Shown: one piece after another, positions 1-64,000 of the stretch
How positions within the stretch are numbered: the stretch's first letter is position 1
Layout of the letters: each line of letters opens with the position of its first letter
From: Crocinitomicaceae bacterium
GTDB lineage: Bacteria; Bacteroidota; Bacteroidia; Flavobacteriales_D; Crocinitomicaceae
Reading direction: 5' to 3'
NCBI GenBank assembly: GCA_024643365.1
Contig: JAHENC010000018.1
Coordinates: 1 to 64,000 of the forward strand
Length of the DNA stretch: 64,000 nucleotides
Position numbers and translations under genes: made by a program
Notes under the pieces: model-generated
Told to the model about the DNA's origin: nothing
Databases searched by the model: none
The model's input: the letters and a program-made list of their open reading frames with translations, nothing else

Positions 1-26
1 GTACATTAATTAGTAAATAAATAAAG

Positions 27-2180
27 ATGAATATAGGTTTAAAAAGGTCAATTGTTACCGGCGGCAAGGAGATAAGCGTCGAGACAGGTAAGTTGGCAAA
101 GCAAGCGGATGGTTCCGTTGTGGTGCGCATGGGCGACACCATGTTGTTGGCAACAGTTGTTGCAGCACAAGAAGCAAAAGATGGCGTAGATTTCCTTCCT
201 TTAACGGTAGATTACCGTGAGAAGTATTCTGCTGCTGGACGTTTTCCAGGTGGATTCTTCCGTCGTGAAGCACGTCCTTCTGAAACAGAAATTTTAGTAA
301 TGCGTTTGGTGGATCGTGCACTTCGTCCACTTTTCCCAGACGATTACCACGCAGAAGTTCAGTTGATGATTCAATTGATCTCTTATGATGGTGTGAACAA
401 TCCAGATGCTTTATGTGGATTTGCTGCATCAGCAGCAATCGCTGTATCAAACATTCCTTTCAACGGACCAATGTCGGAAGTACGTGTTGGACGCATCGAT
501 GGTGAATACGTATTGAATCCAACAATGGCTCAAATGGAGTTATCGGATATCGATATCGTTATTGCTGGTACGATGAAAGACATCAACATGTTAGAAGGTG
601 AAATGCAAGAGATTTCTGAAGCTGAATTAGTGGAAGTTTTCAAAATTGCTCACGTTGCTATTAAAGAACAATGTCAATTCCAATTGGACCTTGCAGCAGA
701 GGTTCCTGCAGCAAATCCAAAAAGAGTATATAGTCATGAGTCACACAACGAAGAAGTTCGTGCGAAAGTGTACGAAGTGGCAATGGAAAAATGTAAAGAT
801 GTTGCTCGTATGGGCTTGGCGAATAAGTCAAAACGTACAGAGTTATTCGATGCAATTAAAGACGAAGTGAAAGCTTCTTTCTCTGAAGAAGAATTAGCTG
901 AAGCAGCGAAATTCATTTCTCCTTACTTCTCTGAAGTGAAGAAAAAAGCAGTTCGTTGGGTGATGTTGAACGAACGCAAACGTTTGGACGGTCGTGCATT
1001 CGACGAAATTCGTCCTATCTGGGCAGAAGTTGATTACTTACCAATGGTTCACGGATCAGCAGTATTTACACGTGGAGAAACACAATCATTGACAACACTT
1101 ACATTGGGTGGTAAAATGGATGAGCAGTTAATTGACGGTGCTACATTTAAAGGAACAGAGAAATTCTTATTACACTATAATTTCCCTCCATTCTCAACAG
1201 GTGAAGCGAAACCATTACGTGGAACTTCTCGTCGTGAAATCGGACACGGTAACTTGGCGCTTCGTGCCTTGAAACCAGTTTTACCAGACGATAATCCTTA
1301 CACAATCCGTATCGTTTCTGATATTCTTGAGTCAAACGGTTCGTCTTCTATGGCAACAGTATGTGCAGGAACATTAGCATTGATGGATGGTGGTGTGCAA
1401 ATCAAAGCGCCAGTATCTGGAATCGCAATGGGACTTGTAGCTGACGAAGGTAAATTCGCGGTATTGTCTGATATCTTAGGTGACGAAGATCACTTGGGTG
1501 ACATGGACTTTAAAGTGACTGGAACAGCAAAAGGGATTACTGCTTGTCAAATGGACATCAAAGTAGACGGACTTCCATACGAAGTATTGATTCAAGCATT
1601 GGAACAAGCGAAAGCTGGACGTATCCACATCCTTGGGAAAATCACTGAGACAATGGCAGCGCCACGTACGACATTGAAACCACAAACTCCACGCATCGAG
1701 GCATTCAACGTGCCAAACGAAATGATTGGAGCGATTATCGGACCTGGAGGAAAAATTATCCAAGGTTTACAGAAAGAAACGAAAACTACCATCACTATTG
1801 AAGAATTAGCAACAGGTGAAGGTCGTGTTCAAATCCTTTCTACTAACGGTGACGATATGAATGAAGCAATTCGCCTGATTCGTTTAATCGCTTTCCCTCC
1901 ACAAGTGGAAGACGGAGCGACTTACGAAGGTAAAGTGAAATCAGTGAAAGACTTCGGTTGTTTCGTTGAGATCCTTACTGGTACAGACGGATTAATCCAC
2001 ATCTCTGAATTTAGCTGGGAAAAAGTAGCGAAAATGGAAGATGTAGTGAAAGAAGGTGATGTATTGACATTTAAAGTAATGGGTCGCGATCCAAAAACGA
2101 AAAAATGGAAATTGTCTCGCAAAGTTCTTTTGCCGAAACCAGAACGTCCAACAGAAACAGTTGATGCGCCTCAAGCGTAA
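27..2180 (+). CDS. pnp: Polynucleotide phosphorylase (PNPase)
   Basis: Phosphorolytic 3'-to-5' exoribonuclease that degrades mRNA to nucleoside diphosphates, normally a cytoplasmic trimer and often part of an RNA degradosome. At 717 aa it has the usual family length and order: first RNase PH domain near the N-terminus, a helical linker, a second RNase PH domain with the active-site segment [16 protein letters not shown] at about residues 478-495, a KH domain with IIGPGGKII starting near residue 570, and an S1 domain from about 625 to 695. The ATG follows an AT-rich leader without a Shine-Dalgarno, normal for this phylum. A strong hairpin follows the stop. The region upstream (often rpsO) lies outside the window. 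Confidence 0.98.
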
Positions 2181-2203
2181 TCAATAAAGATGAATAACTT
2201 GAT

Positions 2204-2229
2204 AAAAGGCGGCCTCGGTCGCCTTTTTT
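2204..2229 (+). terminator. Intrinsic terminator of pnp
   Basis: The stem AAAAGGCG/CGCCTTTT with an 8-base loop runs into a T tract 24 bases after the pnp stop. Confidence 0.9.
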
Positions 2230-2289
2230 AATGTTAAGAACATCTTAAATACACATTGATTCCTTACTTTTACAAAAAAAATAATTTTT

Positions 2290-4989
2290 ATGAAAAGATT
2301 TTTACTTGTTTTAATCGTATTTATTGGTTTTCAAGGCTTTAGTCAAGCTTTTGAAGCTTTTAATTTTACAGGAGCAGCCAATGCAAATGGATGGGCTACG
2401 CACAGTGGAACTGCAGGTGAATTGGTGGCAATCACCACTCCATCTACATCTGGAAATAGTTTGTCTTACGCTGGACTTCAAGCATCCGCAGGGAATCGCA
2501 TTAATTTGACTTCAACAGGAACAGAGGATATTAATAAAGCATATGTTCCGACTGGCACGACTGCTTATATGTCCTTTTTGTTGAATGTTCAGAATACAAC
2601 GGGGTTAACAACTGCAGGCGCGTATTTCACAGGTTTTGGTGGAACATCTGGTGCATCAGTGAGTATCTATTTTCCAAGAATTTTCATTAAGTCGGGGACA
2701 ACGCCTGGAACATTTCAAGTGGGTATCTTAAACACTTCAGGTGGTGTTGGAGCAGTTGCAACCTATGTTTCAACAGAATACGCGCCTGGAACAACCTTGT
2801 TTATTGTTGCAAAAGTATCTTCTCCAGCTGTTGCGGGAGTGATTACTTCATCTTTATGGGTGAATCCTATTCCAGGAGGTGCAGAAACAGCAGCAGCGGT
2901 AACGAATGCGGGTGGAACAAGTACTTGGCCTGCCAATGGTGTTCAATCGGTATTCTTACGTCAAGCAGCTGGAACTGGAAATTTAGAAATAGATGAAATC
3001 CGTGCAGGGACAACCTGGGCTTCTGTTACTCCAGCAGCAGCAAGTAGCTGTATTACCTACAACACGATTACAACAACTGCATGTTCGACGTATTCCTTGA
3101 ATAGTCAAAACTACAGTACTTCTGGAACATATATTCAAACATTAGCGAATGCGAATGCTGCAGGATGTGATAGTATCATCAATTTGAATTTGACGATCAA
3201 TCAACCTTCTATGGCAACAATCAATGTGACTAACTGTGGACCTTATACCATTAACGGTCAAACTTACTCCGCAACTGGACTATACATGCAATCTCTAACA
3301 AATGCCGTTGGATGTGATAGTATGCTACATGTGAATTTAACAGTGGTTTCGAATATTACGTATTACCAAGATTTGGATAATGACGGCTATGGTAACCTAG
3401 CCGTTTCTCAAGTTGGTTGTGCGCCAATTGCCGGATACGTAACGAATAGTACAGATTGTAACGACAATGATAACACGATTCATCCAGGAGCAACGGAAAT
3501 CGAAGCAAATGGAATCGACGAAAATTGTAACGGTGTGGATGCACCATTGTCTCCAGTCAACATGGGAATGTATGAATTTACGGATGTAGCGAATTGTCCG
3601 GTTTTAGCCAACAACGTGACTACACAACCTACAAACGCAACATTTGGCTCTTTCATTAATTCAGGTTCAACCTGTTCTCCTACTGCGAATGTATTCAACA
3701 ATACCGCTTGGAATACAACATCAGCTGTGGATTTAAACCAATACAACCAATTCTCCATCTCTGGAAATGAGTGTTTCAATTTGAACTTAGCGAAAATTGC
3801 TTTCAATCACAGAACATCTTCTACTGGAGGGACACCAGTACTTTATTTGCGTTCAAGTTTGGATAATTACGCAACGGACATTGATACAATTGCTTCGGCA
3901 TGGAATGGAAATGTCATGTTGGACGATACAATTACCTTGCCAGCAGCATTTGCAAATGTTCACGCCGTGACCTTCCGTTTATATGTGACTTCGATGGCAA
4001 CGAATACATCAACATTTAGAATGGACAATGTTTCTCTTTGGGGGAATTCATTCTCTGTAGCACCTCAAACATACTACGCGGATGTCGATCAAGATGGATT
4101 TGGTGACCTTGCAAATGATACATTGGTGTGTACGATGCCTGCGGGATTCGTAACAAACAGTCAAGATTGTAACGATGCCGATGCCACGATTAATCCAAAC
4201 ACTGTTTGGTACATGGACATGGACGGAGATTTACTAGGAGATCTAATGGGTACGTTCACAGGATGTACGCCTCCAACTGGTTACGTATTGAACTCAGATG
4301 ACTGTGACGATTCAAATGCTTCAGTTACTACTCCTACAACGTATTATTCAGATGTTGATCAAGATGGATTCGGAGACGATGCAACAGCAGCTGATTTCTG
4401 TTTAGCTCCGCCAAATATGGTAGCTGTCGGTGGTGATTGTAACGATAATAACAATACCATTTATCCAGGTGCAACAGAAATCTGTGACGGATTCGACAAC
4501 AACTGTAACGGAACAAACGACGAAGGATTAATTTTCAATACGTATTATTTAGATTCAGATAACGATCAATTTGGTGCAGGTATCGGATTGGTTTCTTGTC
4601 AAGCAATTCCACTTCCAGGTTATGTTCTTGTTGATGGAGACTGTGACGACATGAATCCAAATGTTTATCCAGGTGCAACAGAAGTTTTAGAGAATGACAT
4701 CGATGAAAATTGTGATGGGGTAGATGGATACCTTGGATTAACAGATGTGTCTTTCACAAACGTAAGTCTTGTACCGAATCCTTCAAACGGAACATTTGCC
4801 ATCCAATTGGATGCAGAAATGTCCGATGTGAACATTCAAATCACCGACATGAGCGGAAAAGTATTATTCCAATCGGTCATGAGTGGTTCAATCCTTGAAT
4901 TGACTCAAACGCAATTGCAAGCAGGAACATATTTAGTGAATGTTCAATTGAACCAACAACGTGAAATTCTTCGCTTGGTGATTCAATAA
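2290..4989 (+). CDS. Secreted protein with MopE-like metal-binding repeats and T9SS sorting domain
   Basis: An 899 aa exported protein of unknown role. A signal peptide (MKRFLLVLIVFIGFQGFSQA) opens it. Residues about 20-250 look like a beta-sandwich. Two Cys-containing repeats (pattern NGQTYSxxGxYxQxL..GCDSxxxLNLTI) follow at about 253-352. Five repeats with DxDxDGxGD cores plus DCND and PGATE/NCNG blocks start near residues 358, 595, 639, 684 and 751; they resemble the MopE putative metal-binding motif. The C-terminal 75 residues form a type A sorting domain (VPNPSNGTF, GTYLVNV). It is probably surface-anchored or released by the type IX system and may bind calcium or copper; the ligand is inferred only from the acidic repeats. 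It is transcribed alone, between two terminators. Confidence 0.88.
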   Translation: MKRFLLVLIVFIGFQGFSQAFEAFNFTGAANANGWATHSGTAGELVAITTPSTSGNSLSYAGLQASAGNRINLTSTGTEDINKAYVPTGTTAYMSFLLNVQNTTGLTTAGAYFTGFGGTSGASVSIYFPRIFIKSGTTPGTFQVGILNTSGGVGAVATYVSTEYAPGTTLFIVAKVSSPAVAGVITSSLWVNPIPGGAETAAAVTNAGGTSTWPANGVQSVFLRQAAGTGNLEIDEIRAGTTWASVTPAAASSCITYNTITTTACSTYSLNSQNYSTSGTYIQTLANANAAGCDSIINLNLTINQPSMATINVTNCGPYTINGQTYSATGLYMQSLTNAVGCDSMLHVNLTVVSNITYYQDLDNDGYGNLAVSQVGCAPIAGYVTNSTDCNDNDNTIHPGATEIEANGIDENCNGVDAPLSPVNMGMYEFTDVANCPVLANNVTTQPTNATFGSFINSGSTCSPTANVFNNTAWNTTSAVDLNQYNQFSISGNECFNLNLAKIAFNHRTSSTGGTPVLYLRSSLDNYATDIDTIASAWNGNVMLDDTITLPAAFANVHAVTFRLYVTSMATNTSTFRMDNVSLWGNSFSVAPQTYYADVDQDGFGDLANDTLVCTMPAGFVTNSQDCNDADATINPNTVWYMDMDGDLLGDLMGTFTGCTPPTGYVLNSDDCDDSNASVTTPTTYYSDVDQDGFGDDATAADFCLAPPNMVAVGGDCNDNNNTIYPGATEICDGFDNNCNGTNDEGLIFNTYYLDSDNDQFGAGIGLVSCQAIPLPGYVLVDGDCDDMNPNVYPGATEVLENDIDENCDGVDGYLGLTDVSFTNVSLVPNPSNGTFAIQLDAEMSDVNIQITDMSGKVLFQSVMSGSILELTQTQLQAGTYLVNVQLNQQREILRLVIQ

Positions 4990-5015
4990 GCGCTAAGCGT
5001 TTTACATAGAAATAG

Positions 5016-5040
5016 AAAAAGGCCGAAAGGCCTTTTTTTT
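5016..5040 (+). terminator. Intrinsic terminator of the metal-binding-repeat gene
   Basis: The hairpin AAAGGCC-GAAA-GGCCTTT is followed by an eight-T run. Confidence 0.93.
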
Positions 5041-5098
5041 GTAACTTGTTGTTTCGATTTTACGTCTAACTTTACAGAAATATTTGAAACGTTTCCCT

Positions 5099-8065
5099 AT
5101 GTTTAAATCCATATTAGCTAGTTGCATTGTACTGATTACTGGTTCCGCATTCACGCAGGAATACTGGCAACAAGAGGTGAATTACACCATTCAAGTTCGC
5201 TTAAACGATAAAAGTCATGAGTTAAGTGGCTATGAAGTCCTGGAATATGTGAACAATTCTCCGAATACCCTAGATCGTATTTACATGCACTTGTGGCCAA
5301 ATGCATACCGCGATGGGAATTCTGCACTAGCAAAACAACTCTATCGTCAAGGTGATGGCAAATTAACATTCGCTAAGGCAGAGGACAAAGGATTCATCGA
5401 TTCCTTAGATTTTAAATCCGAAGGTGTAAAACTGAAATGGGAGTACGACGCGGAAAATCAAGATATTTGCATCATTTACTTAAATACACCTTTGAAAAAT
5501 GGAGATCGCGTTCGCATCACCACACCATTCAAAGTGAAAATCCCTTCGGGTGAAATTTCAAGAATGGGACACATCGGGCAATCTTACCAAATCACTCAAT
5601 GGTACCCAAAACCGGCTGTTTATGACAAAAATGGTTGGAATGCGATTCCCTATTTAAATCAAGGTGAATTTTATTCTGAATACGGCTCTTATGACGTGAG
5701 CATCACCCTTCCTAAAAATTACATCGTTGGTGCAACGGGAGACTTGCAAACAAAAAGTGAAGTAGCTTTCATGGAAGATCAGGCAGAAATGACCCGTCTG
5801 AAATTAGCAGAAGAGGAAAACCTAGTCGGAAGTGAGAAGTTCCCTGAATCTTCGTCAGAAATGAAAACCATTCGTTACACTCAAAGCAAGGTGCATGATT
5901 TTGCATGGTTCGCAGATAAACGATACCGCGTATTGAGGGGAGAAGTGGTTCTTCCTCATTCTAACCGTAAAGTAACTACTTGGGCCTTATACACCCCACA
6001 AAACACGAAATTCTGGAAACACGCCATTGAATACATCAACGATGGAACCTATTACTATTCCCTTTGGAATGGAGATTATCCATACAACCAAGTTACCGCA
6101 GTTGATGGAACAATTAGTGCGGGTGGTGGTATGGAATATCCAAACGTAACCGTGATTGGTAACTCAAGTTCAAAAGAAGAGTTGGAAGTCGTAATCGTTC
6201 ACGAAGTCGGACACAACTGGTTCTATGGAATTCTAGGTTCCAACGAGCGCGTCCATGGATGGATGGACGAAGGAATGAATACCTTGAACGAGATGCGCTA
6301 CATTCAAACGAAATATCCGAATAACACACGTTTCTCAGACATGATCCTTAATGGTCGTTTTCACTTGGAAGAGTTGGATCACCATGACTCAGGCGACATC
6401 ACCTATGCATCATTGGCTTCCCTTGGTATCGATCAGCCGATAGAAACACATTCAGATCAGTTTACAAGCATTAACTACGGTGGAATCATGTACCAGAAGA
6501 CAGGACTCGTATTTTTCTACCTAAAGGATTACTTGGGTGAAGAAAAATTCAATGCAGCCATGTCCGCGTATTTTGAAGCCTGGAAATTCAAACATCCACA
6601 ACCAGAGGACATGCGCAAGGTGTTAGAAACTACTTCCGGTAAAGACCTTTCTTGGTTGTTCGAGGATTTAATTCAAACGACCAATCACGTGGACTATAAG
6701 TTGAAAAATGTGGGAATGGGAAAACAAGGAGCGGTCGTTCGTGTGAAAAACGTTGGACAAGTAAACGGACCGATCGAAATCAACGTTTATACGAAGGATC
6801 AATTGGTGGAAACACATTGGTTAGAACCAGGTCAAACAGTTGTGACTTTAAAAACTCCGTTTAAGGACATTCAAAAAGTGATCATCGATGAGTCCAAGGA
6901 CATTCCGGAATTGAACCGAAATAACAATACTTGGAGAGCGAATACGCTACTTCATAAAATCGAACCGATCAAACAAGAGTTTCTTTTCAGCGACAACGAA
7001 GCGGACCACAATAGTTTGCGTTGGTTACCAATGTTGGGTGGAAATGTTTACGATGGATTCTTGTTGGGAGCAACGTTCCACAACCTAGGACTTCCTTTCC
7101 AAAAGTTTAGTTATGTGCTGACTCCAATGTTTGGTTTCTACAGTAAAAAACCAGTTGGAATGGCGGAGTTTTCTTACACCATGCTACCAAAAAAAGGACT
7201 TAAATTTTCAAACTTAGGTTTATCCGTTAAATCCTTTTCACGCAATAGTTATGCCGAGGAGAATTTCGTAGCATTGACGCCTTATTGGTCTGCAACGATT
7301 GGAAATCGTAAAAACCGTAGCAACATCAGTCAGGATGTTCTTGTGAAAGGACTTTATGGAATGAAAACCTCTGAATTAGGAAATGATGAAAAAGGTGGAT
7401 TCTTGCAATATGGTTTAAATTGGACGTCACCAGACCATCAGTGGAGTGTAAAAGTTCGTGCAGAATATATCGATGGTCAACTTATTCAGTTGGGTCGTAT
7501 GAGCATGACTGCCAAATACAATTGGCGCTACATGAAAAATAAAATGAAACGGAACCTCGAACTTCGTGCTTACTTTGGGACCAACTTATACCAACACCTT
7601 ACCATTACCCCAATCGATTATTTATCTGAGCGATACAACTTATGTTTAAGTGGTGGAAAAGGAGTACAGGATTTATTTTATGAAGAATACAATTTTGCTC
7701 GAAATGACGTGTCCGGATTCTGGTCACAACAACGCATGGAGAATTTTGGTAATTTTAAAACAACGAGTTCCTTTGGCATAAGTTCTAAATGGCTAGGAAG
7801 CATGAACCTTTATTTCCAATTGCCAATAAAACCAAATCTATTTGGCGTTTTTGCTGATTATGGAGCTTTCTCTAATGGAACTTCTATTGAAACGGCATAC
7901 AATGCAGGACTTGGACTACGTATTTCAAATATTCTAAGCGTTTATTTCCCATTGGTACGTAGTACAAATATGGGGTCACTTTGGACCAATTATTCGAATG
8001 AAATTCGCTTCAGTATTAAACTTAATCTTGTGAACGCCAATAACATTCGTTCACGCTTTAATTAA
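5099..8065 (+). CDS. M1-family zinc metallopeptidase, exported
   Basis: A 988 aa aminopeptidase-type metalloprotease with a signal peptide (MFKSILASCIVLITGSAFTQ), so it acts outside the cytoplasm. The zinc site HEVGH is at residues 368-372 with the third ligand E391, exactly the HExxH-x18-E spacing of family M1. The exopeptidase motif usually written GxMEN reads GGMEYP at about residue 341, so the Asn is Tyr, as in some Bacteroidota M1 proteins. The C-terminal 400 residues lack peptidase motifs and look beta-rich, possibly outer-membrane associated. ATG 5099 is preferred over an in-frame TTG five codons upstream because the signal peptide begins there. The next gene, sppA, starts 6 bases after the stop, so the two are probably co-transcribed. 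Confidence 0.92.
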   Translation: MFKSILASCIVLITGSAFTQEYWQQEVNYTIQVRLNDKSHELSGYEVLEYVNNSPNTLDRIYMHLWPNAYRDGNSALAKQLYRQGDGKLTFAKAEDKGFIDSLDFKSEGVKLKWEYDAENQDICIIYLNTPLKNGDRVRITTPFKVKIPSGEISRMGHIGQSYQITQWYPKPAVYDKNGWNAIPYLNQGEFYSEYGSYDVSITLPKNYIVGATGDLQTKSEVAFMEDQAEMTRLKLAEEENLVGSEKFPESSSEMKTIRYTQSKVHDFAWFADKRYRVLRGEVVLPHSNRKVTTWALYTPQNTKFWKHAIEYINDGTYYYSLWNGDYPYNQVTAVDGTISAGGGMEYPNVTVIGNSSSKEELEVVIVHEVGHNWFYGILGSNERVHGWMDEGMNTLNEMRYIQTKYPNNTRFSDMILNGRFHLEELDHHDSGDITYASLASLGIDQPIETHSDQFTSINYGGIMYQKTGLVFFYLKDYLGEEKFNAAMSAYFEAWKFKHPQPEDMRKVLETTSGKDLSWLFEDLIQTTNHVDYKLKNVGMGKQGAVVRVKNVGQVNGPIEINVYTKDQLVETHWLEPGQTVVTLKTPFKDIQKVIIDESKDIPELNRNNNTWRANTLLHKIEPIKQEFLFSDNEADHNSLRWLPMLGGNVYDGFLLGATFHNLGLPFQKFSYVLTPMFGFYSKKPVGMAEFSYTMLPKKGLKFSNLGLSVKSFSRNSYAEENFVALTPYWSATIGNRKNRSNISQDVLVKGLYGMKTSELGNDEKGGFLQYGLNWTSPDHQWSVKVRAEYIDGQLIQLGRMSMTAKYNWRYMKNKMKRNLELRAYFGTNLYQHLTITPIDYLSERYNLCLSGGKGVQDLFYEEYNFARNDVSGFWSQQRMENFGNFKTTSSFGISSKWLGSMNLYFQLPIKPNLFGVFADYGAFSNGTSIETAYNAGLGLRISNILSVYFPLVRSTNMGSLWTNYSNEIRFSIKLNLVNANNIRSRFN

Positions 8066-8071
8066 TAAATT

Positions 8072-9871
8072 ATGTCAGATCAAAAAGTCTCTTTCGGTAA
8101 ATTATTTTGGCCGAGTTTTGTTGCAGTAATGATTGCCGGACTCGTTTCGCTCCTGCTCTTTTTCTTAGTGCTTGGTGGTGTCATTGGTTCCTTCGGGAAT
8201 TTTGGTCCGGAACCATTGGCGATTCGAAATTCTACCATCCTACAATTGAAATTGACAGGTGAATTGATGGACAAAAGTGACGAATCTGTTGCCTTGCCAG
8301 ATTTTCAAATAGATCGTACGGTTGGACTTCCAGATTTACTTTATGGAATCGAGAAGGCGAAAACGGATCCAAAAATCAAAGGGATTTTCTTGGAACTTGG
8401 TTCCTTCAAATGTGGATTAGCAAGCGCTAAGGAATTACACGATGCCATTAAGGACTTTCAAAAAAGCGGGAAGTTTGCTGTGGCTTATTTGTCCGGAGAA
8501 TACGTTTCTCAAACAGCCTACTACATCAGTTCGGCTGCCAAAGAAGTATATGGATTCCCATCGACAACCATGGAATTTACAGGTGTCGGTGTTCAGTTGA
8601 TGTTCTTTAAGAATTTATTGGATAATTTAAACATTGAAGTGGATATCGTTCGTGGAACCAATAATGACTTCAAAAGTGCCGTAGAACCGTTCTTTCGCAC
8701 GAATATGAGCGATTCAAGTCGCTTGCAAACACAAGCTTTCTTGCGTACGATGTGGAGAACGATGCGAAACGACATTTCAGAGAATAAAGGAATCGACACC
8801 GTAATCTTGGACAACCATGTAGATTCGTTACACATCTTGGACTGTGAATCTGCGTACAATGCAAAATTAATTACTGGTTTGCGATACCGAGATGAATTCA
8901 TGGGACTTTTAAAGAAAAAGATGAACATGGCACAGGACGAAGAATTGGAGATTCAATCCATGGAAAAATACGCCTTGAAAGCCTTTTCTGATCGTCAATT
9001 AATAGTTAAACGTCAAAAACCGAACATTGCAGTGATTTTAGCTGAAGGAGATGTGGCAACAAGTGGCGATGGACTTTCATCAGCGAGTATTTGTCGTTTG
9101 TTTCAAAAAGTGAGAAACGATAAGAACATTACGGCTGTCGTGTTCAGAATCAATAGTCCGGGTGGAAGTGCCTTGGCAAGTGAAGAGATTTGGCGCGAAG
9201 TGTCACAAACACAAAAGAAGAAGAAGGTCATTGTTTCTATGGGGGATGTTGCAGCTTCAGGTGGTTATTACATTGCGACACCGGCTAACCGTATTTTCGC
9301 TGAACCAACAACGATTACTGGTTCCATCGGTGTATTCGGGATGATTCCGTATACAGGAAAATTCTTGGAAAATAAATTGGGAATCACTTTCGATGAGGTT
9401 CGTACCAATCAACATTCATTGACCACATTGAATAAAAAATTAACACCATTGGAACTGTCCATCATTCAAGGACAAGTGGATAAAATCTACACGCAATTTT
9501 TAACCCGCGTTTCGGAAGGACGCCACATGAAAATGGAAAAAGTGGCTGTTTTAGCTCGCGGAAGAGTGTGGAGTGGGGAAGATGCACTCCGCATCGGATT
9601 GGTGGATGAATTAGGTGGCTTATCCAAAGCCATCGCTTATGCATGTAAAACGCAGTCAGCTCCGAAAGTCATATACTATCCAATCGTGAATAAAAATACG
9701 CTTTCTGAAATTGCCGAAATGATCGAGCAACAACAAGAAGAGGAGGAAAACTCTGTCAAAATGGATGTTGCGATTCCAACTGAATTAAAAGCCATCTACG
9801 CACGCATCAAGAAAATTGAAAGCATGGCTGGAATTCAGATGCGCATGCCGTTTGAATACGTAATGAAGTAA
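8072..9871 (+). CDS. sppA: Signal peptide peptidase SppA, 67K type
   Basis: A 599 aa membrane-bound serine protease that degrades cleaved signal peptides. One transmembrane segment lies at about residues 17-40, followed by two tandem ClpP-like domains as in the E. coli enzyme. The catalytic dyad is visible: Lys201 in FKSAVEPFF and Ser396 in GDVAASGGYY; the preceding NSPGGSALASEEI helps form the active site. It follows the M1 peptidase by 6 bases, giving an envelope proteolysis pair. No obvious terminator follows; a GA-rich repeat array lies between this gene and the convergent dehydrogenase gene. Confidence 0.95.
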   Translation: MSDQKVSFGKLFWPSFVAVMIAGLVSLLLFFLVLGGVIGSFGNFGPEPLAIRNSTILQLKLTGELMDKSDESVALPDFQIDRTVGLPDLLYGIEKAKTDPKIKGIFLELGSFKCGLASAKELHDAIKDFQKSGKFAVAYLSGEYVSQTAYYISSAAKEVYGFPSTTMEFTGVGVQLMFFKNLLDNLNIEVDIVRGTNNDFKSAVEPFFRTNMSDSSRLQTQAFLRTMWRTMRNDISENKGIDTVILDNHVDSLHILDCESAYNAKLITGLRYRDEFMGLLKKKMNMAQDEELEIQSMEKYALKAFSDRQLIVKRQKPNIAVILAEGDVATSGDGLSSASICRLFQKVRNDKNITAVVFRINSPGGSALASEEIWREVSQTQKKKKVIVSMGDVAASGGYYIATPANRIFAEPTTITGSIGVFGMIPYTGKFLENKLGITFDEVRTNQHSLTTLNKKLTPLELSIIQGQVDKIYTQFLTRVSEGRHMKMEKVAVLARGRVWSGEDALRIGLVDELGGLSKAIAYACKTQSAPKVIYYPIVNKNTLSEIAEMIEQQQEEEENSVKMDVAIPTELKAIYARIKKIESMAGIQMRMPFEYVMK

Positions 9872-9878
9872 GAGAACG

Positions 9879-9944
9879 GAGAAAGAGAGCGGAGTCCGCC
9901 GCGGCGGAGAGAAAGAGAGCGAGAAAGAGAGCGAGAAAGAGAGC
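9879..9944. repeat. GA-rich 12-bp tandem repeat, interrupted
   Basis: The unit GAGAAAGAGAGC occurs at 9879-9890, 9909-9920, 9921-9932 and 9933-9944. Copies 1 and 2 are separated by GGAG plus a 14-bp GC palindrome. The last three copies are contiguous and identical. The array sits in the 114-bp gap between two convergent genes. Confidence 0.9.
9895..9908. repeat. 14-bp perfect palindrome TCCGCCGCGGCGGA
   Basis: A perfect inverted repeat with a 7-bp half-site, GC-only apart from the end bases, placed inside the GA-rich array. The identical 14-mer occurs again at 38723-38736 inside a broken tRNA-Met copy. Confidence 0.9.
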
Positions 9945-9950
9945 GGAGAG

Positions 9951-9969
9951 CACTGAGCACTGAGCACTG
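9951..9969. repeat. Tandem heptamer CACTGAG
   Basis: Two full copies and one partial copy of CACTGAG directly follow the GA-rich array. Short heptamer runs like this are prone to slippage. Confidence 0.8.
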
Positions 9970-9985
9970 TTTACTGTTACTAGTC

Positions 9986-12430
9986 TCAATACAAACTCGG
10001 AAACTTCGCCGGTTCTGCCTCATGCATCATCGCGTAGACTTTTTCAATGATGTCGTCGATGCTTGGTTTGGAGAAGTAATCACCGTCGGAACCGTAAGCT
10101 GGACGATGGTCTTTCGAGCTCAAGGTTTCCGGTGCCGAGTCGAGGTGATAGTAGCCTTTTTGTTCTACCAAGATTTTATCCAACATGAATCCAGTTGCTC
10201 CACTGCTGACGTCTTCATCAACGATGAGTAAACGATTCGTTTTCGCAAGTGAATCACTGATCATGTGTTCGATGTCGAATGGCAACAAGGTTTGAACGTC
10301 AATTAATTCGACGGATATACCCATGTGCTCCAATTGCTGCGCTGCTACTTCGCAAAGGTTGAAGGTAGAACCGTAAGAAACCAATGTTAAATCTTTTCCT
10401 TCTTTCACGATTTCCGGCATTCCTAATGCTTCAGTGAAGGTTCCGAAGTTAATCGGCATGCGCTCTTTCGTGCGGTAACCGTTCAATGGTTCAATGACCA
10501 ATGCTGGTTCGTCTGCTTGTAACAAAGTATTGTAGAATCCTGCGGCTTTCGTCATGTTTCTTGGAACACAAACGTGAATACCACGAATCGAATTGACAAT
10601 CATTCCCATTGGGGAACCACTGTGCCAGATTCCTTCCAAACGATGTCCACGTGTGGAAACAATCAACGGTGCTTTTTGTCCACCTTTGGTGCGGTACTGT
10701 ACCGTTGCTAAATCGTCGGACATAATTTGAATCGCGTACAACAAATAATCCAAGTACTGAATCTCTGCAATTGGACGCAATCCACGCATCGCCATACCAA
10801 TTCCCTGACCGATAATCGTGCACTCGCGAATTCCGGTGTCCGAAACGCGTATTTCGCCAAACTGCTCTTGTAATCCTTCCAATGATTGATTAACACCACC
10901 AATTTTTCCAGCATCTTCTCCGAAGACAAGAACTTCTGGACGACTCTCTAGAATCGTGCGGTAGTTTTCACGGAGAATGATGCGACCGTCTTCCATTTGA
11001 ACATCATCCGCATATTTTGGAGCCACTGCAGGAACATTCATCGCTGAATGTGCAGATTGTGAATGCAAATGTGAACTGTAACGATCGAAGTTCCCGGAAA
11101 TCATGCTTTGAATCCAGTTTCCTAACGTTTTTTTCGAGGAAATTTGCTCCTCCCGAACTTGACGCAATACTTTGCGCGCCAAGGTCAATAAGTCACGACG
11201 AATTGGTTCTTTTTCTTTTTCAAGTGCTTCAATGTCCTTTTGAATAAAAACGGACTGCGAACTTTCCGCTGCCACTGTTTTTAACACAGAAACTAAATCC
11301 GCTTGATCTTGTTTCATGCTATCCGTGAAACGCGACCATGCGGTATTTTTGGAGCTGCGAACCATCTCTTTCGCTGCTGCTTGTATCGTATTTAATTCTT
11401 CCTCCGATGCTATCGCCATTCCTTTTCCTTCGAAGGAAAGAATCCATTCTTTGAATTTATGGATGCAATCAAAAGTCGTTTCCCATTCCAAACGCTCCGC
11501 TGATTTGTAGCGCTCATGAGATCCAGAAGTGGAGTGTCCTTGCGGTTGATTCACTTCTTTCACGTGTACTAGTACCGGAATGTGTTCCTCGCGTGCTAAT
11601 TTCACCGCTTTTTCGTAGGTTTCACACAAATGTGCGTAATCCCATCCTTTGGTGATGAAGATCTCGTATCCAGGTTTGTCCGCAGTGCGTTGCATTCCTG
11701 ATAAAGCGTCGGAAATACTTCCTTTCGTTGTTTGTAATTCTCTTGGAACTGAAATCCCGTAGCCATCGTCCCAAACGGACATCACCATGGGAACTTGCAA
11801 AACACCTGCTGCATTGATCGATTCCCAGAAAGGACCTTCACTCGTAGAGGCATCGCCAATTGTTCCAAATGCTACTTCGTTTCCACCGTTGGTAAATTTC
11901 TCAAAGGCAGGATTCGATTTCAATGCTTCTTGTTGACGGTATACTTTCGATGCTTGCGCTAATCCAACCAAACGTGGCATTTGTCCGGCAGTTGGAGAAA
12001 TATCCGCAGAGCTGTTTTTCTGCATCATCAAATTTTTCCATTCTCCGTTGGCATCCAAGTTACGTGTGGAATAGTGCCCACCCATTTGACGTCCAGCAGA
12101 TTGTGGTTCGATGTCTACATCCGTGTGTGCATACAATCCAGCAAAATATTGTTCCACCGTTAATTCACCAATCGCCATCATGATGGTTTGATCGCGGTAG
12201 TAACCAGAACGGAAATCACCATTCTGAAACTGTTTTGCTAATGCAATTTGCGCGAGCTCTTTTCCATCTCCGAAAATTCCAAATTTCGCTTTACCAGTAA
12301 GAACTTCCTTTCTTCCAAGAAGGGATGCTTCGCGGGATTCACAAGCCAATTGATAGTCAGCAAGTACCTGTTTTTTGAATGCTTCAAAATCCATTTGGTC
12401 TTGCGTGTTAGGTGCTTTTTCTTTTGCCAT
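9986..12430 (-). CDS. 2-oxoacid dehydrogenase E1 component, alpha and beta subunits fused
   Basis: An 814 aa thiamine-diphosphate enzyme that decarboxylates branched-chain or related 2-oxoacids and passes the acyl group to an E2 lipoyl protein. The N-terminal half (about 1-420) is the E1 alpha fold with the diphosphate-binding segment GDASTSEG near residue 216 and WDDGYGISVP after it; the usual Asn-Gly of this motif is Asp-Gly here. The C-terminal half (about 475-814) is the transketolase-like beta fold (VFGEDAGKIGGVNQ, DTGIRECTIIGQGIGMAMRG). Fused E1 proteins of this size are common in Bacteroidota, so this is not an assembly artefact. E2 and E3 are not in the window. Substrate is inferred as branched-chain oxoacids, with pyruvate as alternative. 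Confidence 0.9.
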   Translation of the reverse strand: MAKEKAPNTQDQMDFEAFKKQVLADYQLACESREASLLGRKEVLTGKAKFGIFGDGKELAQIALAKQFQNGDFRSGYYRDQTIMMAIGELTVEQYFAGLYAHTDVDIEPQSAGRQMGGHYSTRNLDANGEWKNLMMQKNSSADISPTAGQMPRLVGLAQASKVYRQQEALKSNPAFEKFTNGGNEVAFGTIGDASTSEGPFWESINAAGVLQVPMVMSVWDDGYGISVPRELQTTKGSISDALSGMQRTADKPGYEIFITKGWDYAHLCETYEKAVKLAREEHIPVLVHVKEVNQPQGHSTSGSHERYKSAERLEWETTFDCIHKFKEWILSFEGKGMAIASEEELNTIQAAAKEMVRSSKNTAWSRFTDSMKQDQADLVSVLKTVAAESSQSVFIQKDIEALEKEKEPIRRDLLTLARKVLRQVREEQISSKKTLGNWIQSMISGNFDRYSSHLHSQSAHSAMNVPAVAPKYADDVQMEDGRIILRENYRTILESRPEVLVFGEDAGKIGGVNQSLEGLQEQFGEIRVSDTGIRECTIIGQGIGMAMRGLRPIAEIQYLDYLLYAIQIMSDDLATVQYRTKGGQKAPLIVSTRGHRLEGIWHSGSPMGMIVNSIRGIHVCVPRNMTKAAGFYNTLLQADEPALVIEPLNGYRTKERMPINFGTFTEALGMPEIVKEGKDLTLVSYGSTFNLCEVAAQQLEHMGISVELIDVQTLLPFDIEHMISDSLAKTNRLLIVDEDVSSGATGFMLDKILVEQKGYYHLDSAPETLSSKDHRPAYGSDGDYFSKPSIDDIIEKVYAMMHEAEPAKFPSLY

Positions 12431-12449
12431 TGTTGATTGTAATCGTATG

Positions 12450-12457
12450 CAAATATA
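12450..12457 (-). promoter_or_regulatory. -7 promoter element of the E1 gene
   Basis: TATATTTG on the minus strand matches the Bacteroidota -7 consensus TAnnTTTG, 19 bases before the ATG at 12430. No clear -33 TTG at standard spacing was seen. Confidence 0.6.
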
Positions 12458-12508
12458 AGGAAAAGCAACGGCGTTTTTATATGGAATTTTTTAGCATTTT
12501 TGTGGAGC

Positions 12509-12516
12509 TATTTTTG
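12509..12516 (+). promoter_or_regulatory. -7 promoter element of cutC
   Basis: TATTTTTG matches TAnnTTTG and ends only 4 bases before the cutC ATG, implying a very short or absent leader if used. Confidence 0.5.
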
Positions 12517-12520
12517 ACCT

Positions 12521-13228
12521 ATGAAATTAGAATTGTGTGCCGCTTCTATCGAAGCAATAACGTTAGCGAAATCACTTGATTTTGACCGCATTGAATTGTG
12601 TCAGAATTTGGAGCAGGGTGGACTCACGCCCTCTGCGGGGATGATCACGTATGCCTTGGATTATGGAATCGATACGCATGTGTTGATACGTCCAAGAGCA
12701 GGTGGATTTTGTTACAGTCCAGAAGAAATCGCTGTGATGGAACGAGACTTGGCTTTTTGTCAGCAGGCAGGTGTACAAGGAGTCGTGGTAGGAATTTTGA
12801 AGTCCAATTTCGATTTGGATTTCGAAGCATTAGCGACCTTGAAGCAGCAATTCCCTGATTTTGTTTGGACATTCCACCGCGCATTCGATGAAAGCATCGA
12901 TTGGAAACGCTCGATGGATCACTTAATCAAATTGGGATTCCATCGGATTTTAACTTCCGGATTTGCCAGTCACGTGGACATCGGCTTACCGATTTTAAGT
13001 GAAATGAAACAATACGCAAATGGCCGTATCGAAATCATGGCGGGTGGCGGTGTAAACGCTGGCAACATTGCCAAAATTGCAAAAGGAGCAGAGCCGGATG
13101 CGATTCACTTTTCAGGAACGAGCAAAGTGCTATTGGACGAAGATTCTGCCTTTTCTGAAACCATCCTGAAAGTAGAAGAACAACGTGTTCAACGCATCTT
13201 GGATGCAGTGCGCGGCGTACTCAAATAG
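12521..13228 (+). CDS. cutC: CutC family protein (copper homeostasis)
   Basis: A 235 aa cytoplasmic TIM-barrel protein of the CutC family, historically linked to copper tolerance in E. coli, although the biochemical role is unsettled. Family signatures are visible: [13 protein letters not shown] at the start, [44 protein letters not shown] and the glycine-rich [12 protein letters not shown] near residue 170. Length is close to the usual 240-250 aa. It stands alone between the divergent E1 gene and a DEAD-box helicase 85 bases downstream. No copper-related neighbours are present. Confidence 0.93.
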
Positions 13229-13248
13229 ATTATCCGGTTTATTTGCTG

Positions 13249-13256
13249 TACCTTTG
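13249..13256 (+). promoter_or_regulatory. -7 promoter element of the DEAD-box helicase gene
   Basis: TACCTTTG matches TAnnTTTG, 57 bases before the ATG at 13314, in the gap after cutC. Confidence 0.6.
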
Positions 13257-13313
13257 TACAAATCCTGGGTCAATCATTACTTTATTTGTTCAACCGTAGG
13301 ATTGAATAATTAT

Positions 13314-14450
13314 ATGAAATTTAATGAATTAAATCTTTTAGAGCCGATTTTAAACGCTCTTACCAAACAAGGTTATACCGAACCAACTCCCATCCAACAA
13401 CAAGCAATACCATACGTTCTCGAAGGAAGAGATGTCATGGGCTGTGCGCAAACTGGAACCGGAAAAACAGCGGCATTTGCCATTCCAATCATTCAACGCA
13501 TTCACGCATCCAAGCAAACGGATAACTCGAATAAAATTAGAGCCTTAATTGTGACGCCAACGCGCGAATTAGCGATACAAATTGAAGAAAGTTTCAAGAA
13601 TTACGGAAGTGAATTGAAATTGCGATACACCGTTATTTTTGGTGGAGTAAATCAGTCACAACAAGTGAACCGTTTGAAAAATGGGGTAGACGTATTGATT
13701 GCTACACCTGGACGCTTATTGGACTTGCAACAACAAGGATTTATCAAGTTAGGAAACTTAGAGATTTTTGTATTGGATGAAGCCGATCGTATGTTAGACA
13801 TGGGATTCATTCACGACGTGAAGAAAATCATCAAAATGATTCCAGCAAAACGTCAAACCTTGTTTTTCTCTGCAACGATGCCGAAAGAGATTACCTCTTT
13901 AGCGAATTCGATTTTAACAGATCCTGTGAAAGTGGAAGTGAATCCAGTTTCATCGACTGCGGAAATGATCGAGCAAGCCTTGTACTACGTGGATACACCA
14001 GCGAAAAAAGATTTATTGGTACACGTATTAAAAGAAACGAAAGCACCGAGTGTCTTGGTTTTCTCACGCACGAAACACGGAGCGGACAAAATTGTGAAGT
14101 TGTTAGCAAAAAACAAAGTCACAGCGGAAGCCATTCACGGAAACAAATCACAAAATGCCCGTCAACGCGCCTTATCTAATTTCAAGGATAAAACGTCTCG
14201 TGTATTAGTTGCTACAGACATTGCTGCACGTGGAATTGACATCGATGAGTTATCGTTTGTGATCAACTACGACATTCCAAACATTCCTGAAACGTATGTG
14301 CACCGCATTGGTCGTACGGGACGCGCAGGAGCATCTGGAATTGCAGTATCATTCTGTGACAAAGAAGAACGCAAGTACATTCGCGACATTCAAAAATTGA
14401 TTTCCTTGGAGATTCCAGTGGTGAACAATCACCCGTTTGCGAGTCGCTAA
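13314..14450 (+). CDS. DEAD-box ATP-dependent RNA helicase, short RhlE-like form
   Basis: A 378 aa ATP-dependent RNA helicase for RNA unwinding in the cytoplasm. The full motif set is present: Q motif ([10 protein letters not shown]), motif [26 protein letters not shown], and HRIGRTGR at the end of the second RecA domain. It stops soon after the core, without the basic tail of longer RhlE proteins. ATG 13314 is chosen because MKFNEL is where the Q-motif region normally begins. An upstream in-frame start would overlap cutC and lie before the promoter octamer. A strong terminator follows. Confidence 0.95.
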
Positions 14451-14464
14451 TGAGAACTTTATAG

Positions 14465-14505
14465 AAAATAAAAAAGGAGCTTGAAAAAGCTCCTTTTTTT
14501 ATGGT
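14465..14505 (+). terminator. Terminator after the DEAD-box helicase, 41-bp duplicate copy 1
   Basis: The hairpin AAAAGGAGC-TTGAAAAA-GCTCCTTTT has a T run. A 41-base stretch including flanks is identical to 15812-15852. Confidence 0.92.
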
Positions 14506-14545
14506 CTTTGATTTAAAAAACTAGGTTTAATTGGCTTTTAGGTCA

Positions 14546-15241
14546 CTAACGAAACTGGTAGGCAATTCCAATTTGTGCGTTCACGTAAAAGCTCGAAAAG
14601 TTTCCTTTTGGAGATATCGCCACTCCATAAGAATTTACCCCACCAGGATTACTGAGTGAAATCGTTGAGCCCAAGGTGTAGCGCAATGATTTCCCTGATT
14701 TCAAGGTTTGCACTTTCGCAAGTTCTATGGAACCAAGTAGCACAAAACGATTGAAAGCAGGATTGTTTTTCGTTAAACGAATAAAATCAAAATAACCATC
14801 ACTCGTTTTATAATTTTCGAAGGAAACACAAAGGAATGTTGGGGTTAAGTATGCGCCAATTTCTAATCCTAAAGGTAAGCGCCTATGGAAACCCAGCATC
14901 AGTTGCGCATGAAACATACGGTTCGAATAGTTCACATAATTCATCTGCCACAACGAAGAATCAATATAGTTTGGAGATGAAAAATTTTGGTATTTGACAT
15001 TTGTAAACTGCAGTTGAGTCCCAATAGAAAGCACATTCTTTTTCCAGTTTTTGCGCAGAATAATGTTTGCAGCATGCGCACTGCCTACGCGATAATCATG
15101 TACATATCCAACATTTGTGATACTTGGGTTATAGATAGTGGCAACGCCAATTTTTATTCCGGCTTCTAATTGAAAAGAGGTTTGACTATTCGTTCTCCCT
15201 GCCAAAATCAATAAAAATAAAAACAATGTAATACGCTTCAT
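14546..15241 (-). CDS. Predicted outer-membrane beta-barrel protein, unknown function
   Basis: A 231 aa protein with a signal peptide (MKRITLFLFLLILAGRTNSQ). The rest alternates hydrophobic and polar residues with many aromatic and glycine residues and ends YVNAQIGIAYQFR, with an aromatic near the C-terminus, as in small outer-membrane barrels. No named family was recognised. It is separated by only 9 bases from the lipoprotein gene upstream on the same strand (15251-15625), so the two are probably one transcription unit. Function is not known. Confidence 0.7.
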   Translation of the reverse strand: MKRITLFLFLLILAGRTNSQTSFQLEAGIKIGVATIYNPSITNVGYVHDYRVGSAHAANIILRKNWKKNVLSIGTQLQFTNVKYQNFSSPNYIDSSLWQMNYVNYSNRMFHAQLMLGFHRRLPLGLEIGAYLTPTFLCVSFENYKTSDGYFDFIRLTKNNPAFNRFVLLGSIELAKVQTLKSGKSLRYTLGSTISLSNPGGVNSYGVAISPKGNFSSFYVNAQIGIAYQFR

Positions 15242-15250
15242 ATCTTGTAT

Positions 15251-15625
15251 TTAGTTTAAAACCCATTTCAAATCGCGATATTCACCACCTAAAAGTTTAA
15301 TGCAAACTCCAGTGATTTCTATTTTTTTATATTTATTTATCTTCAATTCACCTGTAAATGTCGATTCGCGGGTTTGCATATTTCTCCAATCCTTTATAAC
15401 TCCATGAAGATGCGTTTTATCATCAAAAAATAAGGTGTCTGTTTCGTCTGATTTTAAAATAAGAAAATCCTTGTTTCGCTCTACTAATTTATACATTTGG
15501 AATATTGATTCAGTGACATTTCCATTTTCATCGTATACGGTTAAGTTATATGGATGCAATTGCTTTTGGTATTGCAACTCGCAACTAGCGAGTATTAAGA
15601 CGGTGAGGAAAAGAATTGTTTTCAT
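15251..15625 (-). CDS. Small predicted lipoprotein, unknown function
   Basis: A 124 aa protein beginning MKTILFLTVLILASC, a clear lipobox with Cys at position 15, so probably a lipid-anchored envelope protein. The mature part (ELQYQKQLHPYNLTVYDENG) is polar and predicted beta-rich; no family was recognised. ATG 15625 is chosen over an in-frame TTG at 15670 because it places the signal peptide at the start. Upstream is a perfect -7 octamer preceded by sixteen A residues on this strand. The barrel gene 14546-15241 follows 9 bases after the stop. Confidence 0.75.
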   Translation of the reverse strand: MKTILFLTVLILASCELQYQKQLHPYNLTVYDENGNVTESIFQMYKLVERNKDFLILKSDETDTLFFDDKTHLHGVIKDWRNMQTRESTFTGELKINKYKKIEITGVCIKLLGGEYRDLKWVLN

Positions 15626-15702
15626 TGATTTATTGTTTTTGGCAACTATTTTTTCTAACAAGAACGTCAAAAAATCTCTAAAGCATTTAGTAACGCGCGT
15701 AA

Positions 15703-15726
15703 CAAATGTATTTTTTTTTTTTTTTT
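15703..15726 (-). promoter_or_regulatory. Promoter with a 16-A homopolymer next to the -7 element
   Basis: On the minus strand, TACATTTG (15710-15703) matches the -7 consensus and is directly preceded by sixteen A residues (T run 15711-15726 on the plus strand). This tract lies where the -33/-7 spacer would be, about 78 bases before the lipoprotein ATG. Confidence 0.55.
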
Positions 15727-15811
15727 GATTTTCAGTACTTTAAGATAAAAAAAATCAAAAACATGGCAGGCATTGTTCTCAATGCAATCAAACATAATTT
15801 GATTTTCGTCT

Positions 15812-15852
15812 AAAATAAAAAAGGAGCTTGAAAAAGCTCCTTTTTTTATGGT
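15812..15852 (-). terminator. Terminator of the alpha-oxoamine synthase gene, 41-bp duplicate copy 2
   Basis: The same hairpin and flanks as 14465-14505, 41 identical bases, 17 bases beyond the stop of the minus-strand gene at 15870. The region 15727-15811 has no other recognisable feature. Confidence 0.88.
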
Positions 15853-15869
15853 GTCATTTTTGGTTTGAA

Positions 15870-17117
15870 TTAAACCGCTGCAATTTTATCTGAAACGTAT
15901 TCTCCAGCTTTCAACTTACCAACGATTTTAGAGAAACACTCGATGGTGTATCTTACGTCTTCTAAAGTGTGTGTTGCGGTTGGAATCAAACGTAGAATAA
16001 TCATTCCTTTTGGTACAACTGGGTATACAACCATCGAACAGAACACATTGTAGTTCTCACGTAAGTCGTAAATCAAGTTTGTTGATTCTGGAATGGATCC
16101 ATTCAAGTAAACAGGAGTCACACATGTGTTTGTTGGACCAATTTCGAATCCAGCATCTGTTAATCCTTTTTGTAAAGCTTCAGTGATTTCCCACAATTTC
16201 GCTTTGTATTCAGGATGATTTCTCATCAACTCCAAACGCTTCAACAATCCAACAACCAATGGCATTGGCATTGCTTTCGCGAAAATTTGTGAACGCATGT
16301 TGTAACGTAAGTATTCCACCACTTGCTCATCTGATGAAATGAATCCACCGATCAACGCAAAGGATTTCGCGAAGGTACCGAAGTAAATATCGATTCCGTC
16401 TTGACATCCTTGCTCTTCTCCTGTTCCACCACCAGTTGCTCCAAGTGTACCGATACCATGCGCATCATCCACGAACAAACGGAAGTTGTATTTTTGTTTT
16501 AAATCAACGATTTCTTTAATGATACCTTGGTCTCCACGCATTCCGAAAACACCTTCTGTAATGACCAAAATCGCACCACCTGTTTCAGCTGCTAATTTCG
16601 TTGCACGTTGCAATTGTTTTTCACAATCTTCTAAATCATTGTGTTTGAAAACGAAACGTTTCCCCATGTGTAAGCGCACACCATCAAGGATACATGCGTG
16701 AGATTCAGCGTCATAAACAATCACATCGTGACGATCTACCAAACAGTCAATTGCAGAAACAACCGCTTGATAACCGAAGTTACAAAGGATCGTACTTTCT
16801 TTATTGACAAATGCTGATAATTCACGCTCTAATTGTTCGTGGTAATCAGAGTTTCCACTCATCATACGTGCGCCCATTGGTGATCCAAGTCCGAACTCAG
16901 CTGCTGCCTCTCCGTCTACTTTTCTCACTTCTGGATGATCAGCCAATCCCAAATAATTGTTCAAAGACCAGTTCAAACGTGTTTTACCACGGAAAATCAT
17001 GTGAGGACCGATAGGACCTTCTAACTTAGGAAAGGTAAAATATCCATGAGATTCTTTCGCGTGTTGTCCAATAGGTCCGCGATTCGCCTGAATTTTTTCG
17101 AAAATATCTGCTGACAT
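15870..17117 (-). CDS. PLP-dependent alpha-oxoamine synthase (serine palmitoyltransferase or cysteate acyltransferase type)
   Basis: A 415 aa cytoplasmic enzyme of the family that condenses an amino acid with an acyl-thioester, which includes 2-amino-3-ketobutyrate CoA ligase, serine palmitoyltransferase and cysteate acyltransferase. Signatures: SLNNYLGLADHPEV near residue 50, GSPMGARMMSGN, FVDDAHGIGTLG with the PLP-interacting Asp and His, and the Schiff-base lysine in TFAKSFALIGG near residue 247. The gene stands alone, without tdh, which argues against threonine degradation. In Bacteroidota, the sphingolipid or sulfonolipid (capnine) first step is the likely role, but the substrate cannot be decided from sequence alone. 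It is preceded by a -7 octamer and followed by a strong terminator. Confidence 0.85.
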   Translation of the reverse strand: MSADIFEKIQANRGPIGQHAKESHGYFTFPKLEGPIGPHMIFRGKTRLNWSLNNYLGLADHPEVRKVDGEAAAEFGLGSPMGARMMSGNSDYHEQLERELSAFVNKESTILCNFGYQAVVSAIDCLVDRHDVIVYDAESHACILDGVRLHMGKRFVFKHNDLEDCEKQLQRATKLAAETGGAILVITEGVFGMRGDQGIIKEIVDLKQKYNFRLFVDDAHGIGTLGATGGGTGEEQGCQDGIDIYFGTFAKSFALIGGFISSDEQVVEYLRYNMRSQIFAKAMPMPLVVGLLKRLELMRNHPEYKAKLWEITEALQKGLTDAGFEIGPTNTCVTPVYLNGSIPESTNLIYDLRENYNVFCSMVVYPVVPKGMIILRLIPTATHTLEDVRYTIECFSKIVGKLKAGEYVSDKIAAV

Positions 17118-17133
17118 GTTATGTATTTTTATG

Positions 17134-17141
17134 CAAAGTTA
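17134..17141 (-). promoter_or_regulatory. -7 promoter element of the alpha-oxoamine synthase gene
   Basis: TAACTTTG on the minus strand matches TAnnTTTG, 16 bases before the ATG at 17117. Confidence 0.6.
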
Positions 17142-17212
17142 AAGGATTATAGCTATGTGTATTCTGGACGCTTTGTATTTTATCAACAGATAAATGCACA
17201 ATTCTCCGGTTC

Positions 17213-19999
17213 TTAGTGCTTTGGATGTAGTTTTTCTGCTAAAAACTGAGCGGTTTCCGTGTTTTTTGCCGTCACCATCTCTTCGGGTGTTCCTTCGAAA
17301 AGCAAGTGTCCGCCTTGTTCCCCGCCTGTTGGACCCAATTCGATGATGTGATCGGCGCATTTGATGACTTCCATGTTGTGCTCAATGACAAAAATGGAAT
17401 GTCCTCGGTCAATTAAAGCATTAAACGCAATGACTAACTTGTCGATATCATAAAAATGCAAGCCCGTCGTTGGTTCATCGAAGATAAACAGGGTGGGAGG
17501 CGCCTGTGTTCCTTTGGCTAAGAAGGATCCAAGTTTGATCCGTTGCGCTTCTCCGCCACTCATGGTGCTGGAGGATTGTCCGACTTTTAAATAGCCTAAA
17601 CCGACATCGACTAATGGTTGAATCTTCTCAACGATTTTGGCGTCTAAACGGTCTTGACCTTCTTTAAAGAATGCCAATGATTCATCAAGTGTCATCTCGA
17701 GAATGTCATAAATGGACTTTCCGCGGTACTCGATTTCTAAGGTTTCAGACTTGTAGCGCGTTCCTTTACATGTTTCACAATTCAAATGGACATCTGCCAT
17801 AAATTGCATCGCAACGGTGATACTTCCTTCACCTTCACACATTTCGCAGCGTCCACCTTCTACGTTGAAACTGAAGAAGCCAGGCTTGTATCCGCGCATT
17901 TTTGCAAGTTGTTGTCTAGCAAATAGTTCGCGTATGTCATCGAAAGCTTTAACATAAGTAATTGGATTGCTTCGAGAGGACTTTCCAATGGGATTCTGAT
18001 CCACGAATTCCACGTGTTTGATGGATTTTAAATCTCCAGAAATCCCGTCGCATTTCCCGATTAAATCACCGCTTAATCCAAGTTCTTTCCGGATGGATGG
18101 ATACAGTAAAGATTTGATGAGTGTCGACTTTCCTGATCCAGAAACTCCAGTGATGCACAAGAGTTTATTAAGTGGGAAGTCAAGTGTGAGGTTTTTTAAG
18201 TTGTTTTGTCTTGCGCCTGCAAGCGTGATGCGGTTTTTTCCACTGCGTCTTTTCTGTGGGACAGGAATTTCTTTGATTCCTAGTAAATACTTGGCAGTTA
18301 AACTGTCCTTTGCGTTGATGAGCGCTTTGTAATCTCCCTGAAAAACGACTTCTCCGCCGTGCGATCCCGCTAATGGACCGATGTCCAAAATCTCATCGGC
18401 TGCCATCATGATTTCTTCTTCGTGTTCCACGACAATCACCGTATTTCCAAGCGCTTTCAGGTTTTTAAGAACCTTAATCAGTCGCGCAGTGTCTTTTGGG
18501 TGTAAGCCAATCGAAGGTTCGTCCAAAATGTAAATGGATCCAACGAGACTACTTCCCAAGGAAGTTGCCAAGTGAATGCGCTGAGATTCTCCACCGGATA
18601 AGGTGTTGGCTCCACGGTTTAAACTTAAGTAGCCGAGTCCAACGTCTTGCAGGAATCCGAGTCGTTGTTGGATTTCAGGAAGAATGTGCTTGGATACTTG
18701 TCGGTCGTAATCGTTTAAGGAAAGATCTTGAAAGAATGCAGCAGCATCGTCAATGGATTTGAGTACAATATCTTGAATCGAACAGTCATTGATCTTCACG
18801 TAAGCAGCGTCTCCGCGGAGTCTTGTACCCTTGCATTCCGGGCAGCTTGTCTTTCCTCGGTAACGCGAAAGCATGACGCGATATTGTATCTTATATGTTT
18901 GACTTTCAATAAATTTAAAGAACTTACTTAAACCATCGAAATAACTATTTCCTTTCCAAAGTAAGTCGTATTGTTCTGGACTTAGTTCCTTCACTGGGCG
19001 GTGGATTGGGAAGTCGAATTTCTTTGCGTTGTAGGTTAGCTGGTTTAGGTATTCGCCCATAGAGTCGCCTTTCCATGGTGCGATTGCTCCTTCGTACACG
19101 CTGAGGTTTCTGTTTGGAAAAACCAATTCTTCATCGATTCCAAGCACCATTCCGTAACCCTCACATGTTTTACATGCGCCATAAGGATTATTAAATGCGA
19201 ACAGATTGACGCTCGGCTCCTGAAAGCTCATGCCGTCTAATTCGAAACGGTTACTGAACCATTGTAGTTTTTGCTCTTTGTGGTGAAGGATTGCGCACAT
19301 TCCTTTTCCTTCTGTAAAGGCAAGTCCGAGTGAATCAGTACATCGGTTTAAATTGCTTTCATCCGAGAAATCATTGTTAAAACGATCGATTGCCAAAAGG
19401 AATTCTTCATCGAATTCAGAACTCAATAAGTCTTCAATTAATTTAAATGAGTCATTTAAGTATACTCTTGTAAAACCTTGTCTATAAAGTGATTCTAATT
19501 TATTTAAATAAGTTTCTGTCTCAAAAAGTGTCACTGGACAAAGTATCGCAATTGCTTCGTTCAGCCAGTGCTTACTGAGGAAATCGATCACATCTTTGAT
19601 CTGGTGTTTTTGTACTTCTTTTCCTGAAACAGGTGAATAGGTTTTTCCTACTCGGGCGTAAAACAACTTGAGGTAATCGTAGATCTCAGTTGTCGTTCCA
19701 ACAGTCGATCGCGGATTGCTTGAAATAACTTTTTGCTGAATGGCAATTGACGGAGCGATTCCTTTGATGTATTCCGTTTCCGGTTTGTTCAGTTTACCTA
19801 AAAACTGTCGTGCGTAGGAAGACATGCTTTCGATGAAGCGACGTTGTCCTTCTGCAAATATGGTATCAAACGCTAAGCTCGATTTACCTGATCCAGAAAC
19901 ACCTGTGATGACGGTTAACTTTCCGTGAGGGATTTTCACGTCAATGGATTTCAGATTATGAACCCTTGCTCCTTTTATTTCTATGCATTTTTCCACCAT
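17213..19999 (-). CDS. uvrA: Excinuclease ABC subunit A
   Basis: A 928 aa damage-recognition ATPase of nucleotide excision repair that loads UvrB on DNA. Two ABC ATPase modules are visible: Walker A GVSGSGKSSLAFDT near residue 33 and GVSGSGKSTLIKS near residue 623, with LSGGESQR and MSGGEAQR signatures. Zinc-binding CxxC pairs appear at CKTCEGYG, CPECKGTRL, CEMCEGEG and CETCKGTR. ATG 19999 (MVEKCIEIKGARVHNL) is the family-typical start; an in-frame upstream codon would add 12 unconserved residues and precede the promoter octamer. The gene diverges from an amino-acid permease. uvrB and uvrC are not in view. Confidence 0.97.
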   Translation of the reverse strand: MVEKCIEIKGARVHNLKSIDVKIPHGKLTVITGVSGSGKSSLAFDTIFAEGQRRFIESMSSYARQFLGKLNKPETEYIKGIAPSIAIQQKVISSNPRSTVGTTTEIYDYLKLFYARVGKTYSPVSGKEVQKHQIKDVIDFLSKHWLNEAIAILCPVTLFETETYLNKLESLYRQGFTRVYLNDSFKLIEDLLSSEFDEEFLLAIDRFNNDFSDESNLNRCTDSLGLAFTEGKGMCAILHHKEQKLQWFSNRFELDGMSFQEPSVNLFAFNNPYGACKTCEGYGMVLGIDEELVFPNRNLSVYEGAIAPWKGDSMGEYLNQLTYNAKKFDFPIHRPVKELSPEQYDLLWKGNSYFDGLSKFFKFIESQTYKIQYRVMLSRYRGKTSCPECKGTRLRGDAAYVKINDCSIQDIVLKSIDDAAAFFQDLSLNDYDRQVSKHILPEIQQRLGFLQDVGLGYLSLNRGANTLSGGESQRIHLATSLGSSLVGSIYILDEPSIGLHPKDTARLIKVLKNLKALGNTVIVVEHEEEIMMAADEILDIGPLAGSHGGEVVFQGDYKALINAKDSLTAKYLLGIKEIPVPQKRRSGKNRITLAGARQNNLKNLTLDFPLNKLLCITGVSGSGKSTLIKSLLYPSIRKELGLSGDLIGKCDGISGDLKSIKHVEFVDQNPIGKSSRSNPITYVKAFDDIRELFARQQLAKMRGYKPGFFSFNVEGGRCEMCEGEGSITVAMQFMADVHLNCETCKGTRYKSETLEIEYRGKSIYDILEMTLDESLAFFKEGQDRLDAKIVEKIQPLVDVGLGYLKVGQSSSTMSGGEAQRIKLGSFLAKGTQAPPTLFIFDEPTTGLHFYDIDKLVIAFNALIDRGHSIFVIEHNMEVIKCADHIIELGPTGGEQGGHLLFEGTPEEMVTAKNTETAQFLAEKLHPKH

Positions 20000-20000
20000 A

Positions 20001-20008
20001 CAAAAGTA
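20001..20008 (-). promoter_or_regulatory. -7-like octamer abutting the uvrA start
   Basis: TACTTTTG on the minus strand matches TAnnTTTG but ends one base before the uvrA ATG. If functional, the message would be leaderless; otherwise it is a chance match. Confidence 0.4.
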
Positions 20009-20089
20009 ACAGATGAAAAGGAAAGCTGTTCGCATTCGGCCGAAATCTTAAATAATTTCCTACTTTTAGTACCGCTAAACAATGTAATT

Positions 20090-22051
20090 ATGACCTGGAA
20101 TTCTCTTTTTCGCAAAAAATCTGTTCACGACATTTTGGAGCAAGTCCGAGTGGCTGATCAAAACAGTGATTCGCATTCATTAGGAAAGCATTTGAAAGTG
20201 AGAGATTTAGCTGCTTTTGGAATTGCGGCGATTATTGGAGCTGGAATTTTCAGTACAATCGGTGAAGCAAGTTCTCAAGGTGGTCCGGCAGTTATCTTTT
20301 TATTCTTGTTTACAGCGATTGCTTGTGGATTCGCTGCTTTTGCCTACGCTGAGTTCGCATCTATGGTGCCTGTCTCCGGATCTGCCTACACGTATTCGTA
20401 TGTGGCCTTCGGTGAAATCATTGCGTGGATTATCGGTTGGGCACTGATTATGGAGTACGCCATCGGAAACATTACGGTCGCCATTTCTTGGAGTGATTAT
20501 TTTACTAACATGCTCGAAGGAATTCATATTAAAGCACTTGGTATTCCGAATGGCATTCATCTTCCTAGCTGGATTCAGATGGATTATTTGTCCGCATCCA
20601 ATGGATTTCATGAAGCAAAAACATTGATGGCAGCAGGAAAAGAACTGGTGGATTTAGATGGATCTTTGATTCTAGCACGAGAAGCGTGGATGAGTGCTCC
20701 GCAAATTTTTGGCTTTCACCTTATTTTTGATTTGCCTGCATTGTTCATTATTGTCTTGATTACCTGGTTGGTTTACCGTGGAATGAAGGAAAGCCGCAAT
20801 GCCTCGAACATCATGGTAGTTATTAAATTGGCGATTATTCTTTTGGTGATTGGGGTTGGGATGTTCTACGTGGACACCAACAATTGGAGTCCTTTTGCAC
20901 CAAATGGCGTTACGGGAATCTTGAAAGGAGTTTCCGCTGTGTTCTTTGCTTACATTGGATTTGATGCTATTTCCACGACGGCTGAGGAATGTGAAAATCC
21001 GCAGCGCGACTTGCCACGAGGAATGATGTGGGCGATTGTAATTTGTACCATTCTTTACATCATCATTGCGCTCATTTTAACGGGAATTGTTTCGTACGAA
21101 AAATTGGCAGTGGGTGATCCATTGGCTTTTGTATTTGATGAAATTCACTTGCCGAAAATGGCTGGAATTATTTCGATTAGTGCCGTCGTTGCGATGGCTT
21201 CCGTCTTATTAGTTTTCCAAATGGGACAACCTCGCATATGGATGAGCATGAGCCGTGACGGTTTGTTGCCGAAACGATTTTCGAAAGTTCATCCGAAATA
21301 CAAAACGCCTTCCTTTGCTACGATCGTGGTTGGATTCGTTGTGGCTGTGCCTGCATTATTCATGAATTTGACAATGGTGACCGATTTGTGTTCCATTGGA
21401 ACCTTGTTTGCATTCGTACTCGTCTGCGGTGGAGTCTTGGTGCTTCAAAACAAAACGGACATCCCCCGTGGAAAATTCAAAACGCCGTTCATCAATGGTG
21501 GACTCGTGATGCCGATTCTATTAGCCGGAACATTGGTGTTTTTGTTTACAACGTATCGCACAGAAACGATGGCGTTTATTCAAAACGAACCGACGTATAA
21601 AACGAGTGAAGAAATGTTACTGCAACTAAGTGAGCCTCAAATTCAAACCTTGAAAAAAGATGCGTTGTCGGTAAATCAGGCTTTGGATGCGGAAAAGAAT
21701 GTGACTGAATTGGATGTGCTTTACGCAGAAGAAGCGGGAGCAGAGAAATTGGCAAACGTCATCGAACAAAAGGGATGGGGTAACATCTCCTTGAAAAATG
21801 AAGGTTGGTCTCATTTTGCAAATAAAATTCCAAGTTGGATTTTCATTCTCTTCACCATTTTCATTACGATTATGGCCGTACGAAACAAATTGTCACTTAT
21901 TCCTATTTTAGGCTTGTTGAGTTGTTTATACATGATGAGTCAGCTGGCTTTAGCTAATTGGATCTACTTCTCCATTTGGTTGTTGTTGGGCTTGGTGATT
22001 TACTTCCTTTATGGAAGAAAACATTCGAAATTGGCCCAGCATGCAGCGTAA
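20090..22051 (+). CDS. APC-superfamily amino acid permease (cationic amino acid transporter type)
   Basis: A 653 aa inner-membrane transporter. The conserved first membrane segment AAFGIAAIIGAGIFSTIGEA near residue 42, GPAVIFLFLFTAIACGFAAFAYAEFASMVP and SGSAYTYSYVAFGEIIAWIIGW are typical of APC permeases related to eukaryotic CATs; FFAYIGFDAISTTAEE further on is the CAT-like signature. About 12-14 membrane helices are visible, with an extended hydrophilic stretch at about 495-575 before the last three. Substrate is inferred only as an amino acid. ATG 20090 gives the amphipathic N-terminus MTWNSLFRKKS usual for the family. The 3' end overlaps the following lipoprotein gene by 11 bases. Confidence 0.9.
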   Translation: MTWNSLFRKKSVHDILEQVRVADQNSDSHSLGKHLKVRDLAAFGIAAIIGAGIFSTIGEASSQGGPAVIFLFLFTAIACGFAAFAYAEFASMVPVSGSAYTYSYVAFGEIIAWIIGWALIMEYAIGNITVAISWSDYFTNMLEGIHIKALGIPNGIHLPSWIQMDYLSASNGFHEAKTLMAAGKELVDLDGSLILAREAWMSAPQIFGFHLIFDLPALFIIVLITWLVYRGMKESRNASNIMVVIKLAIILLVIGVGMFYVDTNNWSPFAPNGVTGILKGVSAVFFAYIGFDAISTTAEECENPQRDLPRGMMWAIVICTILYIIIALILTGIVSYEKLAVGDPLAFVFDEIHLPKMAGIISISAVVAMASVLLVFQMGQPRIWMSMSRDGLLPKRFSKVHPKYKTPSFATIVVGFVVAVPALFMNLTMVTDLCSIGTLFAFVLVCGGVLVLQNKTDIPRGKFKTPFINGGLVMPILLAGTLVFLFTTYRTETMAFIQNEPTYKTSEEMLLQLSEPQIQTLKKDALSVNQALDAEKNVTELDVLYAEEAGAEKLANVIEQKGWGNISLKNEGWSHFANKIPSWIFILFTIFITIMAVRNKLSLIPILGLLSCLYMMSQLALANWIYFSIWLLLGLVIYFLYGRKHSKLAQHAA

Positions 22052-22658
22052 TATTCGTTTTGTTTCTTTGTTGATATTGCTTTCAATGACGGCTTGCACA
22101 CCGCTTATTTTAAGTACAATGGGCATGAAAAATCCTCGAATAATCACTGAGGATGAAATGTATACCTTTGGAAGAAAATGGGGCATGAGTATATACTTCC
22201 AGCAAACTCTTTTGTCAACTTACGTGGACGAAGTTCAAAAACTAGATTCCCTTCATCCCGCTCTAGCGAAAAATTTATTACAACCTATTCAAGCAATGTA
22301 TTTTGATTCAACAGGTAAGTTGATTTCGTACCACATTAACTGCTTTGCGGGTGGATATCCCAATTTGAACTGGAATCGCAACGGGAATTTTGATGTTTTT
22401 CCAGCGAAAACGCAGGCGCCATGTGATTCTTTGGTGACTTTGGCTTCGCTTCTCCCTCACCTAAAACCGTTGGAATATCCCTGTGTTAAAATAAAAGACT
22501 TGGATTACATAGTCGTCGTTTTTTGGAGTCGTTTTACCGGAAGACAAAGCCGACATTTGGTAGAATTCGTTCAACAAAACCTAAAACTAGCGTCGAAAGA
22601 AACCCGAATACAAATCATGTACGTCAATACGGACGAAATTTTTACAAAATTACTTTAA
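22041..22658 (+). CDS. Predicted lipoprotein, unknown function
   Basis: A 205 aa protein beginning [19 protein letters not shown], a lipobox with Cys at position 19, so probably lipid-anchored. The rest (for instance [19 protein letters not shown]) shows no family that I recognise. It overlaps the permease gene by 11 bases in another frame, indicating translational coupling, and overlaps the convergent gmhA by 4 bases at its end. A role linked to the permease is possible but unproven. Confidence 0.72.
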
Positions 22659-23233
22659 AGTCCAAGTGACTGTTCGATTCCTAAAATCAAGGAATGAATG
22701 ACTTTGATGTGAATTTCTTGTGCGCGGTCTGCGAAGTTGGAGTGAGGCGCTCGGATTTCGATATCGGCCAATCCAGCGAGCTTACCGCCATCTTTTCCAG
22801 TAAGGACAATTGTTTTCATCCCTTTAGCCTTAGCTGCTTCCACTGCGAGAATGACATTTTTTGAATTTCCGGAGGTCGAAATGCCTAATAGCACATCGTT
22901 TTCTTGTCCGAGTCCTTCAATGAAGCGCGAAAAAACGAAGTCGTAACCGTAATCGTTGCTCACGCAAGACAAATGTGATGGATCGGAAATACTGATGGCC
23001 GCTAAAGCACGACGGTTATCGCGAAAACGTCCGCTGAGTTCTTCGGCGAAGTGCATGGCATCACACATAGAACCGCCATTTCCACAACTGATGATTTTTC
23101 CACCATTTTGAATGGCTTGACTCATCGCTTCAACTGCTTGTAAAATCAATGAAAAGTTCGCCTCCGTTTGAAAATTCACCAATGTTTGCTGAGCTTCTTC
23201 GAATTGCTGTTGAATCAAGTTGCGTAGTTCCAT
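22655..23233 (-). CDS. gmhA: Sedoheptulose-7-phosphate isomerase (SIS domain)
   Basis: A 192 aa SIS-domain enzyme of the GmhA family, which converts sedoheptulose 7-phosphate to D-glycero-D-manno-heptose 7-phosphate in lipopolysaccharide heptose synthesis. Seen: [27 protein letters not shown] (in parts), the phosphate-binding [11 protein letters not shown] and the C-terminal HSLILGIEQ, with length matching GmhA. Other heptose genes are absent here, so the pathway assignment rests on family alone; a related phosphosugar isomerase is the alternative. Its promoter octamer TAAATTTG lies 16 bases upstream, and the gene is divergent from an SDR enzyme. Confidence 0.87.
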
Positions 23234-23249
23234 GTCTGTTATTTGTCCT

Positions 23250-23257
23250 CAAATTTA
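23250..23257 (-). promoter_or_regulatory. -7 promoter element of gmhA
   Basis: TAAATTTG on the minus strand matches TAnnTTTG, 16 bases before the ATG at 23233. Confidence 0.55.
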
Positions 23258-23298
23258 AACTAAATTCCGGTAGACTGCGACATGAAGCGGGAGTTTCG

Positions 23299-23306
23299 TA
23301 TCTTTG
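23299..23306 (+). promoter_or_regulatory. -7 promoter element of the SDR gene
   Basis: TATCTTTG matches TAnnTTTG and ends 7 bases before the ATG at 23314. Confidence 0.6.
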
Positions 23307-23313
23307 ATACATC

Positions 23314-24114
23314 ATGAATTCAAGCTATTTTCATCAAAAAGTCGTGTGGATTACCGGAGCATCTTCGGGAATCGGCGAGGAGTTGGCCCGACAATTAGAC
23401 CGCGCTGGAGCACAATTGATTTTGTCCGCTCGCAACGTAGAAAAACTCAATGAACTTAAGGAAAGTCTACAACACAAGGAACAACATTTAGTCGTTCAAG
23501 TGGATCTCGCGGATACGTCCAACGTTGGAGATTTTGCACAGCAAATCGTTTCGCACTATGGACGAATCGACGTATTAATCAACAACGGCGGCATCAGTCA
23601 AAGAGCGACAGCCTATGACACTACAATGGACGTAAATCGTCAAATCATGGAGGTCAATTTCTTTGGCAACATCGCGATGACGAAAGCGGTACTGCCTATT
23701 TTTCGTCAGCAGAAATCCGGACAAATATTAGTCATCAGTAGCATTGCAGGAAAATTCGGTTTTCATTTGCGTTCGGCATATAGTGCATCCAAACATGCCC
23801 TTTTCGGCTATTACGAAAGTTTGGTGATGGAGGAAAGTGCTTATCACATAAAGGTGACAGTTGCTTGTCCGGGGAAAATCAATACGCCTATTTCGACGAA
23901 TGCTGTGACTGCTGAAGGAAAAGCACATGGTCAAATGGACCACAATCAAGCGACGGGAATGCCCGTGGATGTATGTGTCCAGCAATTGTTGAATGCGTTG
24001 ATGAAAAACAAACACGAAGTATTGATTGGAAACAAAGAACTCATTGCGGTGAAATTGAAACGTTTTCTTCCTCGTTTATTTTGGAAAATCATTCCAAAAC
24101 AATCTGCCACATAG
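23314..24114 (+). CDS. Short-chain dehydrogenase/reductase
   Basis: A 266 aa NAD(P)-dependent oxidoreductase of the classical SDR fold. Cofactor motif TGASSGIGEE near residue 14, NNGG near residue 89, the catalytic Ser in VISSIAG and the Tyr-x-x-x-Lys pair in YSASKHALFGY near residue 155 are all present. The C-terminus (KLKRFLPRLFWKIIPK) is basic and amphipathic, as in membrane-associated DHRS7-like SDRs. The substrate cannot be read from the sequence. It is a single gene, divergent from gmhA, ending at a bidirectional terminator shared with HU. Confidence 0.88.
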   Translation: MNSSYFHQKVVWITGASSGIGEELARQLDRAGAQLILSARNVEKLNELKESLQHKEQHLVVQVDLADTSNVGDFAQQIVSHYGRIDVLINNGGISQRATAYDTTMDVNRQIMEVNFFGNIAMTKAVLPIFRQQKSGQILVISSIAGKFGFHLRSAYSASKHALFGYYESLVMEESAYHIKVTVACPGKINTPISTNAVTAEGKAHGQMDHNQATGMPVDVCVQQLLNALMKNKHEVLIGNKELIAVKLKRFLPRLFWKIIPKQSAT

Positions 24115-24139
24115 GATTTTAGAAAAATACAGACAAAAA

Positions 24140-24167
24140 AAATAGGCTTCCATTTGGAAGCCTATTT
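24140..24167. terminator. Bidirectional terminator between SDR and HU genes
   Basis: A stem of 12 base pairs (AAATAGGCTTCC/GGAAGCCTATTT) with an ATTT loop sits between two convergent genes, with A and T tracts on both sides. Confidence 0.9.
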
Positions 24168-24187
24168 AGTTAAGTAGAAATTTCTTC

Positions 24188-24460
24188 TTAGTTTACGCTT
24201 GTAGAAAGTTCAGAACCTGCTTTGAAACGTACTGTGTTTTTTGCTGCAATTTGGATAACTGCACCAGTTTTAGGGTTACGTCCGTTACGAGCATTTCTTT
24301 TAGAAATGTCGAAAGAACCGAAACCTACTAAAGAAATTCTTTCACCTTTTTTCAATGCATCTGTAGTAGCTCCTACAAATCCGTCTAATGCTTTTTTAGC
24401 ATCTGCTTTTGACAATCCTGCTGCTGCAGCCATTGCGTCGATTAATTCCGCCTTGTTCAT
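24188..24460 (-). CDS. HU-family histone-like DNA-binding protein
   Basis: A 90 aa nucleoid protein that binds and bends DNA as a dimer. It begins MNKAELIDAMAAAAGLSKAD and contains the family signature region GFGSFDISKRNARNGRNP at about residues 46-63 and the beta-arm segment after it, with canonical HU length. It is a single gene with its own -7 octamer and a long 5' leader (about 40 bases), ending at the bidirectional hairpin. Confidence 0.97.
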   Translation of the reverse strand: MNKAELIDAMAAAAGLSKADAKKALDGFVGATTDALKKGERISLVGFGSFDISKRNARNGRNPKTGAVIQIAAKNTVRFKAGSELSTSVN

Positions 24461-24502
24461 AATAACTTGGTTTTAATTAGTTAGTAATAAATTTTATTGA
24501 AA

Positions 24503-24510
24503 CAAATATA
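24503..24510 (-). promoter_or_regulatory. -7 promoter element of the HU gene
   Basis: TATATTTG on the minus strand, 42 bases before the ATG at 24460, in an AT-rich 238-bp divergent region shared with the desaturase gene. Nothing else was recognised in 24511-24698. Confidence 0.6.
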
Positions 24511-24698
24511 TCGGAATATCAATGCGAGTAACGGTTTCAGTCAAAAAAAATGCATAAAATGTTGAAAAAACGGTGATTTTGTTAATAAAGCGGGCTAAAA
24601 TCGTTGGTTTTACTAGGTCTAGCACCATCTTTTGATCATTAATTTCTCCTTTGTGATTGCGCTTTAACTAACAATTTAGTGGCATCTTTGTTACCGAT

Positions 24699-26168
24699 AT
24701 GATGAAAGTTGCAATTATCGGTGCCGGAACCGGCGGAATGGCGAGCGCTATCCGCTTAGCAAAACTTGGCTATGACGTTTCTGTTTTTGAAGCGAATGAT
24801 TTCGTGGGTGGAAAAGTAAACGAAAAATGGATCGGTTCCTATCGCTTTGATATGGGTCCATCCGTTTTTACCGAGCCGGCGCTCATTGAAGAATTGATGA
24901 CTTTGTGCGGTAAGGATTCTTCTGAGTTCTCCTACCGTCAATTAGAGGAGTCTTGTCGTTATTTCTTTTCTGATGGACAACAAGTAAACATTCCTTCAGG
25001 ACTAAATCAAACGGCGAACACCTTTGAAACGGCTTTTGGTGAAAACCGGCAACGGACAGAGCGCTTTTTAAAACGACTTTCACTGAACTATCAATCGTTG
25101 TCACCTGTTTTCATTCAGGCTTCCTTACATCGAATCAATCAATGGTGTAACAAAGGAATTTTCCGTGCTATTCTGCGCATTCCTTTTTATGGAATGATAA
25201 GAACAATGAATGCGGTTAATCAATCCCGATTTAAAAATCCGAAAACAGCTCAATTGCTCAATCGAATGGCTACGTATAATGGTAGTAGTCCATATCGCAC
25301 CCCTGGATTGTTAAACATCATCAGTCACTTGGAATTCAATGAGGGTCCAGCCATGCCGATTGGTGGAATGGTTCAAATCTCGAAATCCTTGCATCAATTG
25401 TGTTTAGGACTTGGTGTCCAATTTCACTTAAATGAACGGGTAGAGGAAATTCTTCACACTAAAAATAAGGTAACAGGAATTCGCACGAGTCGCAAATCCG
25501 TTGACTGTGACATCGTCGTGTCAAACATGGATGTCCATTTTACCTATGAACGCTTATTAAAAGGATTACACGAACCGAAAAAAATATTGCGTCAAGAGAA
25601 ATCGAGCAGTGCTATTGTGTTTTACTGGGGAATGAAAGCTGGTTTCGATCAGCTAGGTGTACACAATATTTTCTTTGCGAAAGACTATCAGGCAGAGTTT
25701 GATTCGATTTTTGAGTCCAAAACACGTTACGAGGATCCAACGATTTACATTCACATTACTTCGAAGGTGGAAAAAGGCGATGCGCCAGAAGGATCAGAAA
25801 ATTGGTTTGTGATGGTGAATGCGCCTATTAACGTTGGACAAGACTGGGATGTTTTCGTTGCGGAAACGCGTCGAACGTGTATTGAAAAATTATCGAAGGC
25901 TTTGAACAGGGACATCGAAGCGCTCATCGAAGTGGAGGAACAAAACGAACCTAGAAAAATTGAATCTGTGTATTTTGGTAAACAAGGATCCATTTATGGA
26001 AATTCATCCAACAGTGCGTTCTCTGCTTTTTACCGACATCCAAATTTCTCCAAAACCTTAAAAGGATTGTACTTCGCTGGTGTAACCGTTCATCCCGGAG
26101 GAGGAATACCGCTTGCCTTGAATAGCGCGAAAATTGTGGAGCGCTGTGTGCGGGAGGATTACCAATAA
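24699..26168 (+). CDS. CrtI/CrtD-type carotenoid desaturase-like FAD enzyme
   Basis: A 489 aa flavoprotein of the phytoene desaturase family. The N-terminal dinucleotide-binding fold VAIIGAGTGGMASAIRLAK and the SVFEANDFVGGKV segment are typical, as is DMGPSVFTEP near residue 50; the C-terminal FAD signature is YFAGVTVHPGGGIPLALNSAK. Family members desaturate or isomerise phytoene, hydroxyneurosporene or hydroxylated carotenes; the CrtD branch is the closest by memory. No crtB, crtE or crtZ is adjacent, so its place in a pigment pathway is not shown. The next gene, a TetR regulator, starts 139 bases later with its own promoter octamer. Confidence 0.85.
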   Translation: MMKVAIIGAGTGGMASAIRLAKLGYDVSVFEANDFVGGKVNEKWIGSYRFDMGPSVFTEPALIEELMTLCGKDSSEFSYRQLEESCRYFFSDGQQVNIPSGLNQTANTFETAFGENRQRTERFLKRLSLNYQSLSPVFIQASLHRINQWCNKGIFRAILRIPFYGMIRTMNAVNQSRFKNPKTAQLLNRMATYNGSSPYRTPGLLNIISHLEFNEGPAMPIGGMVQISKSLHQLCLGLGVQFHLNERVEEILHTKNKVTGIRTSRKSVDCDIVVSNMDVHFTYERLLKGLHEPKKILRQEKSSSAIVFYWGMKAGFDQLGVHNIFFAKDYQAEFDSIFESKTRYEDPTIYIHITSKVEKGDAPEGSENWFVMVNAPINVGQDWDVFVAETRRTCIEKLSKALNRDIEALIEVEEQNEPRKIESVYFGKQGSIYGNSSNSAFSAFYRHPNFSKTLKGLYFAGVTVHPGGGIPLALNSAKIVERCVREDYQ

Positions 26169-26280
26169 GCAAATTTTTTCTTGTAAATATTTTTCTTTGT
26201 CCAAACATTTTTTGATGAAATGTGTTAAGTGTATATCGCAAATAAAATAGCAAACATTTTTATATTGATAGTAATACTAT

Positions 26281-26288
26281 TATATTTG
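26281..26288 (+). promoter_or_regulatory. -7 promoter element of the tetR-ABC-hlyD-tolC operon
   Basis: TATATTTG matches TAnnTTTG, 19 bases before the TetR ATG. It lies in AT-rich DNA where a self-acting repressor could bind. Confidence 0.6.
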
Positions 26289-26307
26289 TGCGTAATTTAA
26301 AAAACAC

Positions 26308-26988
26308 ATGAATCAACTGTTTTCAAAAATGTCCATTCAGATGAATGAGCATTTATACCTGAAAGATCCAACTTCTTCGGATTTAGGACAGAAAATCCTA
26401 CGTGGAAGTATTTCCTTGATTTCATCTTTAGGTTTTGAGAAATTCACCTTCAAGAAACTAGCAATTGAAATTGATACAACAGAAGCCTCCATTTACCGAT
26501 ATTTTGAGAGTAAGCAGAAAATTCTGCTTTATTTGATTAATTGGTATTGGTCCTGCATGTGGTTTCGCATTCACATGGGAACGCAAAACATACCCGATGC
26601 AGAAGTTAGGTTGAAAAATTGCATTCATATCCTCACGGCTATTCCAGATCCGACGCAGGAACTTGTACTTGATAACGAATTGGAATTAAAGCAAATTGTC
26701 ATCAATGAGTCTTCAAAGGTACTCTTGACGAAGAATGTAGATGATGAGAATAAAAATGGAGCATTCACAGAATACAAAAAAGTGGTGGAATTTGTATCGT
26801 CGATTATTCTTGAAATTAATCCAACATATGAATTCCCTAACATGCTTATATCTACGATGATTGAGGGAAGTAATCAACAGCGCTTTTTTGCAGCTCATTT
26901 GCCTCGTTTGACAAATATGAACCAACACGATGACCTTGTAGAGTCATTCTTTACTGAAACCTTATTAAAAGTAATCAAACATGGATAA
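26308..26988 (+). CDS. TetR/AcrR-family transcriptional regulator
   Basis: A 226 aa DNA-binding regulator, first gene of an exporter operon. The N-terminal helix-turn-helix is at about residues 30-75, with GFEKFTFKKLAIEIDTTEAS and the recognition-helix end IYRYFESKQKILLYL. The C-terminal ligand domain is helical and family-specific, with no known ligand. Its last 8 bases overlap the ABC gene, so regulator and exporter are translated together, suggesting autoregulation by the compound or stress that the exporter handles. Being the first gene rather than a divergent one is notable. Confidence 0.9.
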   Translation: MNQLFSKMSIQMNEHLYLKDPTSSDLGQKILRGSISLISSLGFEKFTFKKLAIEIDTTEASIYRYFESKQKILLYLINWYWSCMWFRIHMGTQNIPDAEVRLKNCIHILTAIPDPTQELVLDNELELKQIVINESSKVLLTKNVDDENKNGAFTEYKKVVEFVSSIILEINPTYEFPNMLISTMIEGSNQQRFFAAHLPRLTNMNQHDDLVESFFTETLLKVIKHG

Positions 26989-28681
26989 CCACATTCCTTC
27001 AATCGTTGCACGGTTTTGGTCGATGCTTCGTCCGGACCAAAAAGAAATCCGAAACATTTATCTTTTTTCCATATTTAGTGGGATCTTATCATTGGGATTA
27101 CCCTTAGGAATTCAAATGATCATTAATTTCATTGAATTGGGACAAATGAGTACCTCGTGGTTTGTCCTGGTGATTTTAGTGGTTTTATCTATTGGATTCT
27201 CCGGACTATTGAACATTTTTCAATTGCGGATTACCGAGAATTTGCAGCAGCGAATTTTTACGCGTTCCGCCTTTGAGTTTGCCGAACGAATTCCATTGAT
27301 TCGCTTAACTGAGTTGATGAGAAAATATGGTACGGATTTAACACATCGCTTTTTTGATACCTTGACCATTCAAAAAGGATTGTCGAAGCTTTTAATTGAT
27401 TTTACGGCAGCAATACTTCAATTGGTATTTTGCCTTGTTTTATTGTCTTTCTACCATAGTTTTTTCATTTTTCTCGGTGTTTTTCTTGTCTTCACACTTG
27501 GACTCATCGTTCGTTTAACCGCACGTCAAGGGATGTTGGCAAGTTTGGAAGAGTCAAGTTACAAGTATAAAATTGCCCATTGGTTGAAAGAAATTGCTCA
27601 AGCACGTTTCAGTTTTAACCTCTCTGGGAACCGAAAGTTTCACATTTACCGAACGGACGACTACGTGCAAGGATATTTGTCAGCGCGTGATCAGCATTTT
27701 AAGGTATTAGTCAAACAATATGCGTATTTGATCATTTTTAAGGTTTTGATTGCACTTTCGTTCCTGATTATTGGTGGAATTTTAGTCATCAATCAACAAA
27801 TGAACATCGGTCAATTTGTTGCATCAGAAATCCTCATTTTACTCATCTTAAGTGCCGTTGAAAAATTGATTCTGAGTATTGAAGTCGTGTATGATGTATT
27901 CACGGCCATAGAAAAAATTGGACAAGTGACGGATTTGCCTATTGAACTTTCGAACCAACATCAAGAGGATTTGGATGTGACAAAAGGTCTTTCTATTCAG
28001 TTTGACCAGGTTACTTGTCAACTGGAGTCCTATGAGTTAAGTCCCTTATCGGAGATTCAGTTGCAGATTCATCCAGAGGAGAAAATCGCCATTATCAGCG
28101 ATTCTTCCCTTTCAAGTAGTTTGCTTTTTTGCTCCCTCGTTGGAATAATGGAATGTTCTAAAGGAACGATTTCCATCAATGGAATTCCGCTTGAAAACCT
28201 TAATAAACAATCCTTGAGGGAAAAAATTGGTTCGGTTCTATACCGTGATCAATTGGTTTTTGGAAGTGTTGCGGATAACATCCGTTTTGGTCGAAATGAA
28301 ATTTCCCTTTCGGAGATTGAAACTGAAATGAGTGCCTTGAATTTAACATCCTTCGTCCATTCAATGCCGGAAAAATACCAAGGAATCCTAAATCCTGAAT
28401 CACACATGATTCCAATTGATGTGGAACGTAAATTGTTGGTGGCACGAGCAATGATTGGACAACCAAGCCTATTGATTTTTGAAGATCCAACGGCTGGACT
28501 CACATCCAAACAAAAGGAGGTGCTTTTATCCTACATTTTCAAAGATGAGCAAAAAACGGTGATGGTCGCGACAACCGATCCAGCGGTATTCACTTATTGC
28601 ACAAGAATAATAGAAATTAACCAAGGCAAAATTCGCTTTGATGGTAGTTATGAATCCTTTAAGTTGACTCAATCATGTTAA
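26981..28681 (+). CDS. ABC-exporter-like membrane protein with degenerate nucleotide-binding domain
   Basis: A 566 aa fusion of a six-helix type-1 ABC exporter membrane domain (about 20-310) and an ATPase-like domain (about 335-566). The ATPase motifs are missing. The Walker A position reads SDSSLSSSLL (373-382) with no GKS/T lysine. The Q-loop position reads YRD with no Gln. The LSGGQ position reads HMIPIDVERK. Walker B ends IFEDPT instead of DEPT, and the H-loop position reads ATTD without His. The overall fold and spacing remain well conserved and the reading frame is intact, which argues against a decaying pseudogene. The next gene (hlyD) overlaps by 7 bases. It is probably the inner-membrane part of a tripartite exporter whose energy source is unclear. 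Confidence 0.88.
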   Translation: MDNHIPSIVARFWSMLRPDQKEIRNIYLFSIFSGILSLGLPLGIQMIINFIELGQMSTSWFVLVILVVLSIGFSGLLNIFQLRITENLQQRIFTRSAFEFAERIPLIRLTELMRKYGTDLTHRFFDTLTIQKGLSKLLIDFTAAILQLVFCLVLLSFYHSFFIFLGVFLVFTLGLIVRLTARQGMLASLEESSYKYKIAHWLKEIAQARFSFNLSGNRKFHIYRTDDYVQGYLSARDQHFKVLVKQYAYLIIFKVLIALSFLIIGGILVINQQMNIGQFVASEILILLILSAVEKLILSIEVVYDVFTAIEKIGQVTDLPIELSNQHQEDLDVTKGLSIQFDQVTCQLESYELSPLSEIQLQIHPEEKIAIISDSSLSSSLLFCSLVGIMECSKGTISINGIPLENLNKQSLREKIGSVLYRDQLVFGSVADNIRFGRNEISLSEIETEMSALNLTSFVHSMPEKYQGILNPESHMIPIDVERKLLVARAMIGQPSLLIFEDPTAGLTSKQKEVLLSYIFKDEQKTVMVATTDPAVFTYCTRIIEINQGKIRFDGSYESFKLTQSC

Positions 28682-30018
28682 ATCTCTCTCCACAAAACAA
28701 AAATCAGTTGAATGCAACTGAATTGAAAGCGATGAATCGGGTAGAAGGTAAGCATTCATCGAAACGATTGAAGCGTTCCATTCTCTACGGGATGGGTATG
28801 CTCTTGTTGCTGATGCTTCTTCCATGGACTCAAAACATTCGTGCAAATGGTAAGATTGTTACCTTGCGTCCAGAACAAAGACCACAAATGATTCAATCGA
28901 TTATTGCCGGGCGTATTGAAAAATGGTTCGTAAAGGACGGTGATCAAGTAAAAAAAGGGGATACGATCTTATTTTTATCGGAAATTAAGGAAAGTTACTT
29001 GGATCCAGATTTAGTTGGTCGAACGAATAAGCAATTGAAAAACAAAGAATTGTCTGTTGTTTCATACGGAGATAAAATTTCTTCGCTTGATAACCGGATT
29101 GACGCATTAATTGAAACAGGTAAGTTCAAATTGCAACAAGCGAAAATCAAGCTGAATCAATCCTATTTGAAGTTAAAAACGGATAGTATTGAATTTCATA
29201 CGACGCAAATCAATGCGCGCATTGCTGAACAACAATATGAGCGCTTTGAGAAATTATACAAAGACAACTTGAAATCCTTAACAGAAGTAGAATCGCGCAA
29301 ATTAGTGTATCAACGGGCGCAAGCATCCCAAATCGCTGCGCAACAGAAGTACTTGCAAAGTGCGAACGATATCATCGATGCAAGAGTGGAATATCAATCC
29401 ATCGAAGCGAAGTTCAAGGATGAAATCGCTAAAGCGGAATCCGATAAGTTTTCGACACTGTCCACATTGTATGACACCGAAGTGGATGTGATAAAATTAC
29501 AAAATCAAGCAGCAAACTATTCCATCCGAAATGGAATGTACTATGTCCTTGCACCACAGGACGGTATTGTCACGAAGGTACTTTCAAGTGGAATTGGTGA
29601 AACCATCAAACAAGGTGAGTCGATTGCCACTATTATGCCTCGAAACTACGATTTAGCGATTGAAATGTTCGTTCGTCCTATGGATTTACCATTACTTCAG
29701 AAAGGACAAAAAGTACGTGTGCAATTTGATGGTTGGCCAGCAATTGTGTTTTCTGGTTGGCCGACGACTAGTTTTGGAACCTTTGGAGGGTCGATTTTTG
29801 CCATTGATCAATTTGCGAATGAAGAAGGTAATTTCCGTGTTCTCATTGCTCCGGATAAAAAGGATAAAGAATGGCCAGCAGCCTTGAGAGTTGGTGGTGG
29901 GGCTAAATCAATGATTCTCTTAAATGATGTACTCATTGGATATGAATTGTGGCGAAAAATCAATGGATTCCCACCTAATTTTTATGAAACAAAAAAAATT
30001 GAAAAACCAAAGAAATGA
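28675..30018 (+). CDS. HlyD-family periplasmic adaptor
   Basis: A 447 aa membrane-fusion protein linking an inner-membrane exporter to an outer-membrane channel. One transmembrane helix lies at about residues 36-54 (SILYGMGMLLLLMLLPW). A split biotinyl-lipoyl-like domain (IAGRIEKWFVKDGDQVKKGD, and APQDGIVTKVLSSGIGE further on) surrounds a long coiled-coil hairpin at about 105-280. It overlaps the ABC gene by 7 bases and shares the ATGA overlap with tolC, so all are one operon. The long hairpin is typical of type I secretion or drug-efflux adaptors. Confidence 0.92.
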   Translation: MLNLSPQNKNQLNATELKAMNRVEGKHSSKRLKRSILYGMGMLLLLMLLPWTQNIRANGKIVTLRPEQRPQMIQSIIAGRIEKWFVKDGDQVKKGDTILFLSEIKESYLDPDLVGRTNKQLKNKELSVVSYGDKISSLDNRIDALIETGKFKLQQAKIKLNQSYLKLKTDSIEFHTTQINARIAEQQYERFEKLYKDNLKSLTEVESRKLVYQRAQASQIAAQQKYLQSANDIIDARVEYQSIEAKFKDEIAKAESDKFSTLSTLYDTEVDVIKLQNQAANYSIRNGMYYVLAPQDGIVTKVLSSGIGETIKQGESIATIMPRNYDLAIEMFVRPMDLPLLQKGQKVRVQFDGWPAIVFSGWPTTSFGTFGGSIFAIDQFANEEGNFRVLIAPDKKDKEWPAALRVGGGAKSMILLNDVLIGYELWRKINGFPPNFYETKKIEKPKK

Positions 30019-31403
30019 AACAATTCCTACTTGTAATTTCATTCTGTTTCTCGCTCTCATTTAGCTGGTCGCAAGCGGTACTCAGTGAAAAAGAGTATTA
30101 TGAACTCATCTTGTTAAATCACCCGTTAGTGAAGCAAGCTGGCATCAAACCTCAAATGGGGGAAAGTCAATTGCTGAAAGCGAAGGGTGGGTTTGATCCA
30201 AAGATGTTTTCTCAATTTGACCGTAAAAACTACGATGGAGTAGCCAACTATCAAAAAGTAAATGCCGGATTATCGATTCCAACGTGGTATGGAATTCAAG
30301 TGAAATCTGGCTTTGAATCCAATAGTGGTCCATATTTGTCGTCGGAGGATAAAACACCCGCTGGTGGACTGTGGTACGGAGGAGTTTCGGTGAATTTGGG
30401 ACAAGGAATGATGATCGACCAACGTCGGGCAGAATTGTTCAAGGCGCGAATTTACCTGGAAAGTACCTTGCAGGAACAACGATTGCTTTTGAATGAGTTA
30501 ATCTATGAATCTGGCTATGCCTATTGGAATTGGTTTTTAGCACAATACTCAAAAGAGGTTCTACAAGATTCCTATGATTTGGCACAGATTCGCCTAAAAG
30601 GTGTGAAATTAACGGCTGAACTTGGCGATCGTCCAATCATCGATACGGTGGAAGCTCGGATTCAGGTTCAGTACCGACAGTCGCTCCTGAATAATTATCA
30701 AACGGATTTATTGAACTCCAAAGTAAAACTTTCGACTTACTTGTGGACAGAACTCCAAGAGCCCTTGGAGCTAGACGAAACTACGCTACCTATAGCAATG
30801 GATTCAGTCTCCTTTGGTGTTGTTCCATTGTTGTCTGAGAGGGATATCGATTCGCTTGCGGAAAATCATCCCTATTTAACGATGAATGGTTTGAAAATTA
30901 AGACCTTGGAAATTGATCAGAAATTGAAAAGAGAACAAGTCAAACCAACGGTAAATCTGAGTTATAACTTCATCAATGAACCGATCAACTATAATCCGAT
31001 GACAAATCTAAGTCCCAACAACAATAAAATCGGTGTCCAATTCGAAATGCCTTTGCTTTTTAGAAAGGAACGAGGCGATTTGGAATTAGCTAAGTTGAAG
31101 GTGCAAGATGAGCAGTTATCCTACGTGAACAACAAAATGTACTTAAAAGCCAAAATCAAACAGGCTCAAAATGATGTGCTAAATGCACAGAATCAATTAG
31201 ATATTTACCGTCAAACGGTGTTGGACTCACGACAATTATTTGATGCGGAGAAAACAATGTTCGAACAAGGAGAAAGTTCCTTGTTTCTGGTGAATGCCCG
31301 AGAGCTCACGTATATTCAAGCGAACTTAAAATACATTGAAGTGCTCTGCAAATACCAACAAGCTCTTTTGTCCTTGCGTTTTGCGCTTGCAAACTTCATG
31401 TAG
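30015..31403 (+). CDS. TolC-family outer-membrane efflux protein
   Basis: A 462 aa outer-membrane channel subunit. It has a signal peptide (MKQFLLVISFCFSLSFSWSQ) and two repeated helical/beta halves; late segments such as NDVLNAQNQLDIYRQTV and FEQGESSLFLVNARE match OEP-type helices. ATG overlaps the hlyD stop (ATGA), showing coupled translation. With the ABC-like and HlyD proteins it would complete a tripartite export path across both membranes. The convergent LysR gene begins 6 bases after the stop. Confidence 0.92.
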   Translation: MKQFLLVISFCFSLSFSWSQAVLSEKEYYELILLNHPLVKQAGIKPQMGESQLLKAKGGFDPKMFSQFDRKNYDGVANYQKVNAGLSIPTWYGIQVKSGFESNSGPYLSSEDKTPAGGLWYGGVSVNLGQGMMIDQRRAELFKARIYLESTLQEQRLLLNELIYESGYAYWNWFLAQYSKEVLQDSYDLAQIRLKGVKLTAELGDRPIIDTVEARIQVQYRQSLLNNYQTDLLNSKVKLSTYLWTELQEPLELDETTLPIAMDSVSFGVVPLLSERDIDSLAENHPYLTMNGLKIKTLEIDQKLKREQVKPTVNLSYNFINEPINYNPMTNLSPNNNKIGVQFEMPLLFRKERGDLELAKLKVQDEQLSYVNNKMYLKAKIKQAQNDVLNAQNQLDIYRQTVLDSRQLFDAEKTMFEQGESSLFLVNARELTYIQANLKYIEVLCKYQQALLSLRFALANFM

Positions 31404-31409
31404 GCTCAC

Positions 31410-32318
31410 TCAGGAAAAATACGTTTGGATGATGCTGCTTTTATTGCGCTCTAAGTGTTCAACGAATGCTTTGGCGCTTGGCGTTAGACGTGTACCGCGA
31501 TTCCATACAATGTGCCAATTCGTTTCTATTGGAAGACCCTCAATTTGAATGATTTTCAGTTGCTTCGTTTGAAGTTCTTGTCGAATACCAATGATGGGCA
31601 TAATCGAAAGTCCCATGTTGGCGATAACCGCTTGTTTTACCGCTTCATTGGACGTTAGTTCCAATTTCTTCTCAACGGAAATTCCTTGTTGTTCGATGTA
31701 GCGTTCCATAGCTGAGCGCGTCGCTGATCCAAGTTCACGGTAGATAAAAGGAATGTTTTTCGGAAGATCATTCAAGCTCTTGATTCCTTCCGAATCAAAT
31801 TGAGCATGACATACCAAGTACAACTCGTTTTTCATTAAGGTGATTTTCTCCAAGTTAAGGTCGCTTGGAAGGGTGGAAACCAAGGAAAAATCGACCGAAT
31901 TTTCCGTTAAATCCGCAATGACTTGTGCCTTGTTACTTACGTCAAGTTTTAAATCAATATTCGGGTTTTCTGAAAGGAAATCACTAAGGAAGTAGGGAAT
32001 CACATACTTTCCTGTGGACACCACTGAAATGTGGAGTTTTCCTGCTAGTTGTCCATTGTAGCGTGCTGTTTGGTAGTTGATTTCATTTACCTCGTTTACA
32101 ATCTTTTCCGCTAAAGCCGCAATTTCATGTCCGAAGTCCGTAATAAAAAGTCTGCGATTAATCAATTGGGTGAGGGGAACGTCAAATTGTGCCTGAAAGT
32201 TTTTTAATTGAATGGATACAGCTGGCTGAGAAAGAGCCAATTCCTGTGAAGCCTTCGTGATGCTTCTGGTTTCAACTACCTTTAAAAAGATCCGTAATTG
32301 ATTTAGGGTAAAGTTCAT
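31410..32318 (-). CDS. LysR-type regulator, CbbR/CmpR-like
   Basis: A 302 aa transcription factor with an N-terminal winged helix (TLNQLRIFLKVVETRSITKA, SQPAVSIQLKNF) and a periplasmic-binding-like effector domain. Segments such as STGKYVIPYFLSDFL, VSNKAQVIADLTENSVDF, RELGSATRSAMERYIEQQG and TSNEAVKQAVIANMGLS resemble the CbbR/CmpR group that controls carbon-fixation and bicarbonate-uptake genes. It is divergent from a four-gene operon ending in an SbtA-type bicarbonate transporter, 88 bases away, and very likely regulates it. The effector is not known. CysB-like or other LysR roles remain possible. Confidence 0.9.
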   Translation of the reverse strand: MNFTLNQLRIFLKVVETRSITKASQELALSQPAVSIQLKNFQAQFDVPLTQLINRRLFITDFGHEIAALAEKIVNEVNEINYQTARYNGQLAGKLHISVVSTGKYVIPYFLSDFLSENPNIDLKLDVSNKAQVIADLTENSVDFSLVSTLPSDLNLEKITLMKNELYLVCHAQFDSEGIKSLNDLPKNIPFIYRELGSATRSAMERYIEQQGISVEKKLELTSNEAVKQAVIANMGLSIMPIIGIRQELQTKQLKIIQIEGLPIETNWHIVWNRGTRLTPSAKAFVEHLERNKSSIIQTYFS

Positions 32319-32406
32319 AAATATATTTAATGAATTATGGATAAATATAAATAAAAAACTATGAATTAAAAAAGGGAATTTTGCACGCTAGTTCCGTTGT
32401 GGGACT
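32319..32406. promoter_or_regulatory. Divergent control region between LysR gene and the SbtA operon
   Basis: An 88-bp AT-rich spacer with a direct repeat ATGAATTA at 32330-32337 and 32361-32368, 31 bases apart (about three helical turns), a candidate LysR-family site. GAATTTTG at 32376-32383 is one base off the -7 octamer for the rightward operon. Confidence 0.5.
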
Positions 32407-32724
32407 ATGCTGATGGAAAAAAATGAAAAAAAAGAGCTCATGGAAAACGAGAAAAAATTAGAAATAAAGTTTATTACGGGGGAATTTTCTCCGGAGGATG
32501 CGAAGGAATTATTGCTTAATGTCATCTCCAAAAAAATACAATTTCACTCGGTGGATTCGCTGAGCCTTTGGGAGAAAAATGCTACGCTAGATTCAGGGTC
32601 TAAAAAACGTCTCTCGGAGTTGCAACATGCAAGGAATGAAATCCTGAAACTGATTACTAGTCCTGCAACGCAAGCGAAAAGAATCAAAATTCATTCTACC
32701 ATCGAAATCGAAGTACTAGACTAA
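32407..32724 (+). CDS. Small charged protein, unknown function
   Basis: A 105 aa protein rich in Lys and Glu, without signal peptide or membrane helix. It starts MLMEKNEKKELMENEKKLEI and contains EFSPEDAKELLLNVISKKI and a C-terminal stretch IKIHSTIEIEVLD. It is predicted alpha/beta and cytoplasmic. It is not a PII-like SbtB by eye, since no T-loop or PII motif is visible. It is the first gene of the operon leading to SbtA, with a 3-base gap to the DUF6671 gene, so it probably acts with those proteins. No family was recognised. Confidence 0.7.
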   Translation: MLMEKNEKKELMENEKKLEIKFITGEFSPEDAKELLLNVISKKIQFHSVDSLSLWEKNATLDSGSKKRLSELQHARNEILKLITSPATQAKRIKIHSTIEIEVLD

Positions 32725-32727
32725 AAA

Positions 32728-33564
32728 ATGTTCGAAGGAAGATCTTTATTTATTGCGACCAATCACCGGAAAGAATTGGTTCTTCAACCTGTATTGGAGC
32801 GTGAACTCAAAGTGAATTGCTTTTCCATTCCCATGTTCAATACGGATCAGTTTGGAACCTTCTCTGGTGAAATCGAGCGGAATCAAAGTCCTCTAGATAC
32901 CTTAAAAGCAAAGTGTCAGCTAGGATTTGATGTCACAGGCTGTGATTTGGTGATCGCGACGGAAGGTTCTTTCGGTGCACATCCGGACTTGCCTTTTTGT
33001 ACGGCACATGACGAGCTCATCTTACTCATGGACTTTAAGAATAACCTTTCTTTCTCCTCCCGGATCCTCACGACGGAAACAAATTTCCAAGGAAGAAAAA
33101 TAAGGAGCGAAGTGGAGCTTGTTGCGTTTGGTGAATCCATCGGCTTTCCGGATCAAGCGCTTATTCTTCGAAATGAAGAACAGTCCATGTTGTACTTGAA
33201 AAAGGGAATCAACGATTGGGATGAACTGTTAACAGCCTTCCGTGTGTGCATGCGTAGACATGAGTCCGTTTTTGTCGAAACGGACATGCGCGCGATGCAC
33301 AATCCACCAAGAATGAAGCAAATCGAACTCCTCGTACAAAAACTAATCAATCAATTAAAGGTCTTGTGTCCAGCGTGTGCAATGCCCGGTTACGGTGTGA
33401 CTTCCGTTTTACCTGGTCTACCATGTTGGATTTGTGAAACGCCAACGTCCTCGGTCTTAAAACACGTGTTAGCGTGTTCTGCTTGTCAGCATCAGGAGGA
33501 AGTCTTTTTTCCAAACGGACGACAAACGGAAGAACCCACTTTTTGTCCAGCCTGTAATCCTTAA
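32728..33564 (+). CDS. DUF6671-type zinc-ribbon protein
   Basis: A 278 aa cytoplasmic protein of unknown function. The N-terminal domain (FIATNHRKELVLQPVLERE, FGTFSGEIERNQSPLDT, CDLVIATEGSFGAHPD) and the C-terminal zinc ribbons match my memory of the DUF6671 family. Four Cys pairs (CPAC near residue 213, CWIC near 231, CSAC near 250, CPAC near 274) could hold two zinc ions. The gene is packed 3 bases after the 105 aa gene and 12 bases before the dihydroorotase gene. No reaction can be assigned; the operon suggests a link to bicarbonate or pyrimidine metabolism. Confidence 0.75.
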   Translation: MFEGRSLFIATNHRKELVLQPVLERELKVNCFSIPMFNTDQFGTFSGEIERNQSPLDTLKAKCQLGFDVTGCDLVIATEGSFGAHPDLPFCTAHDELILLMDFKNNLSFSSRILTTETNFQGRKIRSEVELVAFGESIGFPDQALILRNEEQSMLYLKKGINDWDELLTAFRVCMRRHESVFVETDMRAMHNPPRMKQIELLVQKLINQLKVLCPACAMPGYGVTSVLPGLPCWICETPTSSVLKHVLACSACQHQEEVFFPNGRQTEEPTFCPACNP

Positions 33565-33576
33565 ACTTATTAGATC

Positions 33577-34932
33577 TTGAAAACAATCATACGTCAAGCA
33601 ACCATCATTAATGAAAACAAACAAACATTGGCCGATGTACTCATCCATCATCAACGAATAGAGAAAATTGCCCCTCACATCACCTTGCCAGAAAACGAAA
33701 AGTTCCGTGAAATAAACGCGGAAGGAATGGTGTTGATTCCCGGAATGATTGATGATCAAGTCCACTTTAGAGAACCAGGATTGACCCATAAAGGAACCAT
33801 TCAAAGTGAATCAAAGGCAGCTGTTGCTGGTGGAATCACCTCGTTCATGGAAATGCCAAATACTTTGCCGAATGTATTGTCGAATGAGCTGCTTGAAGAG
33901 AAATACCAACTGGCGAGCCAGGCCTCTTGGGCGAATTACTCCTTCTTCATGGGGATTTCCAAAGACAACTTAGAAGAAGCACTACGCATTGATAACGAAC
34001 GTGTTTGTGGTATTACCGACGATGGACTCTATTTTCACAACGAGGAAGGTATTCTAGCAAACTATCCGGAGTTTCTTGAACAATTGTTTAGTCGTTCAAA
34101 TTCTTTGATAGCCTTGCATTCGGAAGATGATGCCATCATTCACGCCAATAAAAAGTTCTATACGCAAAAATTCGGTCAAGATATTCCCTGCGAATACCAT
34201 TCCAAAATCCGTCCAACGGAAGCCTGTGTCCAAGCGACCAAACGCGTATTGGAAATAGCGGAAAAACATCAAAACAGGTTGCATCTTTTTCATATTTCCA
34301 CCAGAGATGAAGCGGATTTATTAGCGAAGTACGCGGGAAACATCCGTGACAAACGCATCACAGCGGAAGCGTGTGTTCATCACTTGTTTTTCAATGAAGA
34401 CGATTATCCACAGCTTGGAAACCGCATCAAATGGAATCCATCGATAAAATCCGCAGCAGATAATCACGGATTATTGCAAGCGCTCAATGAGGATGTTCTT
34501 GACATCATTGCCACTGATCATGCGCCACATACCTGGGAAGAAAAGACCGGGAATTACGATCGAGCGAAATCGGGTGGACCTTTGGTGCAAGAAGCACTGT
34601 TGGCGCTTTTCGAGTTCTATCACCGAGGACAAATGACCCTAGAGAAAATCGTTCAAAAAACGAGTCATCACGTAGCAGAAATTTACCGAATTCCCGAGCG
34701 GGGATACATCCGAGAAGGCTATTTTGCGGATTTGGTTTTGGTCGATTTACAGCAAGAAACAACCGTCACAGCAGCGAATCTTCACTATGCCTGTGGATGG
34801 TCACCATTTGAAGGAATAACATTTCGGTCTCGAGTCGAGCATACGTTTGTCAATGGAAATTTAGTTTATTCACACGGCAAAGCGCAAGAATTTAGCGCTG
34901 GAAGTCGCTTAACTTTTGAAAAAAATAGATAA
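33577..34932 (+). CDS. pyrC: Dihydroorotase (amidohydrolase family)
   Basis: A 451 aa enzyme of type I dihydroorotase kind, which cyclises carbamoyl-aspartate in pyrimidine synthesis. Seen: DDQVHFREPGLTHKG near residue 60, MEMPNTLP, HISTRDEADLLAKY, EACVHH, DIIATDHAPH and GYFADLVLVD. The metal-binding HxH of the family reads QVH, which I recall as usual for the Bacteroidota clade. The start is TTG at 33577: an in-frame stop lies two codons upstream and the first ATG is near codon 50, beyond the conserved N-terminal strand. The gene is flanked by 12-base and 1-base gaps in the SbtA operon. Another cyclic amidohydrolase is the alternative. Confidence 0.87.
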   Translation: MKTIIRQATIINENKQTLADVLIHHQRIEKIAPHITLPENEKFREINAEGMVLIPGMIDDQVHFREPGLTHKGTIQSESKAAVAGGITSFMEMPNTLPNVLSNELLEEKYQLASQASWANYSFFMGISKDNLEEALRIDNERVCGITDDGLYFHNEEGILANYPEFLEQLFSRSNSLIALHSEDDAIIHANKKFYTQKFGQDIPCEYHSKIRPTEACVQATKRVLEIAEKHQNRLHLFHISTRDEADLLAKYAGNIRDKRITAEACVHHLFFNEDDYPQLGNRIKWNPSIKSAADNHGLLQALNEDVLDIIATDHAPHTWEEKTGNYDRAKSGGPLVQEALLALFEFYHRGQMTLEKIVQKTSHHVAEIYRIPERGYIREGYFADLVLVDLQQETTVTAANLHYACGWSPFEGITFRSRVEHTFVNGNLVYSHGKAQEFSAGSRLTFEKNR

Positions 34933-34933
34933 T

Positions 34934-35896
34934 ATGAACATAGATTTACTTCTGACAAATTTCACGAATCCAACCTTGCTTTTTTTTATTCTGGGCATTA
35001 TTGCTGTGATGGTGAAAAGTGACTTGGATATTCCAGAGTCGTCCTTCAAGTTTATTTCACTGTACTTGCTTTTTTCCATAGGATTTAAAGGAGGACAAGA
35101 ATTAGCACATCACGATTTCAATGCAGGTGTCCTGTACGCCATTTTATTCGGCATCGCTATTGCTGCGGTGATTCCAATTTACTCATTTTTCATTCTAAAA
35201 CGCAAGTTAAGCGTCGCGAATGCCGGTGCGATTGCAGCTTCCTACGGCTCCGTGAGCGCTGTCACCTTTGTCGCAGCTTCTACCTTTTTAGAAACCGTTA
35301 AATTGACTTTCAGCGGGCACATGGTGGCGGTCATGGCGATTATGGAGGTCCCAGCTATCATTGTCGGTGTCTTACTGATGATGAGGTTTGAAAAGAAGGC
35401 ATTGAAAGACTCGAGTTTAGCCGGAATCATCAAGCATTCATTGACAAATGGAAGTGTCTTAATGTTGGTAGGTAGTTTGTTCATCGGATTTTTATCGGAT
35501 GGTAAACAAGCCGTTGACATCCAACACTTCACTACGGATATTTTTAAAGGCTTTTTAGCGATTTTCTTACTGAAAATGGGAATGACTACCGCTAGTCGAT
35601 TTAATGCATTCCTAAGTCATGGTCGCTTTTCTTTTCTCTTTGCCTTGCTCATGCCTTTGTTTAATGGCATCATGGTGGCAATTTTAAGTGGATTTGTGAC
35701 TCCTGATGTAGGAGACCGATTTATCTTCTCCATTTTAGCGAGTAGCGCTTCTTATATTGCTGTGCCGGCAGCGATGAAGTTGGCCGCTCCTCAAGCAGAC
35801 CCTGGACTTTACGTCCCAATGGCTTTAGGAGTAACTTTTCCCATGAACATCATCATCGGAATGCCTATTTACTTCTCAGTGATTCAGCTCTGCTAA
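34934..35896 (+). CDS. sbtA: SbtA-type sodium-dependent bicarbonate transporter
   Basis: A 320 aa inner-membrane protein matching the SbtA family, which imports bicarbonate with sodium in cyanobacteria. The N-terminal segment FILGIIAVMVKSDLDIPESS and YLLFSIGFKGGQELA is the family hallmark. About ten membrane helices follow, with the repeated-half signature AIAASYGSVSAVTF and a second like it, ILASSASYIAVPAAM. ATG 34934 starts one base after the dihydroorotase stop; an earlier in-frame TTG overlaps that gene and is less likely. The PII-like partner SbtB is not recognised nearby. Import of bicarbonate for carboxylations is inferred from the family. Confidence 0.88.
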   Translation: MNIDLLLTNFTNPTLLFFILGIIAVMVKSDLDIPESSFKFISLYLLFSIGFKGGQELAHHDFNAGVLYAILFGIAIAAVIPIYSFFILKRKLSVANAGAIAASYGSVSAVTFVAASTFLETVKLTFSGHMVAVMAIMEVPAIIVGVLLMMRFEKKALKDSSLAGIIKHSLTNGSVLMLVGSLFIGFLSDGKQAVDIQHFTTDIFKGFLAIFLLKMGMTTASRFNAFLSHGRFSFLFALLMPLFNGIMVAILSGFVTPDVGDRFIFSILASSASYIAVPAAMKLAAPQADPGLYVPMALGVTFPMNIIIGMPIYFSVIQLC

Positions 35897-35901
35897 AAGC
35901 A

Positions 35902-36471
35902 TTATTTCCAATTCACTTCGATTCTTGTTCTTTGCAAATCTTGTTCGTTTTTTTTGTCCATCAAAAAGAAAATGAAGTACAACGGTTCCTTCATTTCAGA
36001 GATTAATATGGATTTTTTATCCCTGTTTAAGTTTTCTGACACAAAAATACGTTCGATGGTTTTCGTTCCAATAACACGTCCTTTCTCAACGATGGGATCC
36101 GGATCAAAGCGATGCCACGTATCTGCTTTTGGATTGTAAAACCAGTAAAAATAGCTTTCCTTCGAAACGATGATGTCTTTGTCTGCATTGTACTCTGGCT
36201 CAACGGCAATTTTCCATTGGATGAGGTCAGATTCGGGTAAGGATTGATATAATGGAATTTGAAACAAGGAATCACTGAAGGAACATTCGCCATAGACACC
36301 ATCGACTTTGAGTAATTCCACTTGAATTTGAAACGGTTTTTTCGCTAGTAAAATTTTTTCATTGAGGACAGGAATCTCTTTTCCATCTTGAAGAAAATGA
36401 ATGCGGTAATCTTGCGCAAACGAAAAACGCGACCCAAAAAACACACAGAGTAAAACGAGGAAAGCTTTCAT
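35902..36471 (-). CDS. Exported protein of unknown function
   Basis: A 189 aa protein with a signal peptide (MKAFLVLLCVFFGSRFSFAQ), so periplasmic or outer-surface. The rest contains YFYWFYNPKADTWHRFDP and predicted beta strands; no family was recognised. It follows the DUF2141 gene by 9 bases on the same strand, so the two are probably one unit. It ends 5 bases from the convergent sbtA stop. Confidence 0.68.
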   Translation of the reverse strand: MKAFLVLLCVFFGSRFSFAQDYRIHFLQDGKEIPVLNEKILLAKKPFQIQVELLKVDGVYGECSFSDSLFQIPLYQSLPESDLIQWKIAVEPEYNADKDIIVSKESYFYWFYNPKADTWHRFDPDPIVEKGRVIGTKTIERIFVSENLNRDKKSILISEMKEPLYFIFFLMDKKNEQDLQRTRIEVNWK

Positions 36472-36480
36472 GCCTCAAAA

Positions 36481-36912
36481 TTAATAGTCCGCACGAATAA
36501 CAATGGACTTATTCTCATTTAAATAGATAGAGCAATCTTCAAAAGAAGGAGCGCTTAACATGGGCCTTAAATTGTTAGAGAAGGCAAATCGTTCCGTTGG
36601 AATCCCAAAGAAATTCTTGTCACATTGGTCGTTATTGTTCTCATCGAGGTAGATACACACAGCGTATTTTCCTTTCGGCAGGTTGTGAAACGTCACCGTT
36701 TCCTCGGAGGCATCTACTTTCACCCGCAGCATGCGATACGTGCCTCCAATTTTCGTGAACTTTTCCGCATCCCGAAAGAGTCCAAACTCTACCATCCCTT
36801 TTTTTACCGCAATTCCAGAAACTTTCACGGTGAGGTTGTAGGTGGACGCTTGGGCGAGAAATTGGAAAGAAATCAACAAACTCAGGCAAGTTAAGAGCAA
36901 TGTTTTCATCAT
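36481..36912 (-). CDS. DUF2141 domain protein, exported
   Basis: A 143 aa secreted protein with a signal peptide (MKTLLLTCLSLLISFQFLAQ) and a DUF2141 beta-sandwich: LTVKVSGIAVKKGMVEFGLF, YAVCIYLDENNNDQCDKNFF and the FGIPTERFAFSNN end are the family signature. The function of DUF2141 is not known. Two adjacent ATG codons (36912 and 36909) are possible starts. It is the first gene of a two-gene unit with 35902-36471. An orphan terminator lies upstream on this strand. Confidence 0.87.
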   Translation of the reverse strand: MMKTLLLTCLSLLISFQFLAQASTYNLTVKVSGIAVKKGMVEFGLFRDAEKFTKIGGTYRMLRVKVDASEETVTFHNLPKGKYAVCIYLDENNNDQCDKNFFGIPTERFAFSNNLRPMLSAPSFEDCSIYLNENKSIVIRADY

Positions 36913-36971
36913 TGGAGAATTTTCAACGAGAGTGAAAGTACGAAGATTTGTTTGGATAGAAAAAAAGGCAT

Positions 36972-37004
36972 AAAAAAAGCCCAGACAAATCGTCTGGGCT
37001 TTTT
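36972..37004 (-). terminator. Orphan minus-strand terminator, probably of a lost tRNA gene
   Basis: The hairpin AAAAGCCCAGAC-AAATC-GTCTGGGCTTTT lies between two genes that both read away from it, so no current gene needs it. Its position relative to the tRNA-like fragment at 37005 is the same as that of the tRNA-Met terminators at 38.6-38.8 kb. Confidence 0.85.
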
Positions 37005-37035
37005 AACGAGATCGAGAGATCGAGGGTCGAATTCG
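37005..37035 (-). pseudogene. Possible tRNA-Met 3' remnant
   Basis: The plus-strand start AACGAGATCGAGAG matches AGCGAGACCGAGAG of the intact tRNA-Met 3' end at 12 of 14 bases, and GTCGAATTCG later matches the T-arm at 8 of 10 after a 7-base insertion. It is directly downstream of a tRNA-type terminator. The match is short, so confidence is limited. Confidence 0.4.
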
Positions 37036-37081
37036 TAAATGATTTATATACTTAAATTTGATTTTATTTTATTTAATAATT

Positions 37082-38428
37082 ATGAGGATCAAAATACTTT
37101 CTTCTAATCAAATGCAGAAAAACAGAATTTCAGGTGTTGGAGAGAAATTACCCTTCCAATTTCCCGGGTTTAAATTTGTAAAAATGATTGAAGACTTCTC
37201 ACCTGAAATAATTTTACTTCAAGAATGTATTGCGGTCGACTCAGTTGTTAAGATAGGGAAAGAATATATTTCTATATATGATTTTAACCATAATGAGAGG
37301 ATTGAGATACTTCAGAAACATGAACTTAAAAGATTACACGTTGATGATGCATTTCAAAAGTCAGATTATTTTAATAGTAATTATTTTAAATTTTTTAGTA
37401 GAGCGATATCTGATCCCAAAATTGGCAAGAAATGTGATTATGGAAATGTCATTCTAGTAAATCGAAAAATTGTAAATAAAATAAGTCCAATTGCATGTTT
37501 AGAAGCAAATTGTCTTAATAATATTTCTGGGTCTATTTTTGGAATTGAATTAGAATTATTAAGTGGAAAAATTCTCAGAATAATAAATATTTATTCAAAT
37601 CCGAAGAATATTGAAAATTCTCAACTTGAAAAGTTTAAAACTGAGTATTTCCAATTTATTAAAGAGCAAAAGATTGATTGCAAAATCGAAAAATCTTTAT
37701 TGGAATTAATGAGTAATTCGAAAGCAATGAAGATGCATGAAATCTTCATAGATTTCTTTCTACCGATTTCCGATTTTTTTGATTTAAATGATAACCTGAT
37801 AATAGGAGGTGATTTTAATTCTTCTTCATTTGGTTTTTGCGTGAATAATGACAAAAGTTGGATTAATTACTTTTTTAAACTCTATGAAAAAAATATTTTT
37901 GATTCTCTCAGAGAACATAATTTATTACCTCAGCCAACCTATGTTAGCACCTATGGTTCTGTTGTGCATCAAAATGATTATTTGCTATTATCGAAAAATC
38001 TCTGTGACAGAATTTTGCATTGTGAAACGGTAGAAAAAAAAGATGTTTTCATGCAGTATGAATCAGGTAAATGGGTAAAAGATTCTAGTGATCATCTCCC
38101 GATAAAGTTAGAATTGAATTTAGAAAAAAACGTTTCACATCCCTTTACAAGTAGTTTTAAAGCATATCTTTTAATAGAGCTTCATGTGTATTTATATCAT
38201 TATGAAAATTATTTTCTTACTGAAAAAACAAGATCTAAATTATTGATGTCAAAAAAGAAACATTTAGCAAGAATAAATGTTTCCAATGATCACTCCCTTA
38301 ATACTTTTACCAAATCAAATATTTATAATAAAGAAAGAATATTGATTGAATTATTGAATTTGTTTAACAAAGGTGAAATTTCTAGATTAAATTTCAAAAA
38401 ACTAAAAACAATCTTGGATTTGTATTAG
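37082..38428 (+). CDS. Endonuclease/exonuclease/phosphatase-fold protein, AT-rich
   Basis: A 448 aa protein with the EEP catalytic frame: the metal-binding Glu in LLQEC near residue 46, IIGGDFNSS near residue 241 and SDHLPI near residue 338. The C-terminal 110 residues (after LELNLE) lack the fold and look helical and basic. Members cut nucleic acids or phosphoester lipids; the substrate is unknown. Its base composition is far more AT-rich than that of all neighbours, with many AAA/ATT/TTT codons. It lies between tRNA-Met fragments, suggesting horizontal acquisition. ATG 37082 is preferred to a TTG eight codons upstream because MRIKILSSN begins the first strand. Confidence 0.8.
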   Translation: MRIKILSSNQMQKNRISGVGEKLPFQFPGFKFVKMIEDFSPEIILLQECIAVDSVVKIGKEYISIYDFNHNERIEILQKHELKRLHVDDAFQKSDYFNSNYFKFFSRAISDPKIGKKCDYGNVILVNRKIVNKISPIACLEANCLNNISGSIFGIELELLSGKILRIINIYSNPKNIENSQLEKFKTEYFQFIKEQKIDCKIEKSLLELMSNSKAMKMHEIFIDFFLPISDFFDLNDNLIIGGDFNSSSFGFCVNNDKSWINYFFKLYEKNIFDSLREHNLLPQPTYVSTYGSVVHQNDYLLLSKNLCDRILHCETVEKKDVFMQYESGKWVKDSSDHLPIKLELNLEKNVSHPFTSSFKAYLLIELHVYLYHYENYFLTEKTRSKLLMSKKKHLARINVSNDHSLNTFTKSNIYNKERILIELLNLFNKGEISRLNFKKLKTILDLY

Positions 38429-38540
38429 CAAAGCTTATCACTATTTATTTAATTCTTTCAAAAATGACAATTTTGGAGAAATTACAGCATAAGCGATTTT
38501 CGTTAAAAATAAGTCGCTAAAATGAGGGGTTGTTTAGAGT
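38429..38540. other. AT-rich non-coding spacer after the EEP gene
   Basis: There is no open frame. A weak inverted repeat AGCGA/TCGCT (about 38491-38517) could act as a terminator for the EEP gene. Composition is AT-rich like the gene before it. The tRNA-Met-derived array starts at 38541. Confidence 0.4.
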
Positions 38541-38619
38541 AGCAAGACTAAGAGTTTTATGTTGAACTATGGGTTATGAATCTTACGCTAAAATGCCGAT
38601 ACATCGGCAAGCTATCACG
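38541..38619 (-). pseudogene. Degenerate tRNA-Met copy with palindrome in D-loop
   Basis: From AGCAAGACTAAGAG to AGCTATCACG the plus strand follows the complement of the intact tRNA-Met with many changes (GTTGAACTATGGGTTATGAATCT in place of the T-arm and anticodon region). Where the D-loop should be, TGCCGATACATCGGCA is inserted. It cannot fold as a tRNA. Confidence 0.75.
38594..38609. repeat. 16-bp palindrome TGCCGATACATCGGCA, copy 1
   Basis: Seven-base inverted repeat with a two-base centre, sited in the D-loop position of a degenerate tRNA-Met copy. Identical to 38773-38788. Confidence 0.88.
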
Positions 38620-38630
38620 AAAATAAAGAC

Positions 38631-38664
38631 AAAAAAAAGCCCCAACATTTCTGTTGGGGCTTTT
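38631..38664 (-). terminator. Terminator of broken tRNA-Met copy B
   Basis: The stem AAAAGCCCCAAC/GTTGGGGCTTTT with an A/T-flanked loop reads out of the minus-strand tRNA copy. Confidence 0.88.
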
Positions 38665-38665
38665 G

Positions 38666-38750
38666 TAGCGAGACCGAGAGTTGAACTCGGGACCTTAGGG
38701 TTATGAATCCTACGCTCTAACCTCCGCCGCGGCGGATGAGCTATCACGCC
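38666..38750 (-). pseudogene. tRNA-Met copy with GC palindrome inserted in the D-loop
   Basis: Same as the intact tRNA-Met from the T-arm through the anticodon CAT, but three D-loop bases are replaced by TCCGCCGCGGCGGA (38723-38736), and an acceptor-stem base change makes a mismatch (CACGCC in place of CTCGCC). Length is 85 rather than 74. It is probably not functional as a tRNA unless the extra hairpin is tolerated. Confidence 0.82.
38723..38736. repeat. 14-bp palindrome TCCGCCGCGGCGGA, second copy
   Basis: Identical to 9895-9908. Here it sits in a tRNA D-loop; there it sits in a GA-rich tandem repeat. Confidence 0.9.
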
Positions 38751-38762
38751 ATCAAATTTTTT

Positions 38763-38798
38763 TACGCTCTAATGCCGATACATCGGCAAGCTATCACG
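38763..38798 (-). pseudogene. tRNA-Met 5'-half fragment with palindrome
   Basis: TACGCTCTAA, then TGCCGATACATCGGCA, then AGCTATCACG: this keeps only the D-arm side of tRNA-Met with the palindrome in the D-loop. The anticodon and T-arm are missing. Confidence 0.72.
38773..38788. repeat. 16-bp palindrome TGCCGATACATCGGCA, copy 2
   Basis: Identical to 38594-38609, in the tRNA fragment at 38763-38798. Confidence 0.88.
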
Positions 38799-38809
38799 AA
38801 AATAAAGAC

Positions 38810-38843
38810 AAAAAAAAGCCCCAACATTTCTGTCGGGGCTTTT
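38810..38843 (-). terminator. Terminator of tRNA-Met
   Basis: The hairpin GCCCCAAC/GTCGGGGC with A and T tracts directly follows the intact tRNA on the minus strand. One stem base differs from the copy at 38631-38664. Confidence 0.88.
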
Positions 38844-38844
38844 G

Positions 38845-38918
38845 TAGCGAGACCGAGAGTTGAACTCGGGACCTTAGGGTTATGAATCCTACGCTCTAAC
38901 CAACTGAGCTATCTCGCC
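38845..38918 (-). tRNA. tRNA-Met (anticodon CAT)
   Basis: A 74-base cloverleaf on the minus strand: acceptor GGCGAGA/TCTCGCT, D-arm GCTC/GAGC, anticodon loop TTCATAA, T-arm CCGAG-TTCAACT-CTCGG. The pair next to the loop (A31-C39) is a mismatch. The 3' CCA is not encoded. The GGC start and TAGCTCAG D-arm fit elongator Met; a tRNA-Ile2 with modified CAT is less likely. It has its own terminator and is followed by damaged copies. Confidence 0.93.
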
Positions 38919-38977
38919 GGAGGGTGCAAATATAAAGAGAAATTTAAAATCTGCGCAAATTCAAGTCGAATTTATTT

Positions 38978-40687
38978 CTAGTTCAGTTTTTTTAATTCGT
39001 CTTGAATGAATGCGGCTAAGGATTTCAGACGCTCAGAGGAGAAGTCAAAAGGAACGTTAGCGGTTTCATAAATTTCTGGAATGGACTTCGTGTATCCAAG
39101 TTTTAAGGCTTCTTGATAGGCCGTTAATCCGGATTCGAAATCTGTTAAACTGTTCATCCACACGCCCAAAGCACCCAATTGCGCAATGCCATACTCGATG
39201 TAGTAAAAAGGAACTTCGAATAAATGCAATTGTCGCTGCCAGGATGTGGCGATTTGATCCTCGTATCCTGTCCAATCGGTTAATCCTGTTCCAAAGTCTT
39301 TAGATAGGCTGGACCAATGTGCATGACGTTCCGCTACGGTGTGTGTTGGATGTTCATATACCCAATGTTGGAAAGCGTCGATTTGCGCAATCCAAGGCAG
39401 GACTTTCAATACTCCTTCTAATTGTTCGCGTTTCGCTCGGTTCAACTCGTCTGCGTTTGCATAGAAATGTCCCCATTCTTTCATGGAAAGTAACTCCATG
39501 GACATCGATGCCAACTCTGCTACTTCAGATGGTAAGTTCTTGAATCCAGTAAGGGACAAGTCTCGACTTAAAAACGAATGAACGGCATGTCCAGCTTCGT
39601 GTACCATTGTCACTAAATCTCGCTGTGCTCCAACGGCATTCATGAAAATAAAAGGAACACCAATTTCGTAAAGCGGATAGTTGTATCCTCCTGGTGCTTT
39701 TCCGGCTTTCGAGTCAAGATCCAAGTGACCCATTTCTTCCATGGTTTTTAAACAGTCCGCGAAATAAGGATTCAAGTTGCCTAACATCTGTACGCAACCA
39801 TCTAACATCTCCTTGCCCGTTTCAAAAGGTTTTAATGGCGCTTTTCCTTCTGGATCAACTTCGGTATTCCAAGGTTTGAATTTAGCGTCGCCGGTAAGGG
39901 CTAATTTTTTCGCATGAATGTCTTTCACTAACGGAACAATGTGTGTTTTGATTGCGTGGTGAAATGCAAAACAATCTTCTTTGGAGTAATCAAAGCGTCC
40001 AAGTGCTTGAAATTTGTAATCTCTGAAATTGTCAAATCCAGCATTCAAGGCTAAAGCATGTCGTTTCGTAACCAACTGCGTATACAAGTCATCCAATGAG
40101 TCTGTATCGACCCGACGTCGCTCCACCATTTTATCGAACGCCGTTTGACGAACCACTTCATCTTGCTCTTTTAACAATTGACTCGCTTTTTGCATCGTCA
40201 TCGTTTCGCCAAGGTAGTCAATAGATTGCGCCGCACTAATTGCTCCGTACTTTTGAGCTAATTCGTTCAGTTCTGCCTCAATGGAAACGTTTTTCTCCTG
40301 AAACAAATTCACCTGCGTTTCAATGCTTCTAAAGTAAATTTGATGCGCGGAATCCGAGTAGTCGTGACGATAAGGGGAGTCCATGAATTTTCTATTCAAG
40401 GCATCATCCAATGGGGCTAACTCCGGTTGAATTTTCGTCACAAAAAACGTGTAGGAAGATGCTAGTTCTTCGTTGTTCGTTTCAATGGACATGCGAATAT
40501 AGCGCCAAGCGAGGTCTTCCTCAAGCACGGCATCTAATTCGCTACGGTCATTCAACCAACGTTCAAATTTCTCCTTACTGTCGATGTCTCGTGCGAGTAA
40601 ATCGTCAAAATAGGATTTTAAATCTTCCCAAGATTGGATACTTAGGTCTTCGTTTAAGAATTGACGTTTGTTTTTTTCGATGATCAT
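38978..40687 (-). CDS. pepF: Oligoendopeptidase F, M3 family
   Basis: A 569 aa cytoplasmic zinc peptidase that cuts short peptides. The active-site helix HEAGHAVHSFLSRD is near residue 365, with the third ligand Glu in the SEVAELASMSMELLSM segment about 25 residues later. Length and the N-terminal helical lid domain match PepF/M3B enzymes. It is a single gene with no signal peptide. A hairpin lies upstream between it and the DUF5606 gene. Downstream (lower coordinates) is the tRNA-Met array. Confidence 0.95.
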   Translation of the reverse strand: MIIEKNKRQFLNEDLSIQSWEDLKSYFDDLLARDIDSKEKFERWLNDRSELDAVLEEDLAWRYIRMSIETNNEELASSYTFFVTKIQPELAPLDDALNRKFMDSPYRHDYSDSAHQIYFRSIETQVNLFQEKNVSIEAELNELAQKYGAISAAQSIDYLGETMTMQKASQLLKEQDEVVRQTAFDKMVERRRVDTDSLDDLYTQLVTKRHALALNAGFDNFRDYKFQALGRFDYSKEDCFAFHHAIKTHIVPLVKDIHAKKLALTGDAKFKPWNTEVDPEGKAPLKPFETGKEMLDGCVQMLGNLNPYFADCLKTMEEMGHLDLDSKAGKAPGGYNYPLYEIGVPFIFMNAVGAQRDLVTMVHEAGHAVHSFLSRDLSLTGFKNLPSEVAELASMSMELLSMKEWGHFYANADELNRAKREQLEGVLKVLPWIAQIDAFQHWVYEHPTHTVAERHAHWSSLSKDFGTGLTDWTGYEDQIATSWQRQLHLFEVPFYYIEYGIAQLGALGVWMNSLTDFESGLTAYQEALKLGYTKSIPEIYETANVPFDFSSERLKSLAAFIQDELKKLN

Positions 40688-40709
40688 GTGAACGTAATGT
40701 TAGGACAAA

Positions 40710-40744
40710 AAAATTCACCTGACGATTGGACAGGTGAACTTTTT
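40710..40744 (-). terminator. Terminator of the DUF5606 gene
   Basis: TTCACCTG/CAGGTGAA stem flanked by A and T tracts, 15 bases beyond the minus-strand stop at 40760 and just before the pepF start. Confidence 0.85.
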
Positions 40745-40759
40745 AAAATGGTTTATAAC

Positions 40760-41305
40760 TTATTTTCCTCGGGAACTACCAGTTTTCACCGGAGCTGCCT
40801 TTTTGATGTTTGCTGGTTTTGCTGCTTTTGCTGGTCCTGCTGCTGCTGTCGCTTTTTTCTTTGCAGGTTCCGCTTTTACTTTCGCCTCTTTCGCTGGTGC
40901 TTCAGTACCTTCTGCACCTTCCGCAGTTGCTTCAAATAATCCAGCTTGCTTGATTAAATGATACCATTGGAAAATTTTACGCACATCGGATGGATATACG
41001 CGTTCTTTGTCCCAATTTGGTAAGAATGTTGCCAATGCAGACTCTAATGTTTTCATGTCCTCCTTGTGAGATGGACAATTATCGGTAAACGATTCATTCA
41101 TTTTTGACAATACTTCGGTCAATTTCACATCTTCTTCATACGTGAAAATACTAATGTCCTCTAAAGTGGAGATTTTCTCTGTAGCGTATGCTGGAAAACG
41201 TTTTTTGTCAATCATGGATTCAACAATCACGCTGTTTTTTCCTTGTGCAATAACTTTAAATAGTCCTGGTCTACCAGAGATGGAAATGATACCTGTCAGA
41301 TTCAT
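40760..41305 (-). CDS. DUF5606 domain protein with Ala/Lys-rich tail
   Basis: A 181 aa protein. The first 120 residues (MNLTGIISISGRPGLFKVIA, VESMIDKKRFPAYATEKIST, YPSDVRKIFQWYHLIKQAGL) match the Bacteroidota family DUF5606, of unknown function. Residues about 125-181 are a low-complexity Ala/Lys/Pro tail, basic and histone-H1-like, which could bind nucleic acid. That last point is inference from composition. It is a single gene with a -7 octamer 20 bases upstream and a terminator after it. Confidence 0.85.
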   Translation of the reverse strand: MNLTGIISISGRPGLFKVIAQGKNSVIVESMIDKKRFPAYATEKISTLEDISIFTYEEDVKLTEVLSKMNESFTDNCPSHKEDMKTLESALATFLPNWDKERVYPSDVRKIFQWYHLIKQAGLFEATAEGAEGTEAPAKEAKVKAEPAKKKATAAAGPAKAAKPANIKKAAPVKTGSSRGK

Positions 41306-41325
41306 GTGTTCGTTTTAATTTGGGT

Positions 41326-41333
41326 CAAAAATA
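41326..41333 (-). promoter_or_regulatory. -7 promoter element of the DUF5606 gene
   Basis: TATTTTTG on the minus strand matches TAnnTTTG, 20 bases before the ATG at 41305. Confidence 0.6.
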
Positions 41334-41411
41334 GGAAATTTAGTCTATGTAAACGTTGCTTTTTTATTTCATGTTGTGTAATGAACGAAATAAGTTGATA
41401 ATAAGTGAGGG

Positions 41412-43067
41412 TCAATCGTAAATTACAACCTTCTGACGGGCGAGGATTTCAGTTCCTTGTTCGAGAACGAGGGTGTATTCGCCTGCGGCGATATTGGGTA
41501 CGGAAAGGGGGTTGGTATCGAGATCGTATTCAGCAGATTCATAGGCTAATTGTCCATTGGATTGGTAAAGCTTAATGCGTCTCCATTGTTTTGATGGATT
41601 CGGGAAATAAACTTGACATGTCGCTGAAAATGGATTTGGATAGGTAATGAGTCCTGCTTGATAACAGGTAGGTGGATTCAACTTGTTCGGAAAGTTCAGT
41701 TTCCATAATACTCCATTATTTTCGATGACATAAATGGCGTTCCCTACTTGTTCAGCATCTACAGGAAGGTAAAACCCGGAGACAATGTTCGCACTGTGAA
41801 TCGTATAGTCGGTTAACAAGGAATCGTATTGAAGATCCATCATAACCAATTCACGTGAGGTATCAACAAATGGACAAGGAGTTCCCCATGGAGAAAGAGG
41901 TGTATAGCCAGTACTGTCGCCCCCAGGCATGAAACTCATGACAAAGGATTTTCCTTGATAAATGGAACCGAGTAGTTCATCTCGGTCAATCACGAGTCCG
42001 AGCGGTGAACGATGTGGCGTAAATGTTCGAATGCTTGTTCCTTCTTCACTCGCACGTTTAATTTGACCTGTATTTTCTTCCTTGTAAAAATCCGCGGCAT
42101 TTCCATAGTTTCTGATTGGTTCGGTAAATTGAATTCCAGCTGGAACAGGAGGGAAGTTCGGGTCCGCGTTAAAATGACCAGCTAAATATGCGCTGTTGTT
42201 CGGATTGATTAATGGATCTTGACTTGCGTCATAACTTGGATTCGTCATCGGATTGGCGTTTCCACCGATTCTCCACGGAAAACCATAATGCTGACCTTCT
42301 TGAATCCAATTTAATTCTTCTGGATCATCGCGCTCTCCGGCATTGTCCACTGCAAACAAATGATCTTGTGCATTCCACGCCATATCGTAGGCATTGCGTG
42401 TCCCTTCTGCGAAGACAAATCCACTATTTGTCAAAAATGTGGAGTCATTCGGCCAATAAAGATTTTCTGCATTTATTGGAATTCGGTAAATCTTGCTAGT
42501 CAAGGCTTGCTCCCGCATTCCAGGATAATTCCCATTAGCACTTTCTACTTCACCAAAGGATGTGCGTGATCCACCCGAAAAAAAGAGGAATTGTTTATTT
42601 GGATCAACATTGATTCCAGTAAATCCATGGTCTCCCGAGGAGCTACTTGTCGGATACGCTTCAGTCACAACCATGGTTGTCCAAACTCTTGTTCCATTCG
42701 CTTGCAACCTTCCTTTCATTATCATACCTATTCCGGTGGTACTATACCAAATGTTTCCAGCGAGGTAAATGGTACTGTCCATAAAGCAAAGTCCTTGCAA
42801 TCGTGACAAGCCATGGTCATTCGCAGTATATCGCAAAGAGTCACTTTGACTCGCCTCAAAAACCTCGTAGATATTTCCGTTGGAACTGGAGTAAAAAAGG
42901 TGCTTCGTAATGGGGTCAAGCGCTAATTTGGAAGCGCCAGGTTTGACTTTCACGATGGAATCTACAGAAATGTCTGGTCTTAACGAGTTGACACGTTGTC
43001 CAAAAACAGCGGGAATGCATATTTGAAACAAAAGGCAGATACTTAAAAATCGAAGGATGTAAAACAT
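41412..43067 (-). CDS. Secreted PQQ-type sugar dehydrogenase-like beta-propeller with T9SS sorting domain
   Basis: A 551 aa exported protein. Signal peptide MFYILRFLSICLLFQICIPA, then a six-bladed propeller of the glucose/sorbosone dehydrogenase kind (GTRNAYDMAWNAQDHLFAVD, DDPEELNWIQEGQHYGFPW), where the DPEE/YGFP segment matches the substrate and cofactor region of such enzymes. The last 80 residues form a type A sorting domain (ITYPNPFSATCQVYF, GEYTLVLEQG). Whether it binds PQQ or oxidises a sugar is inferred. ATG 43067 begins the signal peptide; an in-frame start 19 codons upstream is less likely. It stands alone. Confidence 0.87.
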   Translation of the reverse strand: MFYILRFLSICLLFQICIPAVFGQRVNSLRPDISVDSIVKVKPGASKLALDPITKHLFYSSSNGNIYEVFEASQSDSLRYTANDHGLSRLQGLCFMDSTIYLAGNIWYSTTGIGMIMKGRLQANGTRVWTTMVVTEAYPTSSSSGDHGFTGINVDPNKQFLFFSGGSRTSFGEVESANGNYPGMREQALTSKIYRIPINAENLYWPNDSTFLTNSGFVFAEGTRNAYDMAWNAQDHLFAVDNAGERDDPEELNWIQEGQHYGFPWRIGGNANPMTNPSYDASQDPLINPNNSAYLAGHFNADPNFPPVPAGIQFTEPIRNYGNAADFYKEENTGQIKRASEEGTSIRTFTPHRSPLGLVIDRDELLGSIYQGKSFVMSFMPGGDSTGYTPLSPWGTPCPFVDTSRELVMMDLQYDSLLTDYTIHSANIVSGFYLPVDAEQVGNAIYVIENNGVLWKLNFPNKLNPPTCYQAGLITYPNPFSATCQVYFPNPSKQWRRIKLYQSNGQLAYESAEYDLDTNPLSVPNIAAGEYTLVLEQGTEILARQKVVIYD

Positions 43068-43244
43068 GAAGACAAGATACGATGAATATCCACACAAAGC
43101 AAGTCCAATTTTGTTTACATACATTTTCGTTCATTGATATTCATTTGGCACATTTAGAACATGTAAATGGCTCCATTTTAAGATGTTTAATGGTTTTTTA
43201 ACATTAAGAATCAACTTATTAACAACTAATCCTTTTATTATGTG

Positions 43245-43252
43245 TATCTTTG
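43245..43252 (+). promoter_or_regulatory. -7 promoter element of the large DEAD-box helicase gene
   Basis: TATCTTTG matches TAnnTTTG, 22 bases before the ATG at 43275, in the 207-bp divergent gap. Nothing else was recognised there. Confidence 0.6.
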
Positions 43253-43274
43253 CACCCAAATTTAAAATAACAAG

Positions 43275-45281
43275 ATGACATTTGAAGAGCTCGGATTGAG
43301 GAGTGAGGTGCTGAAGTCGTTAACAGAATTGGGTTTTGAAGCACCGACCCCCATCCAAGAAAAAGCAATTCCGTACCTGATGCAGGAGGATTGCGACTTT
43401 GTCGGCCTAGCGCAGACAGGAACAGGAAAAACGGCAGCGTTCGGCTTGCCGTTAATTAATAACATCGATACAAAAGCCAGACTTCCACAAGGTTTGATCA
43501 TTTGTCCAACTCGCGAACTCTGTTTGCAAATCGCGAAGGACTTAAATGTATTTGCTAAGTACCTTGACTGTAACATTACAGCGGTATATGGAGGAACGGA
43601 TATCAGAAAACAAATCACGGACATTAAGAAAGGGACATCCATTATTGTGGCTACTCCTGGACGTCTAGTTGATTTAATGAATCGTAAAGTCATTCAACTA
43701 TCTCAAGTGCGTTATGTCGTGCTAGATGAGGCAGATGAAATGTTGAACATGGGATTCAAAGAAGATATTGACGCGGTTTTAGAAACAACGCCTGTAGAGA
43801 AAAATGTATGGTTGTTTTCTGCAACAATGCCAACGGAAGTTGCGCGTATTGCAAAAACATACATGCATGATCCTTTAGAGGTTTCTATTGGACACAAAAA
43901 TCAAAGTAACGAAAACATCGACCACATCTATTATATGGTGAAGGAACGCGATCGTTACGAAGCGGTAAAACGTTTAATCGATTTTAATCCAACTATTTAC
44001 GGATTGATTTTCTGTCGTACCAAAAACGAAACAGCAACAGTTGCTGAGAAATTAGGTCGCGAGGGATATAACGCAGAACCTTTACATGGAGATTTAACGC
44101 AAGCAATGCGTGATCGTGTAATGGACCGTTTCCGTTCAAAGGAATTACAAATCCTAGTAGCGACAGATGTTGCTGCACGTGGACTTGATATTGACAACAT
44201 TACACATGTCATCAATTACAATTTACCAGATGATATCGAAAACTATACGCACCGAAGTGGACGTACAGCTCGTGCTGGTAAGAAAGGTGAATCATTGGTG
44301 TTAATCAATGGACGTGAAATTGGCAAGATTAAAGCCATCGAACGTCAAATGCGCACAACGTTTACCGTTGGCGAAATTCCAAACGCAGAGGAAATTTGTG
44401 AAATTCAGTTGATGAAATTGATTAACAAAACCATTGCAACGGAAGTGAAAGAAGACGACATCGCGAAGTTTATGCCACAAATTTTGGAAGCATTCGAAAG
44501 TTTGTCGAAAGAAGACATCATCAAGCGTTTTGTTTCTACTGAGTTTAATCGTTTCATTAACTATTATGATCGTGCGGGAGATTTAAATGCTGCTGCGAGA
44601 GATGATCGTGGTGGTGAACGTGGAAAAGGTGGAAAATCTGATCGTACACGTGAAGAAGGAAAAACTCGTTTCTTTGTTAACCTTGGAAAACGCGATGGAT
44701 TGAATCCAGGTGCGTTGTTAAGAGTTGTTTGTGATGCAACAGGTTTGAATTCTCAAGCAGTTGGACGCATTGACTTATTGACTTCTTACTCATTCTTTGA
44801 GGCAGATCAAGAGCACACAGAAAAAATCTTGAAAAATGTAAACGGAACTGACTTTGAAGGTCACCAAGTTAACATTGAAGTTACTGCACAAAAAGAAGGT
44901 GGATCAGGTCGCAGCGAAGGCGGACGTGGACGCGGACGTTTTGGAGGTGATTCTCGCTCAGGTGGCGGCGGATTCTCAGGTCGTTCTGGTGGATCAGGTG
45001 GCGGCGGTTACGCTGGTCGTTCTGGTGGATCAGGAGGCGGAGGTTACGCAGGTCGTTCAGGCGGTTCTGGTGGCGGAGGCTATGCAGGTCGTTCTGGTGG
45101 ATCAGGTGGTGGCGGTTACGCTGGTCGCTCTGGTGGATCAGGTGGCGGCGGTTACGCTGGTCGCTCTGAAGGTGGAAGCACAGGTGGATCTAGCCGTAGT
45201 GGTGGATTCGGAAAAAGCGAGGGCGGAGATCGTCCACGTGGTGAAAGAAAATCGTTCGGTGGAGACCGCAAACGTTCATAA
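43275..45281 (+). CDS. DEAD-box RNA helicase with DbpA-type RNA-binding domain and Gly-rich tail (CsdA/DeaD-like)
   Basis: A 668 aa RNA helicase, probably for ribosome assembly and cold-adapted RNA unwinding. Motifs: [36 protein letters not shown] and HRSGRTAR. A DbpA-type RNA-binding domain is seen at about residues 465-535 (TRFFVNLGKRDGLNPGALLR, IDLLTSYSFFEADQEH). The tail after about 540 is RGG/Gly-Ser-rich with five tandem RSGGSGGGGYAG units, an RNA-binding disordered region. typA follows 43 bases later on the same strand, possibly co-transcribed. Confidence 0.95.
   Translation: MTFEELGLRSEVLKSLTELGFEAPTPIQEKAIPYLMQEDCDFVGLAQTGTGKTAAFGLPLINNIDTKARLPQGLIICPTRELCLQIAKDLNVFAKYLDCNITAVYGGTDIRKQITDIKKGTSIIVATPGRLVDLMNRKVIQLSQVRYVVLDEADEMLNMGFKEDIDAVLETTPVEKNVWLFSATMPTEVARIAKTYMHDPLEVSIGHKNQSNENIDHIYYMVKERDRYEAVKRLIDFNPTIYGLIFCRTKNETATVAEKLGREGYNAEPLHGDLTQAMRDRVMDRFRSKELQILVATDVAARGLDIDNITHVINYNLPDDIENYTHRSGRTARAGKKGESLVLINGREIGKIKAIERQMRTTFTVGEIPNAEEICEIQLMKLINKTIATEVKEDDIAKFMPQILEAFESLSKEDIIKRFVSTEFNRFINYYDRAGDLNAAARDDRGGERGKGGKSDRTREEGKTRFFVNLGKRDGLNPGALLRVVCDATGLNSQAVGRIDLLTSYSFFEADQEHTEKILKNVNGTDFEGHQVNIEVTAQKEGGSGRSEGGRGRGRFGGDSRSGGGGFSGRSGGSGGGGYAGRSGGSGGGGYAGRSGGSGGGGYAGRSGGSGGGGYAGRSGGSGGGGYAGRSEGGSTGGSSRSGGFGKSEGGDRPRGERKSFGGDRKRS
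44982..45161 (+). repeat. Five-copy 36-bp coding tandem repeat
   Basis: Units at 44982, 45018, 45054, 45090 and 45126 encode RSGGSGGGGYAG five times. The DNA copies differ only at a few third positions, so unit number could vary between strains. Confidence 0.92.
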
Positions 45282-45324
45282 TTAGAAACTCAAATAAGTA
45301 GATACAAAAAATCATAATAGTATT

Positions 45325-47124
45325 ATGGAAATTAGAAATATCGCCATCATTGCACACGTTGACCACGGTAAAACGACATTGGTGGATAAAATCATTGAAG
45401 CAGGAACAATGATCAACGAACGTGATCGTCCAACAGGTGACTTGATCATGGATAACAATGACTTAGAGCGCGAGCGTGGTATCACAATTGTCTCTAAAAA
45501 TGTTTCTGTAACGTATCAAGGTACGAAAATCAATATTATTGATACCCCAGGTCACGCCGACTTTGGTGGTGAAGTAGAACGTGTATTGAACATGGCGGAT
45601 GGAGTTTGTATTTTGGTGGATGCCTTTGAAGGTCCGATGCCACAAACACGATTCGTTTTGCAAAAAGCACTTGCTTTGGGATTAAAACCATTGTTGGTGA
45701 TCAACAAAGTGGACAAAGAAAACTGTACACCTGAAGAAGTACACGAAAAAGTATTCGACCTGATGTTCGAATTAGACGCAAATGAAGAACAATTAGATTT
45801 CCCTACCATTTATGGTTCAGCGAAAAATGGTTGGATGTCTGAAGATTGGAAAACTCCAACAAACAGCATTACTCCTTTGTTAGATCGTATTCTTGCATAT
45901 TTCCCTCCTCGTAAAATTGAAGAAGGAAATACACAAATGTTGGTGACTTCTTTGGACTTCTCTTCATACGTTGGTCGTATCGCGATTGGACGTTTGTCAA
46001 GAGGTGTTTTGAAAGAAAATCAACCAATCATCTTGTCCAAATCTGACGGACGTTTGGAAAAACACAGAATCAAAGAAGTGTTTGTTTTTGAAGGAATTGA
46101 GCGTATGAAAGTTGCGGAAGTTCAAGCTGGAGACCTTTGTGCTGTAACAGGTATTGAAGGATTCGAGATTGGAGATTCCATTTGTGATGCTGAAAATCCA
46201 GAACCTCTTCCAACCATCAAAATGGATGAGCCTACGATGAGTATGTTATTCTCCATCAACGATTCTCCATTCTTCGGTAAAGAAGGTAAGTTTGTGACAT
46301 CTCGTCATATTTCTGACCGTCTAACAAAAGAGTTGGAGAAAAACTTAGCAATGCGTGTTCAAGATACGGACAAAGCTGATAAGTGGATGGTATTCGGTCG
46401 TGGTGTATTGCATTTATCGGTATTAATTGAAACGATGCGTCGTGAAGGTTATGAAATGCAAGTTGGACAACCTCAAGTTATCATCAAAGAAGTGGATGGC
46501 GTAAAATGTGAGCCAATTGAAGAATTGACAATCGATTTACCTGAAATACATAGTGGTACGGCTGTTGAAGCAGTTACACGTCGTAAAGGTGAAATGAAAA
46601 ATATGGTTCCGAAAGGAGAGCGTATGATTGTGACTTTTGAAATCCCTTCTCGTGGAATCATCGGTTTACGTAATTACTTATTGACACAAACTGCTGGTGA
46701 GGCAATCATGAATCACCGTTTCTTGGAATACCAACCGTACAAAGGTGAGATTCCAGGTCGTCAAAACGGATCATTAATTTCTTTGGAACAAGGTACATCT
46801 ATTCCTTTCTCTTTAAATAACCTTCAAGAACGTGGTAAATTCTTTATCGCGCCAAATGAGAATATTTATGAGGGACAAGTAATCGGTGAGAACTCTCGTG
46901 CAGGTGACTTGTGTGTGAATGTAACGAAAACGAAGAAACTGACGAACATGCGTGCTTCAGGATCTGATGACAAAGTTCGTTTGGCTCCACCTAAAGTATT
47001 TAGCTTGGAAGAGTGTTTAGAATACATTCAATCCGACGAATACGTAGAGGTTACACCTAAGAACTTACGTATCCGTAAAATCTTTTTAAAGGAAGGTGAT
47101 CGTAAACGTAACGGAAAAGCGTAA
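45325..47124 (+). CDS. typA: GTPase TypA/BipA
   Basis: A 599 aa translational GTPase involved in ribosome assembly at low temperature and stress. G1 AHVDHGKTTLVDKI at residue 10, effector RERGITI, DTPGHADFGGEVERV and NKVD are all present, followed by EF-G-like domains and the TypA-specific C-terminus (FEIPSRGIIGLRNYLLT, TNMRASGSDDKVRLAPP). It is full length. It is 43 bases after the helicase, a plausible functional pair for cold-related ribosome work. The DUF6089 gene follows 31 bases later. Confidence 0.97.
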   Translation: MEIRNIAIIAHVDHGKTTLVDKIIEAGTMINERDRPTGDLIMDNNDLERERGITIVSKNVSVTYQGTKINIIDTPGHADFGGEVERVLNMADGVCILVDAFEGPMPQTRFVLQKALALGLKPLLVINKVDKENCTPEEVHEKVFDLMFELDANEEQLDFPTIYGSAKNGWMSEDWKTPTNSITPLLDRILAYFPPRKIEEGNTQMLVTSLDFSSYVGRIAIGRLSRGVLKENQPIILSKSDGRLEKHRIKEVFVFEGIERMKVAEVQAGDLCAVTGIEGFEIGDSICDAENPEPLPTIKMDEPTMSMLFSINDSPFFGKEGKFVTSRHISDRLTKELEKNLAMRVQDTDKADKWMVFGRGVLHLSVLIETMRREGYEMQVGQPQVIIKEVDGVKCEPIEELTIDLPEIHSGTAVEAVTRRKGEMKNMVPKGERMIVTFEIPSRGIIGLRNYLLTQTAGEAIMNHRFLEYQPYKGEIPGRQNGSLISLEQGTSIPFSLNNLQERGKFFIAPNENIYEGQVIGENSRAGDLCVNVTKTKKLTNMRASGSDDKVRLAPPKVFSLEECLEYIQSDEYVEVTPKNLRIRKIFLKEGDRKRNGKA

Positions 47125-47155
47125 TAAATCGTAAGTTTATACGTTATCAACTACG

Positions 47156-47977
47156 ATGCGAAAACTGATTTTTATGTTTCTTATATTGTCTTGCGTTGGA
47201 AGCTTAACAGCCCAGCGCAAGACTTTTTTTTCTAAGTCAGAATTTGGTTTGAATGTGGGACAGATGTATTACATCGGGGATCTCAATCAATTCAAGCCTT
47301 TTTATCAAAGTAATTGGTCTGGTGGACTCATGTACCGCTACAATTTACAACCAAGAATCACCCTGCGTTTCAACTACCTCTACGGGAAAGTGGAAGCGTA
47401 CGATAAGGAAAGTTCCAATTCACTTTTTGTCAATAGAAACTTAGAATTTCGTTCCGTTATTCACGAAGTAGCTGGTGGACTTGAATTTCATTATGTTCCT
47501 TTTACCTTTGGCAAAGGAAATAAGAATGCCGGTACGGTTTATCTACTAGCGCAACTTGGAGGATTTTACATGAATCCAATGGCAATGTACAAAGATTCCT
47601 TAGTGGCGTTACAGCCGATGTCCACCGAAGGACAAGGGACTTCCATCGCTACACGAAAATCATACAGTCACTATCAACTATGCGTTCCACTCGGTATGGG
47701 CGTGAAATTTGCCATCGGAAATAAATTAACCGTAAATTTTGATTTGGCTATCCGAAAAACTTTTACTGATTATTTGGACGATGTCGGCTCAGCTACGTAT
47801 GCCAACTCTAAGGTCATTGATAAAGAAGTGTCTCAAATGGCTGCTGATTTGTCCAATCGCAGCTTAGACGGATCTAAATACGGTGTTCGAGGAAATCCAT
47901 CGACAAAAGATTGGTACGTTTATTCTGGAATGACCATCGCACTCCGACTTGGTCGAGAGAAAATCTGTTTTTACTAA
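47156..47977 (+). CDS. DUF6089-type outer-membrane beta-barrel protein
   Basis: A 273 aa envelope protein with a signal peptide (MRKLIFMFLILSCVGSLTAQ). FGLNVGQMYYIGDLNQFKPF near residue 31, YRYNLQPRITLRFNYLYGKV and LEFRSVIHEVAGGLEFHYVP follow the DUF6089 barrel pattern I recall from Bacteroidota, where related proteins appear as small outer-membrane barrels. Function is unknown. It starts 31 bases after typA, so it may be transcribed from the same message. The stop abuts the convergent DUF6970 gene. Confidence 0.82.
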   Translation: MRKLIFMFLILSCVGSLTAQRKTFFSKSEFGLNVGQMYYIGDLNQFKPFYQSNWSGGLMYRYNLQPRITLRFNYLYGKVEAYDKESSNSLFVNRNLEFRSVIHEVAGGLEFHYVPFTFGKGNKNAGTVYLLAQLGGFYMNPMAMYKDSLVALQPMSTEGQGTSIATRKSYSHYQLCVPLGMGVKFAIGNKLTVNFDLAIRKTFTDYLDDVGSATYANSKVIDKEVSQMAADLSNRSLDGSKYGVRGNPSTKDWYVYSGMTIALRLGREKICFY

Positions 47978-48322
47978 TCAACGAGGATCTTTCCAGATCA
48001 AGGTTTTAGTAGCATTTAAGATTCCTGGCACACAATTTCCATCCCCCATTCCGGAGAATCCTCCATCTGGTGCACAGACTAAGTTACAGTCAGCATCGTA
48101 CAGTTCACTAAATTGATCACAACACGCCGCTGTAAAATAATAATAACTTGTTCCGTTATATTCCCAGAGCCATACTTCTTTAGGTGGATTTTCAACAGGA
48201 GCGTTTTGAATATCCTGGATTTTATGTTCAATGCAATTTGGCACTGCGATAGCCAAATCAGGCTTTTCACAGGCAGTCAATATGTAGCAAAGAAAAAGGG
48301 GTAAAAATAAGATTCGTTTCAT
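47978..48322 (-). CDS. DUF6970-type lipoprotein
   Basis: A 114 aa protein beginning MKRILFLPLFLCYILTAC, a lipobox with Cys at 18. The mature part has IQNAPVENPPKEVWLWEYNG, YYYFTAACCDQFSELYDADC and CAPDGGFSGMGDG, which match my memory of DUF6970; the Cys residues probably form disulfides. It lies 10 bases after the Kunitz-type gene and reads as the last gene of the radC-wecB operon. An earlier in-frame start would overlap the Kunitz gene by over 80 bases and is rejected. Function is unknown. Confidence 0.82.
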   Translation of the reverse strand: MKRILFLPLFLCYILTACEKPDLAIAVPNCIEHKIQDIQNAPVENPPKEVWLWEYNGTSYYYFTAACCDQFSELYDADCNLVCAPDGGFSGMGDGNCVPGILNATKTLIWKDPR

Positions 48323-48332
48323 CGCATTGATA

Positions 48333-48578
48333 TTAGTTGTAACATTCACATTCTTCACAGGCTGTTTCTGTTTCAAAACCAACTGGTCCACATCCGCCAT
48401 AACCTTTAAATTCACAATTATCTGTTTCCGGATTGTAAATCCAACTTTCCCAGTAAGCCATGCATGTTGTTCCCTCTGGTACTTGCTCTAAACAAGCTGC
48501 CGATTGATTCTTGACACATTCACGTTTACAGGAAGTGAAGGTGATCATCAAAAGTCCAATAACTAAAAATCGTTTCAT
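48333..48578 (-). CDS. Kunitz (BPTI)-like lipoprotein
   Basis: An 81 aa lipoprotein: MKRFLVIGLLMITFTSC gives the lipobox, followed by KRECVKNQSAACLEQ and one Kunitz-like domain. Six Cys residues have spacings 10, 16, 8, 11 and 3, against 9, 16, 8, 13 and 4 in BPTI, with the hallmark YGGC and the aromatic WIYNP block. The residue after the second Cys, the inhibitor P1 site, is Met, so a chymotrypsin-, elastase- or subtilisin-like target would be favoured over trypsin. That is inference. It starts 9 bases after the deacetylase gene, in operon with wecB. Kunitz domains are uncommon in bacteria. Confidence 0.85.
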   Translation of the reverse strand: MKRFLVIGLLMITFTSCKRECVKNQSAACLEQVPEGTTCMAYWESWIYNPETDNCEFKGYGGCGPVGFETETACEECECYN

Positions 48579-48587
48579 ACTTTTTGG

Positions 48588-49883
48588 TTAAATAAAATCT
48601 GTTTGATTTAAATTAATCGTATATGTAAAAACATCTTTCCAGCCTTTCCAGTGTGCGTAATCACCAATTGTTTCATTGTGCCAAATGTAGGAGAATTGTC
48701 CTCCGTTTTGACAAACTTCTTGATACAAGGACTTGATTTTCATCTTAGCTTCAGCTGGACTTAGTTTCAAATATTCGTGTAACGTTCCATCCATGTAAGT
48801 AAACGGATGAACACGCAAAGAGGTGGTGTCGTTTGCGTGTAAGTCGAACCAATTAAACATCCGAGCAGTTCCAGCTCTGAATCCTGCAATATCTGCATAT
48901 CCCATTGAATAATCGTCAGTGATGTTTTGACGAATCAATGCTTGGTACGTATAAGGAAGATTCAACATCAAAAAGTGTTGTCTATTTTTCGTGACGGGTT
49001 GATTCGTGATTTGATGTAAACGCTCAATTTCTACTCCCAATTGATATTCAGAATCATTTGATCCAAAACTTGCATGAATGCCAATTTCGCTGAATTCAGA
49101 CATCTTGGAGATTAAGGCACGTTGGTTTTCTTGCGTATGAGGAATGTTCTTATCGAAAGTCCCATAATCTCCAAGTAACCAAAAGACCATTACATTTGCT
49201 CCAGAAAGCGCTAATGTTTGAATAAAATCAAAGGTGTCGTATGGATCTTTTACTTCTCCCGCAAGGACTCTTTTTCGATCTGAAATTCGATCTTTTCGGT
49301 TGAGCAGTAAGTCCTTTGCCGTTGCAAGTTGAGTACGAAGTATGTTTTTGTGTAAATACGCAAAGGCATTGTCAATGTCAAACGTAGCAATCGATTCAAC
49401 AAGTGATAATTTAGGATGCCAATTCAACTGACAATGTTCCTTCAGAAAGAACAAGAAATCAACACTCCAACGATCACACATGGCCTTTTCGTGCCAATTG
49501 TATTGAAACAGCAAACTTTTTTTCCCTATAAATCGTCCAAGGTTGTCTTTATCTTCAGAAAGGTATTCTTCCATACGGGTGAGCGTAAAAAAGATACTGG
49601 CTAAGGGATCCGTAATCCCATTCAAACAAAAACATTCCTCTTTATGGAATAATTCCTTCGTGATTTCATACGGTTCAATCGTTTCCTCGAATAACAACGT
49701 ACTTGGAATCAGCTGAACAACATTGTCAAAGTGACGTTCTGAATAATTGAGCTTCCATCCTTCAACTTGTTCGAATTGCTTAAAGTCGTTCGTTATTTGA
49801 AAGTCAAGACCTCTATGTTCTAGCACAAAATTTAGGGTATACTTTAGGCGAGTCGATATTTGATCAACGTAAATAGTTAGCAT
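48588..49883 (-). CDS. Polysaccharide deacetylase-family protein
   Basis: A 431 aa protein, probably cytoplasmic since no signal peptide is seen. The C-terminal half carries the deacetylase-like pattern: ATFDIDNAFAYLHK near residue 180 with the metal Asp pair, EIGIHASFGSN with the His, GFRAGTARMFNWFD and FSYIWHNETIGDYAHW. The N-terminal 150 residues resemble the DUF7033 region found with such enzymes in Bacteroidota. It probably modifies a surface glycan precursor. ATG 49883 overlaps the wecB stop by 7 bases (ATGCTAA), so the two are coupled. Confidence 0.85.
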   Translation of the reverse strand: MLTIYVDQISTRLKYTLNFVLEHRGLDFQITNDFKQFEQVEGWKLNYSERHFDNVVQLIPSTLLFEETIEPYEITKELFHKEECFCLNGITDPLASIFFTLTRMEEYLSEDKDNLGRFIGKKSLLFQYNWHEKAMCDRWSVDFLFFLKEHCQLNWHPKLSLVESIATFDIDNAFAYLHKNILRTQLATAKDLLLNRKDRISDRKRVLAGEVKDPYDTFDFIQTLALSGANVMVFWLLGDYGTFDKNIPHTQENQRALISKMSEFSEIGIHASFGSNDSEYQLGVEIERLHQITNQPVTKNRQHFLMLNLPYTYQALIRQNITDDYSMGYADIAGFRAGTARMFNWFDLHANDTTSLRVHPFTYMDGTLHEYLKLSPAEAKMKIKSLYQEVCQNGGQFSYIWHNETIGDYAHWKGWKDVFTYTINLNQTDFI

Positions 49884-51034
49884 AATAACTCCTCCATAAT
49901 TTTTTGACAAATGAATGACGCTGCTTCTCCGTCTCCGAATAAATCCGGATACGTGAAATCTGTTTTTTCGAGCATTTCTCTGCTACTGCGAACAATTAAT
50001 TCTCTGTTCGACCCTGCCAATCGTGCATTTCCGTTTTCAACGATTTCAATCCATTCGGTCTGTTCTCTTAAGATGACGCAAGGTTTTTTGAAGAAAAACG
50101 CTTCTTTTTGAAGTCCACCACTATCGGTAACAATGATACGAGCATTCTTTTCTAAGGCGATGATGTCTAGAAATCCTGCCGGTGGTATGATTTTAAATCC
50201 ATTTGAATCCGACATTTGAGCTTGAAGTTCATCGCTTAACAATTCTTCCATTTTCTTTTTTGTCCGTGGATGCAGGGGTAAAATCACATCTAAATTGGAT
50301 TCTTTCTGAATCTGAAGGAGTGCACTGAAAATGGATTGGAGGTTTTCTGCAACATCTGTATTCGTGTCCCGATGTATGGTACACAGAACATATTGATTTT
50401 TCGTCAAGTTGTTACCGGCCAAAATAGTCGATTTCTCTTCGGAAAGTTCAGAGAAAAATAAGCTATTATCGTACATGACATCACCACAATGATAAATGTT
50501 CGGACGGTCGATGTTGGCTTTTTTATGTGGATTCAAATCAAATCCTTCGTTCTTTAAATTGTTTATTCCCGCTTTTGTTGGTGAAAAAAGCAAAGAACTC
50601 ATGTGGTCACAAGTAATTCGATTCAATTCCTCTGGCATGGACTTGTTAAAACTTCGGAGACCGGCTTCAACGTGAATCACGGGGATGTGAATTTTTGCTG
50701 CGGCTAATGCTGCTGCAAGCGTAGAATTGGTGTCTCCATAAACGAGAACAGCATCTGGTTTTTCTGTTTGAAATAAGGATTCAAGTCCTTCCATCATTTT
50801 TGCGGTCATGGTACCATGTGCGCCACTTCCAACATTTAAATTATATGCAGGTTTCGGTATTCCAAGTTCGTTAAAAAAAACTTCGGACATGTTTTCGTCG
50901 TAATGCTGTCCGGTATGGACAATATACTCCTCCAATTGATCAGAGTAATGACTTGATATAGCGCGGCTTATCGCTGCAGCTTTAATGATTTGGGGACGAG
51001 CCCCAATAACGGTAATGATTTTTTTTACAGGCAT
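49877..51034 (-). CDS. wecB: UDP-N-acetylglucosamine 2-epimerase, non-hydrolysing
   Basis: A 385 aa enzyme making UDP-ManNAc from UDP-GlcNAc for surface polysaccharides. Signatures: VIGARPQIIKAAAISRAI at the start, HTGQHYDENMSEVFF, YGDTNSTLAAALAA, IHVEAGLRSFNKSMPEELNR and DSGGLQKEAFFFKKP. ATG 51034 starts 2 bases after the radC stop; an in-frame TTG at 51040 that overlaps radC is possible but less likely. It is the second gene of a unit radC-wecB-deacetylase-Kunitz-DUF6970. Confidence 0.95.
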   Translation of the reverse strand: MPVKKIITVIGARPQIIKAAAISRAISSHYSDQLEEYIVHTGQHYDENMSEVFFNELGIPKPAYNLNVGSGAHGTMTAKMMEGLESLFQTEKPDAVLVYGDTNSTLAAALAAAKIHIPVIHVEAGLRSFNKSMPEELNRITCDHMSSLLFSPTKAGINNLKNEGFDLNPHKKANIDRPNIYHCGDVMYDNSLFFSELSEEKSTILAGNNLTKNQYVLCTIHRDTNTDVAENLQSIFSALLQIQKESNLDVILPLHPRTKKKMEELLSDELQAQMSDSNGFKIIPPAGFLDIIALEKNARIIVTDSGGLQKEAFFFKKPCVILREQTEWIEIVENGNARLAGSNRELIVRSSREMLEKTDFTYPDLFGDGEAASFICQKIMEELLC

Positions 51035-51036
51035 AA

Positions 51037-51828
51037 TCAAATGAGGCCTTCATCGGCGAAGCTAAAATAACCATTATCTGTGAAAATCAGGTGGTCAATT
51101 AATTGCATGTCGATGAGTTTAGCGAAATCTCGCATTTTATTGGTGAGTTTTTTATCTGCATCACTAGGACCAACATGTCCACTGGGATGGTTATGACTTA
51201 AGATAAATCCAGTTGCTTGACATGTTAATGCATAGTGAAAAAGCAGCTTTCCATCGACCACCGTGCTGGTCATACCGCCAATTGAAAGCTGTTTCGTTTC
51301 AATGATTTCGTTCGCAAAATTGAGGTAAACAACGTAGAATTCTTCGTGTGGAAGTCCGGAAAAATGAGGTTTCAAATGATCGTAAATCATTTTTGAGTTT
51401 CGCACCTTCGTTTTTGCTGGAATAATCGTGGCAGCTTTTCTATTTCCAATTTCTAGGGCGGAAATGATATTTATGGCCTTTGCAGGACCTAATCCCTTTA
51501 TTTTCATCAATTCAATAGCAGACATTTTGCTGATTTTATGCCAGTCGTTTTGTCCATGTTCCAACACATCTTGTGCTAAATCCAATGCGCTTTTATGGCG
51601 GTAACCGGTACCGATGAGAATCGCTAATAACTCCGCGTCTGACAAGCTTGCCTTACCTTTTAATAATAGTTTTTCTCTCGGACGGTCGTCCTCTGCCCAC
51701 ATTTTTATGGATGGCTTCGGAATGTGATATGGTGTGTTCTTCAATGAATTAAAGTTTAGCTTATACCATAACTTTAATTCATTGAAATTATTGTTGGATT
51801 GAACTGAATTTCGGAGTTGTTTGTACAT
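51037..51828 (-). CDS. radC: RadC-type JAB-domain protein
   Basis: Up to 263 aa. The N-terminal helix-hairpin-helix region contains WAEDDRPREKLLLKG, LSDAELLAILIGTG and IKGLGPAKA, and the C-terminal JAMM metal site is HNHPSGHVGPSDAD near residue 220. Despite the name, a DNA-repair role is not established for the family. The start is uncertain: ATG 51828 leaves only 6 bases to the divergent gene and adds about 40 unconserved residues; ATG 51702 (MWAEDDRP) trims slightly into the usual N-terminus. An intermediate non-ATG start is also possible. It leads the wecB operon. Confidence 0.88.
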   Translation of the reverse strand: MYKQLRNSVQSNNNFNELKLWYKLNFNSLKNTPYHIPKPSIKMWAEDDRPREKLLLKGKASLSDAELLAILIGTGYRHKSALDLAQDVLEHGQNDWHKISKMSAIELMKIKGLGPAKAINIISALEIGNRKAATIIPAKTKVRNSKMIYDHLKPHFSGLPHEEFYVVYLNFANEIIETKQLSIGGMTSTVVDGKLLFHYALTCQATGFILSHNHPSGHVGPSDADKKLTNKMRDFAKLIDMQLIDHLIFTDNGYFSFADEGLI

Positions 51829-51831
51829 TTG
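51824..51831 (+). promoter_or_regulatory. Promoter of the SUI1-like gene
   Basis: TACATTTG matches TAnnTTTG, with TTG at 51799-51801 as a possible -33 element (22-base spacer). It ends 3 bases before the ATG at 51835, implying a nearly leaderless message. Confidence 0.55.
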
Positions 51832-51834
51832 TTT

Positions 51835-52179
51835 ATGTCAAAGAAAGAAAAGAGCCGTGTAAATGTTGTTTATTCAACGAATCCAGATTTTCAATTTCAA
51901 CATGAATCGGAGGATGAGCCCGATACCTTAGCGAATAATCAGCAAAGATTATACGTGTCCATTGACCGCAAACAACGAGCTGGGAAAGAAGTAACCTTAA
52001 TTGAAGGGTTTACAGGAACAGAAGACGATTTGAAAGATCTCGGGAAATTATTGAAAAGTAAATGTGGGGTAGGAGGTACCGTCAAGGACAATGAGATTTT
52101 GATTCAAGGGAATTTCAAGGATAAGATTTACGATTTACTTGTAAAGGAAGGCTACACGCAAACGAAGAAAAAAGGGTAA
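51835..52179 (+). CDS. SUI1/eIF1-like translation factor (YciH type)
   Basis: A 114 aa cytoplasmic protein of the SUI1 family, related to eukaryotic eIF1 and E. coli YciH, which influences start-codon selection. The core is RLYVSIDRKQRAGKEVTLIE near residue 39, GFTGTEDDLKDLGKLLKSKC, and GVGGTVKDNEILIQGNFKDK. It has family-typical length and a variable N-terminus. ATG 51835 is chosen over a codon six positions upstream inside the promoter octamer. It is a single gene, ending one base from the convergent CDF gene. Confidence 0.93.
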   Translation: MSKKEKSRVNVVYSTNPDFQFQHESEDEPDTLANNQQRLYVSIDRKQRAGKEVTLIEGFTGTEDDLKDLGKLLKSKCGVGGTVKDNEILIQGNFKDKIYDLLVKEGYTQTKKKG

Positions 52180-52180
52180 G

Positions 52181-53062
52181 CTAATTCACTTGTCTCGCTG
52201 GTTCAATGTGAATCAACACATCAGCAATCGTTGGAATACATTCCATTAAATGATCCTTTAATCGATGTGATATTTCATGTCCGTCAAACACACTGATGTC
52301 TCCAGCTACTTCTACATGTAAATCCACGATATAGACCATTCCTGTTTTTCGAACCCAGCATTTCTCGGTGTCAATCACCCCAGTTACTTCGAGCGAATGC
52401 AGACGAATTTCATCAATCAGATCATGGTGAATGTGCTCGTCCATGATTTCTCCCAATGCTGGACGAAAAATCAAAAAGGCATTGTATACGATGAATACTG
52501 AAGCAATTAATGCAGCCCAATCGTCGGCTTTTTCAAATCCCTTTCCGAAAATAAACGTCAGTGAAATCCCAATAAAAGCAATGCCAGAAGATATCGCATC
52601 GCTTCGGTGATGCCAAGCATCGGCTTTTAGAGAAGATGAATTCGTTTCTTTCGCTTTACGATTGACGTATTGAAAAGAAAGTTCTTTGATTAAAATAATT
52701 GCACCCAAAACGTACAAGGTGAAAAATGCAGGTTTTTCCTGGGGCTCACTTAAGTTTCGAATGCTTTCAATGGCAATGATTGTTGCGGAAATTAGCAAGA
52801 ATCCAACTACAGCGAATGTTACCAATGCTTCAGCTTTCCCATGTCCGTATGGATGATCCTCATCAGCAGGTTTTGTAGAATAATTCAACCCAAACAATAC
52901 CAAGAAACTAGCGAAGATGTCCGCCGTGGATTCAATGGCATCAGCAATCAATGCATCCGAACGTCCAAATACTCCAGCAGTACCTTTTACTCCGGCCATA
53001 ACTGAGTTCGTAATGATGCTCAGAATGGCTGTTTTTGTCGCTGTTTTTTTGATTTCGTTCAC
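52181..53062 (-). CDS. Cation diffusion facilitator (CDF) metal exporter
   Basis: An approximately 293 aa inner-membrane transporter exporting zinc, iron or similar divalent metal by proton antiport. Metal-site motifs are present: SDALIADAIESTADIF near residue 37, HPYGHGKAEALVTF and DAWHHRSDAISSG. Six membrane helices precede a cytoplasmic C-terminal domain with HIHHDLIDEIRLHSLEVTGV. No ATG exists near the conserved start; GTG at 53062 (NEIKKTATK follows) is preferred, with TTG 53077 as alternative. Metal specificity cannot be read. Confidence 0.92.
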   Translation of the reverse strand: MNEIKKTATKTAILSIITNSVMAGVKGTAGVFGRSDALIADAIESTADIFASFLVLFGLNYSTKPADEDHPYGHGKAEALVTFAVVGFLLISATIIAIESIRNLSEPQEKPAFFTLYVLGAIILIKELSFQYVNRKAKETNSSSLKADAWHHRSDAISSGIAFIGISLTFIFGKGFEKADDWAALIASVFIVYNAFLIFRPALGEIMDEHIHHDLIDEIRLHSLEVTGVIDTEKCWVRKTGMVYIVDLHVEVAGDISVFDGHEISHRLKDHLMECIPTIADVLIHIEPARQVN

Positions 53063-53075
53063 GGACGCAAGGTAC

Positions 53076-53107
53076 AAAAAAAACGCCCATGTAAATGAGC
53101 GTTTTTT
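53076..53107 (-). terminator. Terminator of the 826 aa sorting-domain gene
   Basis: The inverted repeat AAAACGC/GCGTTTT with A and T tracts is 22 bases past the stop at 53129 and just before the CDF start. Confidence 0.85.
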
Positions 53108-53128
53108 TGTGAAAATGTGAGGTGAGTC

Positions 53129-55609
53129 TTATTGTTTGATCACTTTCAAACTTGTTTGACCAGATATAGATGTAACCGTCAATTGGTAGATTCCAGAGGA
53201 AGCTTTCTCGATGTTTACATTCTCCGTATTCATTCCTTCTCCAGTAGCAATCACGCGACCTGATAAATCCACCATTTGATAAGTGAAGTTGCCCTCACAT
53301 GCAATCGTTACGGATTCATTTGCTGGATTTGGATAAATATGGATATTTTGGTCGCTTCCTTCCGAAATTCCTTCTGTCCAATTGTTGAAATTATACGTGG
53401 TGTTTGTGATAATCGGAGCATTCCAATCGAAATAGATGTAAGCGGTATTTTCAATTTCTGTGCCATAGTGGTTTGCTGCATTTTCCATGATGCGATATAC
53501 CAAATGTCCATGACTTGCAGGCTCATTCGTAGTGCTATCCGCCAACCAAATATTAGGGAATTCAAAACGCATAATGCCATTTCCGAGATTGACAACTTGC
53601 ATATTGTGCGATGCTTGAATTAAGGTGAAAGTGGACCAATCCAAATCCGCATCCAAGGTGTCAATGATGTAAATGTTCTGAGCAGGAGCCGTACCCGTAT
53701 TCTGGAATCGAACGGTATATGTTAAGGCTTCTTGCGTCATGGCATCGATGTATTGGGTTTCATCTCCAAAGAACTGAATCGCTTCATCTGGACGCGCTAC
53801 TACTTTGTCATTTGGATCATAACTGTTACCAACTAATTGCAGTAAGCTTCCGGCATTGTTCAATGTTGAACAATCTGTAGCTGTTGCAGGTGTAATCATT
53901 GAAGTGAAATAATGCGCTGTTCCTGATGTAAGTCCTCCCGGGACATTAAACGTAATCACGTCGTAATTACTGAAGAAACTAGATGCTGAATTTAAATTCC
54001 AAGTAATGGTATTTCCACTTACCGTACCTCCATTCGCAATGGAAGAGGCGTTTACCGTTACTCCCGCCGGGATAATCATTGTTAGGGTATAGTTTCCAGC
54101 TGCACCGGGTCCATAATTTCCCCAGTTGATTTTAACGTAAGCAAGACTATTTTGATAATAACCAATCCAAGGTGTAACGGTTGTCCATAAGTCCGCGCAA
54201 GTCGTTGTTGTTCCACCACAGTTGATGGCAATAAGTCCTGTATTTGTTGTACCAGCTGGACTTCCAACCAGTGTTATAACACCAACTGTTGGATTGTATC
54301 CGTTGTATGTTAACCAAGACTGGCTGATTGTCGCAAAAAGGTAAGTGCTTGTGCTAAATTGTCCACAATATGTGAAGTAACCTGTTGAGTCAGTATACAC
54401 CGTTACGGAACTATTCGTTGAGGAATTGTTGTAAAGTATGACTGGAGCTCCAGCAAGCGGCGCTTCATTTGGATTCATGACGCCATTTCCATTCGCATCA
54501 CAGAAAACAAAACCTGAATAGCACATGGTTGGTGTAACCGTGCCACCGCAACTTAAAGGGAAGTTTATTGTATTTATAGGAATTCCACTATTACATGGTG
54601 TTCCTGTAATGTAATTTAAGTTACTTCCGTTGTTGTTTAAAATGGCATATCCATGTTGGTTCAACCAATTCGAATTCATGCTTAAAACAACAGTATCGTT
54701 GATGACTCCTGGATAACTGATATTGTATATACCATTTGCATTCGTGTAGACAACTGTTCCGTTTACGGAAATGGGTGCATTCGCCATCGGTGTTTCGCCA
54801 GAATCCAATACACCGTTATCGTTTGCATCGCAATACACTTGACCTGTTGCACATAGCATGGTAGTTTGGGATGCACAATTGAGGGTAATAAGGGTTGTTG
54901 TGGTTCCGCTTCCAACAGTGACGGTTGGACTTGGGATAATATTTCCAATTACATAATTATTTGCTGCTAACCATGTTGGATCGATGGACAAGGTGTAGTT
55001 ACCTGCCCAAACATTGTTCATCATGAACATGTTGTTTTGGGTTGTATCGATATAGGTATAATTTCCATTCGTCAACATAACAGGAACTGGTGCGTTGATT
55101 TGGGAATCAATGGTTCCGTCATTATTACAATCCACTTGTATCATGCAATAAAAATAGGCTGTACACGATCCAACTGTTAACATCACAGAATCCAATGCAT
55201 AAGTTTGATTGGATTGATTGTAAACGGTAGTATGAATACTGTAAGTTCCTGGACTTGCATACGTATGTGCAATTGCCGGTGACATTGAGATGTTTGTCCC
55301 ACTTGTGGAAGTTCCACCGTTTGATGTTGTGGTAGCACCATCGCCCCAATTTACTTGTGAAACAAATTGAAAACCACTGAAATTATTTCCGGTGATTACG
55401 TAGGGGATCGTTGCAGTTCCAGCCGAACTCGTACTTGGTGTTAATGCCGAATACGTGACATTTGCTGTCAATCCGCAAATCGAAGTAGGCATCGACGTTG
55501 GAGTTGTTAATCCGGTTATGGCAAATCCACTTACTTGCGCTTGACTGGACAATACATTGGCCAAAAACAAGGCGATAATCCCGAAACTTTTGATGTATAA
55601 TTTTTTCAT
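53129..55609 (-). CDS. Secreted multi-domain adhesin-like protein with T9SS sorting domain
   Basis: An 826 aa exported protein. A signal peptide (MKKLYIKSFGIIALFLANVL) is followed by a PKD-like region, then three related modules with CDANxNGVxxxxExPxAxxP cores (near residues 165, 258 and 350) that resemble SdrD-B-like or carboxypeptidase-regulatory-like folds. A DUF7619-type region (YDPNDKVVARPDEAIQFFGD near residue 613) and a type A sorting domain (IHIYPNPANESVTI, SGIYQLTVTSI) end it. It is probably cell-surface or secreted; the ligand is unknown. ATG 55609 begins the signal peptide, seven codons after an earlier in-frame ATG. Confidence 0.88.
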   Translation of the reverse strand: MKKLYIKSFGIIALFLANVLSSQAQVSGFAITGLTTPTSMPTSICGLTANVTYSALTPSTSSAGTATIPYVITGNNFSGFQFVSQVNWGDGATTTSNGGTSTSGTNISMSPAIAHTYASPGTYSIHTTVYNQSNQTYALDSVMLTVGSCTAYFYCMIQVDCNNDGTIDSQINAPVPVMLTNGNYTYIDTTQNNMFMMNNVWAGNYTLSIDPTWLAANNYVIGNIIPSPTVTVGSGTTTTLITLNCASQTTMLCATGQVYCDANDNGVLDSGETPMANAPISVNGTVVYTNANGIYNISYPGVINDTVVLSMNSNWLNQHGYAILNNNGSNLNYITGTPCNSGIPINTINFPLSCGGTVTPTMCYSGFVFCDANGNGVMNPNEAPLAGAPVILYNNSSTNSSVTVYTDSTGYFTYCGQFSTSTYLFATISQSWLTYNGYNPTVGVITLVGSPAGTTNTGLIAINCGGTTTTCADLWTTVTPWIGYYQNSLAYVKINWGNYGPGAAGNYTLTMIIPAGVTVNASSIANGGTVSGNTITWNLNSASSFFSNYDVITFNVPGGLTSGTAHYFTSMITPATATDCSTLNNAGSLLQLVGNSYDPNDKVVARPDEAIQFFGDETQYIDAMTQEALTYTVRFQNTGTAPAQNIYIIDTLDADLDWSTFTLIQASHNMQVVNLGNGIMRFEFPNIWLADSTTNEPASHGHLVYRIMENAANHYGTEIENTAYIYFDWNAPIITNTTYNFNNWTEGISEGSDQNIHIYPNPANESVTIACEGNFTYQMVDLSGRVIATGEGMNTENVNIEKASSGIYQLTVTSISGQTSLKVIKQ

Positions 55610-55677
55610 ATCGAATGATTTATAGTCCATTGACGTGTTGATTCTAATTAGGTTGCTCGGAAACGTTGATTATTGTT

Positions 55678-55685
55678 TATTTTTG
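55678..55685 (+). promoter_or_regulatory. Promoter of the DUF58 gene
   Basis: TATTTTTG matches TAnnTTTG with TTG at 55653-55655 as a -33 candidate (22-base spacer), 15 bases before the ATG at 55701. Confidence 0.6.
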
Positions 55686-55700
55686 TTCCATACATTTTCC

Positions 55701-56618
55701 ATGAATTCAACGATAGACAGACTTAGACTTGCGCAATTTGGGAACCTTGAGGTTCTTGCCAAGCAAGTTGTTGAGGGATTTATCACAGGGTTACACAAAA
55801 GTCCCTTTCATGGTTTCTCCGTTGAATTTGCTGAACATCGCTTGTATAATCCTGGTGAGTCCACTCGAAATATCGACTGGAGACTTTTTGGACGAACGGA
55901 AAAAATGTTTACCAAAAAGTTCGAAGAAGAAACCAATCTACGTTGTCAAATTGTGATTGATGGTTCCAGTTCGATGTTCTTTCCGAAAGGCGGACTAACG
56001 AAATTTGAGTTTTCAGTTTACGCTGCGGCAAGTTTGATTGAATTGTTGAAACGTCAGCGAGATGCAGTAGGGTTGTCGGTTTTTTCAGATAAATTAGACA
56101 TCCATACAGCAGCGAAATCATCCTTAACACATCATCGTTTTCTATACAGTGAATTAGAGAAACGCATGAAGGACTACGAAGAAAAAAGTCGTTCAGGAAC
56201 CGATGCTATTCAAGCCTTGCATGATATTTCTGAATTAACGCATCAGCGCAGTATGGTGGTGGTTTTTACTGATTTATTAGACGATCCGAATCGCATTGAT
56301 GAACTGTTTCGCGCTATTCAACATTTAAAACACAACAAGCATGAAGTAATTCTATTTCATGTCCTTGATTCCAAATTGGAACGAAATTTTGAATTGGAAA
56401 ATCGCCCATATCAATTAATCGACATGGAATCAGGTGAGAAAATGAACTTACAGCCAGCAGAGGTACGTGCGCATTATGTGAAAGGAATCGAAGCCTATTT
56501 CAACGAAGTAAAAATGCGTTGTGTCAATCATCGAGTGGATTTCATGACTGCGGACATCCATGAAGGCTACAATCAAGTTCTTTTGCAATACTTGTTGAAG
56601 CGTCAGAAGTTATTTTAA
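55701..56618 (+). CDS. DUF58 domain protein (von Willebrand A-like)
   Basis: A 305 aa cytoplasmic protein of the DUF58 family, usually partnered with MoxR AAA+ ATPases in Bacteroidota batA-type clusters. Signature STRNIDWRLFGRTEKMFTKK near residue 52; the metal-site DGSSSM near residue 91 keeps the DxSxS pattern, so it may bind a divalent ion. No MoxR or BatA gene is next to it, which is unusual, and its partner must lie elsewhere. The last 9 bases overlap the convergent alkB-like gene. Confidence 0.92.
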   Translation: MNSTIDRLRLAQFGNLEVLAKQVVEGFITGLHKSPFHGFSVEFAEHRLYNPGESTRNIDWRLFGRTEKMFTKKFEEETNLRCQIVIDGSSSMFFPKGGLTKFEFSVYAAASLIELLKRQRDAVGLSVFSDKLDIHTAAKSSLTHHRFLYSELEKRMKDYEEKSRSGTDAIQALHDISELTHQRSMVVVFTDLLDDPNRIDELFRAIQHLKHNKHEVILFHVLDSKLERNFELENRPYQLIDMESGEKMNLQPAEVRAHYVKGIEAYFNEVKMRCVNHRVDFMTADIHEGYNQVLLQYLLKRQKLF

Positions 56619-57644
56619 AGCTAGATCCACGCGTTTGTTCATGACTCTGAAAAACAAGGGAGGGATAAACGTTAACAACATCATACCTGGATATCCAGTC
56701 GGCATAACCGGGGAATCATCGGAAGTTTCTAAGAGTTGATAAGGCCTGTCTGCTTTGAAATGATGATCAGAATGACGACTTAGCTCAAATAGAACGACGC
56801 GTCCAATCAAATGGTTGGAATTCCAAGAATGTTTTCTTTTTACTGTTTCGAAGGTCCCATTTTCGCGTTGATGGCGGTATAATCCGTAATGTTCGATGTA
56901 GTTCACGGTTTCCAATAACAAGATACCAATTGTTGCAGCATAAAGGAAGTAAACAAGCACCATCCCACCAAATACGCTAAATATTGCTGCTAGGAAAAGG
57001 AAGTGAAGCAAGGTGTACTGAATCATCTTGTGCTGAAAACTAAAACGTGATTTCCCAATGATACTCATTCGTGTATTTTCAATTTCCCAGGCTTGCAGGT
57101 AGCTCCCGATTTGAGATCGAAACCAAAAGATATACACCCATTCATTTCTTCGAGCAGTTGCCGGATCTTTTTTTGTTCCAACATTGGTATGATGTCCGCG
57201 GTTGTGATAAGGAACAAAGTGATTTTCCAAAGAGGTCAATAAAAGCAATTCTCCAATGAGTTGTTCTAGTCTATTCGAACGATGTCCAAGTTCATGACCA
57301 ATGTTGATCCCAATTACTCCACACATGATGCCCATGGAAAGAATTTGTCCAACCAAATCTGTTGTGTTTTTCGTTTCTGTGATGTGCGACAAGAAAAACC
57401 AAAGAAATCCAAGTTGAATTGGAAGCATCAAACACAATAGAATCGTATAAAAGGAGTCCTTACTTGCCAATTCTTTTTCTTGTTCAGATAAATTCCCCGA
57501 AGATGAAGGGATGATTAACTCAAAAAATGGAATGGCACCGAAATAGATGATGGCAGGTAGAAATGTTAGTATTCCTGTTTCATGAAAACTGATCCAAACA
57601 CAAACAGGAAGAGAAAGTACACTGAGGTATTTTAGTTTTTTCAT
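56610..57644 (-). CDS. alkB: AlkB-type membrane diiron hydroxylase (alkane 1-monooxygenase-like)
   Basis: A 344 aa integral-membrane enzyme of the fatty acid desaturase/AlkB superfamily. The histidine clusters HELGHR (near residue 118), HNRGHH (near 147), EHYGLYRH and SRHSDHHF (near 290) give the diiron ligand set, and several membrane helices surround them. AlkB enzymes hydroxylate terminal carbons of alkanes or fatty acyl chains using rubredoxin. No rubredoxin or reductase is adjacent, so electron supply is unknown and the substrate may be a lipid. It starts 20 bases after a T9SS-sorted gene, so co-transcription is likely. It overlaps the convergent DUF58 gene by 9 bases. Confidence 0.9.
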   Translation of the reverse strand: MKKLKYLSVLSLPVCVWISFHETGILTFLPAIIYFGAIPFFELIIPSSSGNLSEQEKELASKDSFYTILLCLMLPIQLGFLWFFLSHITETKNTTDLVGQILSMGIMCGVIGINIGHELGHRSNRLEQLIGELLLLTSLENHFVPYHNRGHHTNVGTKKDPATARRNEWVYIFWFRSQIGSYLQAWEIENTRMSIIGKSRFSFQHKMIQYTLLHFLFLAAIFSVFGGMVLVYFLYAATIGILLLETVNYIEHYGLYRHQRENGTFETVKRKHSWNSNHLIGRVVLFELSRHSDHHFKADRPYQLLETSDDSPVMPTGYPGMMLLTFIPPLFFRVMNKRVDLALK

Positions 57645-57664
57645 ACCGATCTTTATCAGGTTAA

Positions 57665-58960
57665 CTATTTGATGATTTTAATGATTTCCATTCCCTCTAG
57701 GTTCGTTACTTGTAGGAAATAGATACCGTTCATCAACTGACTTGTTTCAAGGGTGAATTCTTTACCGGAAACAGAAGCGTTGTTGATTACTTGTCCATTC
57801 GCATGGAAAAGTTCGATCTTTTGTAATTCTGTTTCACTTGAAACCGTGATTTGATTAGTGAATGGATTCGGATAAACAGATACGTTTTTGGTATTAGTTA
57901 GTGTTTCTTCAATGTTCACGGATGGATTAAATCTGGTAGGATAAGATTCGTAACAATCAGTTTGTATGCGCATCATGTCGAAATAAAGTGCGCCAGTATT
58001 ACTAATCGTACCTTGACTGACAACCAGTCCAGTTTGAAGTGAAACACCGTAAATAGTGAGTCCCGTCCCTGATCCACTGATGAAATAGTAAATAAGATTG
58101 ATTGGGTCAATTGTTGAGCTGCCATTTACTGAAAATGAACTGACACCAATTGACTGTGAACCTATTTTCGTTACTTCACCCGTCATTGCATTCACTTTCC
58201 CAAGGTGTACCGCCGCTGAATCAAAAACTTGCATTGTCATGCCTGTAACAGGATTGTAAACAGCAGTGTAATAGTTTGAACGAACTAAGCCGTACATCGT
58301 AGTATCCGCACAACTATAGGTGAAATTGTCAAAGTTTTGTCCACCATTTGGGAATGTTAATGTTGGATTAGAAAAGATACTTCCATTATACATGTCCAAT
58401 CCAACTAACTGCGATCCATTCGAATAGTAAAAAACCATTTGGTGCGGATCTATCGCACTTCCAGAATATGCGAAACTTTGTCCAATGGAAGTTGGTGAAA
58501 TTTCTGTGATCGTTCCCGTTATTTCATTGATTGTTGCTAAGTACATGGCTCCAGTCACTTGTCCTGTTTGTGGGTTGGTGATGTTGCGTCGTGATAATCC
58601 ATACATCAAGGAATCGGAAGTGTTAAAACGAAATAAATCAAAGTATCCTGTTCCATTTGGATTGTTGATGGTTGCCGTGTTCGTCAATTGTCCAGTTGCT
58701 AAATCAACGGATTTCAGTCCATTGTCGCCAAAAAAACAAAAGCGATTGTTGTATGGATTCAAGGCTGCTCCGGTTAAATTAATGGAAGATGAAACCGAAG
58801 TCTGTCCAATATTCGTTGCTATTCCAGTTGCTGGATCCATTGTCGCAATGTAAACTGCTGCTGGATTCGAAGTGCGAGCTAGTCCATACATCGTATTCCC
58901 CAATTGTGAAAAAGAAATGGTGCAACTAAATGTAAATAAGGAGAATATAATTAATTTCAT
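57665..58960 (-). CDS. Secreted repeat protein with T9SS sorting domain
   Basis: A 431 aa exported protein with signal peptide MKLIIFSLFTFSCTISFSQL. The body has repeated blocks of the type MYGLARxxN..VYxATxxPxTGxxTxIGxTSxxxS, each about 70-100 residues, resembling a beta-propeller with three or four blades. The end is a type A sorting domain (VSVYPNPFTNQITV, GIYFLQVTNLEG). Function is unknown. It is transcribed ahead of the AlkB-like gene with a 20-base gap, which hints at a surface role related to hydrophobic substrates, but this is speculation. Confidence 0.85.
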   Translation of the reverse strand: MKLIIFSLFTFSCTISFSQLGNTMYGLARTSNPAAVYIATMDPATGIATNIGQTSVSSSINLTGAALNPYNNRFCFFGDNGLKSVDLATGQLTNTATINNPNGTGYFDLFRFNTSDSLMYGLSRRNITNPQTGQVTGAMYLATINEITGTITEISPTSIGQSFAYSGSAIDPHQMVFYYSNGSQLVGLDMYNGSIFSNPTLTFPNGGQNFDNFTYSCADTTMYGLVRSNYYTAVYNPVTGMTMQVFDSAAVHLGKVNAMTGEVTKIGSQSIGVSSFSVNGSSTIDPINLIYYFISGSGTGLTIYGVSLQTGLVVSQGTISNTGALYFDMMRIQTDCYESYPTRFNPSVNIEETLTNTKNVSVYPNPFTNQITVSSETELQKIELFHANGQVINNASVSGKEFTLETSQLMNGIYFLQVTNLEGMEIIKIIK

Positions 58961-59073
58961 GAATGAGATTTTACGTTAAAAATAAAGAATTTAAATCGAA
59001 ATCGTCAGATTTCATTATGCAAAGTAAAACAGCAAATGAAGTGATTTGTTCAAAATAACAATTGGTGTAAACT

Positions 59074-59099
59074 AAAAAGTCCCGACAAGCGGGACTTTA
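59074..59099 (-). terminator. Terminator of the LysM gene
   Basis: The hairpin AAAGTCCCG/CGGGACTTT with a T run on the minus strand is 40 bases past the stop at 59139. Confidence 0.88.
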
Positions 59100-59138
59100 T
59101 AACAAACAACAAACAAATTCCTTCACTTGCCATGCAAG

Positions 59139-59555
59139 TTAGCGAAGGAATACCTTTTCTCCTTTCGGTAGTTGTTCGTCCGGAGAAGAACCTTGATTCA
59201 TTCTCATCAGTGATTTCAGTCGAATTCCTTCTTGATTGGAAATTTGACGTAGTGTGGTTGAGCAATCCACTATAACAAACTCTTTTTGAGTTGATTTTCT
59301 TTTTTTCTGTGCTAAGTACACTTTCGTTCCCGGCTCAAGGACATCGGATTGAGGACCGAAATCATTAAACTTGTATAATTGACGAAGTGTAAGTTGATTG
59401 GATTTACTGATTAAGTACAAGGTCTGACCTTCTTTCACTTGAACACAAGCCACTGCTTTTTTAGGAATAATTGGATTGTCATTTCCGATTGCAGCCTCCA
59501 AACTAGAAGAAACAAATGCGGTAACAAGTAAACCAATAATCCTTTTCATAATCAT
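59139..59555 (-). CDS. Exported double-LysM protein
   Basis: A 138 aa protein with signal peptide (MKRIIGLLVTAFVSSSLEAA) and two LysM-like modules: VKEGQTLYLISKSNQLTLRQ to VYLAQ at about residues 40-83, and VDCSTTLRQISNQEGIRLKS to KVFLR at about 95-138. LysM binds peptidoglycan or chitin-type glycans, so the protein is probably periplasmic and cell-wall associated. No catalytic domain is present. ATG 59555 or 59549 may be the start. It is a single gene with a terminator. Confidence 0.82.
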   Translation of the reverse strand: MIMKRIIGLLVTAFVSSSLEAAIGNDNPIIPKKAVACVQVKEGQTLYLISKSNQLTLRQLYKFNDFGPQSDVLEPGTKVYLAQKKRKSTQKEFVIVDCSTTLRQISNQEGIRLKSLMRMNQGSSPDEQLPKGEKVFLR

Positions 59556-59731
59556 GTTTGTCCTTAACGGAGCTATACCGAAAATGGTTACATTGTCTGG
59601 TCAATAAGCTGTGATTTTTGATAAATCCGGAAAAAACGACATCTTTTTTAAGTGAATTCGGAAAAAATGGCTGAATATTTCGACTTGGATTGGCTTTTGA
59701 CGAACCTCCTGCGTATTCAAATAAAGAACAA

Positions 59732-62344
59732 ATGGACTTACAGAAATTCACCATCAAAACACAAGAGGCGATTCAGCAAGCACAGCAAATTGCAGAATCA
59801 AAAGGACACCAGTCAATCGAAACTGGACACTTACTTCAAGGAATATTTGCTGTCGATCAAGAGGTAATTCCATTTATTTTAAAAAAGCTATCGGTTAATC
59901 AATCCATGTTTCTTGCGGCATTGGATCGAATCGTTGATACGTATCCAAAAGTTAGTGGTGGACAAGTATACCTTGGGCAAGGGGCGAATCGGATCTTGCA
60001 ATATGCGCTAAGTGAATTAAAAAATTTCGGTGATGAATTTGTGTCCATTGAATTGCTGTTCTATTCCTTGTTAGATTCAACGGATACGATTGGCAGATTG
60101 CTAAAGGACAATAAGATAAGTAAAACAGTATTAAAAGACGCTATTATGGATGTGAGAAAAGGAGAGAAAGTGAACTCTCAACACCAAGAAAACACCTATC
60201 AATCGCTGGAGAAATTTGCGAAGAACTTAAATGAACTTGCCGAAACAGGTAAGCTAGATCCTGTGATTGGACGCGATGATGAAATTCGACGCGTGCTTCA
60301 AATATTAACGAGAAGAACAAAAAACAATCCTATTTTAATTGGAGAACCAGGAGTAGGTAAGACCGCCATTGCTGAAGGACTCGCGCATCGCATCGTAACA
60401 GGAGATGTTCCTGAAAATTTAAAGTCCAAAATTGTCTATTCGCTAGATATGGGAGCTTTAATTGCTGGGGCAAAGTATAAAGGTGAGTTTGAAGAGCGCT
60501 TAAAGGCCGTGGTGAAAGAAGTCATCGCAGCAGAAGGAGAAATAATCTTGTTTATCGATGAGATTCATACCTTAGTTGGTGCTGGAGGAGGAGAAGGAGC
60601 AATGGATGCAGCAAATATCTTGAAGCCAGCGTTGGCGAGAGGAGAATTAAGAGCTGTTGGTGCAACAACCTTGAATGAATACCAAAAATACTTCGAAAAA
60701 GACAAGGCGCTCGTTCGACGTTTTCAAACGGTTTTGGTGGATGAGCCAACAACGGAGGATGCGATTTCAATCCTACGTGGAATAAAAGAAAAATACGAAA
60801 ATCACCACAAAGTGATCATCAAGGATGCAGCGATTATTGCGGCAGTTGAGTTGTCTCAACGGTACATCACAGACCGTCATCTTCCTGATAAAGCAATCGA
60901 TCTAATCGATGAAGCAGCCTCGAAACTTCGAATGGAAATTAATTCCAAACCGGAAGAATTGGATGAAATTGAACGTAAAATCATGCAACTGGAAATTGAA
61001 CGTGCGGCTCTAAAACGCGAAAATGACACCAAGAAATTGGATAATGTGGAACGAGAGTTGGCGAACTTCAATGAACAGCGAAATTCTTTGCAATCGAAAT
61101 GGCAAACAGAACGCGATGTGATTGATGCTGTTCAACGTGTGAAGGAAGAAATTGAAAGCCTAAAATACGAAGCGGATTCAGCTGAACGAAATGGTGATTA
61201 TGGAAAGGTGGCTGAAATTCGTTATGGAAAAATCAAACAGGCTGAAGAAAAATTAGAAAAATCAAAGGAGCAATTGATACTTCTTCAGGCAAATTCGAAA
61301 ATGATTAAGGAAGAAGTCGACGTGGAAGAAATCGCAGATGTGGTTTCCAAATGGACCGGAATTCCAGTAAATAAAATGTTGGAAAGCGAAGTCTCTAAAC
61401 TGTTGAAGTTAGAAGATGAGTTGCATAAGCGCGTAGTTGGACAAGAAGAGGCAATTACAGCCTTATCTGATGCAGTTCGCAGAAGTCGTGCTGGATTGCA
61501 GGATGCGAAACGACCAATTGGATCTTTTATTTTTCTAGGAACAACTGGTGTCGGAAAAACGGAGCTTGCAAAAGCGCTAGCTGAATATTTGTTTAACGAT
61601 GAAAATGCAATGACACGCATTGACATGAGTGAATACCAAGAAAAACATACGGTTAGTCGGTTGGTTGGTGCGCCTCCGGGATACATAGGTTACGACGAAG
61701 GTGGACAATTGACGGAGGCAGTTAGACGCAAACCATATTCTATTATTCTCCTGGATGAAATCGAGAAAGCACATCCTGATGTGTTTAATGTGTTGCTGCA
61801 AGTTTTAGATGATGGACGTTTAACCGATAACAAGGGGCGTTTGGTGAACTTTAAGAATACGATAGTTATTATGACGTCCAATCTTGGTTCTTCGATTATT
61901 CATGATCGCTTTGAAAAGGTAAAAGAGAGTGAATTTGAAGTTACTTCTGAGAAAGCCAAAGTAGAAGTGATGGAGTTGCTGCGTCAAACCATCCGTCCAG
62001 AGTTTCTGAACCGTGTGGATGAAATCATCATGTTCACACCATTAACAATGGGGAATGTCAGACAGATTGTTCAAATACAATTGGATGTATTAAAAGACAA
62101 GATGAAAACGATGGATTTGACATTATACGTTACTAAAGATGCATTCGATCACATTGCGGAAATAGGTTATGATCCATTCTTTGGTGCGCGTCCAATCAAA
62201 CGAGTGATTCAAAAACAAGTGCTAAATGAGTTGTCTAAGGCCTTATTAAGTGGCACCATTGACCGGGCAAAAAATATTGTGATGGATGTCTTTGATGGTA
62301 AAATTGTCTTTCGCAAGCCAATAACGGAAGCAGAGGAAGTCTAA
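59732..62344 (+). CDS. clpB: ATP-dependent disaggregase ClpB
   Basis: An 870 aa AAA+ chaperone that resolubilises aggregated protein with DnaK. N-terminal Clp repeat domain (about 1-145), AAA-1 with Walker [11 protein letters not shown] near residue 205, a coiled-coil middle domain at about 400-530 ([20 protein letters not shown]), and AAA-2 with [14 protein letters not shown] near 605 are all present, as is the [12 protein letters not shown] segment. The middle domain marks ClpB rather than ClpA or ClpC. ATG 59732 gives the usual [14 protein letters not shown] start; an upstream TTG is rejected. A strong terminator follows. Confidence 0.97.
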
Positions 62345-62358
62345 AAAAGTTTGGACAT

Positions 62359-62390
62359 AAAAAAAAGGAGCGATTTCGCTCCTTTTTTTT
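62359..62390 (+). terminator. Intrinsic terminator of clpB
   Basis: The stem AAAAGGAGCG/CGCTCCTTTT with a short loop is followed by eight T, shared with the convergent gene at 62402. Confidence 0.92.
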
Positions 62391-62401
62391 ATGTCTTAAA
62401 A

Positions 62402-62938
62402 TTAGATTCGGTATTTTTTGAAAAAGGCATCCCAATTCCAAATGAAATTGGACATCACTTCATCCATTCTTTTCAAGAATAATGGATTTGGCGCTTGCAT
62501 GCGACGGAAATATTCATCTTGGCATTCGTTCAAGTTGTATTTATGAAACAACGCTTTAGACATTCCGTAAATCCAGTTTTTTGAAGGGTGGTTAACGCGC
62601 ATGATGAAGGATTGGTATTCGCGAACCAAACTTCTGAAAGAACTCATGTCCATTTCGTACATTTTGGAAACTTTGTCGAAAATGATGTTTTCAACGCGTT
62701 CCGCTTGATCTGCTTCGAAAGTACTTTCTAAGAAAGATAAATTCCCCACAAGAACAATCATTCCAAATTCACCATTATTGCTTGCGTCGATAGCTGGTGA
62801 TTTGACAAAAGCAGAATCTTCGTTGATCATCGATGACACTTCTGAAAAGCCATTATCCACGCTATCAAAAATAGCATTGATGAAAACATTGGCAACTTGA
62901 TTGTCGGTGAGTTTTCTTTTGGTAAGTGTACTGAACAT
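62402..62938 (-). CDS. Conserved-looking protein of unknown function
   Basis: A 178 aa protein, predicted largely helical and cytoplasmic, starting MFSTLTKRKLTDNQVANVFI. It contains IDASNNGEFGMIVLVGNLSF near residue 51 and ends with aromatic-rich NFIWNWDAFFKKYRI. No family, signal peptide or membrane helix was recognised. It has its own gap of about 180 bases on the promoter side and shares a terminator with clpB, so it is transcribed alone. Confidence 0.72.
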   Translation of the reverse strand: MFSTLTKRKLTDNQVANVFINAIFDSVDNGFSEVSSMINEDSAFVKSPAIDASNNGEFGMIVLVGNLSFLESTFEADQAERVENIIFDKVSKMYEMDMSSFRSLVREYQSFIMRVNHPSKNWIYGMSKALFHKYNLNECQDEYFRRMQAPNPLFLKRMDEVMSNFIWNWDAFFKKYRI

Positions 62939-63116
62939 AGAAATTCGTTTGTTGGTTCCTTCTTTACAAATTTAACATTACCTTAAAGTCACATGAAACT
63001 ACCTACTGATACGTTATCAACCAAGTTTTCAACAAGTATTCCCATGGTTGATTGTTCAAAACTCCATTTTAGCAATCCAACTTCAACCCGTAATTTCGTG
63101 GCATCAAATTTAGCTT

Positions 63117-63572
63117 ATGAAAGGAATCATTAAAACGAACAAAGGTGAAATGCATGTGACATTTTACGAAAACGATGCGCCAAAAACAGTAGAGAACTTT
63201 GTAAAGTTAGCTGAATCAGGTTATTACAATGGATTAAAGTGGCACCGTGTGCTTCCGGATTTCGTCATTCAAGGTGGTTGTCCAAACACACGTGAAGGTG
63301 AAAGAGGTATGCCAGGAACTGGTGGACCAGGTTATCAAATTGATTGTGAACTAACTGGAGATAATCAATACCATGACCGTGGAGTACTTTCAATGGCTCA
63401 CGCTGGGAAAAACACAGGTGGATCACAGTTCTTTGTGTGTCACTCAAGAAGAAATACTTCTCACTTAGATCGTGCACACACGTGTTTCGGAAAAGTAACA
63501 GAAGGATTAGATGTCATTGATGATATTCGCGAAGGTGATAGCATCGATTCCATTGAAATTATCAGAGATTAA
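63117..63572 (+). CDS. Peptidyl-prolyl cis-trans isomerase, cyclophilin type
   Basis: A 151 aa cytoplasmic cyclophilin that speeds proline isomerisation in folding proteins. No signal peptide is present. Active-site features include WHRVLPDFVIQGGCP near residue 42 with the catalytic Arg, GVLSMAHAGKNTGGSQFFVC near residue 88 and LDRAHTCFGKVTEGLDVI. The bacterial single-domain length is usual. The gene stands alone between the 62402 gene and a convergent serA, with a terminator after it. Confidence 0.95.
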   Translation: MKGIIKTNKGEMHVTFYENDAPKTVENFVKLAESGYYNGLKWHRVLPDFVIQGGCPNTREGERGMPGTGGPGYQIDCELTGDNQYHDRGVLSMAHAGKNTGGSQFFVCHSRRNTSHLDRAHTCFGKVTEGLDVIDDIREGDSIDSIEIIRD

Positions 63573-63590
63573 TCAATCGCTCAAAAAATC

Positions 63591-63628
63591 AAAAAAAAAG
63601 GGACTCATGAAAATGTGTCCCTTTTTTT
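63591..63628. terminator. Terminator between cyclophilin and serA
   Basis: The stem AAAGGGAC/GTCCCTTT with A and T tracts on both sides can serve both convergent genes. Confidence 0.85.
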
Positions 63629-63645
63629 ATGTCTTATGTTTGGAT

Positions 63646-64000
63646 TTATGCCAATCCGATGATCAATTGTGCAAGTTCTTCTCCAATGCGGTCTTGCGCT
63701 TCAAGTGTAGCTGCTCCAATGTGTGGAGTACAAGCTATTTTTGGATGATTTAATAATTCTTTAGATGGATTCGGTTCGTTTTCAAAGACATCTAAAGCGA
63801 CTCCGGCAATCGTACCATTGTTTAGTGCTTCGATTAAGTCTGATTCATTAACAACCCCACCACGAGCTGCATTCGAGATGAAAACACCCTTTTTCATATG
63901 AGTAAATTCTTTTGCGCCAAGAACAGCACTTCCATCGGTTTGTTTTGGTACATGAATCGAAATGTAGTCCATTTCTCCTAAAAGACCATGTAAATCTGTT
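63646..64000 (-). CDS. serA: D-3-phosphoglycerate dehydrogenase-like protein, partial
   Basis: Only the C-terminal 117 or so codons lie in the window; the frame stays open to the edge. DYISIHVPKQTDGSAVLGAK, FISNAARGGVVNESDLIEAL and the catalytic His in ACTPHIGAATLEAQDRIGEE are the D-2-hydroxyacid dehydrogenase signature. The end at GLA without an ACT domain suggests the short form of phosphoglycerate dehydrogenase, first step of serine synthesis. A related 2-hydroxyacid dehydrogenase is possible. Confidence 0.88.
   Translation of the reverse strand, partial: TDLHGLLGEMDYISIHVPKQTDGSAVLGAKEFTHMKKGVFISNAARGGVVNESDLIEALNNGTIAGVALDVFENEPNPSKELLNHPKIACTPHIGAATLEAQDRIGEELAQLIIGLA

Follow-up and report, generated by a model that had tools for sequence, protein, structure and literature searches.

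Genes and features at the locus

The window, i.e. the whole 64,000-nucleotide stretch of DNA that was analysed, carries four overlapping open reading frames (ORFs). An earlier sequence-only reading had described them as one unit with mutual overlaps of 8, 7 and 4 bases, and ORFs with these overlaps were indeed found, preceded by two candidate regulatory elements:

26267..26281 (no strand): palindromic site GATAGTAATACTATT, probably the operator bound by the neighbouring TetR (alignment, upstream-region scan)
26281..26288 (+): TATATTTG, promoter-box match (aligned upstream regions)
26308..26988 (+): TetR-family regulator, 226 aa (ORF; PF00440, 2.2e-08)
26981..28681 (+): ABC protein of exporter fold whose ATPase sites are dead, 566 aa (ORF, domain search, motif alignment, fold prediction)
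28675..30018 (+): HlyD-family periplasmic adaptor, 447 aa (ORF, HlyD domain match)
30015..31403 (+): TolC-like outer membrane factor (OEP), 462 aa (ORF, OEP domain match)

The Pfam domains of the operon were TetR_N, ABC_tran, HlyD and OEP, and adjacent ABC, HlyD and TolC genes, a trait of type 1 secretion systems (T1SS) and ABC exporters, are thus present in the window. The tetR–ABC–hlyD–tolC order is conserved among relatives, with HlyD in 74 and TolC in all of 75 operon neighbourhoods. Near the operon at these 75 loci, we found neither a fifth conserved gene nor a substrate gene.

All 15 aligned rows, one of them the window and two genomes being represented twice, carry the palindrome GATAGTAATACTATT. 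With up to two mismatches allowed, 82 of 101 regions carry the 15-base palindrome ahead of tetR, as compared to 1.15% of shuffles that preserve base composition only; the 101 include two wrongly cut regions whose gene start is off the locus (L088 and L146), neither of which scored as a match. With its core occurring a single time in the 2.53-Mb genome of the organism, GATAGTAATACTATT is probably a dedicated operator of the operon's TetR. The promoter-box match TATATTTG fits TAnnTTTG, which we take to be the Bacteroidota −7 box.

Loss of the ATPase motifs

The ABC protein divides into a membrane domain and a nucleotide-binding domain (NBD), the latter with replacements at each of five motif positions:

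26981..27970 (+): membrane domain, residues 1-330, strongly conserved (alignments, omega)
27971..28678 (+): degenerate NBD, residues 331-566 (motif alignment, omega)
28097..28123 (+): Walker A position, SDSSLSSSL (373-381), without Lys; the Lys position is S379 (alignment)
28244..28246 (+): Q-loop position, R422 replacing Gln (alignment)
28409..28423 (+): signature position, IPIDV (477-481) replacing LSGGQ (alignment)
28481..28486 (+): Walker B end, E501-D502, i.e. D-E inverted (alignment)
28574..28576 (+): H-loop position, T532 replacing His (alignment)

The alignment bears out the earlier claim that this protein has no intact ATPase motif, including the Walker A, Walker B D-E, signature and H-loop on which ATP hydrolysis depends. 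The reading frame is intact, and sequencing error is an unlikely cause of the loss, since two near relatives at 94-95% identity (L140 and L144) lack the identical five positions. The Walker A Lys is likewise missing from the 20 same-genus loci examined besides the window's own. Judged by these residues, the module very probably does not hydrolyse ATP, as the sequence-only reading had offered among its options, and the motif loss proved to be a family trait (see below).

The predicted model of the ABC protein (pLDDT 92.4) adopts a type IV ABC exporter fold with a folded NBD. That the membrane domain looks normal, as claimed earlier, therefore holds for the predicted fold but not for the profile, the ABC_membrane match reaching only 15.4 bits against a Pfam cut-off of 28. 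The top-ranked VIA-align match was HlyB of the HlyB/D complex (8dck_B; Z 29.9 over 558 residues, rows within 1 of this value counting as tied). Among the best 25 NCBIfam families for the ABC protein were three type-1 models, all below their cut-offs: LssB (131.7; cut-off 693.1), PrtD (110.4; 510.15) and HlyB (91.9; 725.55). The type-1 models for HlyD (90.8; 208.65) and TolC (22.5; 225.15) also stayed below theirs. Pfam SbmA_BacA was not among the matches listed in searches at E up to 1 and 0.1, and SbmA was absent among the structure matches listed.

Motif state across the family

A complete active site was absent from 133 of 156 full-length aligned members (window included), in a non-random set composed of the window, 32, 73 nearest to the query, 16, 14 and 20 proteins, the last 14 and 20 deliberately drawn from low-scoring matches. 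Identical proteins had been merged and two of 124 removed as short (L005, L086). Among the 133 degenerate members, which are spread across the phylum Bacteroidota, the Walker A Lys is kept in 94, the D-E in two and the H-loop His in two, while none has all motifs; LPRSI (12) and FSKGI (10) recur in place of LSGGQ. The sequence-only reading had allowed that homologues in the same gene order might all be intact, this copy having merely decayed. With 133 of the 156 lacking an intact site, this is not what the family looks like.

The remaining 23 members retain the Walker A Lys and D-E; the rule had selected 24, one of which (L100) was reassigned to the degenerate group, its His and signature being lost. 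In this part of the family, Walker A and D-E are accompanied in most members by the H-loop His. For nine of this group flanking sequence was available, with HlyD following in nine and TolC in eight. That some relatives next to HlyD have kept Walker A and D-E had escaped the sequence-only reading. In the tree, the 20 rows labelled intact were hand-picked and comprise 19 of the 23 plus L192, which is without the Glu; two of them (L159, L179) lack the H-loop His. As the ordinary-exporter outgroup is too distant to root this tree (branch 10), the direction of loss assumes an intact ATPase to be ancestral and is not tree-derived.

A sister clade without the NBD

In 26 of 26 loci from three other families (L147-L152, L199-L218), selected for short frames, the NBD is absent altogether, and a 330-351-aa permease is followed by HlyD and TolC. 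These permeases form one clade (SH-aLRT 98). This complete loss in a sister lineage had also gone unnoticed earlier.

A split-off NBD serving such a permease was not found among the matches listed in ten genomes with the NBD-less form. The best listed matches there were full-length exporters at ≤31% identity over most of the query, and short local matches (≤47% over ~60 residues) fall in ~650-aa frames. At two of the 26 loci (L147, L213), an ABC-type NBD that is 22-25% identical to an ordinary exporter is encoded downstream of tolC. The NBD-less forms retain, largely if not wholly, the cytoplasmic loops with which the membrane domain normally grips an NBD: position 126 is Asp in 22 of 26 rows, Glu in two and Gly in two.

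Selection on the two domains

Relative to the same two near relatives (L140, L144), omega (NG86) was 0.095 and 0.135 for the window NBD and 0.014 and 0.022 for the membrane domain, values that argue against the NBD being a pseudogene. For the NBD-less permeases, omega was 0.029-0.046 in the four of six pairs yielding a value, of which one (0.034) had dS < 1; saturated pairs gave no value or dS > 1. By these estimates, purifying selection on the permease domain is strong whether an NBD is attached or not. Identity to the relative in genome G036 is 84% for the membrane domain as compared to 47% for the NBD, versus 94/89, 97/88 and 93/84% for three ordinary exporters shared by these two genomes, which places the constraint in the membrane domain.

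Eight charged residues (K132, K195, R236, H239, E283, K295, D305 and K312) are invariant in all 26 NBD-less rows of the tree set and in all 53 of its other degenerate rows. None stands out as acquired with ATPase loss, because most are already present in the ATPase-intact relatives. Conservation spans the whole membrane domain, E283 and K295 of TM6 included.

A proposed tripartite exporter independent of ATP hydrolysis

Comparison thus shows that most members have lost the ATPase sites and a sister clade the entire NBD, and that the permease keeps its adaptor and outer membrane channel under strong selection. Export machines of this family, carried by many Bacteroidota, are therefore probably powered by something other than ATP or work passively. 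The reading we consider best, with confidence stopping a little short of even, is a regulated tripartite exporter of ABC fold that works independently of ATP hydrolysis and is most simply driven by the proton gradient, like SbmA. The precedent is SbmA, an ABC fold without NBD that is driven by protons (PMC13316013). That the proton gradient is the driving force here is, by this analogy, a tentative proposal of its own. We regard as similarly tentative the wider idea that an ABC-fold permease minus its ATPase (in one clade, minus its NBD) has become a secondary, proton-driven pump still coupled to HlyD and TolC, constituting a phylum-wide tripartite class.

In such a ligand-regulated system, the inner-membrane part would be an ABC-exporter membrane domain no longer using ATP hydrolysis. 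Through alternating access, with the proton-motive force as its power, the permease dimer would move or gate substrate into the HlyD–TolC conduit, in the way that SbmA works within a single membrane. The substrate would probably be small and amphipathic, given that the operon seems to be controlled by a TetR of its own. In the window protein, the NBD might persist in folded form to hold or brace the cytoplasmic loops and no longer be a motor. Several observations count against this reading. Most of the conserved charged residues are shared with ATPase-intact relatives, the Walker A Lys survives in 94 of 133 degenerate proteins, and an ABC-type NBD is encoded downstream of tolC at L147 and L213. 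The loops are also largely kept in the NBD-less forms, whereas the SbmA family lost its coupling helices (PMC13316013). The retained loops may point to a further cytoplasmic partner of the NBD-less forms.

The main rival, which we find possible but doubtful, is that the ABC-fold protein has given up transport: it would only anchor the HlyD ring and act as a gate of the HlyD–TolC conduit, whose substrate would come from the periplasm or from another pump. HlyD and TolC persist where the ATPase is lost or absent, the cytoplasmic loops largely outlast the NBD, and HlyB, the first-ranked (if tied) fold match, forms with HlyD a complex in which three HlyB dimers hold six HlyD copies (PMC11026475). 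Conservation across the entire membrane domain, extending to E283 and K295, nevertheless seems to go beyond the needs of an anchor.

A heterodimer or mixed complex with an active ABC exporter from another part of the genome had also been suggested from the sequence and did not hold up well; we judge it unlikely. Degenerate half-sites are common among heterodimeric exporters (PMC7756269), and a search of the organism's own genome at E up to 0.001 yields 12 matches, one being the window protein itself. However, Walker and signature sides are both lost in the one chain, so that no site would be complete even with a canonical partner. Moreover, the ten genomes with the NBD-less form had no dedicated NBD among the matches listed, and the 75 loci no additional conserved gene, though an ordinary exporter at an unlinked site might still take the role of partner.

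Slightly less likely still is a channel or switch gated by ATP binding without hydrolysis in the relatives that keep Walker A, the window's genus being a further-derived form. The Lys retained in 94 of 133 degenerate proteins suggests that ATP binding may matter in these, and the recurrent LPRSI and FSKGI are in keeping with it, but the 20 same-genus loci examined lack the Lys and the NBD-less forms the whole site. Recent decay toward a pseudogene, to which the faster evolution of the NBD might point, is very improbable given an intact frame, omega well below 1 in both domains and a degenerate state conserved across the phylum, which rules out single-copy decay.

Relation to known systems

Returning to the hydrolysis-independent exporter that we favour, the window system shares fold, partner genes and gene order with HlyB and its T1SS partners HlyD and TolC, but differs in its lack of an intact ATPase site, type-1 model scores far below cut-off and no linked substrate gene seen. 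With the SbmA-like peptide transporters (SLiPT; SbmA/BacA), for which PMC13316013 infers a history of NBD loss, it has in common an ABC-type membrane fold without a working NBD; the window protein differs in retaining a folded NBD, unlike its NBD-less relatives, and SbmA is an importer (PMC13316013). The heterodimeric TM287/288, TAP and TmrAB, each with one degenerate site, likewise have losses of the catalytic Glu and other motifs in one chain, but keep one working site per complex. To our knowledge, SbmA has no adaptor or outer membrane partner, whereas the family described here has HlyD and TolC as neighbours and retains most of its loops. EmrAB-TolC is tripartite, ligand-regulated and driven by secondary energy, with an HlyD-family adaptor and an MFS protein as inner pump; the plan would be the same here, and the type of energy as we infer it, with an ABC fold in place of the MFS pump.

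Our literature search found no description of this Bacteroidota export system, in agreement with the earlier suggestion that it could be undescribed. If the proposed reading is true, it would add an energy type and a further class beside the ABC-, RND- and MFS-driven tripartite exporters. The family displays, side by side within one gene order, intact Walker motifs, a dead NBD and no NBD; this stepwise loss of the ABC engine makes the passage from primary to secondary transporter (or scaffold) testable with natural intermediates. Finally, at least some family members, those in Riemerella for example, are annotated as ABC transporter ATP-binding proteins, a label that is probably wrong about how they are powered.

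An exporter operon whose ABC protein has lost its ATPase motifs

The four open reading frames of the proposed coupled exporter operon were confirmed in position, with overlaps of 8, 7 and 4 bases, and domain searches assigned TetR_N, ABC_tran, HlyD and OEP to their products. The sequence-only reading had further described the ABC protein as devoid of an intact ATPase motif, which was borne out at all five motif positions.

26308-31403 (+), operon tetR-ABC-hlyD-tolC
26981-28681 (+), 566-aa ABC protein of the window
Walker A Lys position, S379
Q-loop Gln position, R422
Signature position, IPIDV
Walker B Asp-Glu position, E501-D502
H-loop His position, T532

Structure prediction gave a confident model (mean pLDDT 92.4, pTM 0.85) resembling whole exporters, with PCAT1 as the top Foldseek match (8voz, TM 0.89/0.88) and HlyB from the HlyB/D complex as the top VIA-align match (8dck_B; Z 29.9, 2.6 Å, 558 residues), tied with many other exporters. 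Since relatives keeping Walker A were included in the alignment behind the model, confidence in the fold of the nucleotide-binding domain (NBD) is uninformative on ATP binding.

Among the matches listed, curated models did not assign the operon parts to type 1 secretion proteins, and none to SbmA_BacA was listed for the window protein or for the NBD-less proteins scanned. Searches of the open-licence PMC literature brought up no account of HlyD-TolC operons whose ABC protein is ATPase-dead or lacks the NBD. Abby et al. report profile-detected type 1 secretion systems in Bacteroidetes (PMC4793230), some of which could be members of the window ABC family.

Motif loss is a family trait

The ATPase-dead state of the window protein is a family trait and no accident. 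An orthologue at E < 1e-100 was present in 36/60 related genomes (its own counted), a match at E <= 1e-90 in 125/299 genomes of the order, and one at E <= 1e-60 in 99/392 genomes of the phylum, intact-type relatives counted. A scan of named genomes confirmed at least 548 stretches encoding a relative (E <= 1e-3), and the 80 kept included Flavobacterium, Polaribacter, Tenacibaculum, Olleya, Salegentibacter, Brumimicrobium, Roseivirga, Lewinella and Saccharicrinis.

In a census of 156 full-length proteins, the window's among them, 133 were degenerate, i.e. without a complete ATPase site. Walker A Lys was left in 94 of these, Walker B Asp in 24, the catalytic Glu in 19, Asp and Glu together in 2, the H-loop His in 2 and the second Gly of LSGGQ in 15; none had the whole motif set. 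Lys, Asp and Glu were kept in the remaining 23 (intact proteins), 19 of which also had His and 10 all four residues with a Ser-x-Gly signature, while SGG occurred in the signature of none of the 156. Within the window's genus, Walker A Lys was missing from all 20 other loci read. Many intact-type and some degenerate proteins were longer through an N-terminal part, for which no Pfam family scored above cut-off in the first 170-270 residues of L153, L155, L161, L162 and L163. Intact proteins with readable flanks (L153-L160, L164) adjoined HlyD in 9/9 and TolC in 8/9 cases, and both genes adjoined all three long degenerate proteins (L161-L163).

Gene content was compared across 75 loci: the window, those kept named-genome loci longer than 9 kb, and a comparison set of 11 that included 6 NBD-less ones. 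TolC was found in 75, HlyD in 74, an ABC protein in 74 and TetR in 51. No further gene occurred in more than 9 loci. Three loci carried a sigma-factor-like ORF, named by eye, shortly upstream of tetR or the permease gene.

L068, 4487-5020, sigma-factor-like ORF
L078, 5432-5959, sigma-factor-like ORF
L103, 3163-3696, sigma-factor-like ORF

More than one family copy was seen in three genomes: an NBD-less and a full-length form in G838 and G868, and two full-length forms in G889. One operon (L220, NZ_CP081938.1 18078-28794) lies on a 102-kb Riemerella record labelled as a plasmid; as it sits amid housekeeping genes (murB, rsmI, thymidine kinase), the record may be a piece of chromosome. A distant permease relative outside Bacteroidota, on a plasmid of Sphingopyxis sp. 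113P3 (L221, 4686-6113), has a frame whose NBD part passes into an IS3 transposase region.

A sister clade without the NBD

The phylum search also returned frames of ~340 aa matching the membrane domain (residues 1-330) only. Short frames (<= 424 aa) occurred in 18 of the 121 genomes searched in family f14, 48 of which had a match, and in 32 of 101 in family f21, with matches in 95. All 26 short-frame loci read (17 from f14, 8 from f21, 1 from family f20) encoded a 330-351-aa permease followed by HlyD and TolC on the same strand, the HlyD match starting ahead of the permease stop in 10, and in none did an NBD lie between permease and HlyD/TolC. An ABC-type NBD, 22-25% identical to an ordinary exporter, was encoded beyond tolC in two (L147, L213), and TetR lay upstream on the opposite strand in five. 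When ten NBD-less genomes (8 represented among the 26 loci) were searched with two family NBDs, no separate family NBD was among the matches listed; the best were ordinary full-length exporters, with up to 31% identity across most of the query, and stand-alone ABC ATPases ranked lower.

In a quick maximum-likelihood tree of the membrane domain, left unrooted because of the great distance of the outgroup, the 26 NBD-less rows formed one clade (SH-aLRT 98) adjoining N-domain-bearing degenerate proteins, and 20 hand-picked intact rows fell on one side of a branch with support 100.

Selection on the membrane domain and the NBD

Comparing the window protein with two close relatives yielded omega values of 0.014 and 0.022 for the membrane domain and 0.095 and 0.135 for the NBD. 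The NBD is therefore kept as protein, albeit under constraint ~six times weaker than that on the membrane domain, as compared to a gap of 1.2 to 2.7 times in three ordinary exporters at similar distance (0.011/0.030, 0.020/0.032 and 0.031/0.038). At larger distance, identity was 84% in the membrane domain and 47% in the NBD, against 94/89, 97/88 and 93/84 for controls from the same two genomes. NBD-less permeases gave omega of 0.029 to 0.046 in the four of six pairs tried that yielded a value, dS being < 1 in only one of them (0.034).

How the exporter might work

ATP hydrolysis by the window protein is very unlikely, since each composite site has lost its two halves and a sister clade has no NBD. 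The earlier suggestion of pairing with an active ABC subunit is not supported, as a canonical partner could complete no site.

PMC13316013 describes SbmA as the same fold driven by protons after NBD loss. SbmA has lost the coupling helices, whereas the matching loops of the window family are largely kept even without an NBD. R123, Q131, K132, K136, E191, S192, K195, R236 and H239 were invariant in the 26 NBD-less rows, Y196 was present in 25, and D126 in 22 (Glu in 2, Gly in 2). The kept cytoplasmic loops of these permeases would serve either their own gate or the binding of something else. In TM6, E283 and K295 did not vary among the 26 NBD-less rows or the 53 other degenerate ones. Both are also common in intact rows (E283 in 19/20, K295 in 15/20), which makes them candidate residues of a polar pathway without proving that one exists. 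The main rival explanation casts the window-type ABC protein as a scaffold for the HlyD ring; the reported HlyB/D complex combines three dimers of HlyB and six copies of HlyD (PMC11026475).

As to substrate, a 4HBT thioesterase gene between hlyD and tolC in 4/75 loci weakly hints at an acyl or lipid-like compound.

L057, 8978-9436, 4HBT thioesterase gene
L099, 9055-9444, 4HBT thioesterase gene
L106, 8924-9394, 4HBT thioesterase gene
L115, 9035-9427, 4HBT thioesterase gene

A putative operator upstream of tetR

26267-26281, palindrome GATAGTAATACTATT, upstream of tetR

This palindrome runs into TATATTTG, which we take to be a putative promoter box by the Bacteroidota -7 consensus, and was present in 15/15 aligned rows (window counted, two genomes twice). 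The 15-base form AATAGTAnTACTATT was found with <= 2 mismatches in 82/101 regions upstream of tetR (two of them mis-cut) versus 1.15% of composition shuffles. Among the five NBD-less loci with tetR, L147 and L213 belong to the 82, and L214, L216 and L217 carry it at 3 or 4 mismatches. A single copy of the core ATAGTAnTACTAT is present in the 2.53-Mb genome to which the window belongs, the one upstream of the operon's tetR. We take the palindrome to be a putative, dedicated TetR operator.

A tRNA region elsewhere in the window

38660-38930 (-), region with two adjoining Rfam tRNA matches
38844-38918 (-), intact tRNA-Met
38666-38750 (-), second tRNA match

ARAGORN did not find the second match, in which, by eye, a palindrome replaces the D-loop region. 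Between the two lies a fragment that, again by eye, resembles a tRNA 5′ part and bears another palindrome.
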